A stretch of 64,000 nt of DNA, from the NCBI GenBank assembly GCA_024636495.1, contig JAGXGZ010000061.1, positions 1 through 64,000 on the forward strand, given 5' to 3'. The notes beneath the pieces are model-generated. The model was given only the letters and a program-made list of their open reading frames with translations. It made no database searches and was not told the DNA's origin. How positions within the stretch are numbered: position 1 is the stretch's first letter; each line of letters begins with the position of its first letter. Positions 1 to 64,000 of the stretch are shown here, piece by piece. Origin of the DNA: Roseobacter sp. (GTDB lineage Bacteria > Pseudomonadota > Alphaproteobacteria > Rhodobacterales > Rhodobacteraceae). The translations under genes were made by a program, and so were the position numbers.

Positions 1-142
1 AAACCACATCTTCGATTCCTATGACGACGTCCTTGATCATTGCTGTGACGCTTGGAACAAGCTGATCGCGCAGCCCGACCGCATTGCCTCCATCGGAAAC
101 CGAAAATGGGCTCAAGAGTTCTGATCAATGCAGGTTGGTATA
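1..142 (+). mobile_element. 3' end of an IS630-family insertion sequence
   Basis: The left edge carries the last 40 codons of an IS630-type transposase followed by about 15-18 non-coding bases. The element sits inside the coding sequence of the minus-strand dehalogenase gene, whose homology begins again at about position 155 and is clear up to the HPFTL motif (141-155). IS630 elements insert at TA dinucleotides, and a TA lies at 139-142, so I place the right end there by inference. The inverted repeat cannot be confirmed because the other end is outside the window. Confidence 0.6.
2..124 (+). CDS. IS630-family transposase, C-terminal fragment (partial)
   Basis: The reading frame is open from the window edge to a TGA at 122-124 and encodes 40 residues. 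They include SYDDVLDHCCDAWNKLI, then a basic stretch and the ending RKWAQEF. This closely resembles the C-terminus of IS630-type DDE transposases, which typically end in a similar DHCC-AWN...SIG..WA..F pattern. The catalytic DDE residues would lie upstream, outside the window. Assignment rests on this short tail only, but the match is distinctive. Confidence 0.7.
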   Translation, partial: NHIFDSYDDVLDHCCDAWNKLIAQPDRIASIGNRKWAQEF

Positions 143-3100
143 AGGTGAAGGGATGGTTGGTATAGTCCGGCTGCTTGGGCGGAGCGAAATATTCAAGATG
201 CAGTGCGGCTTCTGACAGGCCGTTTGCAACGCCTGCATCCAGCACCGACCGCATGTAAGCATCTGGCCCGCAGGTATAAACATGTGTGTCTGTCGCGGCA
301 CTTGCGATCAGCGCAGTCATATCGGCGCGGGTGTTTTCGGCGCTCAGATGCAGATGAACGCGGTCTGCCCAAGGAGTATTGACCAACATGTCGATAAAAG
401 GCGCAGCGCCACGAGAGGGCGCGGAGTAGTGCAGATCGAAAGGCCGTTTCAATGCGTGCAGGCGGTGGGCGAAGGCAATCATCGGCGTAATGCCAATGCC
501 GCCGCCGAAAAGCAGACTGTGCGGCGCATCTTCGACCAGTTCAAAATGGTTGACTGGGGCTGCCACGAAAACCCGCCGGCCTTGTGTGAAAATACGGTGC
601 AGCAGGGCAGAGCCGCCGCGCCCTGCGTCTTCGCGCAGCACCGCAATCCGGTAGCGGCTGCGGTCGGCGGGATCGCCCAGCAAGGAATAGGGCCGCAGAT
701 ATTCGGGTGCGACGACCAGATCAAGATGTGCGCCCGCCGTCCATTCGGGCAGATCGGCACCACCCGGATGGACCAGATCATAGAGGCTGACGCGGTCGCT
801 TAGGGCCGTAACCGCCCCGATGCGAAGGTCCAGAACAGGCGTATCGGCCCCGGCGGTATAGAGATGCAGATGGTCTGTTTGCCCTGCGGCGCTGCGCCTG
901 CGATGGTCGTCAGCCGACAGCAGTGCTGCATGCGCCTTGATCCCGGCCTCGCGGTTCATGGGGTCAGGGTAGGGCCATGGATGGGGGGCAAGGGGGGCAG
1001 GGTAGACGGCCAGCGTCTGATCTTGGAGGCGCAGGTCGAGATCGCGTTGCAGCCCGCGCGCATTGACGGGATGGGTGGGCTTGGTGACGCGGCCATCGCG
1101 CTGGCGTTCAAGATCCCACCACCATTTTTTCACTGGGTTCAGCCCGCCGCGCCCCATGGCATCATCCAGCCGCGCAAGGATCGGAGCCGCCGCGGGGAAC
1201 GTACTTGCCGCCCAGCGAAAGGGCGCTTCTGCAAACAGTCCCTCAAGGTTCCACGGGCAGGTTTTCATGCAGCGGCCACACATTGATCCGCCTTTGTTGG
1301 TGATCCGGTAAGTGGCGCATTTCTGGCTGTCAGATTTCCAGATTTCATACCCGTTGAACATTTTCTTGGGGCCAGCGGTGATCGCGCCCGAGGGGCATTC
1401 ACGGGCGCATTTATTGCAGGCTTCGCAGAATTTTTGCAGACCAAAGTCGATGGGCCGGTCATGCGTGACGGGCATCGTGTGGGTGACGATGCCGGATTTC
1501 AGGCGCGGGCCCAGAAACGGGTTCAGGATCACTTCGCCAATGCGGCTGACTTCGCCCAGCCCCGCCAGCAAAAGCAGCGGTGGTTGCAATACATCGCCGT
1601 CCATCACGGTATGCGCCTTGGCGCGGTGGCCCAGATTTCGCATATGCTGCGCAAGGATACCGCCCAGAACCGAGAACCGCAGATAGGCGCGCATTGATTG
1701 TGCGGTACTGATCCAATCATCGCCTGACGCGCCCTCCATCGTCTCGAAGCCCTGATCTATCACGACGCCTAGCGCGTGATCATGGGGCGGGGTGATGGGG
1801 CTGCCGGTCGCGTCATGGCTGTACCACGTCCAATCAGGGCAGGCACAAAGACCCGCCGCATCGACGCCCAGAAAATATGCGGCAGCCTTTAGGTTGGCGG
1901 CATTGCGGCTTGGATCATCCCTTAATGGCGTCGCAGCCATAGCCCCGTCTTGCAGCAAGATCAGCGCCCCAAGCAGACGGCGCTGTGCAGCGGCAGGGGC
2001 GGATTTGACGATATGTTGGCCGCCCTTCATCGCATCCTGCACCTTGGTGCCCATGTCACCGAACTGGCCACGGGCGAACATGTCGGTCCGTTTGGGCACG
2101 CGCGGGACGTTGGCAGCATCAATATAGGTTGTGGGAGTATCGACGCGTTTCAACGTCTCGAACGGGTGGGGGCCATCGACAAAGTTGCGCTTGGCATAAG
2201 GATCATGGCTTTGGGCATTCAGGCCACCATGGGTGCCAAGCTGCCAGACATGGCCCCGCAAAACCGATGCGGGTTGGCGGGCGAGGGGCGCAAGCGGCAA
2301 ATCGGCGGCCAGGATCATATCGGTTGTGATGGCCGCCAGGCCAAAGCGTTGCGCCAGCCAGGGGGCTTTGGGGGTGCCATCTTGCATCACCGTCAGCCCG
2401 GCGGCCAGCGCCAGTTGCGCAAGATTGATATCGCTCGAGGTGACGGAATGGGCGCGCGCGTCAAAGCCAAGGATGCGGATATATTCGGCCAGGACGGTCG
2501 CGTTTTCGGTCGCGCGCAGGGCTGCACGTTGCTGCTGCGCGTCGATGATCCAGTCAGATCCGACCTCATTTGGCAAAGGGTCGCGGGGAAAGGCTGTCAG
2601 CACGACAATCGCATGGGTGTGACTGGCAATGCTTGCGTGATCGGCCCCAGCTGTCTCGCGCAGATCCGCCATGATCGCGTCAATCCCGGTGGCCAACGTC
2701 GTGGTCTGGCGCTCCTTGAGGTCTTGGACCAAGGCGGCAACGCCTACGTTTCTGCGTGGGGCCGACAGAATAGCGCCCTGCGGCAAGGCGCAGACCCCCA
2801 TCATCGACGCATCGTTGTAATAGCCAAATGCCTTGAGGTGCTGTGCCCTTTCCAGCGGATCCGTCGGGATGTCGGCCTTGGTATCTGCCACCCTACCAGA
2901 GCGAAGCGCATCCATCATGGCTTGAAACGGCCCCATGGCGTTGATGATGCTTTGGGGGCGGTCCGGTGCAGCAAAGGACACGCTGGGAAAGGGGATGTCA
3001 GGCAAAGCCTTCAAAGGGGCATCCAGCCTGCGCAACCGCTCAAGCGGGTAGGGGCCAAAATGGACGGGGCGCGATTTGCCTGAGAATAACTTCATAAGAT

Positions 3101-3209
3101 TGACCGTGCCATCGCGGGCGTGCAATTGCCAGCGCGGAAATTTGCGTAGGCAGCCATACGCGGCAAGCCATCCAACGGATCAGCCCGCGCGCTGCGGCCC
3201 TAGGGTTGT

Positions 3210-3842
3210 TCAGGCAAGCGTGATTTCAAGATCGCAGGGCAGCCGCTGGTCATAGATGCGGCGGGCGTTCGCCATGTCATTGCCATCGGCACGCGCCTCG
3301 GCTTGGGCTTGGGTGTGGTCATGGGCCAGCCAGCGGTCAATCAGCCTTGCGCGCAGGGTCGCTTCGGGAACGTGCAGGAACACGCGCAAATCCCAAAGAC
3401 TGTGCAGATCGCGCCAGCCCTCGGCATCAAACAGTAGATAATTCCCCTCGATCACGACCGTCTCGACATCGGGCGACAGGGTGCCGCCTGCAGGGATCGC
3501 ACGATCAGCGGCGCGGTCAAAGGTCGGGTAAGAGACATCTGGCGCGTCCCTAAGCCGGGTGATCAACCCGGTTAAACCGTCGATATCAAAGGTTTCCGGT
3601 GCCCCCTTGCGGGCGCGCAGACCCATCTTGTCAAGTTCGGTATTGTCCAGATGAAACCCGTCCATCGGCACCACTTGGGCGGTGTGGCCGGTTGCACATA
3701 GCTGATCCACGATCTGTACAGCGATCGTCGATTTGCCGCTGGCGGGTGCGCCTGCAACGGCGATCAGGCGGCGTTTCCCCGATTTCGACGCACTGGTGAT
3801 GGCAGCACATAACTGTGCTAGATCGGGGGTAGTGTTGATCAT
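3210..3842 (-). CDS. P-loop nucleoside/sugar kinase-like protein
   Basis: A 210-residue protein with a Walker A motif GAPASGKST at about residues 31-39, followed by a domain typical of the uridine kinase/phosphoribulokinase-like family (for example FrcK-type and YggC-type proteins). Later motifs include PMDGFHLD and VVIEGNYLLFD, both characteristic of this family: the first carries the substrate-binding aspartate and the second the Walker B-like strand. The true substrate cannot be told from sequence. It lies 24 bp downstream of soxT on the same strand and may be co-transcribed with soxSRT, though nothing links it to sulfur metabolism directly. Confidence 0.8.
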   Translation of the reverse strand: MINTTPDLAQLCAAITSASKSGKRRLIAVAGAPASGKSTIAVQIVDQLCATGHTAQVVPMDGFHLDNTELDKMGLRARKGAPETFDIDGLTGLITRLRDAPDVSYPTFDRAADRAIPAGGTLSPDVETVVIEGNYLLFDAEGWRDLHSLWDLRVFLHVPEATLRARLIDRWLAHDHTQAQAEARADGNDMANARRIYDQRLPCDLEITLA

Positions 3843-3866
3843 CTTTACTTTGTCCTTGCTCGTGCT

Positions 3867-4943
3867 TCAGTCGATGCGGCGAAAGCCCACGATCAGTTGA
3901 CGCAAGCCGATTGCGGCACCCAAGACGATACAGGCCAGCGTCACAGGTGCACCATAGGCCAAGACCGAAAAGGCCGACAACCCTTGCCCGACACTGCATC
4001 CGATTGCGATGACTGCGCCGAACCCCATCAGCACTGCGCCCCCCATCTGGCGGCGCAGCTCGCGCGGGTCTTCGCAGGCTTCCCACCGCAAATGGCCTTT
4101 GATCAGACAGCCCAGCAGCGATCCCGCTACCACCCCAATGACAGAGCCTGTGCCAAAGCTGATCGTGTTGCCGGACGACGTCATGACATAGAGCAGGGTC
4201 TCGCCCACGGGGGCGGTGAACGTGTGCGACAGGATGATGCTGCGATCAAAGCCGTGGGCCGTGACCCATTGCGTGCCTGCCCATCCGGAAACGATCGCGA
4301 TACCCGCAACGACACCCCAGAAGATCGACCAAGGGCTTGCGCGCAATTCTTTGTGAAACAGCGTAAACATGATCAAGGCGGTGCCGATTGTCATTCCGAC
4401 CATGTGGATATCGAGCCCAAGGTGCCCGCCCAGGAGATGCGCATAGCTGGCGGGGGTGGCACCGGCGTCGCTGATTGGAAACATCGCAAGCCGCAGCGCG
4501 GACAGGGGCCCGCCAAGAGCGACATAGGCAGAAACACCCATGACGATGACGATCATGAAAGACCGCAAATCGCCGCATCCCATGCGCGCCAACGCCCCGT
4601 AGCCGCAATTGCCCGCCATGGCCATGCCGTAGCCAAACATCAAGCCGCCCACGATGCTGGCGGTAGGGTTCCACCCGACCGACAGATACAAGGTTTCGCT
4701 AAGCGTCAAAAGCCCCGCGGCAGACAGACCGAAGGTGCCGATGATGGCCACACCCAAGGCAATGCCCCACATCGCGAACCGGACCGAGGTCGCGCCGTAA
4801 TACAGGTCTTCGATGGCTCCAAGGGTACAAAACCGCCCCAGACGCGCGGCAAGACCCAGCAAAACGCCCCCGAACAGTCCCGCAAAGGCCAACAGCGTCG
4901 GCTCGGAAAACCGATCCAGCAGCAGCGTGCCTAGATCTTGCAT
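3867..4943 (-). CDS. soxT: SoxT, YeeE/YedE-family sulfur-compound permease
   Basis: A 358-residue polytopic membrane protein of the YeeE/YedE (DUF395) family. Members import thiosulfate (TsuA) or related sulfur species through relays of cysteines. The expected cysteine motifs are present: GRFCTLGAIEDL (C39), GNCGYGALARMGCGDL (C113, C123) and GCSVGQGLS (C316), one conserved set in each half of the internal repeat. The gene is 6 bp downstream of soxR on the same strand, the arrangement for which the name SoxT is used in alphaproteobacterial sox clusters. A role in bringing thiosulfate or a sulfur signal into the cytoplasm, where SoxR can sense it, is inferred from family and context. Confidence 0.85.
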   Translation of the reverse strand: MQDLGTLLLDRFSEPTLLAFAGLFGGVLLGLAARLGRFCTLGAIEDLYYGATSVRFAMWGIALGVAIIGTFGLSAAGLLTLSETLYLSVGWNPTASIVGGLMFGYGMAMAGNCGYGALARMGCGDLRSFMIVIVMGVSAYVALGGPLSALRLAMFPISDAGATPASYAHLLGGHLGLDIHMVGMTIGTALIMFTLFHKELRASPWSIFWGVVAGIAIVSGWAGTQWVTAHGFDRSIILSHTFTAPVGETLLYVMTSSGNTISFGTGSVIGVVAGSLLGCLIKGHLRWEACEDPRELRRQMGGAVLMGFGAVIAIGCSVGQGLSAFSVLAYGAPVTLACIVLGAAIGLRQLIVGFRRID

Positions 4944-4949
4944 GCGAGG

Positions 4950-5285
4950 TCAGTCGGCGCGACAGAAAAGATCATAGACGACTTCCATGATCTGCTTGGG
5001 GCGGTCGTCGGCAAGGCGGTAATAGATCGTCTTGCCATCGCGGCGCGGGATCACCAGACCTTCAAGCCGCAAGCGTGACAGTTGCTGTGACACCGCCGCC
5101 TGCCGCGCCGAAAGAAGCTCTTCAAGCTCGGTCACGGATTTTTCGCCTGATGCCAGATGGCACAGGATCATTAATCGCCCCTCATGGCTGATCGCCTTGA
5201 GGAAATTGGAAGCTTGCACCGCATTCGACGCCATCTTGTCGAGGTCGGCTGCACACATGTTCTTGTCAAAAACGGGTAGGCCCAC
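4950..5285 (-). CDS. soxR: SoxR, ArsR-family thiol/persulfide-responsive repressor
   Basis: A 111-residue winged-helix protein of the ArsR family. The recognition region lies around LLSARQAAVSQQLSRLR (about residues 57-73), followed by the wing RRDGKTIYYRL. Cysteines fall at C11, C42 (in ILCHL) and C108 (in LFCRAD). C42 and C108 coincide in number and context with the redox pair of BigR; SqrR of Rhodobacter uses an equivalent pair. It is therefore likely to open its disulfide or polysulfide switch when sulfide or persulfide rises, releasing sox promoters. It is encoded between soxS and soxT, a standard position. Candidate target sites are listed at 5753-5769 and 17946-17962. Confidence 0.9.
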   Translation of the reverse strand: MGLPVFDKNMCAADLDKMASNAVQASNFLKAISHEGRLMILCHLASGEKSVTELEELLSARQAAVSQQLSRLRLEGLVIPRRDGKTIYYRLADDRPKQIMEVVYDLFCRAD

Positions 5286-5347
5286 AGTCTATGTCCTTAG
5301 CTTAATAACAAATTCATCCGGCCTGAAATCAAGCCGGTCTTGGAATA
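5286..5347. other. Short hairpin between soxS and soxR
   Basis: The 62-bp gap contains CCGGC and GCCGG arms (within 5320-5338) separated by ten bases. There is no T-run, so it is not a strong terminator. It could tune the ratio of soxS to soxR message. Function not established. Confidence 0.3.
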
Positions 5348-5725
5348 TTAGTTCCCGTTTGGCGACGGTAGCAGTTTGGCGTCAGTCATCATCTTTTCCA
5401 ATACCCCCCAAAAGAAATCTTCTCCGGGGTATCCTTCGAGGCGCGATATTTCCTGTCCGTCCACCGTCAACACAAATGTCGGGGTGAACCGGACCTTGCG
5501 CAGAAAGGTCACGTCGGACGAGGCTTGTTCATTGATATCGATCCGGCGCAGGGGTGCGGTCTTGCCTGCGTCGGTTTTGGGGTAGATCGGTGCGATCTGG
5601 TCGTTCCAACGGGCGCACCAAATGCAGCCTTTTTCCTCGACCATGACCAAGGTCGCATCGGCAAAAGCCTGTCCTGCCAAAAGAACCATGGTGGAAAAAG
5701 CAAAAAGGGCGGCGCGCAGAAGCAT
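5348..5725 (-). CDS. soxS: SoxS, periplasmic thioredoxin-like protein
   Basis: A 125-residue thioredoxin-fold protein. I start at ATG 5725, because the next 22 residues (MLLRAALFAF...GQAFA) form a clean Sec signal peptide; an upstream in-frame ATG at 5791 would extend into the divergent promoter. The redox motif is C34-I-W-C37, followed by the cis-Pro region RFTPTFVL. In Paracoccus pantotrophus SoxS reactivates the SoxYZ carrier by reducing its blocked swinging-arm cysteine. The gene heads the leftward soxS-soxR-soxT unit and is divergent from soxV. Confidence 0.88.
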   Translation of the reverse strand: MLLRAALFAFSTMVLLAGQAFADATLVMVEEKGCIWCARWNDQIAPIYPKTDAGKTAPLRRIDINEQASSDVTFLRKVRFTPTFVLTVDGQEISRLEGYPGEDFFWGVLEKMMTDAKLLPSPNGN

Positions 5726-5752
5726 TGTGGAAAGACCTGTTGATTTCGCATA

Positions 5753-5769
5753 ACATAATGTGAATATGT
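5753..5769. promoter_or_regulatory. Candidate SoxR operator between soxS and soxV
   Basis: The divergent soxS/soxV gap holds an inverted repeat with arms ACATA and TATGT around a 7-bp spacer. It lies exactly 27 bp from each start codon, a good place for a repressor that controls both directions. The core CATAATGTGAATATGT matches 14 of 16 bases with the site at 17947-17962, in the other divergent sulfur-gene promoter. ArsR-family dimers bind such interrupted palindromes. That SoxR is the protein involved is inference. Confidence 0.6.
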
Positions 5770-5796
5770 GAATGACACAAGTTAAAGGCACCCAAA

Positions 5797-6537
5797 TTGC
5801 TAGAAATTACGTTCATAGGCGCAGCAGTTGCCGGATTATTGTCCTTTCTGTCGCCCTGCATCCTGCCGATCGTCCCATTTTACCTAAGCTACCTTGCAGG
5901 TGTGGGTATGAACCAGATCACGGCTGATGGCCCTGTGGACGCCGCCGTGCGCCGTCGCGCCGTGGTGGCATCGCTGTTTTTTGCCGCCGGTGTGATCACG
6001 ATCTTTATGGGGCTGGGGGCCGCTGCATCGACCTTCGGTCAGGTGGTGCGTGAATATTTCGACTATCTGCGCTGGATCGCGGCGGCCATCATCATCGCGA
6101 TGGGCCTGCATTTTCTGGGGGTGATCCGCATCGGCATCTTGTACCGCCAGTTCCGCTCGGATGCAGGAGACACCGGATCGACCAGCCTTCTGGGGGCCTA
6201 TGTGATCGGTCTTGCCTTTGCCTTTGGCTGGACGCCTTGCGTAGGCCCGGTGCTGGCGGCGATCCTGTTTACCGCAGCGGGCACCGATACGGCCACCAAC
6301 GGCGCGTTATTGTTGTTCACCTATGGGGTTGGAATGACCGCGCCCTTCGTGCTGGCTGCGATGTTTATCGGGCCGTTCATGCGCTGGATGGCGCGGTTCC
6401 GGCAGCATCTGGGCACGGTTGAAAAGGTGATGGGCGCGTTCTTGATTGTCTTTGGTGTGTTGATTGCCACAAATTCGATGAATTATATCGCCCAATGGAT
6501 GCTTGAGACCTTTCCGGTCTTTGGCGCCATTGGCTAA
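5797..6537 (+). CDS. soxV: SoxV, CcdA/DsbD-type thiol transporter
   Basis: A 246-residue integral membrane protein with about six hydrophobic segments. It belongs to the CcdA family, which carries electrons from cytoplasmic thioredoxin to periplasmic thioredoxins. The reactive cysteines are C21 in SPCILPIVPFYL and C148 in GWTPCVGP, the two signature motifs of the family. The start is a TTG codon at 5797, giving the usual N-terminus MLEITFIGAAVAGLLSF; an AAAGG lies upstream. It should feed SoxW (next gene) and possibly SoxS, keeping the SoxYZ cysteine reduced. Confidence 0.9.
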   Translation: MLEITFIGAAVAGLLSFLSPCILPIVPFYLSYLAGVGMNQITADGPVDAAVRRRAVVASLFFAAGVITIFMGLGAAASTFGQVVREYFDYLRWIAAAIIIAMGLHFLGVIRIGILYRQFRSDAGDTGSTSLLGAYVIGLAFAFGWTPCVGPVLAAILFTAAGTDTATNGALLLFTYGVGMTAPFVLAAMFIGPFMRWMARFRQHLGTVEKVMGAFLIVFGVLIATNSMNYIAQWMLETFPVFGAIG

Positions 6538-6555
6538 GCTTAGGGGAGCGAGACT

Positions 6556-7137
6556 ATGAAGCTGTTAAACACTTGCCTGTTGGCCTTGGGCCTGACCATT
6601 TCAAGCCTGACCTTTGTGGCACCTGCCGTTGCCGCGACGCTGGGCGATGACGGGCTGCACAAAGAAGCGTGGATGCGCGAGACCTTCAAAGATCTGGGAG
6701 AGGATTTGGCCGAGGCCAACGCCGAAGGCAAACGGTTGATGCTGATCGTAGAACAGCGCGGCTGCATCTACTGTAAGAAAATGCACGAAGAGGTGTTTTC
6801 CCAGCCCAAGATCGACGCTTATATCCACGATAACTTTTTTGTGGTGCAGCTGAACATGTTCGGTGACATCGAGGTGACAGACTTTGACGGCGAAGCGATG
6901 GCCGAAAAAGACATGGTGCGCAAATGGGGTATGTTGTTCACCCCGACAATGGTATTTCTTCCCCAAGAGGTGGCCGAGGGGCAATCGGCCGCTCAGGCCG
7001 CAGTGGCGACAGTGCCGGGTGCTTTTGGGGCGGGCACAACGTTCAACATGCTGCAATGGGTTGTCGACAAGGAATACGAGGGCGACGAGCCGTTCCAGAA
7101 ATACCTCGCGCGCAAGCTTTCTGAGCCGAACAACTGA
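6556..7137 (+). CDS. soxW: SoxW, periplasmic thioredoxin
   Basis: A 193-residue thioredoxin-fold protein with a Sec signal peptide (about residues 1-27, ending AVAA) and the active-site motif C70-I-Y-C73 followed by KKMHEEVF. It is preceded by a strong ribosome-binding site, AGGGGAG. SoxW is the partner that receives electrons from SoxV and serves the periplasmic sox proteins. The gene lies 18 bp after soxV and 121 bp before soxX; the latter gap holds a second candidate control site. Confidence 0.88.
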   Translation: MKLLNTCLLALGLTISSLTFVAPAVAATLGDDGLHKEAWMRETFKDLGEDLAEANAEGKRLMLIVEQRGCIYCKKMHEEVFSQPKIDAYIHDNFFVVQLNMFGDIEVTDFDGEAMAEKDMVRKWGMLFTPTMVFLPQEVAEGQSAAQAAVATVPGAFGAGTTFNMLQWVVDKEYEGDEPFQKYLARKLSEPNN

Positions 7138-7174
7138 CCTTTGTATTGTTGGGCAGAAATCTGGATTGCATTTA

Positions 7175-7194
7175 AAATTCATAAAAGCGAATTT
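7175..7194. promoter_or_regulatory. Inverted repeat upstream of soxX
   Basis: The 121-bp gap between soxW and soxX contains perfect arms AAATTC and GAATTT with an 8-bp spacer. It begins 84 bp before the soxX ATG and is a candidate operator for a separate soxXYZA promoter. It partly resembles the CATA/TATG site but with different spacing, so I do not merge it with that motif. Confidence 0.4.
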
Positions 7195-7258
7195 ATAGTT
7201 GCGTCGTTTTAGCGCAGCGTCTACGCTGGTATACAAATAAGAGTCTTTGGGAGGACGC

Positions 7259-7732
7259 ATGAAAGTTTCTATAATCGCCTTGGCGGCATCGGTTGGTTTC
7301 GCCGCCACCGCTTATGCCGCAGACGTTGTGCCAACCGCAGTGAGCTATACGGATGGCGCTGTCGAAATGTCTTTGACAGGCATGGCCGGCAACCCCGAAG
7401 AGGGGGCCAATATCGTTGGCGACAAGGGCCTTGGCAATTGTGTGGCCTGCCACGAAGTCAGCGCTTTGCCGGACATTGCATTCCAAGGCATGATCGGACC
7501 CGCGCTTGACGGTGCAGGCGACCGCTGGAGTGAATCAGAGCTTCGCGGCATTGTCGCGAACGCAAAGATGATGTTCGAAGGCACGATGATGCCGTCCTTT
7601 TACAAGGACACAGGCTATATCCGCCCGGGCAACGCCTACACCGGTAAGGCTGCCGATGACACGCTGGGCCCGCTTTTGTCGGCGCAGCAGGTTGAAGATG
7701 TTGTGGCTTATCTTGCCACGCTTAAGGATTAA
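7259..7732 (+). CDS. soxX: SoxX, monoheme cytochrome c subunit of SoxAX
   Basis: A 157-residue periplasmic cytochrome. I start at ATG 7259, after GGGAGG, rather than the in-frame TTG 12 bases upstream; this gives the signal peptide MKVSIIALAASVGFAATAYA. The heme site is C61-V-A-C64-H65. The GTMMPSFYKDTGY stretch supplies the likely distal methionine ligand. SoxX with SoxA forms the enzyme that couples thiosulfate oxidatively to the SoxY carrier. Gene order soxX-Y-Z-A is conserved. Confidence 0.92.
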   Translation: MKVSIIALAASVGFAATAYAADVVPTAVSYTDGAVEMSLTGMAGNPEEGANIVGDKGLGNCVACHEVSALPDIAFQGMIGPALDGAGDRWSESELRGIVANAKMMFEGTMMPSFYKDTGYIRPGNAYTGKAADDTLGPLLSAQQVEDVVAYLATLKD

Positions 7733-7768
7733 GAGCCCCCAAGAGGGACTTTGCTCAGGAGTATGAAA

Positions 7769-8188
7769 ATGGATTTCACAAGACGTAACGCAATCGTCAT
7801 GGGTGCAGGCGCATTCGCGGCGCTGGCCTTGCCAAAGCTGGCCTTTGCAGCCGCTGGCGACGATGCCATCGCAGCTTTCACGGGCGGCGCAGACATGGCA
7901 GACACCGGGATCACGCTGACCGCGCCGGAAATTGCCGAAAACGGCAACACCGTGCCAATCGAAGTCGACGCGCCCGGTGCAACAGAGATCATGGTTCTGG
8001 CCATGGGCAACCCGACCCCGGGTGTTGCAACATTCGGCTTTGGCCCTCTAGCTGGATCCCAGCACGCATCGACACGTATCCGTCTTGCTGGCACGCAAGA
8101 TGTCGTGGCGATTGCCAAGATGGCTGACGGCTCCTTTGCGAAAGCATCGAGCACGGTAAAAGTGACAATCGGCGGCTGCGGCGGCTAA
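7769..8188 (+). CDS. soxY: SoxY, sulfur-carrier subunit
   Basis: A 139-residue protein with a Tat-type N-terminus (FTRRNAIVMGAGAFAALALP) and the diagnostic C-terminal arm GGCGG, whose cysteine carries the sulfur substrate as a thioconjugate. I place the start at ATG 7769: AGGAG at 7757-7761 is too close to the earlier in-frame ATG at 7763 but well spaced for 7769. SoxZ, which lacks its own signal, is exported together with SoxY. Confidence 0.93.
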   Translation: MDFTRRNAIVMGAGAFAALALPKLAFAAAGDDAIAAFTGGADMADTGITLTAPEIAENGNTVPIEVDAPGATEIMVLAMGNPTPGVATFGFGPLAGSQHASTRIRLAGTQDVVAIAKMADGSFAKASSTVKVTIGGCGG

Positions 8189-8210
8189 GGCTTTAAAAGG
8201 AATTAATGAA

Positions 8211-8540
8211 ATGGCATCTGGTGTAAAACCCCGCGTCAAAGTACCGAAATCGGCAGCAGCAGGTGAATCAATCACCATCAAAACGCTGATCAGCCACAAG
8301 ATGGAATCCGGCCAGCGCAAAGACGGCGACGGCAACGTTATTCCACGTTCGATCATCAACCGCTTTACCTGCGATTTTAATGGTCAAAACGTTGTCGACA
8401 TTACGCTGCAACCAGCGATTTCGACAAACCCATACCTTGAATTCGACGCCACCGTGCCAGAGGCCGGAACGTTCACCTTCACTTGGTATGACGATGATGG
8501 CGACGTCTATGAAGACACCAAAGATATCGCAATCGGCTAA
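8211..8540 (+). CDS. soxZ: SoxZ, sulfur-carrier partner subunit
   Basis: A 109-residue all-beta protein beginning MASGVKPRVKVPKSAAAGE with no signal peptide. Motifs HKMESGQRKDGDG and IPRSIINRFTC are typical of SoxZ. It forms the SoxYZ heterodimer that presents the SoxY cysteine arm to SoxAX, SoxB and SoxCD. The gene lies 22 bp after soxY with AAAAGGAA upstream. Confidence 0.93.
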   Translation: MASGVKPRVKVPKSAAAGESITIKTLISHKMESGQRKDGDGNVIPRSIINRFTCDFNGQNVVDITLQPAISTNPYLEFDATVPEAGTFTFTWYDDDGDVYEDTKDIAIG

Positions 8541-8567
8541 GCGTCTGCATTCTCGGGAGGAATAAGA

Positions 8568-9422
8568 ATGAATAAATTCACCAAAGGTCTGGGTGCCTGC
8601 ATGACCGCGATTATCGTCGCATCCGGTGCGATGGCCGAACCAGCAGACGACACTCTGGTCATCAATGAAGACATCGAGATCGTCACGCGCACTGCAGCAC
8701 CCGCACATCTGTCTGATGTGATGGACGAAGTGATGTCGGGATGGTTGTTTCGCGGCACGGAAACCCGCGCCATGGAAATGGATGATTTCGACAACCCCGG
8801 CATGATCTTTGTCGAAAAGGCCGAGGATATGTGGAACACTGCTGACGGTTCCGAAGGCAAGTCCTGCGCGGATTGCCACGGTGCATCAAGCGAAATGGCG
8901 GGCGTCCGTCCGGTCTATCCAAAATACGTCGAAGCCGCTGGCGAAGTCCGCACGATGGAAATGGCGATCAATGATTGCCGTGAAAACCGTATGGGTGCCG
9001 AAAAGTGGAAGTACATCGGCAATGAAATGGTCAACATGACAGCGTTGATGGCCTCCGTTTCGCGCGGTATGCCCGTGAACGTCGCAATTGACGGTCCTGC
9101 ACAATCCACGTGGGAGCAGGGCAAAGACATCTACTACACCCGTTTCGGCCAGCTTGAGCTGTCTTGTGCAAATTGCCACGAAGACAACTACGGCAACATG
9201 ATCCGCGCCGACCACCTGAGCCAGGGCCAGATCAACGGCTTTCCGGCTTACCGTTTGAAAAACACCAAGCTGAACGCCGTGCAGGACCGCTTTAAGGGCT
9301 GCATTCGTGACACCCGCGCAGAGACTTTCGCGCCGGGTAGCGCGGAATTCGTAGCGCTTGAGCTTTACGTCGGTTCACGCGGTAACGGTTTGTCCGTCGA
9401 AGGCCCGTCCGTCCGCAACTAA
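8568..9422 (+). CDS. soxA: SoxA, diheme cytochrome c subunit of SoxAX
   Basis: A 284-residue periplasmic protein with a signal peptide ending near AMA (residue 23). Two heme-binding motifs are visible, C100-A-D-C103-H104 and C200-A-N-C203-H204. The catalytic cysteine that becomes a persulfide heme ligand is C245 in GCIRDTRAE. SoxAX catalyses the oxidative linking of thiosulfate to SoxYZ. The gene is the last of the soxXYZA group and is followed by a strong terminator. Confidence 0.93.
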   Translation: MNKFTKGLGACMTAIIVASGAMAEPADDTLVINEDIEIVTRTAAPAHLSDVMDEVMSGWLFRGTETRAMEMDDFDNPGMIFVEKAEDMWNTADGSEGKSCADCHGASSEMAGVRPVYPKYVEAAGEVRTMEMAINDCRENRMGAEKWKYIGNEMVNMTALMASVSRGMPVNVAIDGPAQSTWEQGKDIYYTRFGQLELSCANCHEDNYGNMIRADHLSQGQINGFPAYRLKNTKLNAVQDRFKGCIRDTRAETFAPGSAEFVALELYVGSRGNGLSVEGPSVRN

Positions 9423-9433
9423 ACGATCAAACC

Positions 9434-9463
9434 CCCGCCTTACTTTTGTGAGGCGGGTTTTTT
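9434..9463 (+). terminator. Rho-independent terminator after soxA
   Basis: Arms CCCGCCT (9434-9440) and AGGCGGG (9451-9457) are followed directly by six T residues. It sits in the 96-bp gap between soxA and soxB and so probably separates the soxXYZA transcript from soxBCDEF, or lets only part of the transcripts through. Confidence 0.85.
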
Positions 9464-9518
9464 CAGGTATAACCCATTCAAACATGCGTATGTATAGGCG
9501 CAGCGGAAGGCCCACCGT

Positions 9519-11222
9519 ATGATCTCTCGTCGTGATTTTCTTCAAGCCAGCATGGCTGCAACCGCTCTTTACGGGGCATCATCCTTTGGTAATTGGGGCA
9601 AGCTGGCGGCACAGCAGGCGCTAACCCAAGACAAACTGCTTGAGTTTGACACTTTCGGCAATGTCAGCCTGATCCACATCACCGACATTCACGCGCAGCT
9701 GAAACCGATCTATTTCCGCGAGCCATCTATCAATATTGGGATGGGCGACAATAGCGGCGCTGTACCCCATGTAACGGGCGCTGATTTCCGCAAGCTTTAC
9801 GGCATCGATGATGGCAGCGCGTCTGCTTATGCTTTGACATACAATGATTTTTCCGCGCTGGCCCAAGCCTATGGCAAGATGGGCGGGCTTGATCGTGTAT
9901 CCACCGTGATCAACCAGATCCGCGCCGACCGCCCCGATGCGCTGTTGCTGGATGGCGGCGACACGTGGCACGGCAGCTATACCTGCTATCAGACCCAAGG
10001 GCAGGACATGGTGAATGTCATGAACGCGCTGAAGCCCGATGCGATGACCTTCCATTGGGAATTCACGCTGGGATCTGACCGCGTTAACGAAATCGTCGAA
10101 GGTCTGCCCTTTGCCGCCCTGGGCCAGAATATTTTCGATGCCGAATGGGATGAGCCGACCGAGCTTTTCCCGCCCTATAAATTCTTCGAGACTGGCGGCG
10201 TGAAGGTCGCAGTGATCGGGCAGGCCTTTCCTTATATGCCTATCGCCAACCCCGGCTGGATGTTCCCCGAATACACCTTTGGTATCCGCGACGAGCGCAT
10301 GCAGGAAATGGTCGACGAAGTCCGCGCCCAAGGGGCCGAACTGGTCGTCTGCCTGAGCCATAATGGCTTTGACGTGGACAAGCAGATGGCGGGTATTGTC
10401 ACCGGCATCGACGTGATCCTGTCGGGCCACACCCATGACGCGCTGCCCGAACCTGTGCTGGTGGGCGAGACGATCATCGTGGCCTCAGGGTCGAACGGTA
10501 AATTCGTCAGCCGCGTTGATCTGGATGTGCAAAACGGGCGCATGATGGGCTTCCGTCACAAGCTGATCCCGATCTTCTCGGATGTGATCGCGCCCGATCA
10601 GGCGATCACCGCGCTGATCGACGAACAACGCGCTCCTTACGCGGAGCAGCTTAGCGAAGTCATCGGCAAAACTGCTGACGATACGCTGCTATATCGGCGT
10701 GGTAACTTCAACGGCTCGTGGGATGATCTGATCTGTGACGCGCTGCTGTCTGAACGCGAGGCCGACATCGCGCTCAGCCCCGGTGTCCGCTGGGGGCCGT
10801 CGATCCTGCCGGGCCAAGACATCACCCGCGAGGATATCTGGAACGTTACCTCGATGACCTATCCCGAAGCCTACCGCACTGAAATGACGGGTGAATTCCT
10901 GCATGTGGTGCTTGAGGACGTGGCCGATAACCTTTTCAACCCCGATCCCTATTACCAGCAGGGTGGTGACATGGTGCGCACGGGCGGGCTTGGCTACCGC
11001 ATCGACGTGAGCAAGCCGCAAGGCAGCCGCATCACTGAAATGACGCTGCTGAAAACAGGCGAGCTGATTGATCCCGCCAAGACCTATCAGGTCGCGGGCT
11101 GGGCCAGTGTCAATCAAGGCACCGAAGGCCCGCCCATCTGGGACGTGGTCGAAAGCCATATTCGCAAGCTCGGCACCGTGTCGCTTGCCGAAAATACGAG
11201 TGTAATAGTCGAAGGCGTCTAA
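9519..11222 (+). CDS. soxB: SoxB, thiosulfohydrolase (di-manganese)
   Basis: A 567-residue protein of the 5'-nucleotidase-like metallophosphoesterase family. The N-terminus MISRRDFLQASMAATALYGA is a Tat signal. Metal-ligand motifs are DIHAQ (D56, H58), GGDTWHGS, LSHNGFD and SGHTHD. SoxB releases the terminal sulfone as sulfate from SoxY-bound substrates. The gene follows a terminator and begins its own group (soxBCDEF), so a promoter probably lies in 9464-9518, where a near-palindromic ACATGCGTATGT is visible. Confidence 0.93.
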   Translation: MISRRDFLQASMAATALYGASSFGNWGKLAAQQALTQDKLLEFDTFGNVSLIHITDIHAQLKPIYFREPSINIGMGDNSGAVPHVTGADFRKLYGIDDGSASAYALTYNDFSALAQAYGKMGGLDRVSTVINQIRADRPDALLLDGGDTWHGSYTCYQTQGQDMVNVMNALKPDAMTFHWEFTLGSDRVNEIVEGLPFAALGQNIFDAEWDEPTELFPPYKFFETGGVKVAVIGQAFPYMPIANPGWMFPEYTFGIRDERMQEMVDEVRAQGAELVVCLSHNGFDVDKQMAGIVTGIDVILSGHTHDALPEPVLVGETIIVASGSNGKFVSRVDLDVQNGRMMGFRHKLIPIFSDVIAPDQAITALIDEQRAPYAEQLSEVIGKTADDTLLYRRGNFNGSWDDLICDALLSEREADIALSPGVRWGPSILPGQDITREDIWNVTSMTYPEAYRTEMTGEFLHVVLEDVADNLFNPDPYYQQGGDMVRTGGLGYRIDVSKPQGSRITEMTLLKTGELIDPAKTYQVAGWASVNQGTEGPPIWDVVESHIRKLGTVSLAENTSVIVEGV

Positions 11223-11255
11223 CGCCGATATTTAATCAGAGAGGAGGGGTTTGTC

Positions 11256-12527
11256 ATGTCAGACACCTTTGAAAGCAATAAACCAAACCGTCGCGCATTT
11301 TTGCGTGGGGCCGCAACTGCTGGCGTGGGGGCCATCGCCGCCGGTGCCGCTGGCGCGCAAACGCCTGATCCGCTGATCACTGAAACCCAAGACTGGGCGC
11401 AATCCTTTGGGGATGGCGTCGATGCCACGCCCTACGGGATGCCGATCCAGTTCGAAGGGGATGTGATCCGCCGCAACGTGGAATGGCTGACGGCGGATAC
11501 GATCAGCTCGATCAACTTTACCCCGATCCATGCGCTGGATGGCACGATCACGCCCCAAGGCTGCGCCTTCGAGCGGCATCATTCCGGCGCGATCGAGCTT
11601 AAAAAAGAAGATTACCGTTTGATGATCAATGGCTTGGTAGACCGTCCACTGGTCTTTACCTATGCCGATCTTGAGCGTTTCCCCCGCGAAAACCACACCT
11701 ATTTTCTGGAATGTGCGGCCAATACCGGCATGGAGTGGGCAGGCGCGCAGCTAAACGGTGCGCAGTTTACCCATGGCATGATCCACAACATGGAATACAC
11801 CGGCGTGCCGCTGCGCACGCTGTTGGAAGAAGCGGGCTATGACACCGCAGGCAAATGGGTCTACGTCGAAGGTGCCGATGCATCCTCTAATGGGCGGTCT
11901 ATTCCGATGGAAAAGGCGCTTGACGATGTGCTGGTCGCGTTCAAAGCCAATGGCGAGGCGCTGCGCAAGGAACATGGCTATCCCGTGCGGCTGATCGTGC
12001 CGGGCTGGGAAGGCAACATGTGGGTCAAGTGGATCCGCCGGATCGAGGTGATGGATGCCCCGGTCGAAAGCCGCGAAGAGACGTCAAAATACACTGACAC
12101 GCTGGAAAACGGCATCAGCCGCAAATGGACGTGGGCGATGGATGCGAAATCCGTTGTCACATCCCCCAGCCCGCAAGCGCCGATCACCCATGGCACAGGG
12201 CCGTTGGTCATTACAGGTCTGGCATGGTCCGGGCGCGGGGCGATCACGCGTGTTGATGTGTCCAAGGACGGTGGCAAGACATGGGAGACCGCGCGTCTGG
12301 CTAAACCCGGCGAGAAAATGGCGCTGACGCGTTTCTACCTCGATACCACGTGGGACGGCGAAGAGATGTTCCTGCAAAGCCGTGCCATGGATGAAACCGG
12401 ATACGTCCAGCCCACCAAAACGCAGCTGCGCGAAGTGCGCGGCGAAAACTCTGTCTATCACAACAATTGTATTCAAACCTGGTGGGTTCGCCCCAATGGG
12501 GAGGCCGAAAATGTCGAAGTTTCTTAA
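11256..12527 (+). CDS. soxC: SoxC, molybdenum subunit of sulfane dehydrogenase
   Basis: A 423-residue molybdopterin oxidoreductase of the sulfite oxidase family. A Tat signal is present (RRAFLRGAATAGVGA, Arg12-13). The Mo-ligating cysteine is C153 in YFLECAANTGMEW. The C-terminal half carries the usual Mo-co dimerisation domain (LVITGLAWSGRGAITRVDVS). With SoxD it oxidises the SoxY-bound sulfane sulfur by six electrons. Presence of SoxCD predicts complete oxidation of thiosulfate to sulfate without stored sulfur globules. Confidence 0.93.
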   Translation: MSDTFESNKPNRRAFLRGAATAGVGAIAAGAAGAQTPDPLITETQDWAQSFGDGVDATPYGMPIQFEGDVIRRNVEWLTADTISSINFTPIHALDGTITPQGCAFERHHSGAIELKKEDYRLMINGLVDRPLVFTYADLERFPRENHTYFLECAANTGMEWAGAQLNGAQFTHGMIHNMEYTGVPLRTLLEEAGYDTAGKWVYVEGADASSNGRSIPMEKALDDVLVAFKANGEALRKEHGYPVRLIVPGWEGNMWVKWIRRIEVMDAPVESREETSKYTDTLENGISRKWTWAMDAKSVVTSPSPQAPITHGTGPLVITGLAWSGRGAITRVDVSKDGGKTWETARLAKPGEKMALTRFYLDTTWDGEEMFLQSRAMDETGYVQPTKTQLREVRGENSVYHNNCIQTWWVRPNGEAENVEVS

Positions 12528-13584
12528 ATCAATCTCCATCGGTGCTGTTGCTGCCATCTTGGCGGTGCCAGCCGCTGCGCAAACATTCGGCTTGGGCCGT
12601 GCGGCCTTGCCCGAAGAAATCGCTGCGTGGAATTTGGATGTGCATCCTGACGGGGCAGGATTGCCTGACGGTCAGGGTGATGCGCTGGACGGCGAGGAAA
12701 TTTTTGCGACCCAATGCGCCGCCTGCCATGGTGATTTTGCCGAAGGCATCGGCAACTGGCCCAAATTGGCCGGGGGCATGGACACGCTTGATCGCAAGGA
12801 CCCGCTGAAAACGGTTGGGTCTTACTGGCCGTATCTTTCGACCACTTTTGACTATATCCGACGCTCTATGCCGTATGGCAACGCAGGCACGCTTAGCGCA
12901 GACGAGACCTATGCCATTGTTGCCTACATTCTGTATTCCAATGACCTGATTGCGGATGATTTCGTTTTGTCCAAAGACACGTTTCTGGATGTTGAAATGC
13001 CAAATGCCGACGGCTTCATCCTTGACGACCGCATGGAAACCGAATTCACCAAATGGGTGGGCGAGCCCTGCATGACTGATTGCAAGGATGCTGTTGAGGT
13101 AACCATGCGTGCGCTGGTACTGGACGTCACGCCAGAGGAAACAGCCGCCAAAGCCGAGACGGTGCAGGTGGCGTCTACTGACACAACGACCACAGCCGAA
13201 CCCGCCGCTGTCGCCGCGCAGGAGCAGGCCGTACCCGCACCCGAGGTCGCCGCTGCTGACCCTGCGCTGATTGCAGAAGGCGAAAAGGTGTTCCGCAAAT
13301 GTGCCGCCTGTCATCAAGTTGGTGATGGGGCGAAAAACCGCGTAGGGCCAATCCTGAACGGTGTCGTCGGTGCCAAGGCCGGGCATATTGAAGACTTCAA
13401 ATATTCCAAGGCGCTGATGACCCGCGCCGAAGAAGGCCTGATCTGGGACGGCGAAGCGCTGGCGGGTTTCCTTTCTGCACCCAAGAAGTACCTCAAAGGG
13501 ACCAAGATGGGGTTTGCCGGTCTTAAAAAAGACGAGGAGATCGCGGCAGTGATTGCGTATCTCAATAGCTTTGAGGCGGAATGA
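12511..13584 (+). CDS. soxD: SoxD, diheme cytochrome c subunit of sulfane dehydrogenase
   Basis: A 357-residue protein starting at ATG 12511, overlapping the soxC end by 17 bases after GGGGAGG. It has a signal peptide (MSKFLKSISIGAVAAILAVPAAA). The N-terminal heme motif is C69-A-A-C72-H73; a long Ala/Thr/Glu-rich linker (about residues 210-250) leads to a second cytochrome domain with C264-A-A-C267-H268. It accepts electrons from SoxC and passes them to small c-type cytochromes. Confidence 0.92.
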   Translation: MSKFLKSISIGAVAAILAVPAAAQTFGLGRAALPEEIAAWNLDVHPDGAGLPDGQGDALDGEEIFATQCAACHGDFAEGIGNWPKLAGGMDTLDRKDPLKTVGSYWPYLSTTFDYIRRSMPYGNAGTLSADETYAIVAYILYSNDLIADDFVLSKDTFLDVEMPNADGFILDDRMETEFTKWVGEPCMTDCKDAVEVTMRALVLDVTPEETAAKAETVQVASTDTTTTAEPAAVAAQEQAVPAPEVAAADPALIAEGEKVFRKCAACHQVGDGAKNRVGPILNGVVGAKAGHIEDFKYSKALMTRAEEGLIWDGEALAGFLSAPKKYLKGTKMGFAGLKKDEEIAAVIAYLNSFEAE

Positions 13585-14264
13585 AAAGGGACAGACTGAT
13601 ATCTGTTTTAACTGTCGCGGTGGCTATGTTTGCCGCGACAGCCCAAGCCGAACCGGACCCACAAGCCGGAGAAACCGTTTTCCGCGCGTGCAAAGCCTGC
13701 CACCAGATTGGTGAGGGTGCCAAAAACCGTGTCGGTCCCCACCTCAATGATCTTAACGGGCGTACCGCAGGCACGCTGGATGGTTTTCGTTATTCAAAGG
13801 CGATGCAAGATGCCGGTGCGCAGGGCTTGGTATGGACAGACGAAACGCTCGATGCGTTTCTGGCAGATCCAAAATCCTATGTTCCGAAAACCAAAATGGG
13901 CTATCGTGGTTTGAAAGATCCGCAGGACCGTGTGAACCTCATCGCATATCTTGCCCGCTTTTCGCCTGATGCCGTGATCCATCCGTCGAACGCAGGGTAT
14001 GATTTGGACCCTGCCATTCTGGCCATTAAGGGCGATGTGGAATACGGCGAATACCTGTCGGGGGATTGCAAGACCTGCCATCAGGCCGACGGCAGCGTTC
14101 AGGGGATGCCATCTATCACAGGGTGGCCGGAAGAGGATTTTATCGTCGCCATGCATGCCTACAAGAACAAGAGCCGCACGCATCCCGTGATGCAGATGAT
14201 GGCCGGGCGGTTGACGAATGAAGAGATCGCGGCGCTTGCCGCATATTTTGGGGGACTGCAATAA
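13581..14264 (+). CDS. soxE: SoxE, diheme c-type cytochrome
   Basis: A 227-residue periplasmic diheme cytochrome. It overlaps the soxD stop codon as ATGA. A signal peptide ends near AQA (residue 23). Heme motifs are C37-K-A-C40-H41 and C163-K-T-C166-H167. The N-terminal domain is closely similar to the second domain of SoxD (shared KNRVGP, GFRYSKAM and KTKMGYRGL segments), suggesting duplication. With SoxF it probably forms a flavocytochrome c that oxidises sulfide. Confidence 0.88.
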   Translation: MKRDRLISVLTVAVAMFAATAQAEPDPQAGETVFRACKACHQIGEGAKNRVGPHLNDLNGRTAGTLDGFRYSKAMQDAGAQGLVWTDETLDAFLADPKSYVPKTKMGYRGLKDPQDRVNLIAYLARFSPDAVIHPSNAGYDLDPAILAIKGDVEYGEYLSGDCKTCHQADGSVQGMPSITGWPEEDFIVAMHAYKNKSRTHPVMQMMAGRLTNEEIAALAAYFGGLQ

Positions 14265-14290
14265 CAGCCCCCCCTTCAGGGAGGAAAGTG

Positions 14291-15562
14291 ATGGTTAAGT
14301 TGAACAGACGTTTGTTCTTGGGAACATCGGCGGCAGCCTTGGGAACGCTTGCTGCGCCAGCCGTAATGGCCGCCGCACATGGCAAGCCCCGGGTGATTGT
14401 CATTGGGGGCGGTGCAGGCGGAGCGACCGCAGCGCGCTACATCGCCAAGGACAGCGACGGCGCGATTGATGTGACGCTGGTTGAGCCTTCGCGCACTTAT
14501 TTTTCCTGCTTCTTTTCAAACCTTTATCTTGGCGGTTTCAAGGAGATGGACGATCTGGGCCATACCTATGGCACGCTTGCCGCCGCGTACGGTATCAATG
14601 TGATCCACGACTGGGCCGTTGATGTAGACCCGGATGGCAAGACGGTCAGCCTCGCCGGTGGGGCGACGCTTCCATATGATAAACTCATCCTGAGCCCCGG
14701 TATTGATTTCATCGACGGGGCCGTCGAAGGCTGGGGTGTCGAGGCACAAAACAAGATGCCGCACGCCTACAAGGCGGGCTCTCAGACCGAACTGCTCAAG
14801 GCGCAGGTCATGGCAATGCCACAAGGCGGCACCTTCGCGATGGTTGCACCGCCCAACCCGTACCGCTGCCCCCCCGGACCCTACGAGCGCGTGTCGATGA
14901 TTGCGCATGTGCTGAAGGCCCATAATCCGACAGCCAAGATTCTTATTGCGGACCCGAAAGAAAAATTCTCGAAGCAGGGGCTGTTTCAGGAAGGTTGGAA
15001 CACCCACTATGCGGGGATGGTCGACTGGGTTGGCGGCGATTTTGGCGGCGGCAATGTGTCCGTCGATCCCGAGGCGATGACGATGACGATCGATGGCGAA
15101 AAAACCAAAGTCGACGTCTGCAATGTTATCCCTGCAATGAAAGCAGGCCGCATCGCAGAGATGGCAGGTGTGACGGATGGCAACTGGGCCCCGGTCAATG
15201 CAGTTGATCTAAGCAGCAAGGCCAACGCAGACATTCACGTTCTGGGCGATTCAGCGGAACAGGGCGATATGCCCAAATCCGGGTTCTCGGCCAATTCGCA
15301 AGCCAAGGTTTGCGCGAACGCCGTACGCGGTGCCTTGACCGGATCCACCGTTTTCCCGGCCAGGTTTTCGAACACATGCTGGTCGCTGATTGCCGAAAAC
15401 GACGGTGTCAAAGTGGGGGCCACCTACGAGGCAACACCGGAAAAGATAGCGACACTGGAAGGGTTCATTTCCCAGACCGGTGAAGACAGCGCCACCCGCA
15501 AAGCCACCTATGAGGAATCAGAGGGTTGGTATTCCGGTATTGTCGCGGATATGTTTGGCTAA
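14291..15562 (+). CDS. soxF: SoxF, FAD-binding sulfide dehydrogenase subunit
   Basis: A 423-residue FccB-type flavoprotein. ATG 14291 is better spaced from the GGAGG at 14280 than the GTG just before it. A Tat signal is visible (NRRLFLGTSAAALGTLAAPAVMA), followed by the FAD dinucleotide motif VIGGGAGGATAARYI. The conserved redox cysteines lie in YRCPPGPYER and in SNTCWS, as in flavocytochrome c sulfide dehydrogenase. It is expected to pair with SoxE. Sulfide oxidation in the periplasm is the likely role. Confidence 0.9.
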   Translation: MVKLNRRLFLGTSAAALGTLAAPAVMAAAHGKPRVIVIGGGAGGATAARYIAKDSDGAIDVTLVEPSRTYFSCFFSNLYLGGFKEMDDLGHTYGTLAAAYGINVIHDWAVDVDPDGKTVSLAGGATLPYDKLILSPGIDFIDGAVEGWGVEAQNKMPHAYKAGSQTELLKAQVMAMPQGGTFAMVAPPNPYRCPPGPYERVSMIAHVLKAHNPTAKILIADPKEKFSKQGLFQEGWNTHYAGMVDWVGGDFGGGNVSVDPEAMTMTIDGEKTKVDVCNVIPAMKAGRIAEMAGVTDGNWAPVNAVDLSSKANADIHVLGDSAEQGDMPKSGFSANSQAKVCANAVRGALTGSTVFPARFSNTCWSLIAENDGVKVGATYEATPEKIATLEGFISQTGEDSATRKATYEESEGWYSGIVADMFG

Positions 15563-15621
15563 ATGCGATAACGGGGCGGGGCCATGGCGGCCCTGCCTGC
15601 CACTTTTAGAAAGCAGGCTTT

Positions 15622-16059
15622 ATGAGACGCGCACTTATTACAGGATTGTTCAGCGTGATTGCAGGCGTTGCGACTGCGCAGGATCAGGCTGTGACCTATC
15701 CTTATGATGGCAGCTTTGACGATGCCACTTTCGCCGTTGAAAACGCGATCATCGGCAAAGGACTGGTCATAGACCACGTCAGCCACACCGGAGAGATGCT
15801 GGCCCGAACTGGCGCAGATGTCGGCAGCGATGTCGAGATTTTCAGGGCTGCCGACGTGTTCTTGTTCTGCTCTGCCGTGGTGTCGCGCAAGGTAATGGAG
15901 GCGGACCCGATGAACATCGCGCATTGCCCCTACAGCATCTTTGTGACGGACATCGCGGGCGAGGTCGCCATTGGATATCCAACCTATCCCGAGGGGCCGA
16001 TGCAAGAGGTTCAGACGTTTCTTGACGAGATCATCCAAACTGCCTTGGAAGGGTTCTAG
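15622..16059 (+). CDS. Secreted DUF302-family protein
   Basis: A 145-residue protein with a Sec signal (MRRALITGLFSVIAGVATA) and a DUF302-like domain, including YPYDGSFDDATFAVENAI near its start and NIAHCPYSIFV later. DUF302 proteins are often found next to sox genes but their function is unknown. Two cysteines (in LFCSAV and HCPYS) remain in the mature part. The gene lies 59 bp after soxF and meets the next, leftward gene with only 3 bp between them. Confidence 0.75.
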   Translation: MRRALITGLFSVIAGVATAQDQAVTYPYDGSFDDATFAVENAIIGKGLVIDHVSHTGEMLARTGADVGSDVEIFRAADVFLFCSAVVSRKVMEADPMNIAHCPYSIFVTDIAGEVAIGYPTYPEGPMQEVQTFLDEIIQTALEGF

Positions 16060-16062
16060 GGC

Positions 16063-17013
16063 CTATTCAAATTCCATCTGTTCGAACACGCGGCCTGCGT
16101 TCTTTGTGGCCAGTTCTTCGAACGTATCAAGCTTGGCATAGGGCGATTGATCGACGTAATAAGCGTCGGCCAATGATCCGCCTGAGTCTATATGTGCGCC
16201 GATCTTGCCACGTAGATATTCAAGGTAGCCCTTCGTATAACGGCGCACCTGTGCCATGTTCGTGGGGTGGCCGTGGCCGGGGATGACATAGGTCGCATTT
16301 AACGCCTCAAACGGGCCGTCCCATGTGTCAAGCCAGTCAGCGGTCAAGCTGTAGGGAAAGATCGGCAAAAGCCGTTCATGAAACGCGATATCACCCGCGA
16401 TCACAAGGCTTTGTTCAGGCAGCCAGATGACGATATCACCGGGGCTGTGTGACGGGCCAAGGTGCAGCGCCTCGATCTGGAAGTCGCCCATATCGACGAT
16501 GTATTCATCCACGAATGTCTCGGTCGGCGGTGTCAATTCCGTCCCGTCCGCGCGTTCTTTCAGGCTGGCCTGTGCGGCGCGCAACGATCCGGGGCCACCT
16601 TCCTCGAAGGCTTCTTCGCCCTCTGTCTGGGCGACGACCTTGACGCCTTGTTCGGCCCAATAGGTGTTGCCCAACATCGCGTGGCCTTGACCGTTTTCGT
16701 TAAAAACCAGCTTGACGGGCTGGTCGGTGACGACCTTGATTTCGTCATGCAGGGCCTTGGCCAACTGGTAAGACCCGCCGCTGTTGATCACGACAACGCC
16801 GTCGCCGGTGACGATAAAGCTAAGGTTGTTGTTGTGTCCGGCATTTTCATACGTCGGAGGGGCAGTGGCCCCGATGGCCGAGAATACTCCGGGAATGACC
16901 TCCACTGGTTTTGAATACAGCATCGAATTGGGATACTGATCAGCGATGTCTTCACTCGCAAAGACAGGCAGGGCGGCAAGCGTCAAGGCAAAGCACAAGC
17001 GGATCATCTTCAA
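16063..17013 (-). CDS. Periplasmic metallo-beta-lactamase-fold protein with altered first zinc motif (SoxH-like)
   Basis: A 316-residue MBL-fold protein with a Sec signal (MKMIRLCFALTLAALPVFA). The position where the HxHxDH motif normally lies reads NENGQGHAMLGN, so most site-1 ligands are missing and only the last histidine is kept. The later ligands are intact: GPSHSPGD, VIAGDIAF and PGHGH. It overlaps its upstream neighbour by 4 bp (ATGA), so the two are translationally coupled. It resembles the SoxH-like 'quinoprotein relay' metallohydrolases found near sox and methanol-oxidation genes. Its reaction is unknown. Confidence 0.75.
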   Translation of the reverse strand: MKMIRLCFALTLAALPVFASEDIADQYPNSMLYSKPVEVIPGVFSAIGATAPPTYENAGHNNNLSFIVTGDGVVVINSGGSYQLAKALHDEIKVVTDQPVKLVFNENGQGHAMLGNTYWAEQGVKVVAQTEGEEAFEEGGPGSLRAAQASLKERADGTELTPPTETFVDEYIVDMGDFQIEALHLGPSHSPGDIVIWLPEQSLVIAGDIAFHERLLPIFPYSLTADWLDTWDGPFEALNATYVIPGHGHPTNMAQVRRYTKGYLEYLRGKIGAHIDSGGSLADAYYVDQSPYAKLDTFEELATKNAGRVFEQMEFE

Positions 17014-17921
17014 ACCTCAGTTACAAAGGCAAAGCCGTCTGTGGATGCTTCGATCCGGCCCAAACCGCCTTTGCCAAGGTGAAAGCCCACAATCGGCATG
17101 TGTGACGCGACAAGATCGTCGATCAGACCGCTGCGGGTCTGGGCCGCAAGACCCGGATCCTGATCCGAACCCGATTCCCACGCGGGACGCGCCAAGGCGA
17201 TGTGATCATTGCCGATGCTGTCGCCCACGACCATCACGGCTGTATTGCCGGCCCGGACTTCGAACGCCATATGGCCGGGGGTGTGGCCGGGGGTCATGCG
17301 CGCGCCGATGCCTGCCAGTACTTCGTCGCCATCGTTAAAGAATTCCATCTGCTCGGCAATCACGGCCAACCGCCGCTCGGCCCCTACGGCAAAGGCCTGA
17401 CGGCTGCTGTCTATCGTGGTGACGGTATTGGGATCGGTCCAATAGTCCCATTCAACCTGCCCGATATGGTGGGTGGCGTTGCTGAACAACGCATCGCCGA
17501 AATCATCCAGAACACCCCACAGATGGTCAGGATGGCCGTGGGTCAGCACGAGATCGGTGATGTCCTCCGGGGCTACGCCCAAAGCGTCAAGCGCGCCCAT
17601 CATCTTGCCGGCTGTGGGCATGAACGTGGCACCTGCGCCTGCATCGAACAAAACGACACGCCCGTCACCGCGCAACAGGGTCAGATTGCACGGCGGGGTC
17701 AGTTGGTCAAAAGGTTGGCCTGCGCGATCAAGGATCGGCATCAGTTCCTCTTTGGGCATCGTGTCAAAAATAAAGCTGCCAGGAAGCGTCAGATAGCCGT
17801 CGCTGACCACATCCAATGTCATGGCACCGACTGCCATTTGCGCATGCACCACACCGGGCAGTCCCATCAGCGTGCTGGCTGCGACACCTTGCAACATGAA
17901 GTCGCGTCTGTTCATTGGCAT
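17010..17921 (-). CDS. Tat-exported metallo-beta-lactamase-fold hydrolase
   Basis: A 303-residue protein with a Tat signal (NRRDFMLQGVAASTLMGLPG) and a canonical zinc site: THGHPDHLWG, then GHTPGH and VVGDS, with a late histidine in GFHLG. The fold half following the signal begins TLDVVSDGYLTLPG. It is the first gene of a two-gene leftward unit and is divergent from the persulfide-dioxygenase-like gene. An operator-like site lies 25 bp upstream. The substrate is unknown; a periplasmic sulfur thioester or persulfide is plausible from context only. Confidence 0.8.
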   Translation of the reverse strand: MPMNRRDFMLQGVAASTLMGLPGVVHAQMAVGAMTLDVVSDGYLTLPGSFIFDTMPKEELMPILDRAGQPFDQLTPPCNLTLLRGDGRVVLFDAGAGATFMPTAGKMMGALDALGVAPEDITDLVLTHGHPDHLWGVLDDFGDALFSNATHHIGQVEWDYWTDPNTVTTIDSSRQAFAVGAERRLAVIAEQMEFFNDGDEVLAGIGARMTPGHTPGHMAFEVRAGNTAVMVVGDSIGNDHIALARPAWESGSDQDPGLAAQTRSGLIDDLVASHMPIVGFHLGKGGLGRIEASTDGFAFVTEV

Positions 17922-17945
17922 AAGTCACTTCCCAAATCAAAAATT

Positions 17946-17962
17946 CCATAGTATGAATATGT
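17946..17962. promoter_or_regulatory. Second copy of the candidate SoxR operator
   Basis: Arms CATA (17947-17950) and TATG (17958-17961) flank a 7-bp spacer. The sequence CATAGTATGAATATGT matches the soxS/soxV site at 14 of 16 positions. It is in the divergent region between two metallo-beta-lactamase-fold genes. Two near-identical sites in two divergent sulfur-gene promoters argue against chance. Confidence 0.6.
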
Positions 17963-18024
17963 CTGAAGAAATGCCCTCGCGCAAGCTTTGATAGCGGCGC
18001 GTCGTGCCGTAACTAACGGAGCAG

Positions 18025-18915
18025 ATGGCGATGACAGACTATCCAGTAAATATGAACGTGACCCCCGAAGTGACTGGTCATTTCGATGAGGCGACCAATA
18101 CAATCAGCTATATCGTGCGCGATCCTGACTCTACCTCTTGTGCCATTGTCGATTCGGTCATGGACATAGATTACGCCGCAGGCCGGATCACCTATGACCA
18201 CGCGGATGCACTTATTGCCGAAATCGAGGGCAAGGGCCTTAAGCTGGAATGGATCATAGAGACCCATGTTCATGCCGATCACCTGTCTGCTGCGCCGTAT
18301 ATCCAGCAAAAGCTGGGTGGCAAGATCGGGGTGGGTGAAAAGATCATGGTGGTGCAGGACACATTTGGCAAAGTGTTCAACGAAGGGACCGAATTCCAGC
18401 GTGACGGGTCGCAGTTTGACGCGCTGTTCAAGGATGGCGATACCTACCAGATCGGCGGGATGACCTGTTTTGCGATGTACACCCCCGGCCATACGCCTGC
18501 CTGCATGGTGCATGTAATGGGCAACGCAGCCTTTACCGGCGACACGCTGTTTATGCCCGATGGGGGATCGGCGCGCGCCGATTTTCCGGGCGGTGATGCG
18601 GGCGAACTTTATGACAGCATCCAAAAAGTGCTTTCGCTGCCCGACGAGATGCGCCTGTTCATGTGCCATGATTACGGCCCCAATGGCCGCGATATTCAGT
18701 GGGAAACCACTGTTGGGGATGAAAAGGCGCACAACATCCATGTGGGCGGTGGCAAAACCCGCGCTGAATTCATCGCCTTTCGCACCGAACGCGACGCACA
18801 GCTTGATATGCCACGCCTGATCATCCCGTCGTTGCAGGTGAACATGCGCGCAGGCCATCTGCCAAAAGACAAAGACGGCAATGTGATGCTCAAGGTGCCA
18901 GTCAACGGGCTTTAG
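18025..18915 (+). CDS. Persulfide-dioxygenase-like MBL-fold hydrolase (ETHE1/Blh type)
   Basis: A 296-residue cytoplasmic MBL-fold protein without signal peptide. The motif ETHVHADHLSA, then TPGHTPACMVH and FTGDTLF, and the C-terminal region match ETHE1-type persulfide dioxygenases and Blh proteins. These oxidise glutathione persulfide to sulfite and protect against sulfide. An ATG at 18031 is better spaced from GGAG than 18025, so the first two residues are uncertain. It is under a candidate SoxR operator, as are Blh genes controlled by BigR. Confidence 0.82.
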   Translation: MAMTDYPVNMNVTPEVTGHFDEATNTISYIVRDPDSTSCAIVDSVMDIDYAAGRITYDHADALIAEIEGKGLKLEWIIETHVHADHLSAAPYIQQKLGGKIGVGEKIMVVQDTFGKVFNEGTEFQRDGSQFDALFKDGDTYQIGGMTCFAMYTPGHTPACMVHVMGNAAFTGDTLFMPDGGSARADFPGGDAGELYDSIQKVLSLPDEMRLFMCHDYGPNGRDIQWETTVGDEKAHNIHVGGGKTRAEFIAFRTERDAQLDMPRLIIPSLQVNMRAGHLPKDKDGNVMLKVPVNGL

Positions 18916-19074
18916 AGAGGCGTTGTAAACCTGAATATCCCGTAAGCTTTCGATGATCTGTCGGCAGTTCGGTTGCCGAGTGCTAAGCCCGGCCAGGCTA
19001 AGACCCCATGCTGTCCCATCCCATGGGACCAGATTTGACGGGCAAGGCGTTATCGCTTTGGCCGTCACCCCTTC

Positions 19075-20814
19075 ATGAAAGTCGGCGCGACAATGCCCCA
19101 GAACCTTAAAAAATACCTACCGATCTTGGATTGGGGGCGCAGCTACAACAAGACTGCCTTGTCTAACGATCTTATTGCGGCGCTGATTGTGACCATCATG
19201 CTGATCCCGCAATCGCTGGCCTATGCGCTGCTTGCAGGCTTGCCCCCCGAGGCGGGGCTTTATGCGTCGATCTTGCCCATTGTCCTATATGCGGTCTTCG
19301 GCACCAGCCGCGCCTTGGCCGTGGGTCCGGTCGCGGTTGTGTCCTTGATGACGGCTGCCGCACTTGCCAATATCGCCGATCAGGGCACGATGGGCTATGC
19401 CGTGGCCGCGCTGACGCTGGCGTTTTTGTCCGGTGCCATTTTACTGGCGATGGGCATATTCAAACTGGGTTTTCTGGCCAATTTCCTGTCGCATCCGGTG
19501 ATCGCCGGTTTCATCACTGCGTCGGGGGTCATTATCGCCGCCAGCCAGATCAAACATATCCTGGGCATCAACGCATCGGGCGAAAACCTGTTCGAACTTG
19601 TTCATTCAATCTTTGCCCATCTGGATGAGACCAACTGGATCACCATGATCATCGGCGTTTCCGCCACGGGGTTTTTATTCTGGGTGCGCAAAGGGCTTAA
19701 GCCGTTTCTAAAGTCCAAAGGTGTCAGCGCGGGGGCGGCGGATGTTGTGACCAAAGCAGGCCCTGTTGCTGCCGTTGTGCTGACCACACTGGTTGTTTGG
19801 CTGTTTGGTCTGTCAGATCACGGTGTGCGTATCGTGGGCGCTGTCCCGCAAAGCCTGCCACCGCTGACACTGCCCGATTTCTCGTTCGATCTGATGGGCG
19901 CACTGTTGCTGCCGGCGATCCTGATCTCGGTCATCGGCTTTGTTGAATCGATCTCGGTTGCGCAGACATTGGCCGCGAAAAAGCGCCAGCGCATCAATCC
20001 CGATCAAGAGCTGATCGGGCTGGGCACCGCGAACCTTGGTGCGGCCTTTACCGGGGGGTTTCCGGTCACGGGGGGCTTTTCACGCTCGGTTGTGAACTTT
20101 GACGCGGGCGCAGAGACGCCGGCTGCGGGGGCCTTTACCGCCGTGGGGCTTGGTATTGCGGCCCTTGCGCTAACGCCGCTGGTGTTCTTTCTGCCCCAAG
20201 CCACCCTTGCCGCGACTATAATTGTCGCCGTGCTGACGCTGGTGGATTTCAGCATCCTCAAAAAAGCGTGGGCCTATTCCAAAGCAGACTTCGCAGCCGT
20301 TCTTGCGACGATGCTGATCACCTTGGGCAGTGGGGTCGAGCTGGGCGTGACCAGCGGTGTGGTGTTGTCGATCTTTTTGCACCTGTACAAAACCACCAAA
20401 CCGCATATCGCCGAAGTGGGTCTGGTGCCGGGCACCGAACATTTCCGCAATATCCATCGTCACTCCGTCGAAACCGATACCACGCTGGTCACCTTGCGGA
20501 TCGACGAAAGCCTGTACTTTGCCAATGCGCGGTTTCTTGAGGACTATATTTATGACCGTCTGGCGGTCGATCCCAAGATCAAGAACGTGGTCCTCATGTG
20601 CTCTGCAGTCAACGAGATCGACTTTAGCGCGTTGGAATCGCTTGAAGCGATCAATGCTCGGTTGCGTGATATGGGGATCAGACTGCATTTGTCCGAGGTC
20701 AAAGGCCCGGTAATGGACCGTCTGCAAAAACAGCATTTCATCGCAGATTTGACGGGCAAGGTGTTCTTGTCCCAGCATGAAGCCTATTGTGCGCTGAAAA
20801 ACCAAGCGCCTTAA
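19075..20814 (+). CDS. SulP-family sulfate/anion transporter with STAS domain
   Basis: A 579-residue membrane protein. The transmembrane part (about residues 30-430) carries the SulP signature PQSLAYALLAGLPPEAGLYASI, and the cytoplasmic end (about 450-570) is a STAS domain, including EIDFSALESLEAI. A second ATG at 19093 is an alternative start. SulP proteins move sulfate, bicarbonate or other anions, usually with sodium or protons. Beside a sox operon that makes sulfate it may handle sulfate or sulfite; but dabAB lies near, so bicarbonate is also possible. Confidence 0.85.
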   Translation: MKVGATMPQNLKKYLPILDWGRSYNKTALSNDLIAALIVTIMLIPQSLAYALLAGLPPEAGLYASILPIVLYAVFGTSRALAVGPVAVVSLMTAAALANIADQGTMGYAVAALTLAFLSGAILLAMGIFKLGFLANFLSHPVIAGFITASGVIIAASQIKHILGINASGENLFELVHSIFAHLDETNWITMIIGVSATGFLFWVRKGLKPFLKSKGVSAGAADVVTKAGPVAAVVLTTLVVWLFGLSDHGVRIVGAVPQSLPPLTLPDFSFDLMGALLLPAILISVIGFVESISVAQTLAAKKRQRINPDQELIGLGTANLGAAFTGGFPVTGGFSRSVVNFDAGAETPAAGAFTAVGLGIAALALTPLVFFLPQATLAATIIVAVLTLVDFSILKKAWAYSKADFAAVLATMLITLGSGVELGVTSGVVLSIFLHLYKTTKPHIAEVGLVPGTEHFRNIHRHSVETDTTLVTLRIDESLYFANARFLEDYIYDRLAVDPKIKNVVLMCSAVNEIDFSALESLEAINARLRDMGIRLHLSEVKGPVMDRLQKQHFIADLTGKVFLSQHEAYCALKNQAP

Positions 20815-20919
20815 GATACATCCATTTGCAAGTTTATTTCTGATCGTTACAACGGGTGTCAAAGCTGGATGCGCAAGATTGTTGCGTGCACGGTGCATTA
20901 ACCAGATCAGGACTGCCCG

Positions 20920-22488
20920 ATGATAACGATCAATCCGCCCGCACCCGCAAACGTGCCGACAAAAACCATCGTCGAGGTGGTGCGCGCCAACGCGCAGGCC
21001 CATCCTGACAAGCTGGCGCTGGTCTGCGACGGTCGCGAGGTGACGTGGGGCGCGTTTGACACCCGGATCAACCAGATTGCCAATTTGCTGCTGTCGATGG
21101 GCGTCACCAAGGGCTGCAACATCGCGATCATCTCGCCCAACTCGATCCCCTATGCGGAACTGTTCATGGGGATTTTGCGGGCAGGGGCCTGTGTGACGCC
21201 GTTGTCGACGATGGCCGCACCGGAGGCACTGCAAAAGATGCTGACCGACTGCGGTGCCAAGGCGATTTTCGTGGCAGCACAATATCTGGAACTGGTAGAG
21301 GGCTTCGTGGGCGATCTTGATATCGCGCGGTTTGCCATCGACTTTGATCACCCCGACTTTCAGGCCTTTGATGCGGCTGTGGATACCGCCGACACCACAG
21401 ACCCTAAGATTCCGCTCGACATGTCAGATGCCTTCAACCTGATCTATTCGTCAGGCACCACGGGCACACCCAAAGGGATTTTGCACAATCACTGGATGCG
21501 CGCCGCACAGATGGACCGGGTGACGCCCAACGGATACGACGATAACGCGCGCACGCTGCTGTCGACGCCGCTGTATTCCAACACCACAATCGTGTCGTTC
21601 CTGCCCACGCTTTATGGCGGATCGACGGTGTATCTGATGCCAAAATTTGATGCACGCGGTTATCTTGAGATCGTGCAGCGCGAAAAGATCACCCATACCA
21701 TGCTGGTGCCTGTCCAGTATAAACGCATCATGGATGTTCCCGATTTCGATCAGTTTGATCTGTCATCGATGCGGGTAAAATTCTCGACCTCGGCACCCTT
21801 GCGGGCCGAGGTGAAGGCGGATGTTCTGGCGCGGTTTCCCGGCAAATTGCTGGAATACTACGGCCTGACCGAAGGCGGCGGCGTGACGGTGCTGAACTCG
21901 GCTGAATACCCTCACAAACTGCACACAGTCGGGCAGCCTGCGCCGGGCAATGAAATCCGCCTGATCGACGAGGCCGGAAATGAGGTTCCAAAGGGAAAGG
22001 TCGGAGAAATATGCGGTCGTGGCCCTACGATGATGGCGGGGTATTTCGGGCGCGATGATCTGACCGCCGACTATATCTGGCGCGATGACGCGGGCCGCGT
22101 TTTTTTCCGCTCTGGCGATATGGGGCGGTTTGATGACGAGGGTTTCCTGATCCTGTCAGACCGCAAGAAAGACATGATCATCTCGGGCGGGCTGAACATC
22201 TATGCCGATGATCTGGAACTGGTGTTGCTGGCAGATGCGGATGTGACCGACGCCGCCGTGATCGGTGTACCGTCAGAGGCGTGGGGCGAGACACCTTTGG
22301 GGCTGGTCGTGCTGCGCGAGGGCGCCGCCCGCACTGCCGATCAGATTTGCGCTGATGCCAATTCGAGACTGGGCAAAAGCCAGCGGCTAAGCGGGGTGGA
22401 AGTCCGCGATGTCCTGCCGCGCAGCTCAATCGGAAAAATCCTCAAGAAAGAACTGCGTATCCCGTTTTGGGAAAATGCTAAGACATAA
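20920..22488 (+). CDS. AMP-forming acyl-CoA synthetase/ligase
   Basis: A 522-residue adenylate-forming enzyme. The AMP-binding P-loop is YSSGTTGTPKGI (about residue 178), followed by EYYGLTEGGG, the hinge region SGDMGRFDDEGFLILSDRKKD, and the C-terminal lysine motif RSSIGKILKKELR. The family activates carboxylic acids as CoA thioesters. Aryl, medium-chain or dicarboxylic substrates cannot be told apart here. The next gene is only 15 bp downstream, so the two probably act together. Confidence 0.85.
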   Translation: MITINPPAPANVPTKTIVEVVRANAQAHPDKLALVCDGREVTWGAFDTRINQIANLLLSMGVTKGCNIAIISPNSIPYAELFMGILRAGACVTPLSTMAAPEALQKMLTDCGAKAIFVAAQYLELVEGFVGDLDIARFAIDFDHPDFQAFDAAVDTADTTDPKIPLDMSDAFNLIYSSGTTGTPKGILHNHWMRAAQMDRVTPNGYDDNARTLLSTPLYSNTTIVSFLPTLYGGSTVYLMPKFDARGYLEIVQREKITHTMLVPVQYKRIMDVPDFDQFDLSSMRVKFSTSAPLRAEVKADVLARFPGKLLEYYGLTEGGGVTVLNSAEYPHKLHTVGQPAPGNEIRLIDEAGNEVPKGKVGEICGRGPTMMAGYFGRDDLTADYIWRDDAGRVFFRSGDMGRFDDEGFLILSDRKKDMIISGGLNIYADDLELVLLADADVTDAAVIGVPSEAWGETPLGLVVLREGAARTADQICADANSRLGKSQRLSGVEVRDVLPRSSIGKILKKELRIPFWENAKT

Positions 22489-22503
22489 CAAAAGGAATAT
22501 GAC

Positions 22504-24072
22504 GTGAGCACCTCTGATGAAACGCCGATGAACGGTGCCGAAAGCCTTGTGAAGACCCTGCTGGATAGCGGGCTTGATACTTGTTTCACCAATCCCGGTA
22601 CGTCCGAGATGCACTTTGTCGCGGCGCTGGATCATGTCCCCGGTATGCGGTCGATCCTTGTGCTGCAAGAAGGCGTGGCAACGGGTGCTGCCGATGGCTA
22701 TTTCCGGATGGCGGGCAAACCGGCCTGCACCTTGCTGCATCTTGGGCCGGGCTTGGCGAATGGGCTGTCGAACCTGCATAACGCAAAAAAGGCGGGGTCG
22801 GGCGTGGTCAATATCGTGGGCGAACATGCGGTAAGCCATATCGAGCTTGACGCGCCGCTGACCTCGGACATTGAAGGGATCGCGCGCCCGGTGTCGCATT
22901 GGGTGCACACGTCGTTGTCATCTACCGATGTGGGGGCAGACGCGGCGAAGGCGGTTCATGCGGCCAACGTGGCCCCCGGTCAGGTCGCAACGTTGATGTT
23001 GCCCAGTGATACTGCGTGGAACGAGGGCGGAGTGGTGGCACAGCCAATTGCGCCCGCACCCCGACCAACCTTTGACGAGGGCGCTTTGGAAAAGGCCCTC
23101 GCGGCATTATCTGGGCCAGACAGTTTGCTGTTGCTGGGCGGCGCAGCGCTTGGCGAGGATACGCTGCAGATTGCTGGCCGCATCGCTGCAAAGACGGGGT
23201 GCAAACTGCTGTGTGAATGGTCAAACGCAACGTTGGAGCGCGGGGTAGGGCGGGTCGCAATCAACCGCGTGCCCTATCCGATTGACCAAGCGCTCGAGGC
23301 GCTGGCCCCGTTTAAACGCATCGTCCTGATCGGTGCGCGTGCGCCCATCGGATTTTTTGCCTATCCCGGCAAGCCCGCGATCCTGACGGCGCAAGGTGCT
23401 GACATCATTGAATTGTGCAAAACGTCGCAAGACATTCACGCGGCGCTTAACGCCTTATGCCAAGGCGCTGACGCTGTCGACGTGGCCCCTGCACATGTCG
23501 CCACCAGCGTTTTGCCAGACAAACCAGAAGGCCCGCTGGACCCTGACGGGATCGCGCGGGTGCTGGGGCGTACCATCCCCGAAAACGCCATTGTCGTGGA
23601 CGAGGCGATCACCACCGGGCGTAGCTTTTTCCCGGCCACTGCGGGCGCACCAAAGCATACATGGCTGAACAATTGCGGCGGTTCCATCGGCTATGGCATG
23701 CCCGTGGCGATTGGCGCGGCGGTGGCCTGCCCAGACCGCAAAGTGTTGGCGTTGGTGGGTGATGGCAGTGCGATGTACACGCCGCAAGCGCTTTGGACGA
23801 TGGCGCGTGAAGGGCTGGACGTGACAATCGTCATCTTCGCGAACCGTGTCTACAAGATCCTGCGCGGAGAGTTGACCAACGTCGGCGTAAGCAACGCAGG
23901 TCCCAAAGCGATGGACATGCTGTCGCTGGATCGCCCCACCTTGAAGTTTGTCGAGATGGCGCAATCGATGGGTGTGGACGCGACCCAAGTCAGCGATTGT
24001 GCAGCGCTTGAATTGGCGATTGAAACGGGGCTGGCCACAAAAGGCCCCTATCTGATCGAAGCGGTGTTGTAA
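22504..24072 (+). CDS. Thiamine-diphosphate enzyme (acetolactate synthase/benzoylformate decarboxylase-like)
   Basis: A 522-residue ThDP-dependent enzyme starting at GTG 22504; the ATG just upstream is out of frame and stopped at once. The N-terminal PYR domain includes CFTNPGTSEMHFV and the ThDP-activating glutamate in LQEGVATGAADGYF. The PP domain carries the metal-binding stretch GDGSAMYTPQALWTMAREGL. It is shorter than true IlvB and lacks an obvious FAD domain signature, closer to MdlC-type decarboxylases. With the preceding ligase it suggests breakdown of a 2-oxo or oxalyl-type acid; the substrate is unknown. Confidence 0.78.
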   Translation: MSTSDETPMNGAESLVKTLLDSGLDTCFTNPGTSEMHFVAALDHVPGMRSILVLQEGVATGAADGYFRMAGKPACTLLHLGPGLANGLSNLHNAKKAGSGVVNIVGEHAVSHIELDAPLTSDIEGIARPVSHWVHTSLSSTDVGADAAKAVHAANVAPGQVATLMLPSDTAWNEGGVVAQPIAPAPRPTFDEGALEKALAALSGPDSLLLLGGAALGEDTLQIAGRIAAKTGCKLLCEWSNATLERGVGRVAINRVPYPIDQALEALAPFKRIVLIGARAPIGFFAYPGKPAILTAQGADIIELCKTSQDIHAALNALCQGADAVDVAPAHVATSVLPDKPEGPLDPDGIARVLGRTIPENAIVVDEAITTGRSFFPATAGAPKHTWLNNCGGSIGYGMPVAIGAAVACPDRKVLALVGDGSAMYTPQALWTMAREGLDVTIVIFANRVYKILRGELTNVGVSNAGPKAMDMLSLDRPTLKFVEMAQSMGVDATQVSDCAALELAIETGLATKGPYLIEAVL

Positions 24073-24093
24073 GAACCCTGCTCAGAACGCAAA

Positions 24094-24130
24094 AAGGCCC
24101 CCGGTCAATCGCTGACCGGGGGCCTTTTGT
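24094..24130. terminator. Strong terminator between the convergent ThDP-enzyme and mscS-type genes
   Basis: Perfect 14-bp arms (24094-24107 and 24113-24126) separated by 5 bases are followed by a T-run, and preceded by A residues for the other strand. It probably serves both convergent genes. Confidence 0.9.
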
Positions 24131-24147
24131 ATTTATACCGTCAGGCG

Positions 24148-26592
24148 CTAGCGATCTGCGCCGCCGTCCGCGTCCGCGTCCCCGTCGCTCTCATCACTGT
24201 CGGGCACATCATCGGCTTCGATCTTCTTGGTTGGCTTTTCAACCACAGGCGTTTGCCCCTTGGCCGCGGGCCCTTCGATCTTGAAGGGCTGCGTTGTGCC
24301 ATCCTTGTTTTCGCCCAGCCAAATGGTCTGCTGCGGGAACGGGATTTCGATGCCGCGTTCGTCGAACACCGTCTTGAGGTAACCGTTGAACATGCGGCCG
24401 ATGCCCCATTGCTTGCCCGGTTCGGTTTTGATGCGCGTGCGCAACACCACAGCACTGTCGCCCAGCGACTGCACGCCGAACCATTCCAGCCCACCGATGA
24501 TGTTCTCAGCGATATCAGGCTCATTGGCCATCATCCGGTCAAAGGCATCGAACATGGCTTGTTTGGCCTCTTCGATATTCTCGCGGTAGGCGATGCCCAT
24601 GTCAGTTACCGTATAGGCAAAACCGCGCATGTAGTTGCTGACCATATCCACCGTGGAAAACGGGATCATATGAAACACCCCCTGCACATCGCGCAAGGAA
24701 ACCGACCGGACGGACAGCTTTTCAACGGTGCCCGTGGTGCCGCCCACGGTGATTACGTCACCCACGTTGATGACGTTCTCGAATTGGATGAACACGCCGG
24801 TGATGATGTCTTGCACCATCTTTTGCGCCCCAAAACCAATTGCCAGACCCAGCACACCAGCCGAGGCCAGCAGCGGGCCGATGTCCAGCCCGATTTCGCT
24901 GAGCACGAACATCAGGGTCAGGATCACCAGCGCAATGGTCACGGCATTTCGCATCAACGTAAGCAATGTCGTTTCGCGCGAGGTGGGCACGGCACCGTAT
25001 TCGGGGTTCAGTTTGTAATCCACGAACGACGTCAGCGCCAACCACAGACCGAAAGACACCGTCAGGATAAGCCCGACCGAGATCATCGCCGTTGTTACCG
25101 CCAGCCCGAACTGGCTTTCCAACCATCCGCGCATGTCGATCATGCCAATCACATCAAGGGTAAACAGCAGCACACAAGCCAAAAGCACCAGCCGCAACAG
25201 GCTGAAGGCACGCGGCACAAAGGTGTTGATCCGCCGTTCGAGCAAGGGCAGCTTTGCGTTGATATCATCGGGCAGGAGAACGCCGCGATGCACCGCGCGC
25301 GCCAGCCAGCCCGACAGGAGGGCAGCAATGATGATCGCAGCCAGAATTTTGCCCGACCCGACGATTGCGTTCAGCGTCACATCGGCAGGCTGCGTCATCA
25401 CGACAATGAACATGCCGGCGATATAGGTCAGGGCAGCCCAATGCCAGATGCCTGCCAGCCCCATCACGGTCCGCATGATAAAGCCATGTTGCCGCCTGGT
25501 GGGCATATCGACCGTGGTCTCTTCGGCCTCGATCGGCAGGGTGGTGTCCGCCTCGTTTTGAAGCCAGCGGGTCACGTCCTTGCGACGGCGCACAACGATG
25601 TACACAAAGTAAAGCAGGACCATGACCGACAGCAGGGCCGATACGCCCGATCCTGCAGCAGTGTTGACGCTTTGGTTTACGATGGGGACGATCAACAGCT
25701 GTCCGTAGCCCAGAACGCTTACGACGATGCTGAGGTAGCGGGTCAGCGCCCGTGCGGCCAGATCACTGACCGGAACAATCCGTAGGCCAGAGGCGACGGG
25801 CGACAGGAACGACCGGATAATTACCTTGGTCATTTCAACCAGCAAAAACGCATTCAGATACATCGATTGGCGGATGCCGATTTGGCCAAAGTCGCCAACG
25901 GCAAAAATCGTAATCAGATATCCCGCCGCCCAAGCGATAATCACGATTAGCGCATCCAGCAGGTTTGAGCCCAAAAACAGGCCGATGGATCCCAAAACGC
26001 CGGTATTCTGCGATTTCCGGCCCATCCGTTTGTAAACCTGCCGCGCGAACCTGCGCAGCACCACAAACAGCACAACTGTGATCGCAATGACTGCCAAAAG
26101 GCCCGGAACTGCGTCCAAAAGCACAGATATCTCAGCACCGCTCAGCCCCGAGAAAACGCCCCCTCCGCCCTTGAGCGCAGCCCAGAAGGACGACAATGTC
26201 GAGGCGGCATCTTGCCCGATTTCTTGGGTGATCAGCGCAATCTGCCGCCCGATTGAAATACCGTCATCCGATGCGGCCTGTGCCACCTGTTCAAGGGCTG
26301 CCAGACCGTCGGCGGATGCCTCGGGGGTTACGGTTTTTTCCAGATCAGCAATCAGCGCCTCGCGTGCTGTATCATCCTTCAGAACCTCAAGCAGGGTCGC
26401 CAAGGGTGTTGGATCGGCAGCAGCTGGTTGCTCTGATGCTGGGTCCTCAGACGCAGATGCGCCGCTTCCGGGCAAAAGCGATTGCGCAGTTACGGCCATG
26501 GGCATCAGGGCAAAAAGGGTAACGACCAAGAACGCCGCAAGGATCTTAAACAGTCTGGGGATCGGGGCGGCGGAATTGGCAACGTCTGGCAT
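24148..26592 (-). CDS. Large MscS-family mechanosensitive channel
   Basis: An 814-residue protein. I start at ATG 26592, preceded by GAGAG, which gives a signal peptide (MPDVANSAAPIPRLFKILAAF...AVTAQ); an in-frame ATG at 26721 would add an unlikely 43-residue leader. After a periplasmic helical domain (to about residue 170) come many membrane segments, then the MscS core: pore helix GVLGLAIGFGAQKMVQDIITGVFIQFEN and the beta domain (VINVGDVITVGGTTGTVEKLSVRSV). The tail is acidic. It belongs to the MscK/YbdG-like long class that protects against osmotic downshock. Confidence 0.88.
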   Translation of the reverse strand: MPDVANSAAPIPRLFKILAAFLVVTLFALMPMAVTAQSLLPGSGASASEDPASEQPAAADPTPLATLLEVLKDDTAREALIADLEKTVTPEASADGLAALEQVAQAASDDGISIGRQIALITQEIGQDAASTLSSFWAALKGGGGVFSGLSGAEISVLLDAVPGLLAVIAITVVLFVVLRRFARQVYKRMGRKSQNTGVLGSIGLFLGSNLLDALIVIIAWAAGYLITIFAVGDFGQIGIRQSMYLNAFLLVEMTKVIIRSFLSPVASGLRIVPVSDLAARALTRYLSIVVSVLGYGQLLIVPIVNQSVNTAAGSGVSALLSVMVLLYFVYIVVRRRKDVTRWLQNEADTTLPIEAEETTVDMPTRRQHGFIMRTVMGLAGIWHWAALTYIAGMFIVVMTQPADVTLNAIVGSGKILAAIIIAALLSGWLARAVHRGVLLPDDINAKLPLLERRINTFVPRAFSLLRLVLLACVLLFTLDVIGMIDMRGWLESQFGLAVTTAMISVGLILTVSFGLWLALTSFVDYKLNPEYGAVPTSRETTLLTLMRNAVTIALVILTLMFVLSEIGLDIGPLLASAGVLGLAIGFGAQKMVQDIITGVFIQFENVINVGDVITVGGTTGTVEKLSVRSVSLRDVQGVFHMIPFSTVDMVSNYMRGFAYTVTDMGIAYRENIEEAKQAMFDAFDRMMANEPDIAENIIGGLEWFGVQSLGDSAVVLRTRIKTEPGKQWGIGRMFNGYLKTVFDERGIEIPFPQQTIWLGENKDGTTQPFKIEGPAAKGQTPVVEKPTKKIEADDVPDSDESDGDADADGGADR

Positions 26593-26764
26593 GAATACTC
26601 TCTTTATTAAACTGTAATAGCCCAAGGTTAATGGCCGGTTGGGCCGGACATATAGGGTTGGACGCCTTATGAGGGCAGTTGGTTCCAAAGAAAAGTCGGT
26701 TGTTTTCGGCATAAACCGCAAGGTTCGGGAAGGATTACCCTGCTTAACGACGCCTTAGCCTGCG

Positions 26765-28423
26765 TTATTTTTTGGGTTCGGCCAATCCGTATTTAACAAG
26801 AAACATCACGCTGCGCTCAATCGTCAGAGGGTTCCAGTTCAGCTCTCGAGAGAGCGTTGCAAGGGCTTTGGCAGGCGCATCGGAAGGTGTATCAATCAGG
26901 GCCAACAGGATCCGTTCAAGCGTTTCTTGCTGTTCAAACGGATTGCCAATCGTACCGATCCGCCGGGTTTTATAAATCTCGCGCAGGTGTTGCACGGTGC
27001 CCGTTGCCACAAACGTCTCTGATTGGATCATGGGCGCGTCGCTTGCGTAGCTGGCAAACAGATCGAACGGCAGGGGGCCGACCGGATTGGCGCGCGACTG
27101 TGCGGTCGTATTGGCCCGCCTGATCTGCGCCAACTCACCCCATAGATCCTGCATGACGGGGATGATATTGGACCAGTCATACACCTGTCTGGCACGCGTT
27201 TGGGCCGCACGCCCCATGCGCTGGCGCAGGTCGGTGTTGCGGGCAAGTTCGGCAAACGCATCCGCCATCTGCCCCACATCAATCGACGTCAGCGATGACA
27301 GCCGCGCGCTATATTGCGGATAGGACAGGCTGCCGACCAGATATCCATGGCCTTCGGGGCGGCTTGCGTTGGGCTGTACCGTGCGGGTCGGGATGCGAAA
27401 CCCGACGTCGGGTGTCACGGTATCGCGCATGCCGTCCCAGTCGGACACGACCACTGGCAGTCCTGCGGCCATCGCCTCGATCGGGGCAAGACCAAAAGTT
27501 TCCTGAACATTGTCGATGGGAAAGGTGAAAATATCGCCCCCCGACAAGACTTCAGCGCGCGCGGTTGCATCGCCCCCATCCATGTGAAGATAGGACACAT
27601 CCGGCATCAAAAGGGCAGCACATTCGCTGAATACGTTGCGCGAATAATCATCCGAGAAAATACCGCAGGCGATAAAATGCAAACGCTTGGTGGTGCCAAG
27701 TGCGGCTTGCGCCCGTTGCAGGGATATAAACAACGGGCCGGGATCAAACTTGCCGTAGGGCAAAAGCCGCGACAAGGTCACCACGGCAATGTCGTCTTCG
27801 GTCCAGCCCAAACGGGTGCGCAGGGTGTTGGCCGCCACCGGATCATGGGCGAAATCATCACAGTTTATGCCCAGCGGTATTATGGGCATTTGCGGCCGTG
27901 GCGGCAGGTTGCCAAAGCGTGCCTTCAGCGCCTCGTCTGCCAGTTCGATATTGCGCACTGTGGCTGCATGGACGGATTTCGAGGTGCAGATTACCGCGTC
28001 CCACTCGGCTTGTGGTCCGGCCCGCAGATCGTGCATGCCGCGCATCACTGCTTGGGTGGCTGTGGTGTGGGTTATCCCGCAGATCGAATAGGCATCCATC
28101 CCGAACGCCTGCCGTTTCCACAACAGTTCCGCATAGTTTGGGGCCGGGAAATAGACTGTACCGACCGGGGTCATCTGGTGCGGCGTTTCTTCGAACGCCT
28201 CGCGTGCGGGAATGTCGCGCCCATGGTCTTTCAACAGGTCGGCAAAACTGCTGGCGCTTTGGCTTCCTGTGGTCAAAGACACGAATTCCGTGACATCGGC
28301 ATGGGAAAAGAACCCCCTGAGAAAAGAAGCACCCGCCACGCGGCGGCCATTGATGCCATTTTTATCGGGGCGATAGCCATCATCTTTGTACCAGATGGCC
28401 GCATTGCGATCAGGATTAGTCAT
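26765..28423 (-). CDS. Glycosyltransferase, GT4-like (group 1)
   Basis: A 552-residue protein starting at ATG 28423, overlapping the end of the preceding gene by 8 bp. A GT-B fold is indicated by the C-terminal donor-binding region: SRLLPYGKFDPGPLF and FPIDNVQETFGLAPIEAMAAGLPVVVSDWDGMRDTV, the E-x7-E motif of family 4. The last 100 residues form an extra helical tail not needed for catalysis. Together with the coupled methyltransferase it probably builds and modifies a surface sugar. Acceptor unknown. Confidence 0.82.
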   Translation of the reverse strand: MTNPDRNAAIWYKDDGYRPDKNGINGRRVAGASFLRGFFSHADVTEFVSLTTGSQSASSFADLLKDHGRDIPAREAFEETPHQMTPVGTVYFPAPNYAELLWKRQAFGMDAYSICGITHTTATQAVMRGMHDLRAGPQAEWDAVICTSKSVHAATVRNIELADEALKARFGNLPPRPQMPIIPLGINCDDFAHDPVAANTLRTRLGWTEDDIAVVTLSRLLPYGKFDPGPLFISLQRAQAALGTTKRLHFIACGIFSDDYSRNVFSECAALLMPDVSYLHMDGGDATARAEVLSGGDIFTFPIDNVQETFGLAPIEAMAAGLPVVVSDWDGMRDTVTPDVGFRIPTRTVQPNASRPEGHGYLVGSLSYPQYSARLSSLTSIDVGQMADAFAELARNTDLRQRMGRAAQTRARQVYDWSNIIPVMQDLWGELAQIRRANTTAQSRANPVGPLPFDLFASYASDAPMIQSETFVATGTVQHLREIYKTRRIGTIGNPFEQQETLERILLALIDTPSDAPAKALATLSRELNWNPLTIERSVMFLVKYGLAEPKK

Positions 28424-29237
28424 GCGCTTGCATCCACAGCCAGGGGGTTGGTCCCATGCGCCATTCCCACACACATAAAACGCGGTCCAGATCAGACAGG
28501 TCTTCCATCCAGTCGGGAAGCGCGCTCATGTCCACGCTGCGCCCGATCCGTTCAACCTTGTGCGTCGCGGCAAACCGCTTGGCGATCCTGTCGGACAGCC
28601 CCGCATCAAAGCAATCATGAACTTCGACCAGAATATCCGCCTTCTGCAATCCCGGTGCGGCGTGTGGATCAAGCAACTGTGCCTCTGCACCCTCGATGTC
28701 ACATAGCACCAGCGTTTTTTGGTCTTTACAGCGGTCAAAACCCGAATGGTCGATCGTGCCGCCCACCTGCACCCGTTCGGCGACACCGTTCAGGGCAGCC
28801 AAAGCGCGGCAGGTATCTTGCGCCTTGGGGTTTGTATCATGCGCGAGAACCTGAACATCGGGCATTCTGCGCGCAAGACCCACAGCATAATACCCTTCCG
28901 CACAGCCAACATCCAGAATTTGTGGATAGGCGCGCGCGATGATGGCTTCGAACACGGGTATCAAGGACGCCTCGTAACATCCCAAAAGGCGCGCCATGCC
29001 CGCCCCTTCGGTGGCTTTCACATCATAGTTCATGCCTTTGAACGGGCCGGAATGGACAACGCGCCCCTCGCGTGCAGCAAACGTGTTTTCAAGGATCTGC
29101 GCGCGCCACTTGGCCAGCAAACGCAGCGAATTATGCAATTTCGCGGCATCGGGCGGCCCGTCCAGCATCGCTTTGAGATCACGGGTCACGGCTTGCGTCA
29201 GGCCGGACGGCGCGGGGTTTGTTTGGGGGGGAGGCAC
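28416..29237 (-). CDS. SAM-dependent methyltransferase (FkbM-like)
   Basis: A 273-residue protein with a Rossmann-type SAM site ILDVGCAEGYYAVGLA and a later acidic motif VLCDIEGAEAQLLD, the second typical of FkbM-like enzymes (DIEGxE). The start codon at 29237 has GGAGCTTAC upstream. It overlaps the glycosyltransferase gene downstream by 8 bp. O-methylation of a sugar is a reasonable inference. Confidence 0.78.
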   Translation of the reverse strand: MPPPQTNPAPSGLTQAVTRDLKAMLDGPPDAAKLHNSLRLLAKWRAQILENTFAAREGRVVHSGPFKGMNYDVKATEGAGMARLLGCYEASLIPVFEAIIARAYPQILDVGCAEGYYAVGLARRMPDVQVLAHDTNPKAQDTCRALAALNGVAERVQVGGTIDHSGFDRCKDQKTLVLCDIEGAEAQLLDPHAAPGLQKADILVEVHDCFDAGLSDRIAKRFAATHKVERIGRSVDMSALPDWMEDLSDLDRVLCVWEWRMGPTPWLWMQAHD

Positions 29238-29362
29238 CTGTAAGCTCCTTTTTAGTTTCTGTCAGCTAAGCCTGATCAGACCGGGCGGGCAAGGGTCGTG
29301 GCCCTTATTCGGGCAGAAACAAAGGCCAGCTTGTGTGGCAGCCACGCGGTGGCCCAGCAAAC

Positions 29363-29692
29363 TCAGCCTTCCAGCAACGCTTTCTGAACGGCGTCGTCCC
29401 AGCCCAGATAGAACGCATCCTGATCCCGAAACACGGGGCGGGCCATCAGTTTGGGTTGCGAAGATATCTGCGCCTCGGCTTCCGAGTTTTTCAGCCAAGT
29501 GCTAAGCGCGCGGTAGTCATTGGTTGTCCGGTCGACCAAGCGGTCCCCGAATTCTGCAATCAATTCAGCCAATTCGCCCTCGTCCAAAGGGTCGGCGCGT
29601 ATATCGCGAAAGATAACGTCCTTGCGTTCCGCTTCCAATGCCTTGCGGGCCTTTTGGCAAATCGCACAGGTGCTGATCCCGTACATCATCAT
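29363..29692 (-). CDS. ArsC/Spx-family thioredoxin-fold protein
   Basis: A 109-residue protein of the arsenate reductase/Spx family, beginning MMMYGISTCAICQKARKAL. The N-terminal C9-A-I-C12 motif resembles YffB-like members rather than the single-cysteine arsenate reductases. The C-terminus carries KLMARPVFRDQD, with the family's Arg. No arsenic-resistance genes are nearby. Its cellular role is therefore open: a thiol reductase or regulatory protein. Confidence 0.78.
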   Translation of the reverse strand: MMMYGISTCAICQKARKALEAERKDVIFRDIRADPLDEGELAELIAEFGDRLVDRTTNDYRALSTWLKNSEAEAQISSQPKLMARPVFRDQDAFYLGWDDAVQKALLEG

Positions 29693-29737
29693 ATCACAGT
29701 CTCCCTTGGCGCTGAGCCTGCAAACTCCTACATCAGA

Positions 29738-29778
29738 CCAGCAAAGGCAAGCACGTCCAATCTGCCCGCCTTTGCTGG
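29738..29778. repeat. REP-like palindrome between dabA and the ArsC-like gene
   Basis: Perfect 11-bp arms (CCAGCAAAGGC and GCCTTTGCTGG) enclose a 19-bp loop. It resembles the dispersed palindromes that read IPAKAG when translated, common between genes in proteobacteria. It could end dabA transcription, although there is no T-run. Copy number in the genome cannot be seen here. Confidence 0.5.
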
Positions 29779-29785
29779 AATGTCG

Positions 29786-32200
29786 TTATGCGGCAGCCTC
29801 GAGCGCCGTGTTGCCGGGCAGCTCAACGGCCTCCCACGCCAGATCGCCAACGTATCTTTGTGCCATGTGCCCCTTTTCATCCAACAAGAACAGATGCAGC
29901 CAGCTGTTGTCGAAAAGCGCTTTGACCTGCGGGTGGCGCGCGAGCACGTCGGAAACCGCCTTGGCAGGTGCCTCGACGCAGACCGACAGGCGCAGCGGAT
30001 CATGGGCGAACCGTTTCCCGTCATGCACTGATTGCCACGGCAGCCCTGAGCGCAGATTGCCGCCGTTGCCTTCTACAACGCCGATGCCCCCGGTGACGTT
30101 ATGCAGCAACTTGTTTCCGGCCCCGAAAACATCGGGTGCCACGACCGAGCCGTAATATTGCAGACTGATCCAGCTGGCGACAACGACAGGGGCGGTCAGG
30201 ATCAGCTCCAACACGGCGAACCCGTCATCTTTGGTCCAGTCGTAATCGTGCAGAAAGGCGCGCCCGGCCAACCCCTTGCCACGGGTTCTGGCGCGCGGTG
30301 CCGCAATCAGGGCGTTACACCCCGCCAGTGCCCATTCGGGGCGGGTTTCAGCCCAGTCTGTGCTGCGGTGCCTAAGGGTGGCGGCGTCCTGCGCCCGGGG
30401 CAGGCGCAAGGCCCGTTCCGTTCTGGTGATCTTTCCTGCTGCAGCAAGCCAGTCCTTGGCCTTGCGCAGTGCGACCGTTGGGCTGGATTGGCCTGTATCG
30501 TCCTCAAACAGGGTCACACCGTCGGTCGTCGTATCATGCAGTCCGGCCATAAAAACGGTATCCGCCGGGATTGTGATCCCGTCTTGTTCCAAACCCGCCC
30601 GCACGTCCGGTTCGTTCAGCATCGCCGCCAACAGCCGCGCGTTCACATCGCCTTTGTACCCGCCACAGGCACCGCAATGCAGTGCGCTTTCATGGGGGTT
30701 ATTCGCAACACTGGCCCCATGGCCCACCAGCAAGACCAGCGGCGCAAAGTTATCGGTCAATGACATGGCCCGCAGGATCTTAGCTGCCGCCGCGATCCTG
30801 CCTTGCAGGTCAAACTGGTCACTGAACCGGGGCTGAGGGGCGGCTTTTTGGGGGGCGTGTGGCAAGCTAAGCGCATCGCGCGCCAGCTTGGCTGCATAAA
30901 GCGGTCCGGTGGCTTCGACAAAGGCGAAAGACGACACGGCGGCCAGTTTGAACCGCCCCCATGCGCGGATCGCCCGCGCCATCAGACGGGCGGATTGATC
31001 GGCATCCTCATGGTCTTTGTGGGCCGTGGTGCTGGTCAAGCCGGGCGATAACAGCACGGGAAGCCGCGCCTCTTCGACGTCTGATGCAAAGCCGCGGTGG
31101 GACGGTGTCAGTCCGAAGAAACCCGCAAATCCAAGTGTTTGTATGGATGGGTCAAGGCTTTCCAATGCGCGCCGGAACACTTCGGAGCGCACATCGATGC
31201 AAAACGCGGCCTGCACTGCGGGGCGACCCGTTGTTTGGGGCTGACCTTGGGAGGCAAGCGCGGTTGCAAGGGCGCGCTGGCCCGCGCGTTCTGCCGCGTC
31301 TTGCAGCACCCCAGAAGCGATTTGCGCAGCCGTCGGCGCTGGCGGTGTTGCGTGGGCGGTCCGGATTTCGGCCCAACTGTCCGCAATTTGGGATTTGTAC
31401 TGAAGCAACAGCGCTTGTTCCCAGATCAGACGGATTGCCAGCATATCAGTCGTAATCGGATCGCTTTGCCCTTTCAGCTCGGCCTGCCAAAGGCGATACC
31501 GCGCCACCTGTGACCACCCGCCCATACCCAACAGCAGCTGGTGAAAGTAGGTGACTGAGGCGTCTGGGGTAAGCTCTAGCGTGTCGCAGGCCAGCGCAAG
31601 CGAGGTTCTTGCGCGCCCCGGCAGGGCTGCCACAAAGCCTGCAAATCCCTTGAGGCCTGCGATTTCGGGCGTCAGATCCCGACTGGCAAAGATTGTCCAG
31701 CTTTCGAAGGCGTCGCGCCCGGGGGTGACTTGCCATAGCGCTTGGCCCGCGTCGAAATACCCAGATGCCCACGCACCGATCCGGTCCTCGATCAACCCCG
31801 GCCAATCAATGCCAGAGACCGCCTGTGCCAAGTGCGCAATTGTGGGAAGCGCCTGCACAACGTCATCGCACGCCGAAGCGGCAGCCTTTAGTGCGGCAAC
31901 GCTTTGGGGCGCGCCCGCAGGTGCGTTGACCAAGGCGGCCCCCAGATCTGCATCCGTGATCGTCCCGTCTGCAATGCGGTCGTTGTACCACGCGTTGGGC
32001 ATCGTCGCCGTGACGCCCGCCACCCGCCCCAACAGCCCGGACACCTCGGCAAGGGTCTGGCCGGTCTGGCCCAGAAACGGGTTCACCGCGACAGAAGATG
32101 ACAAAGGCCAAAGCGGCGGGATGGTGCGGCTTGACGCCTCGGACGCTGCGATGATTTCAAGATGTGCGCCGGAAAACCCGGCATGTGTACCCGACTTCAT
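29786..32200 (-). CDS. dabA: DabA, inorganic-carbon transport subunit (UPF0753/DUF2309)
   Basis: An 804-residue protein; I start at ATG 32200, overlapping the dabB end, since 43 upstream codons have no family character. It belongs to the UPF0753/DUF2309 family. The zinc site of the carbonic-anhydrase-like core matches Halothiobacillus DabA: C334 and D336 in FCIDVR, H494 in VGHGAS and C509 in [11 protein letters not shown], including the 15-residue spacing from His to Cys. DabA with DabB traps CO2 as bicarbonate in the cytoplasm, driven by an ion gradient. Confidence 0.92.
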
Positions 32201-33786
32201 GAGCTCTCTCCTGTGGTGGGGATGGTTTTTCTGGACCAGCCTCTGAGCAGGCGATCCTCTACGGCGTTGATGTAAAGCCCGTTTGACAGGTGGATGCGCA
32301 ACCCTTGTGCAGCGGGGTGATGCGACCACAGTGGCAGGGTCGATTGCGCCAGCGCCACCGCGCCAAAGCTAAAGAGCGACAGCAATATCAGCGCCCATTC
32401 CAGTGGTCCTGCCACAGGGGCAGGGGGCAAGGTGCCTGCCGTCAGCCATTCCGATCCGCGTTGCAGCGCCAGATAGGCGATGGTCGCCACGACAGACATC
32501 AGCGCCGTGCGCCTTGTCAGGTTACGCGGTGCTGCGTCGGCCAGCCCTTGCGCAAGCAAATAAGCGACACCGAAGATCAAGATCGCACCCAAGGCAACGG
32601 CCTGCGGCGACTTTGTGCCAAACCCGATCAGCGCCCCCGAACAGATATAGACGACCCCGTAGATTGCGATTGCCAGCCCAAAAGCGCGCGTGACGGCAGC
32701 CAGATCAGGCACAGCAATAGGGCCGGGCCTGCGGATTGCTGCGATCCGTTCGACGGCACCGCCCGCCGACAGAAACGAATGCGCTTTGTAAAGCGAATGC
32801 GCCACGATGTGCAGCAGTGCGAGCGGAAACAGCGCCAGCCCGCATTGCAAGATCATGAACCCCATCTGTGACACAGTTGACCACGCCAGCGAGGCCTTGA
32901 CCGTGGGTTGGGTCAGCATGACCACGCCACCAAAAAGCGCGGTAAATCCGCCAAGTGCAACCAACACGGCCAGAACCAGCGGCGACAGCAGCATGACATC
33001 GGCGAAGCGGATCAAAAGGAACCCGCCGCCATTCACCACGCCTGCGTGCAACAGTGCCGAGACGGGGGTTGGGGCCTCCATCACCTCTGTAAGCCAGCCG
33101 TGGGTTGGAAACTGCGCTGACTTCAGCAGGGCTGCAAGGGCAAGCAGGGCCGCTGCACCGGTTGCCAACCCGCCGCCTTGGCCCAAGGCTGCGGCGTTTA
33201 GCATTTCCGAAATCTGTGTTGTCCCGTACGCTGCGATCAGCAGCAGGGTAGCGGCGATAAGGGCCAGATCACTAGCCCGTGCCGTGACAAATTTTTTGTA
33301 TGCAGCGCGCTGGGCTGCGATGCGGCTTGGATAAAACAACAGCAACTTGTGCAGCGCCAGACTGGTTGCAATCCACGCGCCCACGAATTGGATGATATTC
33401 GCCGATTGAACCAACAAGACCACAGCAGCCAGAGTAGCAAGCAGCCAGACCGTGAAATCCATCTGTCGCGCTTCGCCATCCAGATAGGTCCTGGCATAGC
33501 GCACGACGACCCAGCCGATGAACGTCACCAACAGCAGCATCGTGATACTGACAACATCGATGCGGGCAGACAGACCGACGCCGAGAACCCCGATCAGGGC
33601 GCTATCCCCAGCACCTTGCGTGATCAGGGTGGCAAGCGACGCGCTTGCGACTGCGAGGGCCGCAAGTGCCGCCGCTTCGCTTAGACGGGTAGCGCTGCGC
33701 GTGGGCAATGTGCGGTTGAAATGCAGAAAAATGGCCGTTCCGGAAAGGACGGCAGCGGCAAGAAGGGGCAGGAGGTGGATCAACAT
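32197..33786 (-). CDS. dabB: DabB, NuoL/MrpA-like membrane subunit of DAB
   Basis: A 529-residue membrane protein of the complex I NuoL/M/N antiporter family, with about 13 hydrophobic segments. The start ATG 33786 follows GGAGCC and gives [16 protein letters not shown]. Conserved transport motifs include [30 protein letters not shown]. It is the cation-translocating partner of DabA. The stop overlaps the dabA start, so the pair are coupled. Confidence 0.9.
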
Positions 33787-33867
33787 AGAAGGCTCCGTCA
33801 GCGGGGATGGGTGTCGCGCTGTGATATTGAAAGCCAAGACTTTAATAAAATTCATTGTTTGCATCGG

Positions 33868-33890
33868 ATCGTTCGCTTAAAGCGAATGAT
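33868..33890. promoter_or_regulatory. Palindrome touching the LysR start codon, in the dabB/LysR divergent region
   Basis: TTCGCTT and AAGCGAA arms surround a single central A, and the symmetry extends to ATC/GAT at the outer ends with one mismatched pair. It ends immediately before the LysR ATG at 33891 and overlaps its ribosome-binding region. A likely autoregulatory site and activator site for dabBA; the protein bound is inferred. Confidence 0.55.
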
Positions 33891-34745
33891 ATGAATTATA
33901 ATCATCTGCGATATTTCTGGGAGGTCGCCCGCGACGGGAACCTGACACGCACAGCGGCGCGGCTGAATCTATCGCAGTCCGCCGTCTCTGTGCAGATCCG
34001 AAAGCTGGAGGATCGGTTGGGCCAGCCGGTATTCGAGCGGCGCGGAAGGCAGCTTCATCTGACCGAAGCAGGGCGCATCGCGTTGGACTATGCCGATACG
34101 ATCTTTGGGGCCGGTCAGGAACTGCTGGCCACGTTGCAACGCACAGCCAGTCCGCGTCAGGTCTTGCGGGTTGGTGCGCTGGCCACCCTTTCGCGCAACT
34201 TTCAGATTGAATTTCTGCGCCCGCTTCTGGGCAAGCCGGAGGTCGAGCTGATCTTGCGCTCGGGCACTTCGATGGAGCTGCTTTTGGGATTGGAGACGTT
34301 GCGGCTGGATGTTGTGCTGACCAACCGCAGTCCCGCCTCGGATGCGCTGACGTCGTTCATGGTGCATCCTGTGTCCGAACAGCCAGTCAGCATCATCGGG
34401 ACTGCCGCGCGGATCAATATGGGCCAAAGCCTGAAAGACCTTTTGGCGAAAAACCCGATGATTGTGCCCACGACGGATAGCCCCATCAGGGCGGGATTTG
34501 ACATGCTGTGCACGCGGCTTGATATCCGGCCCGTTCTTGCGGCAGAGGTCGACGACATGGCGATGATGCGTCTGCTGGCCCGCGAGGACATCGGTTTGGC
34601 ACTGCTGCCGCCGATTGTGGTGAAGAATGAACTTGAAACTGGCCTTCTAAAAGAAGCTCAACATGATGTAGGCCTGTCCGAGAGCTTTCAGGCGGTGACC
34701 ATCAAACGCAAATTCCCTAACCCCCTGCTTGCCTCGCTGTTTTAG
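33891..34745 (+). CDS. LysR-family regulator, divergent from dabBA
   Basis: A 284-residue LysR-type regulator, NhaR-like, starting MNYNHLRYFWEVARDGNLT at ATG 33891 (an in-frame ATG 36 bases upstream is less likely). The helix-turn-helix lies near TRTAARLNLSQSAVSVQIRKLE, and the co-inducer domain follows from about residue 90. LysR regulators adjacent to DAB genes commonly control them, possibly in response to CO2 limitation. The regulator's ligand is unknown. Confidence 0.82.
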   Translation: MNYNHLRYFWEVARDGNLTRTAARLNLSQSAVSVQIRKLEDRLGQPVFERRGRQLHLTEAGRIALDYADTIFGAGQELLATLQRTASPRQVLRVGALATLSRNFQIEFLRPLLGKPEVELILRSGTSMELLLGLETLRLDVVLTNRSPASDALTSFMVHPVSEQPVSIIGTAARINMGQSLKDLLAKNPMIVPTTDSPIRAGFDMLCTRLDIRPVLAAEVDDMAMMRLLAREDIGLALLPPIVVKNELETGLLKEAQHDVGLSESFQAVTIKRKFPNPLLASLF

Positions 34746-34884
34746 CGAAGCTGCCGGCTTTGATAGGACCGGTAGGACATCGCATAAAGGGTAAAGTCGG
34801 GCTGTTGCTGGCTATAGAAAGGAGACTTAAGGGGCGGACAGGGTCGCCGCGCCTGTCTCTAAGTCGGGTGGAGGGGTAAAACAG

Positions 34885-35214
34885 ATGTTGAGCGGCATTC
34901 GCATTATCCCAATCGAGGGCAATTTCCCCGTGCCTTTTTCTGCGATGCAATTGGTCGATCTGGGCGCAGATGTTGTCGCGCTTGCATCGCATGGGGTACT
35001 CATTTTAGCAGCTGATTGTATTTGGCCTTTTATGAAGGGCACGCAGATGCAATGCGACGTGGTTGATGAATGTTCGCAACTGCATGGCGGATATGGCTAC
35101 CTGAGCGACTAACCCATCGGTTAACTTTACGCAGATGCCCGCGTGCAAACGATTTATGGCGGTAGCAACGAGATCATGAAGCCGCTGATTGGCTGGTCTT
35201 TTGTCCCGCATTGA
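34885..35214 (+). pseudogene. Chimeric remnant: CaiB-type CoA-transferase 5' end joined to acyl-CoA dehydrogenase 3' end
   Basis: The frame opens MLSGIRIIPIEGNFPVPF and continues SAMQLVDLGADVV, which matches the start of family III CoA-transferases/racemases. After about residue 35 similarity changes: ECSQLHGGYGYLSD, then LYADARVQTIYGGSNEIMKPLI, the C-terminus of an acyl-CoA dehydrogenase. Two in-frame stops (35110 and 35122) interrupt the latter. It appears to be the scar of a deletion that removed most of two neighbouring genes. No function is expected. Confidence 0.75.
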
Positions 35215-35464
35215 TGGGGGGCGGGGGGCTGTATCCTTGATCATGGTGGCGTAGAAATGGGTCATGCAAGGCACAAGGCAAAAAGGGTTTGGGTGAATTT
35301 AATCCACACTGGCACCCATAGTTTAAGCCCACAGCACGCTTGCCCGAAAAGCTATCGTTCTTTAGTACAGCGATGAATGGCGTGAAAATATGATCCTAGA
35401 TCAAAGATTTATGGTCACTTCACGCGGCTGACGTTACGCACAACCTCTTGGAGTACTTTCCAAC
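35215..35464. other. Intergenic region without recognised gene
   Basis: About 250 bp upstream of the glycan cluster. I see no gene, hairpin or clear motif; a promoter for the cluster is expected here but not identified. Confidence 0.5.
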
Positions 35465-36706
35465 GTGAGAATATCGATAGTTATCCCGACACGCGACAGG
35501 GCCGCTTATTTGCGCTATTCGCTGGCCACTGCAACGGCGATTGCCGATCCTGACGTTGAAATCGTGGTAAGCGACAATGCCTCTGTCGACGAGACCGCAC
35601 AGGTTGTTGAAAATGCGAAAGACCCCCGGATCAAATATGTAAACACCGGCTCGCGTGTCTCGATGCGTCAAAACTTTGAATTCGCCTTGAAGCAAAGCAC
35701 GGGCGATTACGTGATTTTCTTTGGGGATGATGACGGGATCTTGGCCGGTCAGTTCCCGATGTTGCGCCGCATTCTGGAAGAACAGCGACCCGACGGCTTG
35801 AGTTGGGATTTCCCGGTTTATGGCTGGCCGACCGCAGGCCACCAGGGCCGGCTCGGCGGCTTGCGGATTGTAAAGCGGCGGCTGTTTGGTGGCCCGCAAA
35901 TGTTGGATGTGAACGACCGCAGGCGGGCAGCCGAAGGGGGGCGCATGGACAAACAGCATCCGATGCCCGCGATCTATCACGGGTGTGTCTCGCGGTCGTT
36001 TCTGGATCAGATATCGCATGCGGACGGGACGTGTTTTCTGGCACGCAGCCCGGATACCTACATCAACTATCGGACAATCCAGCACGGTGGTACTTTTTTA
36101 CACTGCGCCCATCCGTTCTCGATCAATGGATACAGCCCGGCGAGTACCGGCGGTGGCATCGCAGCACAGGGCAGTGCGGCGGATCCCAAGCCAACCAAAT
36201 CCAAGTTCGAGACAGAGCTTGAAACAGACCCGATCGACGATGTAATCCCATTGTCCAAATCAATGGCGTTGGGCTTTCTGGGGACGCTTGAAACCGTTCG
36301 ATCGCATTTCCCTACGCCGCCTCTGCATCCTGATTATACATCATGGTATGTCAGTGGTCTGGACAATATGCGCGGCAAAAACGAGAAGACCCGCGCCGAG
36401 ATTTTCGCGTCGCTGCGCCAGCACGCGGTAAAATTCGACGCGTTGCCTGCGTTGGAGGCGGCGCAAAAACCGTGGCGGCATCGTTTGCGAAAGCTGTCTG
36501 TAACGTGGGAAAAGAACCTTGCAAAGGTGAGCAGCTTTCGAATTAAGACGGCGCGTGGCGGTGAAAACACCATTCTGACTGCTGCACAAACCTGTGATGC
36601 CTTGCTTGGGGTTGATTATGATCTTGTCCTAAATGGTGACCTTGGCGCCCGATCCGGCTGGGCAAATGTCAAATCACGGGGTAAAAGCCTTGCAAACCAG
36701 ACCTAA
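35465..36706 (+). CDS. Family 2 glycosyltransferase
   Basis: A 413-residue protein starting at GTG 35465 in CAACGTGAG. The first 130 residues form a GT-A fold: ISIVIPTRDRAAYLRYSL, then VVSDNASVDETA and FFGDDDG, the DxD-like metal site. The second half has no family I recognise, and may define the acceptor. First gene of a rightward five-gene cluster. Confidence 0.82.
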   Translation: MRISIVIPTRDRAAYLRYSLATATAIADPDVEIVVSDNASVDETAQVVENAKDPRIKYVNTGSRVSMRQNFEFALKQSTGDYVIFFGDDDGILAGQFPMLRRILEEQRPDGLSWDFPVYGWPTAGHQGRLGGLRIVKRRLFGGPQMLDVNDRRRAAEGGRMDKQHPMPAIYHGCVSRSFLDQISHADGTCFLARSPDTYINYRTIQHGGTFLHCAHPFSINGYSPASTGGGIAAQGSAADPKPTKSKFETELETDPIDDVIPLSKSMALGFLGTLETVRSHFPTPPLHPDYTSWYVSGLDNMRGKNEKTRAEIFASLRQHAVKFDALPALEAAQKPWRHRLRKLSVTWEKNLAKVSSFRIKTARGGENTILTAAQTCDALLGVDYDLVLNGDLGARSGWANVKSRGKSLANQT

Positions 36707-36751
36707 AACCCTCTGCCCACTGGTGCCGAACCGTAAAACAGGAACTTCAAT

Positions 36752-37504
36752 ATGACGATGTCCGACGACCGCGAAGAATTTGCGCGCAACGCTTCGAAAA
36801 ACGCAGCCGCATTAGGTGAAGACAAGGCCCTGTTTGAACAATCCAAGAAACTGGTTCTGGGTCTTGATAAATACGACTATTCCTATCTTTGGAGCTGGAT
36901 GGGCGTCCCGATCATTCAGATGCCCGCCGATGTTCTGGCCACCCAGGAAGTCATCTGGAACACCAAACCCGATATTATCATTGAAACTGGTGTTGCCCGG
37001 GGCGGGTCGGTTTTGTTTATGGCGTCGATTCTGGAAATGATGGGCAACGGGCAGGTGATCGGGGTCGATATTGATATCCGCGCGCACAATCGCGAAAGCA
37101 TCGAAAGCCATCCGATGTCAAAGCGCGTCACCTTGATCGAAGGCGGATCTGTTGACGAAGACACGCTTGCCAAGGTGCGCAAGGAAATCCCGGAAGGTGC
37201 GCGGGTCATGGTTATTCTTGACAGTGATCACAGCCGTGACCACGTCCTGGCCGAATGTCGCGCCTACGGCCCGATGGTGACGCCGGACTGTTACCTCGTC
37301 GTGGCAGACACACTTGTCGGACATCTGACCGAAGACGAAGCGCCCAAGAAACGGTCTCACATCTGGTTCAAGGGCAATGAGCCCCTTGCGGCGATGAACG
37401 ACTATCTGGCGGAAAATGATCGCTTTGAGATTGATCCCGTGATCAATGGTAAACTTGTGCTGTCATCCTCGCCGGGTGGATATCTACGATGCACAAAAGC
37501 CTGA
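36752..37504 (+). CDS. CmcI-like (cephalosporin hydroxylase family) methyltransferase
   Basis: A 250-residue protein with the family features IIETGVARGGSVLFMASI (SAM-binding loop), GVDIDIRAHNR and LDSDHSRDHV. The CmcI family, despite its name, includes many sugar O-methyltransferases, as in rhamnose methylation of surface polysaccharide. It overlaps the next gene by 16 bases. Role in the cluster is inferred to be sugar methylation. Confidence 0.75.
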   Translation: MTMSDDREEFARNASKNAAALGEDKALFEQSKKLVLGLDKYDYSYLWSWMGVPIIQMPADVLATQEVIWNTKPDIIIETGVARGGSVLFMASILEMMGNGQVIGVDIDIRAHNRESIESHPMSKRVTLIEGGSVDEDTLAKVRKEIPEGARVMVILDSDHSRDHVLAECRAYGPMVTPDCYLVVADTLVGHLTEDEAPKKRSHIWFKGNEPLAAMNDYLAENDRFEIDPVINGKLVLSSSPGGYLRCTKA

Positions 37505-38049
37505 CGACGCGGCTTCGGGATATCAGGTCAAACGATCATGCTGAAATTGATCGGTTGCGGTCAGATGTGGCATTGCAAAAGCTGCTTTTGGGCGCGCGCG
37601 AACCGATCACCGAAAAAGCTTCGGACTGGCTTGAGCGGCGCAGTGGTGATGGCTGGACCAGCGCAGTGACAGATCAGACGGACGCTTTTCTTGGCTATGT
37701 CCAGATTGGCAGCATTCACCGCGACAGCCGCACCGCGTGGTTCGGAATTTGCCTGATCGAAAAGGCGCGGGGGCGCGGGCATGGGGCCGACGCTACACAG
37801 CTTGCCTTATCGCATGCGCGCGACCGGATGAATTTGCGCAAAGTCTTGTTAAAGGTGCGGGCTGACAACCCCGCGGCGCAGCTTTACGGGAAAATCGGAT
37901 TTCGAACCGTGGGGACATTGTGCGAGGAATACGATTCAGGCGACAGTATCCATGATGTGAAAATCATGGAAATCTTACTTGGTGGGCAAGCTGGTGAACC
38001 ATCAATTCGGCACCAACCAGCATCGGCTATGGATTTGAGGACTAGATGA
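37489..38049 (+). CDS. GNAT-family N-acetyltransferase
   Basis: A 186-residue protein. The acetyl-CoA loop is read as KARGRGHGADATQLALSHA, preceded by FGICLIE and followed by KVLLKVRADNPAAQLYGKIGFRTVG, all typical of GNAT/RimJ-like enzymes. Its start overlaps the CmcI-like gene, and its end overlaps the next start by 4 bp (ATGA). Likely acetylates an amino sugar made by this pathway. Confidence 0.8.
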   Translation: MHKSLTTRLRDIRSNDHAEIDRLRSDVALQKLLLGAREPITEKASDWLERRSGDGWTSAVTDQTDAFLGYVQIGSIHRDSRTAWFGICLIEKARGRGHGADATQLALSHARDRMNLRKVLLKVRADNPAAQLYGKIGFRTVGTLCEEYDSGDSIHDVKIMEILLGGQAGEPSIRHQPASAMDLRTR

Positions 38050-38855
38050 TCAAAGATTTCAACGACAACGGCTATATCATTATCCCCGGCTTTTTTGACA
38101 TTGAGACACAGGTAAAGCCGATCCAGCGGGGTATTCAGCGTATTATCGCAATGGTTGCCGACAAATATGGCGTTGACGCACCCTGCGATACTGTTGAGCT
38201 GGCGATGACAAAAGGCATCATGGCCATCGCGCAGTCTGACCGGTCCCGCGCAGCCGAAGTCTACGATGCCGTCAAGCAAATCCCTGAATTCATGCAACTG
38301 GTCAGCCAGCCCAAAAATGCCGACATATTTCGCGAATTGCGCCCGCAAAGTGATCCAGGCTTGGCCGCTGGTGGATACGGCATCCGGATGGATTTCCCGT
38401 CAGAAGACAAATTTCGCGCCTTTTGGCATCAGGAATTTCCCGCCCAATTGCGCAGCCCGGACGGGATCGTATTTTGGACCCCTTTGATGCCTGTGACCTC
38501 GGATATGGGGCCCGTAGAACTTTGCCCCGGCTCCCATAAGGACGGTATCGTTCCGGTGGTCAAGGACGATGGCGGGGCGGGTAAAACCGGGGCATACGCC
38601 TTGCGTTTGCACGAGGAAGAAAAACGGCTTGCGAAATACGAGTCTGTTGCCCCTCTGACCCAGCCGGGAGATCTGATCTTGATGGACTTCCTGACGCTGC
38701 ATCAATCGGGGGCGAACCGGTCGGACCAACCGCGTTGGTCGATGCAGTTTCGGTGGTTCAATTTCAACCATCCCGTCGGTCGTCAGATCGGCTGGAAAGG
38801 TGCCTTTGCCGAAGGCGTCGATTTCGCCACTGTTCTGCCCGAGCTGCTCGCATGA
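38046..38855 (+). CDS. Phytanoyl-CoA dioxygenase-like Fe(II)/2-oxoglutarate oxygenase
   Basis: A 269-residue protein of the PhyH family. The distal iron histidine lies in TLHQSGANRS and the 2-oxoglutarate-binding arginine in RWSMQFRWFN. The proximal motif reads WHQEFP, that is H-x-E instead of the usual H-x-D. GPVELCPGSHKDG is another family landmark. Such enzymes hydroxylate small molecules and sugar-derived chains. Its neighbours suggest a decorated glycan. Confidence 0.75.
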   Translation: MIKDFNDNGYIIIPGFFDIETQVKPIQRGIQRIIAMVADKYGVDAPCDTVELAMTKGIMAIAQSDRSRAAEVYDAVKQIPEFMQLVSQPKNADIFRELRPQSDPGLAAGGYGIRMDFPSEDKFRAFWHQEFPAQLRSPDGIVFWTPLMPVTSDMGPVELCPGSHKDGIVPVVKDDGGAGKTGAYALRLHEEEKRLAKYESVAPLTQPGDLILMDFLTLHQSGANRSDQPRWSMQFRWFNFNHPVGRQIGWKGAFAEGVDFATVLPELLA

Positions 38856-39976
38856 TTGCGGCCACGAACTGCCGCGTGTGTGGCACCCCATGTCCCGATG
38901 CTGCGTTCGATGATGCAGGCCCGTCGCTGACGTCGATCCGAACTGTGATCGACGTCCCGACGCAGGTTTTTCTGTGCGAAAACTGCGGGCATGCGCAAAG
39001 CCCCGATCTGCCCGATCTCGAGGATTTTTATGACACCCAATACCGCATCTCGCTTGATATTGACGGGCATGACCAGCTTTATGAAAACGCCGCTGGCGAA
39101 CAGGTGTTTCGCACGGCCTATCAGGCCGAAATGGTCTTGGATATTGCCCCGCCAATAGGGGCGAAAATTCTTGATTTTGGCGCAGGCAAAGCCACAACCT
39201 TGCAACGCATCGTCGAGGCACGCCCGGATCTGCAACCGTTCGTTTTCGATGTATCGACTGATTATGTGTCTCATTGGGCGACGTGGATTCCCGAAAGCCA
39301 GCAATCTACCTATCAGCTGCCTGACGAATGGAGCGGCCAGTTTGATTTCATCACGGCCCATTTTGTTTTGGAACATGTCGCAGACCCGGTCGCTATCTTT
39401 CAAGATTTGCGCCGTTGTCTGGCCCCCAAAGGACAATTGTTTTTCACCGTGCCGGATGCGGATGGGAACACCGGTGACCTGCTGGTTGTCGACCATCTAA
39501 ATCACTTTTCGCGCGCAAGCCTGTTGGCGGCGCTTGGCCGTGCGGGGCTGGTGGCCACGTCGATAGACACCGACCGTTTCGGTGGGGCCTTTGTTGTTGT
39601 CGCAAGACCGGGCGAGGCCTTTGATGTGCCACCCCCTGACACGCGGCCCGCGCAGGCAAGTTTGGATGCTTGGGCCAAAACGCTGCTGATGCTGCGTGAG
39701 CAAACTTTACCGACCCCAATCGCGATATATGGTGCCGGATTTTACGGCAGCGTCATCGCGGCGCGGCTTGCCAATACCCCTGAGTGTTTTCTGGACCGCA
39801 ATCCGTTCCTGCAGGGGCAATTGCATCTGAACAGTCCGGTCTTGTCGCCTGAAGACTGTCCTGCGGATGTAAAAACGGTTGTTGTCGGGCTAAATCCGAA
39901 ACGGGCCCGTGAAATTTTAAGCTCCAACATCGCGTGGCTGCCAGAGCAGGCGGAATTGATCTATCTCGACGGGTAA
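38852..39976 (+). CDS. C-methyltransferase-like protein with N-terminal zinc-binding domain
   Basis: A 374-residue protein beginning at ATG 38852, overlapping the previous stop by 4 bp. CRVCGTPC and CENCGHAQ near residues 7-55 form a zinc-binding module, as in NovU/TylC3-type sugar C-methyltransferases. The SAM domain follows (KILDFGAGKATTLQRIVE), then HFVLEHVADP. The C-terminal third carries IYGAGFYGSVIAARL, a Rossmann-like segment typical of this three-domain family. Probably a sugar C-methyltransferase. Confidence 0.78.
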   Translation: MIAATNCRVCGTPCPDAAFDDAGPSLTSIRTVIDVPTQVFLCENCGHAQSPDLPDLEDFYDTQYRISLDIDGHDQLYENAAGEQVFRTAYQAEMVLDIAPPIGAKILDFGAGKATTLQRIVEARPDLQPFVFDVSTDYVSHWATWIPESQQSTYQLPDEWSGQFDFITAHFVLEHVADPVAIFQDLRRCLAPKGQLFFTVPDADGNTGDLLVVDHLNHFSRASLLAALGRAGLVATSIDTDRFGGAFVVVARPGEAFDVPPPDTRPAQASLDAWAKTLLMLREQTLPTPIAIYGAGFYGSVIAARLANTPECFLDRNPFLQGQLHLNSPVLSPEDCPADVKTVVVGLNPKRAREILSSNIAWLPEQAELIYLDG

Positions 39977-40004
39977 ACGCAGCGGCTGGTGGCTTGCTTG
40001 ATAA

Positions 40005-40919
40005 TCACTCCACCCGTGTCAGATCGCGCTTTTTCTGGCCGACGCTCCGCACGATCTCTCCGATTTGGGTGAATTGATCTGACAGGGGGTTAGTCTTGCG
40101 CCAGACCATGCCCAGCGTGCGGGTCGGCGCAGGGCTGGGGAATTTAACAATGGATGCATCCGATGAACGCGCCTCAAGACTGATTGCGATCTCTGGGATC
40201 AGGGTAACACCCATGCCCGCGCCGACCATCTGCACCAATGTGGACAGTGAACTGCCTTCCATCAACTGGCGCGGCTGCGCATCGGATATCTGGCAGACCG
40301 AAAGCGCTTGATCCCGAAAGCAGTGCCCCTCTTCGAGCAAAAGCAGGCGCATCGTCTTAAGCAGCTTGGGGCTGGGGATCGGTTTGCCTGCGTCCCCCTT
40401 GGGCCGTACAAGCGCGAATTCTTCGTCGAACAACGCAACCTCGTGCAGGTTCGGTTCCGAAATCGGCAGGGCGACGACAGCAAGATCAAGAAGGCCTTCG
40501 GACAGATCCTCTATCAGCGATTTTGTCATTGATTCGCGGACTTCGAGTTCAAGTTGTGAAAACCGCGCAGTTAGTGCGACCATGATCTCGGGCAAAAGAT
40601 AGGGGGCAACGGTGGGAATGATCCCCAGCCGCAAACGGCCCGCCAATGGCCCCTTGGCGGCGCGCACGAGATTGTCCAGCTCTTCCACCGCGAGCAGGAT
40701 CTGACGGCCCTTGGTGATAAAATCATGGCCAAGCGTGGTCAGCCTGATCTTTGGGGCGCTGCGTTCCACCAATGTTGCGCCGACCATGCGTTCAAGTTCC
40801 TTGACTTGCAGGGACAGCGCGGGCTGCGAGATCGAGCAGGCCTCGGCGGCATGGCCGAAATGCTGATAGCGGGCCAAGGCATCAAAATAGCGCAACTGTT
40901 TTAGGGTGATGTCTTTCAT
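40005..40919 (-). CDS. oxyR: OxyR, peroxide-sensing LysR-family regulator
   Basis: A 304-residue LysR-type regulator with the OxyR sensing motif C200-FRDQALSV-C209, which matches the E. coli pair C199/C208 in spacing and sequence. The DNA-binding helix is at SISQPALSLQVKELE. It is divergent from katG, its classical target, with 128 bp between the start codons. Oxidation of the cysteine pair by peroxide is expected to activate katG. Confidence 0.92.
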   Translation of the reverse strand: MKDITLKQLRYFDALARYQHFGHAAEACSISQPALSLQVKELERMVGATLVERSAPKIRLTTLGHDFITKGRQILLAVEELDNLVRAAKGPLAGRLRLGIIPTVAPYLLPEIMVALTARFSQLELEVRESMTKSLIEDLSEGLLDLAVVALPISEPNLHEVALFDEEFALVRPKGDAGKPIPSPKLLKTMRLLLLEEGHCFRDQALSVCQISDAQPRQLMEGSSLSTLVQMVGAGMGVTLIPEIAISLEARSSDASIVKFPSPAPTRTLGMVWRKTNPLSDQFTQIGEIVRSVGQKKRDLTRVE

Positions 40920-43222
<2,303 letters not shown>

Positions 43223-43232
43223 CATGTTAATC

Positions 43233-43257
43233 GTCCGGGCAGCCTGTCTGCCCGGAC
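43233..43257 (+). terminator. Hairpin after katG
   Basis: Perfect 10-bp arms (GTCCGGGCAG and CTGCCCGGAC) with a 5-base loop lie 11 bp after the katG stop. There is no T-run, so termination may be weak or need Rho. Confidence 0.6.
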
Positions 43258-43524
43258 GGACCTTACAGCTTGAAACGGCGCATGCAGGGCAGGGTGGTTT
43301 CAAAGCGTTTGCGGATGACACCGCTCCCTTTTTCCCACAACCAAACCATATTTTCCGGCGGTCTTGTGGCCGCCCTTTTTTTCCGTGCTCGGCTTGCCGA
43401 GGCACTATTTTTGCGCGTGGGTTCCCTCGACGTCGTGACACGTCCAACATAACGGGTTGCATATTAGAACCTGATCGCGCTCTATTGCGCCATCAATTAT
43501 AACAATTCAGGGACGTCGCCAGAT
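43258..43524. other. Intergenic region upstream of choX
   Basis: About 267 bp with no gene that I can support. A promoter and choline-responsive operator for choXWV are expected here but I cannot place them. Confidence 0.4.
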
Positions 43525-44448
43525 ATGAAAATTCTCGCCACCACCACAGCCCTTTCGCTTAGCCTTGCCACCAGCCTTGCCGCTGCGGGATGTGAAGAAA
43601 TCACCTTTTCCGATGTCGGCTGGACAGACATCACCGCCACCACAGCCGCGACCACCGTCGTGCTGAAGGCTTTGGGCTATCAAACGGACATTAAAATCCT
43701 GTCCGTCCCCGTGACATACACCGCGATGGCCGCTGGTGATGTCGATGTGTTTCTGGGCAACTGGATGCCCACAATGGAGGCCGATATCGCGCCCTACCGC
43801 GAGGCAGGCACCGTCGAGAGCGTGCGCGCCAACCTGACTGGCGCCAAATACACGCTGGCCGTCAACAAGGCCGCCGCCGACATGGGGATCACCACATTTG
43901 CCGATATCGCGGCGAACGTCGACGCGCTTGAGGGAACGATCTATGGCATCGAGCCGGGCAATGACGGTAACCGCCTGATCCAGTCAATGATCGAGGCTAA
44001 CGCCTTTGACCTGAAGGAATTCGAGGTCAAGGAATCGTCCGAACAAGGCATGCTGGCGCAGGTCAAACGCGCCACAGGCAAGAACGAGCCGGTTGTCTTT
44101 CTGGGCTGGGAGCCACACCCGATGAATGCTAATTTCGAGCTGACCTATCTTGAGGGCGGTGATGATTTCTTTGGCCCGGATCTGGGCGGCGCGTCGGTCT
44201 ACACCAACACCCGCGCTGGTTTTGCTGAAGAATGCCCCAACCTTGGGACGCTGCTGGGCAACCTGGAATTCACGCTTGCCATGGAAAACGAGATCATGGG
44301 GGCCATCCTTGACGACGGCCAAGACCCAGACGAAGCCGCGACAGCCTGGATCAAGGCCAACCCGGCCGTGCTTGATGCTTGGCTGGCAGGTGTCACCACG
44401 ATGGATGGTGGCGACGCGATGATGGCTGCCAAGACCCTCGTCGAATAA
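43525..44448 (+). CDS. choX: ChoX, periplasmic choline/betaine-binding protein
   Basis: A 307-residue ABC substrate-binding protein of the OpuAC family, with a signal peptide (MKILATTTALSLSLATSLAAA). Aromatic cage residues fit ChoX of Sinorhizobium: W in DVGWTD, W in FLGNWMP and W in FLGWEPH. The context choX-choW-choV is the standard choline-uptake operon. Choline or a related betaine is the likely ligand, to be used as osmolyte or carbon and nitrogen source. Confidence 0.88.
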   Translation: MKILATTTALSLSLATSLAAAGCEEITFSDVGWTDITATTAATTVVLKALGYQTDIKILSVPVTYTAMAAGDVDVFLGNWMPTMEADIAPYREAGTVESVRANLTGAKYTLAVNKAAADMGITTFADIAANVDALEGTIYGIEPGNDGNRLIQSMIEANAFDLKEFEVKESSEQGMLAQVKRATGKNEPVVFLGWEPHPMNANFELTYLEGGDDFFGPDLGGASVYTNTRAGFAEECPNLGTLLGNLEFTLAMENEIMGAILDDGQDPDEAATAWIKANPAVLDAWLAGVTTMDGGDAMMAAKTLVE

Positions 44449-44465
44449 TGCAACGCGATTGATCA

Positions 44466-44495
44466 AAAGGGCCTGCCGCACGGTGGGCCCTTTTT
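44466..44495 (+). terminator. Hairpin between choX and choW
   Basis: AAAGGGCC and GGCCCTTT arms with a 12-base loop, followed by a T-run. Set directly after choX, it should make the binding protein more abundant than the permease and ATPase by partial termination or mRNA stabilisation. Confidence 0.75.
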
Positions 44496-44526
44496 GCTTG
44501 AAATACCCATCCTTGCGGAGACCTCC

Positions 44527-45360
44527 ATGAACTGGCTCACAGACAATAAAATCCCGATTGATGACGCCGCCGAAGCGCTATTTGACTGGTTGCTGATAAA
44601 CGCGGGATGGTTGTTTGACGGGCTTTCTGTCGCGATGGAGTGGTTGATTGACGCGATCTTGTGGGTTCTGCAAACGCCGCATCCTTTGGTGATCATCGCC
44701 GCATTCGCGGCAGTCACATGGCTGATCCAGCGCAATTGGAAAACGCCCTTGCTGATCGTGATCGGCTTTTTATTCATTCTCAACCAAGATTACTGGGAAG
44801 AAACCACCGAAAGCCTGACGCTGGTGCTGTCGGCCTGTGTGGTGTGCATGGGGGTTGGCGTTCCCATTGGCATTGCAGCGGCGCACCGGCCCAAACTATA
44901 CCGATATATGGCCCCGGTGCTGGATTTGATGCAAACCTTGCCGACCTTTGTCTATCTTATTCCAGCCATTGTGTTTTTCGGCATCGGCATGGTGCCGGGC
45001 CTGATCGCAACAGTGATTTTTGTGCTGCCGGCACCGATCCGGTTGACGCAGCTTGGCATCGCGTCCACGCCCAAATCCCTGCTTGAGGCCGCACAGGCCT
45101 TTGGTGCGAAACCCAGCCAGACCTTGTGGAAGATCGAACTGCCTTATGCTTTGCCGCAGATCATGACGGGGCTGAACCAGACGATCATGCTGTCGCTGTC
45201 GATGGTGGTCATCGCGGCCCTCGTCGGGGCTGACGGGCTGGGGGTTCCGGTGGTGAGGGCGCTCAATTCGGTAAACACGGGCCTTGGCTTTGAATCGGGT
45301 CTGATCATTGTGGTCGTGGCAATCATGCTGGACCGTATGCTGCGGGTGACACGTAAATGA
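44527..45360 (+). CDS. choW: ChoW, choline ABC transporter permease
   Basis: A 277-residue permease starting at ATG 44527 after GCGGAG; the in-frame TTG at 44494 lies inside the terminator hairpin and is rejected. It has about six membrane segments and the EAA-type loop KSLLEAAQAFGAKPSQTLWKIELP. It forms the membrane channel for ChoX-delivered choline. The last codons overlap choV by 4 bp. Confidence 0.88.
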   Translation: MNWLTDNKIPIDDAAEALFDWLLINAGWLFDGLSVAMEWLIDAILWVLQTPHPLVIIAAFAAVTWLIQRNWKTPLLIVIGFLFILNQDYWEETTESLTLVLSACVVCMGVGVPIGIAAAHRPKLYRYMAPVLDLMQTLPTFVYLIPAIVFFGIGMVPGLIATVIFVLPAPIRLTQLGIASTPKSLLEAAQAFGAKPSQTLWKIELPYALPQIMTGLNQTIMLSLSMVVIAALVGADGLGVPVVRALNSVNTGLGFESGLIIVVVAIMLDRMLRVTRK

Positions 45361-46397
45361 GCGCTGATATGAAATCCCCGAAAAACGCCGTCGAATTCGA
45401 CAATGTTTCGATCGTGTTTGGCGAGGCACCCGAAAAAGCGCTGCCGTTGATGGACAAGGGCCAGGACCGTGCCGAGATCGAGGTCGCGACGGGGCAGGTT
45501 CTTGGCGTGCATGATTGCACACTTGAGGTCGCGTCGGGTGAGATCCTTGTGCTTATGGGGCTTTCGGGGTCTGGAAAATCCACATTACTGCGCGCGGTCA
45601 ATGGGTTGAACCCGATGGCGCGCGGCACTGTGCGGGTCAATGACGGCAACTGGACCTGCGATGTCGCGACCTGTTCTGCCAACGAGTTGCGTCAGGTGCG
45701 GCGTGAATGTGTATCGATGGTGTTTCAGCAATTCGGCCTGCTGCCTTGGCGCAGCGTGCGCGAGAATGTGGCGCTTGGGCTTGAACTGGCGGATGTCCCC
45801 AAGGCTGAGCGGCTAGAGCGTGCAGACAAGCAACTGGCGCTTGTCGGGCTGTCAGACTGGGCTGACCGAAAGGTGGGCGATCTGTCGGGCGGGATGCAGC
45901 AGCGCGTTGGACTTGCGCGCGCCTTTGCGACCGAAGCCCCGATCTTGCTGATGGACGAGCCGTTTTCCGCGCTTGATCCACTCATCCGCACCCGTCTGCA
46001 AGACGAACTGCTGGACCTGCAACGCGAGTTGAAACGTACGATTATCTTTGTCAGTCACGATCTGGACGAGGCGTTCAAACTGGGCGGACGCATCGCCATC
46101 ATGGAAGGGGGGCGCATCGTGCAATGTGGCACCCCGCGCGAGATTTTTTCGAACCCCGCATCGGACTATGTCGCTGAATTTGTTGCTAATATGAACCCGC
46201 TTGGCGTGTTGACCGCACGCGATGTGATGGGGCCAATCGTAGGGACTGACGGCACGCCTGTCGCAGCCGAGACGCCGGTGGATGACCTTATCCATCAACT
46301 TGGCGACGAAGTTGCGCAGATTTCGGTGCAAGAAGACGGCAAGACCATTGGGACAGTCACAGCCAGCAGTATTATAGAGCGACTACAAACCCGTTAA
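45357..46397 (+). CDS. choV: ChoV, choline ABC transporter ATPase
   Basis: A 346-residue ABC ATPase: Walker A GLSGSGKSTLL, Q-loop VFQQFGLLP, signature LSGGMQQRVGLARA, Walker B ILLMDEPFSALDP and the H-loop ISHD-like IFVSHDLDEAF. A C-terminal regulatory segment of about 70 residues follows, as in glycine-betaine/choline ATPases of the OpuAA type. It powers ChoXW. Confidence 0.92.
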   Translation: MSADMKSPKNAVEFDNVSIVFGEAPEKALPLMDKGQDRAEIEVATGQVLGVHDCTLEVASGEILVLMGLSGSGKSTLLRAVNGLNPMARGTVRVNDGNWTCDVATCSANELRQVRRECVSMVFQQFGLLPWRSVRENVALGLELADVPKAERLERADKQLALVGLSDWADRKVGDLSGGMQQRVGLARAFATEAPILLMDEPFSALDPLIRTRLQDELLDLQRELKRTIIFVSHDLDEAFKLGGRIAIMEGGRIVQCGTPREIFSNPASDYVAEFVANMNPLGVLTARDVMGPIVGTDGTPVAAETPVDDLIHQLGDEVAQISVQEDGKTIGTVTASSIIERLQTR

Positions 46398-46595
46398 AGT
46401 AATCTAAGGTTGTATTCCAATATGGCTATAGGGGTTTTTCGAGGGCACCGTGGCAATATCTTGACCGCGCAGGCATTAAAGACGTTAATATACCTTCAAC
46501 AAGGTTAACGGTTTTCTTGTTTCGTTTCACACAGCGTGGCGCAGTTTTTGCGTCGACGTGCACCGTTCCAAATATTTCCAGAAGGGCCAAATTTT
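46398..46595. other. Intergenic region before the PLP decarboxylase gene
   Basis: About 200 bp. It has no clear hairpin. A promoter for the decarboxylase-peptidase pair is expected here. Confidence 0.4.
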
Positions 46596-48848
46596 ATGAC
46601 CACTCATGATAGCAAAGCGCATTTCGCCAACGTCTTGACTGCCTTCCACGCAGCCGAGCAAAAGAACGACCGTCTTGATCTGTTGAACGCCAAAGGCACG
46701 CCGTCGCTGGCGGGCTGGTTTATTGGCCCGATGGGGGAAAACGAAGAAGTCATGCAAAAGATGGTCGGCAAGGCGGTTGCCGCCAACGCCGGGGCGCGGC
46801 GCGAATATGGCGAGCAATTTCATGATCCGGTCTATGTCACCGACGAAATCAAAGCCTCGACCGAATATAAGACGACCATCGACGCGCTAGAGGCGCAGCT
46901 AGATCATATGCTGCACGCGCTGCACGGGTCGATCCCTCTGTCGAGCTACCGCAACCAGTCCCATATGTATTGGGATTGCACGATGCCCGGCTTTGTCGGC
47001 TATTTCGCCGCGATGCTGTACAATCAAAACAACGTCGCCGCCGAAGCGTCGCCTGTGACCACCCTGCTGGAAATCGAGGTTGGCAAAGACCTGGCGCGGA
47101 TGTTGGGCTATCAGGTGCCCGAAACCGATCCCGTTACGAAAGGAACAATCGTGCCTTGGGCGCATATCACCTGTGACGGGTCTGTGGCCAATGCCGAAAG
47201 CATGTGGGCCGCGCGCAATCTGACCTATTTGCCGGTGTCGCTGGCCAATGCGATCAAGCTTGAGCCGTCGATGGCCGCGGCCAAAGATTTTACCGTGACG
47301 CTGGTGCAGGGTGGCACCGCCAAGCTGATCGAGCTGGACAATTGGTCGTTGATGAACCTTGGCGTGGACGAGGTGATCAACATGTCGCCGCGTCTTCAGG
47401 AAATACCCGGCATCACCGCCGATACGGTAAAGGCTGTGTTGAACAAATACTCGGTCCAGAACATCGGGCTGGCCGACATGCACCGCACCTATATCCGTGA
47501 TGTGACGCAACTGCCCGTCATCATGGCCCCCAGCACACGCCACTATTCCTGGCCCAAAGGGGCTGCCTTGCTAGGGCTTGGGGCCAATAACGTCCACAGC
47601 ACCTATGTCGATCTGGATGGCCGCATGATGATGGATCATCTGCGCGAACAGATTGAGACATGCTATCAGAACCGCCAACCCGTTCTTGAGGTCGTGGCCG
47701 TGATGGGCACGACCGAGGAAAGCTCGGTTGATCCGCTGGCCGATATCGTGGCGCTGCGCGAAGAGTACCGCAAAAAAGGGATGGAGTTCACGATCCATGT
47801 GGACGGGGCATGGGGGGGCTATTTCGCCTCGATCCTGCGCAAGCCGCGTCATCCTGAGCCCGACGGCCAGCAAGGTGCCCAAGAACACACCCCCGCAATG
47901 GTGATGAGCGACTATGTCACCCGCCAATACGAGGCGCTGGAACATGCCGACACCCAGACGGTTGATCCGCATAAGGCGGGGTTCATCCCCTATCCTGCGG
48001 GGGCCTTGTGTTACCGCAATGGGGCGATGCGTGATCTGATCGCCTTTACCGCGCCGGTGGTTTTCCACGGCGGTGTGGACCCAACGGTGGGGGTTTACGG
48101 CATTGAGGGGTCCAAGCCCGGTGCCGCTGCCGCAGGGGTTTACCTGTCGCACGCGATCATCCGGCCTGACCAGTCGGGCTATGGCAAGCTGCTGGGCAAA
48201 TGTATCTTCAACTCCAAACGGTTTTACGCGCAGCTGATGGATATCGCGGGCGAAAACGAATGTTTCAAAGTGGTGCCTTTCCAGCGTTTGCCTGCCCAAA
48301 AGCAGGGCAAATCAGACGCTGAAATCGCCGCACAGCTGGCGATGATCCGCAACGAGATCGTGCCGCGTGAAAACGACGAGCTGATCGAATATCTGGCTGC
48401 CAACCCCGACGCCCAAGACGTGTTCCGCGAGATGGGATCGGATCAGAACATCGTCACCTATTCGCTGAACTTCCGCACAGCTGATGGGTGGAATTCAGAT
48501 GTGGCACTGGCCAATGACTTTAACACCGCCATGTTCCAAGCGCTGAGCATTGGCACATATGATGGCGGCACGGTGCCCAAACAGCCGATGTTTGTCACCT
48601 CGTCCAGCTTTGAGGTCAGCGATTACGGTCAGGCCTTTGTGGATGCGTTTGGCGCACGCTTGTCATTGGCCCCGACGCAGGGCAAGGGGATCAACTTTCT
48701 TGTTTCCACCACCCAGGATCCTTGGGTGACAGCGACGGCAAAAGGCAACTGGCTGCCCATCGTGCTTGAGGCAATGAAACAGACCGCGATTGATCAAACC
48801 AAACTGATCGTCGCGAAAAATAACCTGCGGCCATGGACAGGGGGCTAA
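46596..48848 (+). CDS. Long PLP-dependent group II decarboxylase
   Basis: A 750-residue pyridoxal-phosphate enzyme, starting at ATG 46596 after AGAAGGG. The core resembles aromatic-L-amino-acid/glutamate decarboxylases: HVDGAWGGYF (aspartate pairing with the cofactor) and TVDPHKAGFIPYPAGAL, with the Schiff-base lysine in DPHK. It is about 250 residues longer than typical group II enzymes, with an extended C-terminal region. The amino acid used cannot be assigned. It overlaps the reading region of the S9 peptidase gene's leader. Confidence 0.82.
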   Translation: MTTHDSKAHFANVLTAFHAAEQKNDRLDLLNAKGTPSLAGWFIGPMGENEEVMQKMVGKAVAANAGARREYGEQFHDPVYVTDEIKASTEYKTTIDALEAQLDHMLHALHGSIPLSSYRNQSHMYWDCTMPGFVGYFAAMLYNQNNVAAEASPVTTLLEIEVGKDLARMLGYQVPETDPVTKGTIVPWAHITCDGSVANAESMWAARNLTYLPVSLANAIKLEPSMAAAKDFTVTLVQGGTAKLIELDNWSLMNLGVDEVINMSPRLQEIPGITADTVKAVLNKYSVQNIGLADMHRTYIRDVTQLPVIMAPSTRHYSWPKGAALLGLGANNVHSTYVDLDGRMMMDHLREQIETCYQNRQPVLEVVAVMGTTEESSVDPLADIVALREEYRKKGMEFTIHVDGAWGGYFASILRKPRHPEPDGQQGAQEHTPAMVMSDYVTRQYEALEHADTQTVDPHKAGFIPYPAGALCYRNGAMRDLIAFTAPVVFHGGVDPTVGVYGIEGSKPGAAAAGVYLSHAIIRPDQSGYGKLLGKCIFNSKRFYAQLMDIAGENECFKVVPFQRLPAQKQGKSDAEIAAQLAMIRNEIVPRENDELIEYLAANPDAQDVFREMGSDQNIVTYSLNFRTADGWNSDVALANDFNTAMFQALSIGTYDGGTVPKQPMFVTSSSFEVSDYGQAFVDAFGARLSLAPTQGKGINFLVSTTQDPWVTATAKGNWLPIVLEAMKQTAIDQTKLIVAKNNLRPWTGG

Positions 48849-48853
48849 AACCA

Positions 48854-50902
48854 ATGAACGCGACAACGGCACCTTTCGGATCCTGGACATCCCCCATCGC
48901 CGCCCAAGACCTTGCAGCGGGGACGGTCAAGTTTGAACAGCTCGCCCTTGATGGCGATGACATCTTGTGGGTCGAAAGCCGCCCCGATGAAAAGGGGCGG
49001 TCGGTTGTCTTGCGCATGGGGGCGGATGGCCCCCAAGACATCACGCCGCCGGGGTTTTGTGCCCGTACGCTGGTGAATTCCTATGGCGGCGGGGCGATGG
49101 CGGCCAAGGACGGCACCGTGTGGTTTACCAATTTTGCAACTGCGGATTTCCCCCAAACCAAGGATCAGCGCGTCTACCGCCAAAAGCCGGGGCAGTTTCC
49201 GGTGCCGATCACTCCGCGCCAGCCGGTGCATTTTGCTGATATGGTGCCCGATCCTGCGCGCGGTGTGATCTTTGCGGTGCAAGAACGCAGCGACGTGCTG
49301 CTGAACGGGCAGGCGCAGCAAAGCCTTGTCGCGCTGGATATGGAAGGCGTGGCACTGCCCATCACCGTGGCCACGGGGGGGGATTTCTATGCCGCCCCGC
49401 GCCTGTCGCCCGATGGCAGCCAGATTGCGTGGCTGACATGGGATTACCCGTCAATGCCGTGGGAGGGCACGCGGCTTCAGGTTGCAACACTGGATGCTCA
49501 AGGCAATGCGACCGACGTTCGCACCATCGGCGGCGCACCGGCAACCAAGATTGACCCCAACCTGAACCCGGTGCTGCAAAACGCCATGCGTTATTCGGAC
49601 GAGGCGATGGCAGAGCCGCTGTGGTCGCCGCAAGGCCAGCTTTATTGTGTGAGCGACAGATACAGCATCAAGGGGGAGCGGTGGTGGAACATCTCCCGCG
49701 TTGAGGGCGATGATCTGGTGACCGTGACCCATGAAGCGGCCGAGTTTACCTCACCGCTGTGGCGGCTGGGCCTGTCGAGCTACGGGTTTGTGTCCGAGAC
49801 CGAAATCCTTGCCAGTTATACGCAGGGGGGGCTGTGGTCTTTGGCGCGTGTCGATGTGACCTCTGGGGTGATCCGCGATATTGATCTGCCCTATACCAGC
49901 ATTACCCATCTCAAAGTTGGCAAAGGCTTTGCCGTGTTCTTTGGCGGGTCATTCCAAGGCCCGTCCGAATTGGTCCGGCTGGATCTGGAAACCCTTGAGA
50001 CCAGCGTTTTGCGCAGCGCCAATCCCGGTCTCAGTGCCACGGCGCGCGCTTGTTTTCAGGCCCCCGAGGCGATTGCCTTTGAGGTGGAGAATGGCAATGG
50101 CGGGACCGAGACCAGCCATGCGTTTTATCACGCCCCGTCGAACCCGGATTTTACAGGGCCACAGAATGAACGCCCGCCTTTGATCATCGTGATCCACGGG
50201 GGGCCAAGTGCCTCTGCCTCAAGTGCGTTGTCGGTCGATATCGCGTTCTTTACCTCGCGGGGGTTTGCCGTGCTCGATACCAATTATCGCGGCAGTACCG
50301 GATTTGGCCGCAGCTACCAGCAGCGCATCTATGGCGGTTGGGGTGTCGTGGATGTGGCCGATTGCGTCGCAGGGGCGCAGCACTTGATCGACCAAGACAA
50401 GGTTGACCGCTACCGCATTGCGTCGCGCGGCGGATCGTCGGGGGGCTATACCACATTGGCGCTCGCGACGTTTACCGATATCCTGTCGGCGGGGGCCAGC
50501 TATTACGGCATTTCGGACTTGCAGATGATCGCCCAAGACACGGACAAGCTTGAAGCGTTTTATGCCGCTTTGCTTGTCGGGCCGTGGCCCGAAGCGCAAA
50601 AGCTTTTCAAGGCCCATTCGCCGCTGTTCCACGCCGACAAGATCAACTGCCCGTTGATCATTTTTCAAGGCGAAGACGATCCCGTAGTGCCGCCCCCGCA
50701 GGCGCATGTGTTGATCGACAGCCTGATGGCACGTAAAATGCCCGTGGCTTGGGAGTTTTTTCCCGGCGAAGGGCATGGTTTCAGACAAAAAGCGCATATT
50801 ATTCAGGCATTGGAGGAAGAGCTTTCCTTTTATGGTGCGATTATGGGTTTCAGTCCGGCTGGCCATCTTGCACAACCTGATATCAAGAATTGGCCTGCGT
50901 AA
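48854..50902 (+). CDS. S9-family prolyl oligopeptidase/dipeptidyl aminopeptidase
   Basis: A 682-residue serine peptidase starting at ATG 48854, 5 bp after the decarboxylase stop. The first 400 residues form a beta-propeller; the last 270 an alpha/beta hydrolase: nucleophile in RGGSSGGYT, aspartate in GEDDPVVPP and histidine in GEGHGF. No signal peptide, so it is cytoplasmic. The gene may be coupled to the decarboxylase by short spacing, suggesting peptide degradation feeding amino acids to it. Confidence 0.85.
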   Translation: MNATTAPFGSWTSPIAAQDLAAGTVKFEQLALDGDDILWVESRPDEKGRSVVLRMGADGPQDITPPGFCARTLVNSYGGGAMAAKDGTVWFTNFATADFPQTKDQRVYRQKPGQFPVPITPRQPVHFADMVPDPARGVIFAVQERSDVLLNGQAQQSLVALDMEGVALPITVATGGDFYAAPRLSPDGSQIAWLTWDYPSMPWEGTRLQVATLDAQGNATDVRTIGGAPATKIDPNLNPVLQNAMRYSDEAMAEPLWSPQGQLYCVSDRYSIKGERWWNISRVEGDDLVTVTHEAAEFTSPLWRLGLSSYGFVSETEILASYTQGGLWSLARVDVTSGVIRDIDLPYTSITHLKVGKGFAVFFGGSFQGPSELVRLDLETLETSVLRSANPGLSATARACFQAPEAIAFEVENGNGGTETSHAFYHAPSNPDFTGPQNERPPLIIVIHGGPSASASSALSVDIAFFTSRGFAVLDTNYRGSTGFGRSYQQRIYGGWGVVDVADCVAGAQHLIDQDKVDRYRIASRGGSSGGYTTLALATFTDILSAGASYYGISDLQMIAQDTDKLEAFYAALLVGPWPEAQKLFKAHSPLFHADKINCPLIIFQGEDDPVVPPPQAHVLIDSLMARKMPVAWEFFPGEGHGFRQKAHIIQALEEELSFYGAIMGFSPAGHLAQPDIKNWPA

Positions 50903-50939
50903 ACAGGGCACTGTACGTTCAACCGGGGAGGGTATGATC

Positions 50940-52094
50940 ATGCTGAAAGTCGCAACAGGTGCGAGTGAAGAGACCGATACGATCGAGGCTGTCGAAGAGG
51001 CGCTTGAGATCGCAATCGAAGGATTGGATGGAGTAAAGCCAAAAGCGGGTCTGGCGTTCGTTGGCATCGATGTAGATGTGGACGCGCTGGTAAAGGCGTT
51101 TGCAAAGGCTCTTCCGGGGGTCGAACTTGCTGGCTGTACCACCGACGGCGAAGTGGCCGGGCCAGACGGGTTTTTGGAGGACAGCGTGGTGATCACGCTT
51201 TTCGGTTCGGATGACATCGACTTTACCGTGGGCATAGGCCACGGTGCTTCTGCTGATCCCAGGGGGGCCACTGCCACTGCGGTCGCGGATGCCAAATCCA
51301 AGACTGACAAAGATTCCGCCTTGTGTGTGGCGCTGCCCGAAGGCATTGGCCCTGATATCAGCGAAATCGTCGGCGGCTTGCGGGCGGCACTGGGCGAAGA
51401 TTTTCCCATCGTTGGTGGCGCATCGGGCGACCAGCTGCGGTTCAAAGGCACCAAGCAGTTTTGCAATACCGATGTGACGTCGGATGCCGTTGTGGTGCTG
51501 ATTATGTCCGGCCCGCTGGTCTATTCTTGCGGTGTGGCGACCGGGTATACTGCCCTTGGCAATCGGCACAAGGTGACCAAAGCCATCGGTTCCACCATCC
51601 ACGAGATTGACGGCAAACCCGCGATCAACCTCTATAAAGAATATGTTCAGGCGCAGTCCGTCCACTTCCCCTTGGCCGTCCACAGCGCCGAGCGTGAAGG
51701 GTTCTTGCTGTCGTCTCCGCAGTCATTCGACGAAGAAACCGGTGCTGTGACCTTTGTGAACCCGATTGGGACGGATGAAGAAGTCCAACTGGCCACCGCG
51801 TCACGCGATGAAATCGTCGCTGCCGCGCGTTCCGCCGTTGAAAACGCATTCAAAGGCTTTCCCAATGACAAGCCTGACGCCGCGCTGTTCTTTTCCTGTG
51901 CAGGACGACGTGCAGCCTTGGGAACGCGCACCAAAGAGGAATACGAAAGCTTCGAGGCGATTATCGGCGATGCGTTCCCGACTGCGGGTTTCTACACCTA
52001 CGGTGAAATTGGTCCGGCGGGGCATCAGGGAAAGGCGTTTCAGCATACGAACGCTTTCCTTTCGGTCTTGCTTGGTTCTGCGCCTGCAAAGTGA
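50940..52094 (+). CDS. FIST-domain sensory protein
   Basis: A 384-residue protein with FIST N (about residues 25-225) and FIST C (about 230-370) domains. I place the start at ATG 50940 since GGGGAGG (50925-50931) is ideally spaced for it; ATG 50934 is an alternative. Landmarks are ELAGCTTDGEVAG and FPIVGGASGDQLRF. FIST proteins are ligand-binding sensors acting with kinases, chemoreceptors or cyclases. The cyclase gene follows 12 bp downstream, so a partner relationship is very likely. Confidence 0.88.
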   Translation: MLKVATGASEETDTIEAVEEALEIAIEGLDGVKPKAGLAFVGIDVDVDALVKAFAKALPGVELAGCTTDGEVAGPDGFLEDSVVITLFGSDDIDFTVGIGHGASADPRGATATAVADAKSKTDKDSALCVALPEGIGPDISEIVGGLRAALGEDFPIVGGASGDQLRFKGTKQFCNTDVTSDAVVVLIMSGPLVYSCGVATGYTALGNRHKVTKAIGSTIHEIDGKPAINLYKEYVQAQSVHFPLAVHSAEREGFLLSSPQSFDEETGAVTFVNPIGTDEEVQLATASRDEIVAAARSAVENAFKGFPNDKPDAALFFSCAGRRAALGTRTKEEYESFEAIIGDAFPTAGFYTYGEIGPAGHQGKAFQHTNAFLSVLLGSAPAK

Positions 52095-52106
52095 CACGTA
52101 TACGCA

Positions 52107-52958
52107 ATGGAAACGCAAGCATCATCACGTCGGGCCGCTGATCCTGAAAAGGCAGTGCGACGCTTGCAAAAGCGGCTTGAAAAATCCGAGATGCGCCGGG
52201 CAGAACTTGAGGAGTTGATGGACGGATCGCAGGCTTTTCAGCGCCGCGTGATCAATGATATCGAAGCCGCCAAAGCCAAGATCGAGCAGCTATATCTCTC
52301 GCTTGCGGCGGAAAAGGATCGAACGGACCAACTGCTCCGTTCGATCATGCCCGTATCCATTGCGGACGAACTTAAGGCCAGCGGAACCGTGAGGCCGCGC
52401 TTTGTCAAATCCGCCACTGTGATGTTCACGGATTTCGTGGATTTCACCAAAAGTACCGAAGCCATGGACCCGGTTGCACTGGTTGGCATGTTGGACCGTT
52501 ATTACGGGGCGTTTGACCAGATCGTCGCCAATCAGGGTGTTGAAAAAGTGAAAACCATTGCCGACGCCTATCTGACCGTTGCAGGTGATTTGAATGGGTC
52601 TGGAAAGCAAGACCACGTGGCAGCCACCTGTGCTGCGGCGATAGAAATCATGAACTACGTCAAGACCAGTATGGACCGGACGGCCCAAGACGAGATCGCA
52701 GGATGGGCCTTGCGCATTGGCATTCATACCGGCCCTATCTCAAGCGGGGTGGTAGGCACCAAAACGCTAAGCTTTGATATTTGGGGCGATACGGTCAACA
52801 CCGCTGCGCGCATGGTCAGCGCCAGTGCGCCTAATACCATCTTGCTGTCGGCAGATACCGTCGCGCTGCTGGTCGACCCTCAAAGGGTCGAGCGGCGCGC
52901 CGATATCGAAGCCAAGGGCAAAGGCACGCTGCAAGCGTACCGGTTGCTTATTCCATAA
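52107..52958 (+). CDS. Class III adenylate/guanylate cyclase with coiled-coil N-terminus
   Basis: A 283-residue soluble protein. Residues 10-85 are a charged coiled coil; the catalytic domain follows from about residue 95. Metal-binding aspartates lie in FTDFVDFTK and in TIADAY, the transition-state residues in the stretch GDTVNTAARM (Asn and Arg), and the lysine determinant of ATP in VEKVKT. These residues favour an active adenylate cyclase. The upstream FIST protein is probably its input domain as a separate polypeptide. Confidence 0.85.
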   Translation: METQASSRRAADPEKAVRRLQKRLEKSEMRRAELEELMDGSQAFQRRVINDIEAAKAKIEQLYLSLAAEKDRTDQLLRSIMPVSIADELKASGTVRPRFVKSATVMFTDFVDFTKSTEAMDPVALVGMLDRYYGAFDQIVANQGVEKVKTIADAYLTVAGDLNGSGKQDHVAATCAAAIEIMNYVKTSMDRTAQDEIAGWALRIGIHTGPISSGVVGTKTLSFDIWGDTVNTAARMVSASAPNTILLSADTVALLVDPQRVERRADIEAKGKGTLQAYRLLIP

Positions 52959-54159
52959 AGATCGGAAAGACGGGTTCCAGTTGGCTGCCCGGCTTGAATT
53001 CCTGGACGATAGACGGGGCCACATAGGGGAAGCGGTCGCTCATGCGTTGGGTGCCGATATGGGGCAACTCCACCCCCTCTGCGGCTTGGCCAAACGGGTT
53101 CAGGTCATTCAGCGTCCAATAGATCGCATCCTCGCGCAGGTTGCGGCCATTGGGGTATCCCTTTGGTTGGCTGGGATCCCAACGGATCATGTCGGGCAGA
53201 TAAAAATCGACCTTATCCGATAGAACATTTTGGCTGACTTCAAGCTGCTCGAACCTGTAGGTGAACTGTTCGCCATAGTTCGCCCTGTCCTGATCCGGGC
53301 TTGAGGCGTTGTAGGCGTTGTTGAGATCCCCGATTGTCGGGTATTTGGCTGAATTTCTGGGGATGTAATACTCTGCGTTATAGCCCGTGGGCGCATCCAC
53401 CAGATAGATGCCCTGAATACCGGCGCGGCCCATCCGGTCCACGGTCTTGCCTGACCCGTCCGCCACCGTCACCCAGTAATTCAGCGGTGTCTGACCCAGA
53501 TCTGGGACTTCAAGCACGATCAGCGTCATGTCCGTGCGCCCAAAGGCCAGTTCAGACGATCCGGCGGCAGGCAGATGATCCCCGCCGGCCAAAGCTTCCT
53601 TGATGGCCAAAGCGACCGGCGCGTCAACGGTCAGAAAGTCAAAGAAGAACGGATCGCGGCGCGGGCCCACGAACAGCAACTCGTCGGTCTTGCCTGTCAC
53701 GACCTGCAGTTCGCTATTCAGCGCGGTGGTCATGCCACTCCCAAGCTGGGTGCCGGTCCACATGGCATCGCGGGCTTCGGCCCCGATTGCCTTGCGCAGG
53801 TCCAGCGGCTGGGCTTGGCCGCCCGTGGCAGCTCCGGCTTTGACCTTGTAGGCCAGATCGGCCTTGGCGTCGCCATCCGTGTCAAAGTTGAAAATATAGA
53901 TCAGATCGGGGGACAGTTTGATCTTGTCCGACGGCTGCGTTCCGTCGGCACCCGATCCGGACAGCGGGTTCAATGTCATCGCCATGGCCAACCCGCCAGT
54001 CTGGGCACCCTGAAACAAAAAGACATCGCCAATGTCGGCCGCCGGGTTTTGCTGGGTATAGGGTGAATCGCGGTGGTCCGATGCAAATGCCGGGGCGCAA
54101 AGCGCGGCAAGAGCGGTCGATAAGACCACCGGCTTAAGGGATTTATGCTTATGGGTCAT
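52948..54159 (-). CDS. Secreted DUF4331-family protein
   Basis: A 403-residue protein with a Sec signal (MTHKHKSLKPVVLSTALAALCAPAFA) and then SDHRDSP, the typical start of DUF4331 proteins. The rest matches the family's repeated beta architecture in outline. Its function is unknown. The gene is convergent with the cyclase gene and overlaps its end by 11 bp, so antisense effects are possible. Confidence 0.82.
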   Translation of the reverse strand: MTHKHKSLKPVVLSTALAALCAPAFASDHRDSPYTQQNPAADIGDVFLFQGAQTGGLAMAMTLNPLSGSGADGTQPSDKIKLSPDLIYIFNFDTDGDAKADLAYKVKAGAATGGQAQPLDLRKAIGAEARDAMWTGTQLGSGMTTALNSELQVVTGKTDELLFVGPRRDPFFFDFLTVDAPVALAIKEALAGGDHLPAAGSSELAFGRTDMTLIVLEVPDLGQTPLNYWVTVADGSGKTVDRMGRAGIQGIYLVDAPTGYNAEYYIPRNSAKYPTIGDLNNAYNASSPDQDRANYGEQFTYRFEQLEVSQNVLSDKVDFYLPDMIRWDPSQPKGYPNGRNLREDAIYWTLNDLNPFGQAAEGVELPHIGTQRMSDRFPYVAPSIVQEFKPGSQLEPVFPIFME

Positions 54160-54266
54160 GGAGCTATCTCATTTCAATAAATGGGTGATCGTGAAACTGT
54201 GCAAAGCTTAGCAAGTTTGGTGTGGCCTGCCTATAGCGCAGTAAATGCGCCCTTAAAGGGCTTTGA

Positions 54267-55535
54267 TTATTTCGAGGCGCTGATGTCGCCAACCAGAAGC
54301 TGGATCAGTTTGAAGGCGGTCATATAGGCCCGGTCGGGCGTGTCATTCTTGCGAAACACAAGTCTGTCGGCAGGCCATTCCAGCCAACGCGCACCAAACG
54401 CCAGCAGGCGAAATTGCGGGCGGCTCAGTCTTTGGAAAAGCGCTGATTTACGCAAGGCTGCCAGTTTGCGGCTCATATCCGCGCCCACCGATGTCAACCG
54501 CCTTTGGCCCAGTTGCAGTTGGCGATCCTGCACGCCATCATCGGGCGGTTTCATGCGCGCAGTGCCGGTCTTGTTGCCCTTGTCGGCCACCTTTTTTCAG
54601 CTGAGACAACATATCAGCGGGGATACCCAAAAGCCTGAACACCGCGCTTGCGGGGTGCAGGCATTAAAGGCATTAACGCGCGTTCCGTCAGGATGAGCGA
54701 TTGCGCACCGGCAACGGGCTGATGGCCCAAGCCTACAAGCAGACCGCGCAGCTTTTTGGTCGCGGTCGGATCAATCCAGTCGTCTTTAGGTGCAAGCGCC
54801 ATCAGCAGATTTTCGGCCGGTATCAGATCGTCAAAACAGGTTCGTTTTCCGAAACCGATGAAATCATGTGTTAGGCCTGTATCGTCCACCCGCGCCTACA
54901 ACGGGGCCCAGAGCGCCGCGCGCTGAATTTGCAGCGCCACATCCTGACCCGTTGCCAAAAAAACTGATCCAGCGCGCAGGCTAAAAGCGTTTTTTCCGCC
55001 TCAATGGCCCGCACCAACCGCCGCCAGTCGCCCTGTGCGGTGGCTATCTTTTCCCCTTGTGGGGGCGCGGCACCGCGACGTGGTCCAGCAGATTGCCGCT
55101 GCGCTGCGCCTTGGCCAGATCATCGCCTGACAGATCCAACGCGGGTGCTGGGTTCAGCAGCATCATGACATTTTCACCCTCCGACACCTGCGCGCCGTTC
55201 ACCAAACCGCGCCCGTTCTCATCTTGCACATCAACAGCGCAACCCAAGCGCTCTGCCCGTACGCTCTTCATCGTCGTGACCCGCATTTTCGGGAGGCCAT
55301 GAACGATAACCGATCCCCAAAAAACAAAGCCGAGCAGGACCAGCAAAAAGGTTTATGCAAGGTCGATCCCAAAAAAAATCGATCTGGCCAGATGCCGCCC
55401 CAATTGGATGGTCTATCAAGCGTTTGGGCAGCTTAACTGTCAGATCAAGCAGGGGGAAAACCAGCAATATGACCGCCACCAGCACCACCTGATCGCGTTG
55501 GGAGGGTCTTCAGATGTCAGGACTGTGCGTTCCAT
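54267..55535 (-). pseudogene. Decayed ABC transporter/ATPase gene with C-terminal cyclic-nucleotide-binding domain
   Basis: The minus strand carries pieces of one gene in changing frames. Near 55535 begins MERTVLTSEDPP; then after a frameshift DQVVLVAVILLVFPLLDL and KLPKRLIDHPI match the membrane start of large roseobacterial ABC proteins. Around 55044-55250 the ATPase-domain residue run VDVQDENGRGLVNGAQVSEG is visible but Walker A is gone. Around 54614-54889 are GLTHDFIGFG and PAENLLMAL segments. At 54267-54590 the tail has LLAFGARWLEWPADRLVFRKNDTPD, as in cNMP-binding domains. Stops and shifts separate all pieces. The assignment to one family is from memory of those proteins and needs alignment. 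Confidence 0.65.
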
Positions 55536-55634
55536 TTTGCCAATATGACATGCAACCAACAGCTAACCCAAGCAGTCTAACCCCGATAACTGATCGCAAA
55601 TAAGGGTTGGGAATGCGGTTGGCCAGCACCGGTT

Positions 55635-56510
55635 TTAGGGCATGATCATCCGAATGCCGGGGATCTGCTGGATGCGCAACACATCCTGATCATAGCTTTC
55701 CGTCATTTCCTCGACCAGATCATCGGTCCAGCCCGGCATATCCAGCTCTTCCTCGATGGCGTCTTCCATGGCGAATTTGTCCAGAAACGCGGCAATGACG
55801 TGCTGCACTTGAGTGCCGGAAATCTCGGGATGCGAAGCCATGTAGGTTCTGAACCGCTTCATGCCTTCCGGTGTCATGATCGTTTCAAGCAGATCAAATT
55901 CGCCCTCAAGTTTCGCTGCATCTGGGACGCCTGCCATCTCGCGCATGATCTTGCCCCAAATCAACGGAGCATCCTCGTTACACCAGACCGTCACCGGAAT
56001 TTCGGGTGCCGAGTCTCTCAGCAACGCCAGTGTTTCAGACCATTTAATATCTGCCGGATCCCTTGTCCCCCAAAAATGCGCATCCGAATTATCCGCAGAA
56101 ACGCCATGTAGAATTGGCAGCAAGGTCGCAGGATTGCGAATGCCCATAAAAATCTCGATCTGGTCTTCGGGAAAAAGCTGCGCCATCCGCATCATGCGCA
56201 CAGGGGCAGCGGGATACAGCATCCCGTCGATCACAGCCGTGGCAGGGGTGCGGAAGAAATTTGCGTCTGACAGGATCACGCGCTTTGCGTCGGAATCGTC
56301 CAGTACCGCATCCAGCAAAACATCACGCGCCCCCGCTGACACCGAGGATTTGTACATCGCATTCAACGTATCGCGAAACAGCCCCCGATAGGTACTGGGC
56401 CCCGGCACAATTGTCCCGTCCTGCGACAACTGCGGCTTGTTGGCCAGCAGGCTTTTGAGCAGGCGTTCTTCTTCGGTATAATGGGCACCAGTGTGCAAAA
56501 CCAACTGCAT
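55635..56510 (-). CDS. Unrecognised protein, weakly sulfotransferase-like
   Basis: A 291-residue protein. The N-terminus MQLVLHTGAHYTEEERLLKSLL resembles the 5'-phosphosulfate loop of sulfotransferase-like P-loop proteins, and IFMGIRNPATLLP could be the 3'-phosphate-binding strand. The remainder is acidic with long helices and no other motif. No signal peptide. Codon usage is like the neighbouring chromosome, so it is probably ordinary. I cannot give a function. Confidence 0.6.
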   Translation of the reverse strand: MQLVLHTGAHYTEEERLLKSLLANKPQLSQDGTIVPGPSTYRGLFRDTLNAMYKSSVSAGARDVLLDAVLDDSDAKRVILSDANFFRTPATAVIDGMLYPAAPVRMMRMAQLFPEDQIEIFMGIRNPATLLPILHGVSADNSDAHFWGTRDPADIKWSETLALLRDSAPEIPVTVWCNEDAPLIWGKIMREMAGVPDAAKLEGEFDLLETIMTPEGMKRFRTYMASHPEISGTQVQHVIAAFLDKFAMEDAIEEELDMPGWTDDLVEEMTESYDQDVLRIQQIPGIRMIMP

Positions 56511-56639
56511 GGGCGTTCAGCTCAACTTCTTTAAGGTAGGTTAGGCAATAGCGGTTCTTGGTCGATGTGTAAAACTGCAAAATATCTATACTTTCCCCTC
56601 TTGCACGATCGCGAGCAATCTTCTAAACGACCACGCAGT

Positions 56640-56715
56640 GCCCCTATAGCTCAGCTGGTAGAGCAATTGATTTGTAATCAATAGGTCCGCGGTTCGAGTC
56701 CGTGTGGGGGCACCA
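56640..56715 (+). tRNA. tRNA-Thr (anticodon TGT)
   Basis: A 76-bp cloverleaf. Acceptor stem GCCCCTA pairs with TGGGGGC (last base 56711), discriminator A is 56712, and CCA is encoded at 56713-56715. The anticodon loop TTTGTAA gives TGT. The T-loop is GGTTCGAGTCC. The gene marks the left edge of the integrated element. Confidence 0.95.
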
Positions 56716-56722
56716 TAAATTC
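56690..56722 (+). other. Candidate attL: 3' end of tRNA-Thr
   Basis: The tRNA 3' end CGTGTGGGGGCACCATAAATT is partly repeated at 63648-63667 (CGTGTGGGCACCACTAAATT). Tyrosine integrases commonly use the 3' end of tRNA genes. The repeat is imperfect (two bases missing in the run of G, one extra C), so the right site is either degenerate or older. Confidence 0.45.
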
Positions 56723-56835
56723 TTCAAAATTCGCTTAATAAACAATGCGTTAGAAGTCTTTGTGCTGCCTTCAAGGTGACACAAAGGGTAACGCATATGT
56801 CCGTTGTAGTCTTAGAATTCGGAGCCTTGATCATC

Positions 56836-58299
56836 ATGGCCAAGTACATTTTCCAAAAGAACGCTAGCGGTCCTTGGTACTTCAGACGAAGAATCCCTGA
56901 TGATCTACGAAAGCATTATCCAGCCAAGAAAAATGGTTACCTGATCTTCTCTCTTCAGACCAAAGACGCCAGCAAGGCAGCGCAGGTAGCAAACCGACAA
57001 TCTTTGGAGCAAGACGCCCTTTGGGCAAGCCTTCGTGATGGCTCAGTGTCTGAGGGACCAGAGTTGGTAAGGGCAGCTAACGCACTTTTGGGGTCTTTTG
57101 GCATCAAGGCGGGCCAATATGCCGAATACCAGAAAGCAAAGCTTGAGCCTGAGAGGTTCATGGAAGAGTTGCGATATCAGGCTGATGCCAGAGAGCTAGT
57201 CCACAACACAGTAGACTGGGCCGATGACCTGCCACCACTGCATCGATTAGCGGCAGACCTATACTACGGGAAGAAAGAGCCTTTCTTTCTTTCAGCGGCA
57301 ATTACCGAGTTTCAGGAGCTGAAGGGCGAAGACCCGAGTTCTAAAGGCGGAAAGCTCAGGCGAAGCGTAGTCTCTGGGTTCATTGCCCAATTCGGTGATC
57401 TGCCTATCGATCTGTACACCAGAGAAAGTGCGAATGGGTTTGTTAAGTTTCTGACTGACAAGGGCAATAAGACGGCCACCATCAAAAGGCGTCTGAATTC
57501 GATAAGACCAGTTTTCAGTCAGATGTCCCGTGAAAGGGAATTGGACGATAAGAAGATCTTTGAAGCCGTTAACATTCCTAATGAAGGGGAAGACCAACGT
57601 GAACGACTACCATTCTCGGCAACTGAAATTGGCTTGATACAAAAGGCGTGTCTGGAAAAAGATGATGACCTTAGGTGGCTTGTTGGGGTACTTTGCGACA
57701 CTGGACTGCGATTGGCTGAGGCCGTTGGTCTTAAGGAGGAGGACGTATTTCTTGACGTGCCAGATCCTTACATTTCAGTCCGACCCAATGAAGCCAGACG
57801 TTTGAAAACCAAAGGGTCAGAGCGCAACGTGCCACTGGTTGGGGTTTCCTTATGGGCCATAAAGAGAGCAAAGACCAAAGCATCTAACGGGTTCATGTTC
57901 CCCAGATACATCGACTTTTCCGAGGAGGTTTTGGCGAACAAGAGCACCCACGCTTCAAACGCTTTGGCTAAATGGCTCAGAACGCTGCAGATCGCTGACA
58001 GCAAGCAGAAGAGCTGCCATTCATTCAGGCACAGCGTTCAAGATCGGCTTCGCGACGTCCAGACCCCTGAAGAGTTGCGAAACGCCATCTGTGGTTGGAC
58101 CAACAAAGGAATAGGGGAGGGCTATGGCAAGGGCTACACGGTCACCGTTCTAGCAGAGCATATGAAGCGTATTATAATCCCTGAAGCTGTTGGCTGTCGA
58201 GCGTCAAATCTACAAAAATGCGAACGCGATCCGTGCCGTGATCAAAGACGCTTTTACCCGCGCCGATCTGCCAGCCTTCACCCCTCACGCCTTCCGTAA
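56836..58299 (+). CDS. Tyrosine-family integrase, probably fused at its 3' end to a fragment of another
   Basis: A 487-residue protein starting at ATG 56836. The N-terminal domain YIFQKNASGPWYFRRRIPDDL is the SAM-like arm-binding module of phage integrases. Catalytic-domain landmarks are LCDTGLRLAEAVGL (first Arg), HSFRHS (His and second Arg) and GYGKGY (Tyr). After VLAEHMKRI, where the family usually ends, the frame runs about 35 codons through foreign sequence read out of frame from the next fragment. Its position beside tRNA-Thr and AT-richer composition mark it as mobile. Confidence 0.82.
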   Translation: MAKYIFQKNASGPWYFRRRIPDDLRKHYPAKKNGYLIFSLQTKDASKAAQVANRQSLEQDALWASLRDGSVSEGPELVRAANALLGSFGIKAGQYAEYQKAKLEPERFMEELRYQADARELVHNTVDWADDLPPLHRLAADLYYGKKEPFFLSAAITEFQELKGEDPSSKGGKLRRSVVSGFIAQFGDLPIDLYTRESANGFVKFLTDKGNKTATIKRRLNSIRPVFSQMSRERELDDKKIFEAVNIPNEGEDQRERLPFSATEIGLIQKACLEKDDDLRWLVGVLCDTGLRLAEAVGLKEEDVFLDVPDPYISVRPNEARRLKTKGSERNVPLVGVSLWAIKRAKTKASNGFMFPRYIDFSEEVLANKSTHASNALAKWLRTLQIADSKQKSCHSFRHSVQDRLRDVQTPEELRNAICGWTNKGIGEGYGKGYTVTVLAEHMKRIIIPEAVGCRASNLQKCERDPCRDQRRFYPRRSASLHPSRLP

Positions 58300-58450
58300 A
58301 ACCTTGGTGAAATGGGCCGATATCCACTACCCCGGACGTGAGGCGTTCAAGGCATTCTCTCAGAACATCGGTCATACCAGCGTGGTGACGACGATCAGCG
58401 CCTATTGCCCGGTGTCGCTGGAACAGCAAAAGAAATTGATCAAAGGTTAG
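58190..58450 (+). pseudogene. C-terminal fragment of a second tyrosine integrase
   Basis: The frame encodes AFTPHAFRKTLVKWADIHY, then FSQNIGHTSVVTTISAYCPV, that is the H-x-x-R, G-H-x-S and catalytic Tyr of a tyrosine recombinase, but nothing before them. It overlaps the end of the previous integrase gene in another frame. It is a remnant of an integrase joined here by a deletion. Confidence 0.75.
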
Positions 58451-58515
58451 ACTGGCGAATAGACTTTCCCTCTTGCGTGTAGCAAGGCAAGGTCTGCCAA
58501 AATGAAAGAATATCC

Positions 58516-59967
58516 ATGTTCGAACAAACGTTCAAAAACCTCGATGACATCATGTTTCAGGAACCGGGCTGCAATTCGGAATTGGACTATGCCGAACAAT
58601 CGTCTTGGATGCTCTTTCTGAAATACCTCGACGATCTCGAAGTCGAACGCGAAGCCGAAGCCTTGATGGAGGGCAAACCCTTCCTGCCACTATTCGAAGC
58701 CCAATATCGCTGGTCCGCTTGGGCTGCGCCCAAATTGGCGGACGGCAAGCCTGATCTGGACAAAATGCGGATCGGTCAAGATTTGGTCGATTTCGTCAAC
58801 AACGACCTGATGGCCTATCTGCGCCGATTTGGGCAATCCGCCACCGATCTGAACTCCATCCAAGCCAAGATCGGTGCGATCTTTGGCGAGGTGCGCAACA
58901 AGTTTGGCAACGGCTACATGCTGCGCGAGGCGCTGGACAAGATCGACCAACTCAATTTCGGCACCCAGAACCAAAAATCCGAACTGTCCGACCTCTATGA
59001 AACCCGGATCAAGAACATGGGCAACGCGGGGCGCAACGGGGGCCAATACTATACCCCCCGTCCACTGATCCGCGCCATGATCAAGGTGATCGACCCCCAG
59101 CTAGGCGAGACGATCTATGACCCCGCTGCTGGGTCCGCTGGCTTTCTGTGCGAGGCTTTTGAATACCTTAAGGGCAAAGCCAACAACCCAAACGACCGCC
59201 AAACCCTGCAAAACCGCACCTTCTATGCCAAGGAACAGGCCCCGCTGGCCTATGTGATCGGGCTGATGAACATGATCCTGCACGGGATAGAGGCCCCCAA
59301 CTATATACGCACCGACACCCTGTCTGAACGCATCGCGGATATCGAGGAAAAGGACCGCTACGACATCATCCTCGCCAATCCGCCCTTTGGCACGAACAAG
59401 AATAAGCAACTGCAACTGAACTTTCCGGTCAAATCGTCCGAATCCGCCTATATGTTCATGCAGCATTTTATTGAATCGCTCAAAGGGGGCGGGCGCGCGG
59501 CAGTTGTCATCAAGAACACCTTTCTGTCGAACACTGATGGCGCGTCCATTGCCCTGCGCCGTCAACTGCTGAACGACTGCGCGCTGCATACGATCCTTGA
59601 TTGCCCCGGTGGCACCTTTCTGGGGGCGGGCGTCAAAACCGTAGTGCTGTTCTTTGAGCGTGGACGCGAGACGCGGGACATCTGGTACTACCAGCTTGAT
59701 CCGGGGCGCAACATGGGCAAGACCAACCCGCTGAACGACAAGGATCTGGCAGAGTTCGTGAACATGCAGCGCGTCCGTGCCTTGGGCGACAAGGCGTGGC
59801 TGGTCAAGGTGGGCGATCTGGACGACACGACCTGTGATCTGTCCGTCAAGAACCCCAACGCGCCCGAAGAAGCGCCGCTGCGCGATCCGGCAGAGATCAT
59901 CGCCGATATGCTGGCTCGTGATGCCGAGACCGCCGAGATTTTGGAAAACATCCGGGGGATGCTGTGA
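58516..59967 (+). CDS. hsdM: HsdM, type I restriction-modification methyltransferase
   Basis: A 483-residue N6-adenine methyltransferase. SAM-binding motif DPAAGSAGFL is at residues 202-211 and the catalytic NPPF at 288-291. The N-terminal helical domain (FEQTFKNLDDIMF) binds HsdS. GGQYYTPRPLIRAMI precedes the catalytic fold. The last codons overlap hsdS. Complete and apparently functional. Confidence 0.95.
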   Translation: MFEQTFKNLDDIMFQEPGCNSELDYAEQSSWMLFLKYLDDLEVEREAEALMEGKPFLPLFEAQYRWSAWAAPKLADGKPDLDKMRIGQDLVDFVNNDLMAYLRRFGQSATDLNSIQAKIGAIFGEVRNKFGNGYMLREALDKIDQLNFGTQNQKSELSDLYETRIKNMGNAGRNGGQYYTPRPLIRAMIKVIDPQLGETIYDPAAGSAGFLCEAFEYLKGKANNPNDRQTLQNRTFYAKEQAPLAYVIGLMNMILHGIEAPNYIRTDTLSERIADIEEKDRYDIILANPPFGTNKNKQLQLNFPVKSSESAYMFMQHFIESLKGGGRAAVVIKNTFLSNTDGASIALRRQLLNDCALHTILDCPGGTFLGAGVKTVVLFFERGRETRDIWYYQLDPGRNMGKTNPLNDKDLAEFVNMQRVRALGDKAWLVKVGDLDDTTCDLSVKNPNAPEEAPLRDPAEIIADMLARDAETAEILENIRGML

Positions 59968-61151
59968 AGGCGGGGTGGGAGGTTAAGGCGCTTGGGGAAT
60001 TTGCAAAGACTGGATCAGGCGGTACACCTACAAAAGGAAAATCGGAATTTTACCACGGCGGTACGATTCCTTGGTTGATGAGTGGCGAGGTTGCTAACTC
60101 AAACATCGTTAAAGCTACCAAGTTCATTACCGAACAGGGCCTAGCAGGTTCATCCGCCAAGATTTTTCCTGAAAACTCAGTTTTGATCGCCATGTATGGC
60201 GCGACTGCTGGCCAAGTGGGGATATTGCGGTTTGAGGCGTCAACCAATCAAGCAGTCTGCGCAGTTCTGCCATGCGAGCATCATGTTCCAGAGTTTCTAT
60301 ATTATTATCTACTTGGCACGAAATCCGTCTTGGTTTCACAGGCTGTAGGCAATGCTCAGCCCAATATCTCGCAAGCTAAAATCAAAGCACTACAAATCCC
60401 CCTCCCGCCCCTCGATGAGCAAAAGCGGATTGTTGCGGTTTTGGATGCGGCGTTTGAGGGCCTCAGCCGCGCCCGCACCCACGTCGAAACCAACCTCCAA
60501 AACGCGCGGGAGTTGTTTCAGAGTGAAGCTGAACACATGTTCTCTTCAGGTTTAAAACGGTGGCCTAAGCTTGAACTGGTCGATGCGACCGATATCATAA
60601 CCTGCGGTGTGGCAAAGCGGCCTGACTACCACGCGACAGGAGTCCCCTTTCTTTCAGCGAAAAACGTAAAAAAGGGTCACATCGTTTGGGGCGACTACAA
60701 GTTCGTTTCTCAGGCTGATCACGAGATACTTACAAAGTATAATAAACCCCGTCGAGGTGACGTCCTCTACACAAGGGTCGGCAATTTTTGAGAAGCAGCC
60801 GTTGTTGACACCGATGATGAGTTTAGCATTTTTGTGAGTTTAACCCTCATGAGGCCCAAAGAAATTCTTAGGAGCGAGTTTCTAAAAATGTACTTGAATT
60901 CTGCGACTGTGAAAAAGATTGCTCAGAGCAGCGTATCCAGTTCTGGTGTAGGGAACCTTAATGTCGGTACAGTCCGCAAGTTTCCGATATATCTGCCTCC
61001 TTTAGAAACCCAAGATGAACTAATCGAAAAGCTTAACGGAATATGGCAGCATGTGAAGGAACTTTCAGCGTCGTATGCAATCAAACTCCAAGACCTAGAC
61101 GACCTGCGCCAATCTCTTTTGCAAAAAGCCTTTGCTGGGGAATTGACCTGA
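59964..61151 (+). pseudogene. hsdS: HsdS specificity subunit, interrupted by one in-frame TGA
   Basis: The frame starts 4 bp inside hsdM and would encode 396 residues but has TGA at 60789-60791, between RVGNF and EAAVVDTDDEF, with no shift in frame. Homologous proteins have glycine at this point, so GGA to TGA is a likely single change. Before the stop are target-recognition domain 1 (residues 1-150) and the central conserved helix (PPLDEQKRIVAVLDAAFEGL); after it lie most of domain 2 and the second repeat (ETQDELIEKL...LRQSLLQKAFAGEL). A 275-residue half-subunit could still be made; half-size HsdS proteins are known to dimerise and give altered specificity. Confidence 0.85.
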
Positions 61152-61197
61152 TGCGTCTTTCGCTTGTGGCTTGACGAAATCCGTCTAATCTCTGCCT

Positions 61198-63561
61198 ATG
61201 GTTGACTATTCTCAAATCCATTCAGAGTTGATCCCGTCCGAGACTGAGGCTGACACCCGCGCGCGGCGGATTGATCCGGCGTTGCGGGATGCAGGCTGGG
61301 ATGTTGTGAAAGCAACGCGGATCGACCGCGAAGAGATCGCCAAGGGCCGCATCACCGCCACCGGGCAGCGCGAAAACCCGATGAACTGCGACTATGTCCT
61401 GACCTACCGCGACCAAAAGCTGGCCACGCTGGAAGCCAAGCGGGCAGGGATCAAAGCCGCCGAAGGTGTCGCCCAAGCCAAAGAATACGCCCGCCGCCTG
61501 AACGCCCGCTTTGCCTATGCCAGCAACGGCCTGACATGGTACGAGATCGACACGGTTACAGGCGCAGAGCGTGACATCGCAGGCCCGCCCACACCCGACG
61601 ATCTGTGGTCCCGCACCTACGAGGCTGAAAACGAGTGGCGCAACCGCTTTGGCGCGATCCCCTTCGAGAAAGGCGGTGGCAAGTGGCAGCCGCGCTACTA
61701 CCAGCACAACGCGATCAACGCAGCACTTGAAGCCATCGCCAAGGGCGAACAACGCATCCTGCTGACCCTCGCCACCGGCACTGGCAAAACCGGGATCGCG
61801 TTTCAGCTATGTTGGAAGCTGTTCCACGCTAAATGGAACTTAAGCGGCAAGCCCACCCGACGCCCGCGTATCCTGTTCCTTGCTGATCGCAACATTCTGG
61901 CCAGCCAAGCCTATAATTCGTTCGGGGCCTTTGAGGATGGCGCGCGGGTCCGCGTGAACCCCAAAGAGATTACCAAGCGCGGGGGAATGCCGCAAAACGC
62001 CTCAATCTTTTTCACGATCTTCCAGACCCTGACGACCGAACAAGGCGGCAAGCTGGGGTATGAGCATTATGATCGCGATTTCTTTGATTTCATCATAATC
62101 GACGAATGCCATCGGGGCGGAGCGAACGCCGAAAGCTCATGGCGTGACATTCTGGAATATTTCGAACCCGCCGTGCAGCTTGGTTTGACGGCAACGCCCA
62201 AGCGCGATGACAACACTGACACTTATGAGTATTTTGGCAAACCCGTTTACACCTATTCCCTGCGCGAAGGGATCGAAGACGGCTATCTGACCCCGTTCCG
62301 TGTCCGTCAGTTCGCGTCATCTTTGGATGTCTACGAGTTCGACGGCAAAGACGAGGTTTTGACGGGAGAGATCGAAGATGGTGACGCCTTTACAGAATCG
62401 GACTTCAATCGAAAGATAGAGATCAAAGAGTGGGAGTTGCACCGTGTCCGGACGTTCCTGAGCGAAATAAACCTCAAAGAAAAAACCATTGTGTTTTGTG
62501 CGTCGCAGGCCCATGCCGCGTTTATCCGGGATCTTATCAATCAAGAAGTTCCGTCGACCGAGCCAAACTATTGCGTCCGAGTCACCGCTGAAGACGGTGC
62601 AGGGGGCGAAACGTTCCTCGAGCTGTTCCAGCAAAACAGCCGCACGATCCCAACGATCCTGACAACATCACAAAAGCTTTCGACGGGGGTAGATGCGAAG
62701 AACGTCCGCAACATTGTGCTGATGCGTCCTGTCAATTCGATGATCGAGTTCAAGCAGATCATCGGGCGGGGCACACGGACCTTTGAGGGCAAAAACTATT
62801 TCACGGTCTATGACTTCGTAAAAGCGCACGAAAAGTTCGACGATCCGCAATGGGATGGTGATCCTGCTGATATCATCATTGATCCACCGGGCGAGCCTAA
62901 AGGGCCAAGAGGGCCGAAACCCGTGGAAGGGGAGGGTGATCCGCCGGGTGGTGGAGGATCTGATGATCCAACCGTGCCAGCGCCTCCAATGATCGAGGTC
63001 AAGCTAGCTGATGGTCATATCGTTAATATCGCTGCGACCACTTTCTGGGGGCCTGATGGAAAGCCAATCAGTTCCAGGCAATTTATCGAACGGCTGTTTG
63101 GCGATTTGCCATCGTTATTCACGGATGAAGAAGATCTACTTGCGCAATGGAGTGATCCTGACACTCGCAAGGCGCTCTTGGAGCGCTTGGCGGAACGCAG
63201 CTATGATGCTTCAATCCTGAATGAGGTACTAAAGGCGATGAATGCAGAGGCGTCAGACATCTTCGACGTTTTGGCTTGTATTGCATATGACAGAAACATG
63301 AAAACTCGCCAATATCGTGCAGATGTTGGCCGTCGTCGCATCGAAGATCAATTCGATCCGAAGATGATCGCGTTTCTTGATTATGTCTTGGAAAGCTACG
63401 TCCAACATGGCGCAGAGAACTTGGATCGTTCAAAGTTGTCGGATTACGTTAAACTGAAGTATGGGACCGCCGCCGAATGCGCCGCTGACTTAGGTGGAAT
63501 GCAAGGTGTCGTGAACGGATTCATAGGCTTTCAGAGGCATCTATATGCCCCTTCAAATTAG
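61198..63561 (+). CDS. hsdR: HsdR, type I restriction endonuclease subunit
   Basis: A 787-residue protein. The nuclease domain comes first: D65 in NCDYVLT, and E79-x-K81 in LEAKRAG. Next is the translocase: Walker A ATGTGKT (192-198), DECH (302-305), GLTATPKRDD and a late GRGTR motif. A Pro/Gly-rich linker (about 560-600) leads to a C-terminal helical domain that binds HsdM. Complete, so restriction activity depends on whether HsdS works. Confidence 0.95.
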   Translation: MVDYSQIHSELIPSETEADTRARRIDPALRDAGWDVVKATRIDREEIAKGRITATGQRENPMNCDYVLTYRDQKLATLEAKRAGIKAAEGVAQAKEYARRLNARFAYASNGLTWYEIDTVTGAERDIAGPPTPDDLWSRTYEAENEWRNRFGAIPFEKGGGKWQPRYYQHNAINAALEAIAKGEQRILLTLATGTGKTGIAFQLCWKLFHAKWNLSGKPTRRPRILFLADRNILASQAYNSFGAFEDGARVRVNPKEITKRGGMPQNASIFFTIFQTLTTEQGGKLGYEHYDRDFFDFIIIDECHRGGANAESSWRDILEYFEPAVQLGLTATPKRDDNTDTYEYFGKPVYTYSLREGIEDGYLTPFRVRQFASSLDVYEFDGKDEVLTGEIEDGDAFTESDFNRKIEIKEWELHRVRTFLSEINLKEKTIVFCASQAHAAFIRDLINQEVPSTEPNYCVRVTAEDGAGGETFLELFQQNSRTIPTILTTSQKLSTGVDAKNVRNIVLMRPVNSMIEFKQIIGRGTRTFEGKNYFTVYDFVKAHEKFDDPQWDGDPADIIIDPPGEPKGPRGPKPVEGEGDPPGGGGSDDPTVPAPPMIEVKLADGHIVNIAATTFWGPDGKPISSRQFIERLFGDLPSLFTDEEDLLAQWSDPDTRKALLERLAERSYDASILNEVLKAMNAEASDIFDVLACIAYDRNMKTRQYRADVGRRRIEDQFDPKMIAFLDYVLESYVQHGAENLDRSKLSDYVKLKYGTAAECAADLGGMQGVVNGFIGFQRHLYAPSN

Positions 63562-63647
63562 GGTTTGGGGGTATCGTTGGGGGTACTTTAGATAACCGAA
63601 TTTAAATAATATATATATATCAGTATCTTGATGGTTGAGTGTGGGTT

Positions 63648-63667
63648 CGTGTGGGCACCACTAAATT
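63648..63667 (+). other. Candidate attR, degenerate copy of tRNA-Thr 3' end
   Basis: CGTGTGGGCACCACTAAATT matches the tRNA-Thr 3' end with flank, apart from a shortened G run and one inserted C. This supports an element spanning about 56715-63660 (roughly 7 kb) that carries integrase and hsdMSR. Confidence 0.45.
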
Positions 63668-63742
63668 TCCAGCAAGGTATTGATGTATAAGGGGTTTTTG
63701 GCCTGCTGCATCCTGTTCAGCCACACAAAGTGGGCTGAAGTG

Positions 63743-63928
63743 ATGCGGAACGTAACGGTCAAATACATCGGAAAGAACAAACCAACAGGTAGCTTTGCGT
63801 ATCGACGCTGGGTGCAAAAGGTTCTTGAGAGCTTGGTTTGCCAAAACGAATTTCTAAAAGTTCTGGGAAAGGCCCAAAGCGAAGCGGTCATGCACTATGG
63901 CCGGGAACATGAACCAATTGAGCCTTGA
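63743..63928 (+). pseudogene. N-terminal fragment of a tyrosine integrase
   Basis: The frame from ATG 63743 reads MRNVTVKYIGKNKPTGSFAYRRWV, then stops after 61 codons. It resembles the arm-binding start of integrases (YI-KN--TG--SYRR). It lies just outside the candidate attR, suggesting an older element at the same site. Alternatives: an unknown small protein. Confidence 0.45.
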
Positions 63929-64000
63929 AGACCGCAAGCCTTTGCGGTGATCAGTTTGCTTTATATTTAAAATATCTTTGCTTGAAATAATAAACGACTC

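What the first reader, a model, noticed from the sequence alone, without database searches (positions are those of the whole stretch)
1..3095. A fused, cytoplasmic reductive dehalogenase in a roseobacter, broken by an IS630 element just before its ferredoxin domain
The minus strand encodes a long frame with two 4Fe-4S motifs and an attached FMN/NAD(P)H-reductase module, the layout of BhbA and NpRdhA. This type is rare and is known to remove halogens from phenolic acids aerobically. The IS lies between the reductase NAD domain and the missing 2Fe-2S domain, so it appears recently lost. A relative without the IS may carry an intact copy beside its sox island. The gene is truncated by the window edge, so a simple gene finder could miss it.
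Basis: partly seen in the sequence, partly recalled or inferred. Interest (0 to 1): 0.78.

Follow-up and report, generated by a model that had tools for sequence, protein, structure and literature searches.

The report
Debromination enzyme gene split by transposon
A marine Sulfitobacter-like bacterium carries a known kind of enzyme gene for stripping bromine from phenols, cut in two by a jumping gene just before its last electron-carrying domain, while most related species keep the gene whole.

Summary
Confirmed. Window 141-3095 (-) holds 985 codons of a fused catabolic reductive dehalogenase (RdhA plus phthalate-dioxygenase-reductase module); with its other half it is 48% identical to BhbA end to end, and six of six tested NpRdhA active-site residues are kept. 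Bases 1-140 are the right end of an IS630-type element; the window begins at the contig start. The missing 2Fe-2S domain lies at the end of contig C41, against the left end of the same IS. The flanks share a TTA/TA duplication and meet in frame as 1067 residues. In three named Sulfitobacter the intact gene lies between the same sox island and the same rpe/matB genes, which strongly supports the adjacency. The type is not rare: 53 of 62 genomes of the genus, own included, have a homologue, and NpRdhA lacks the reductase. The class is characterised (JtRdhA, PMC10463259) and its spread in roseobacters is in print (PMC13101508). This is an ordinary, probably recent IS knock-out of a known enzyme; three further genus copies look broken too, so the gene seems dispensable.

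The parts
141..3095 (-). 5' 985 codons of the interrupted fused reductive dehalogenase gene (RdhA + FMN/NAD reductase module, without the 2Fe-2S domain)
2286..2864 (-). N-terminal vestigial copy of the RdhA cobalamin-binding domain
   Evidence: second, weak TIGR02486 match in G000, 32.4 bits, E 1.0e-7; 'vestigial duplication' described in PMC10463259
1152..1781 (-). catalytic RdhA domain (TIGR02486 positions 88-312)
   Evidence: 152.1 bits for this stretch alone; residues S467, M468, Y471, K533, R597 lie in it
1392..1427 (-). first 4Fe-4S motif CEACNKCARECP (residues 557-568)
   Evidence: Pfam Fer4 families
1257..1280 (-). second 4Fe-4S motif CGRCMKTC (residues 606-613)
   Evidence: Pfam Fer4 families
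141..833 (-). phthalate-dioxygenase-reductase-like FMN + NAD(P)H module (residues 755-985)
   Evidence: 2pia_A E 8.1e-30
1..140 (+). right end of an IS630-type insertion sequence; transposase C-terminus at 2-124; terminal repeat TACCAACCTGCAT read inward
   Evidence: same DNA at C92:1-141; 40-aa tail 70-73% identical to annotated IS630 family transposases on plasmids; repeats
141..143 (.). one copy of the target duplication TTA (gene strand); the other copy adjoins the IS on C41

Best explanation
This is a probably recently inactivated self-sufficient catabolic reductive dehalogenase. The intact enzyme takes hydride from NAD(P)H to FMN, passes single electrons through a C-terminal 2Fe-2S domain and two 4Fe-4S clusters to cobalamin, and removes bromine (or iodine) ortho to a phenolic hydroxyl; this is inferred from JtRdhA, BhbA and NpRdhA. 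An IS630-type element inserted at a TTA/TA site after codon 985 (shown from both flanks). It separates the RdhA-FMN-NAD part from the 2Fe-2S part, so electrons from FMN should not reach the corrinoid, and the strain has most likely lost the activity (inferred). Relatives keep the uninterrupted gene at the same place (shown).
For: Family, domains and active-site residues. Missing domain at C41 next to the IS left end. TTA/TA repeated at this site and at the second IS site, and an in-frame 1067-residue product when the flanks are joined. Intact orthologues of 1067 residues in the nearest relatives and the same neighbours on both sides in L033, L035 and L110. Recency: no other stop or frameshift in either half, and pairwise dN/dS of about 0.08-0.12 to the five nearest relatives compared. 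JtRdhA biochemistry (PMC10463259).
Against: The link C1-IS-C41 crosses an assembly gap; no single contig shows the whole element. In polarised codon counts the nonsynonymous share is higher on the own branch than on the sister branch in four of six comparisons (clearly in two: 44:186 against 16:137 with L110/L035, and 50:190 against 17:113 with L033/L035) and lower in two; earlier relaxation is possible, and dS is near saturation. Loss of activity was not tested.
Confidence: 0.93

Rival explanations
1. The gene is intact in the organism and the break is an assembly or population artefact (for example only part of the culture carries the insertion).
For: Both flanks end inside the IS at contig ends; the genome is in 95 contigs.
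Against: Both flanks carry IS end sequence directly against the gene with a repeated TTA, and no contig with the empty site was found: the own-genome search with the 991-residue frame gave the window gene and one reductase-only match on C8, and the C-terminal search gave one strong match, on C41, and four weak ones.
Confidence: 0.04
2. The split gene still works as two polypeptides: RdhA-FMN-NAD plus a freestanding 2Fe-2S ferredoxin started inside the IS, or replaced by another cellular ferredoxin.
For: An in-frame TTG inside the IS would give a 99-residue protein that holds the whole 2Fe-2S domain. NpRdhA lacks a reductase and was driven by separate partners (PMC10463259). Neither half has a further stop or frameshift.
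Against: No sigma-70-like promoter found in L030:2500-2983 (other promoter types not covered). The upstream half would carry an antisense IS tail of at least 46 residues whose end is not in the assembly. The NpRdhA partner system is slow and poorly coupled.
Confidence: 0.04
3. The gene was broken long ago and is decaying.
For: Nonsynonymous share higher on the own branch in four of six polarised comparisons, clearly in two; three other genus members have damaged copies.
Against: No second lesion in 1067 codons; pairwise dN/dS is low. The IS ends are identical in both genomic places, though overlapping contig ends of one repeat could look identical for assembly reasons.
Confidence: 0.06

Closest known systems
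BhbA of Comamonas sp. 7D-2 (plasmid pBHB, NC_021077)
   Same: Same order over the full length, 48% identity; first described catabolic RdhA.
   Different: BhbA is intact, on a plasmid typed as conjugative, beside tripartite tricarboxylate transporter and porin genes; here the gene is interrupted and lies beside a sox island.
JtRdhA of Jhaorihella thermophila (characterised self-sufficient RdhA)
   Same: RdhA fused to a PDOR module, with the same key residues as NpRdhA (sections read).
   Different: JtRdhA is whole and active; its sequence was not compared here.
NpRdhA of Nitratireductor pacificus (4ras, 6zxu)
   Same: Same RdhA part: 44% identity over 503 residue pairs of the alignment blocks used, six of six compared active-site residues kept.
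   Different: NpRdhA naturally lacks the reductase module.
IS630 family insertion sequences
   Same: Transposase C-terminus 70-73% identical to annotated IS630 family members; TA at the target (the TA rule for IS630 is recalled).
   Different: The full element is not in the assembly; the duplication reads as TTA, which cannot be told from TA plus an unequal IS end.

Membership tests
[quoted passage not shown]
   TIGR02486 184 bits for the protein, cut-off 160.35, though 152.1 for the catalytic stretch alone in the genome scan; NpRdhA E 6.9e-155; PF13486 not matched
[quoted passage not shown]
   6 of 6 kept: Y471, K533, R597, F340, S467, M468
[quoted passage not shown]
   residues 557-568 and 606-613; Fer4 Pfam matches
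[quoted passage not shown]
   second TIGR02486 match at window 2286-2864, weak (E 1.0e-7)
[quoted passage not shown]
   2pia 8.1e-30 on residues 755-985
[quoted passage not shown]
   cut off by the IS; present on C41. The locus is a broken member, not a working one.
[quoted passage not shown]
   the N-terminus aligns with the NpRdhA start and shows no twin-arginine motif by eye; no predictor was run
[quoted passage not shown]
   needs an enzyme assay
IS630 family | IS630 transposase | tested here: met
   40-aa C-terminus matches annotated IS630 transposases at 70-73% (one of them shown with its CDS); no Pfam or NCBIfam match for so short a piece; only the ends of the element are held
IS630 family | TA target duplication | tested here: inconclusive
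   TTA repeated at both insertion sites, TA at its core

The most novel reading that the evidence does not exclude
The insertion has turned a one-piece enzyme into a working two-piece one: the upstream half keeps RdhA and the FMN/NAD module, and the 2Fe-2S domain is made separately from a start inside the IS. Transposition would then have recreated the partner-dependent state known from NpRdhA.
Probability: 0.03. Interest if true: 0.5.

Novelty: new member of a known kind. Interest (0 to 1): 0.2.

Why it matters
A gene for a probable aerobic debrominase is almost genus-wide here (53 of 62 genomes, own included) yet looks broken in 4 of those 53, by different lesions. That gives natural knock-outs with close intact relatives for asking what the enzyme does for marine roseobacters. 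The enzyme class itself is already characterised.

Tried and rejected
PF13486 rang neither in the own genome nor in the 14 controls, so that search shows nothing about absence. In one search my script did not turn the reverse-strand loci, so it printed a full C-terminus for only 12 of the 19 relatives listed there; the lengths of 17 relatives come (1064-1077 residues; the 1077 of L040 includes extra residues before the start). The neighbour survey used 76 of 80 loci; L062, L072, L096 and L112 were dropped because no plus-strand open frame over 2.7 kb was picked. In the 22 largest clusters printed I saw no catabolic cluster shared across genera, only sets within Sulfitobacter or within other groups; names there are my reading, and no family scan of neighbours was run. 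The search for a full IS copy in the genus found the two own ends and one weak partial match in G059, 2 of 62 genomes. Considered and rejected: chance frame, chimeric contig, membrane-bound respiratory RdhA.

Full report
Observation. The window starts at base 1 of contig C1 of a 95-contig genome. The minus-strand frame from 3095 to 141 holds 985 codons that match reductive dehalogenases: TIGR02486 at 184 bits for the protein, cut-off 160.35, and NpRdhA structures at E about 1e-154. Against this, the catalytic stretch alone scored 152.1 in the genome scan, below the cut-off, as did many genus members, and Pfam's PF13486 did not match. Residues 755-985 match phthalate dioxygenase reductase. BhbA of Comamonas sp. 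7D-2 aligns end to end with the joined protein at 48% over 1078 columns and at 48% with 99% of the interrupted query. The six active-site residues that PMC10463259 lists as conserved between NpRdhA and JtRdhA are all kept. A second, weak TIGR02486 match marks the N-terminal duplication.

The break. Bases 1-140 are the right end of an insertion sequence; the same DNA starts contig C92. Its 40-residue transposase tail is 70-73% identical to annotated IS630 family transposases on plasmids. The missing 2Fe-2S domain is at C41:53094-53345(-) in the same genome, against the left end of the element, which also occurs on C36. The genome thus has at least two copies. Both insertion sites show TTA on each side. 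Joining the flanks of the gene with one TTA gives one open frame of 1067 residues, the length of the nearest orthologues, whereas a plain TA model with symmetric IS ends shifts the frame. TTA repetition, and TA repetition with an unequal IS end, cannot be told apart.

Adjacency. In Sulfitobacter sp. CW3 (L033), Sulfitobacter sp. HGT1 (L035) and S. marinus DSM 23422 (L110) the intact gene lies between the sox-side genes of this window (YeeE, ArsR, CcdA, SoxA, SoxB, SoxC) and the rpe and matB genes of C41. The Sox genes and CcdA were found in 3 of 80 fetched loci and YeeE and ArsR in 4 of 80 (also S. mediterraneus, L036); loci reach at most 10 kb to each side, and some are shorter. Rpe was found in 18 and MatB in 19 of 80, of which five MatB matches at 25-32% identity are unlikely orthologues. 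These gene names are my reading of the sequences, not database results.

Distribution. A search of 193 relatives, own included, found a match at E<=1e-60 in 78: 53 of 62 genomes of the own genus, and 26 of 132 genera. Five of the 78 (G094, G118, G124, G160, G181) match only in the RdhA part; the other 73 match up to residue 985 or beyond. Nine genus members have no such match (G004, G005, G011, G036, G037, G041, G051, G059, G061); three of them are under 90% complete. Named relatives include Sulfitobacter, Shimia, Marivita, Phaeobacter and Roseobacter (the tool kept 80 of 484 confirmed stretches). The own genome shows no second reductive dehalogenase by TIGR02486 or by protein search. Among 72,556 plasmid records, 14 match at E<=1e-40 and 8 of these cover at least 80% of the query.

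Other broken copies. Sequencing error cannot be excluded for the two frame splits. With the own copy, 4 of 53 genus copies look broken; the open frame of the other 49 is at least 1051 residues.

Age of the insertion. There is no other stop or frameshift in the 1067 codons. Pairwise dN and dS are 0.114 and 1.15 (L033), 0.114 and 1.49 (L110), 0.122 and 1.12 (L035), 0.128 and 1.07 (L005), 0.123 and 1.48 (L034). In polarised counts the nonsynonymous share is higher on the own branch in four of six comparisons, clearly in two, and lower in two. The insertion is best seen as recent, with room for earlier relaxation.

How it works. From PMC10463259 (abstract, introduction, modelling section and discussion read): JtRdhA, a fused enzyme of a marine bacterium, dehalogenates bromo- and iodo-phenols with NADPH, also in air, while corresponding chlorinated compounds only inhibit; [quoted passage not shown] Cutting off the 2Fe-2S domain should therefore uncouple NADPH from the corrinoid. 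This last step is inference.

What is in print. PMC13101508 (abstract and the sections on screening, phylogeny and discussion read) states that putative bhbA homologues are widely distributed in the Roseobacter clade. It characterises another RDase, from Roseobacter sp. MED193, whose 4Fe-4S motifs lie at residues 283-345 and which is therefore probably a shorter protein. A search for 'reductive dehalogenase' with 'Sulfitobacter' listed two papers with one mention of each term (listing only). Searches for 'self-sufficient reductive dehalogenase', for 'reductive dehalogenase' with Rhodobacteraceae and cobalamin, with Roseobacter, and with BhbA listed 2, 1, 12 and 9 papers (apart from the two papers named, listings only). 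None of these listings names this IS insertion; that is no proof that it is not in print.

Verdict. Interest 0.2.

Noticed in passing
G028:C4, G038:C1, G045:C31 (L121-L123): Three other genomes of the genus carry the same gene split by a frame change near residue 170 or by a deletion of about residues 200-273 with a frame change; apparently independent losses of the same gene.
   Followed up: partly
G000:C36 start and C92 start (L032, L024): A second place of the same IS shows the same TTA on both sides; which gene or frame it hits there was not identified.
   Followed up: partly
whole genome G000: No match to QueG (TIGR00276) in this genome, though many genus members show a second, QueG-like match to TIGR02486 at profile positions 151-280; may be an assembly gap (94.57% complete).
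   Followed up: no
genus: Several genus members also hold short RdhA homologues in open frames of about 390-570 residues, possibly like the MED193 debrominase; none was found in the window's genome.
   Followed up: no
window 3210-3842 (-): A P-loop kinase-like ORF (label from reading the sequence) next to the dehalogenase was found near the gene in only 1 of 80 fetched relatives, Sulfitobacter sp. HGT1.
   Followed up: no
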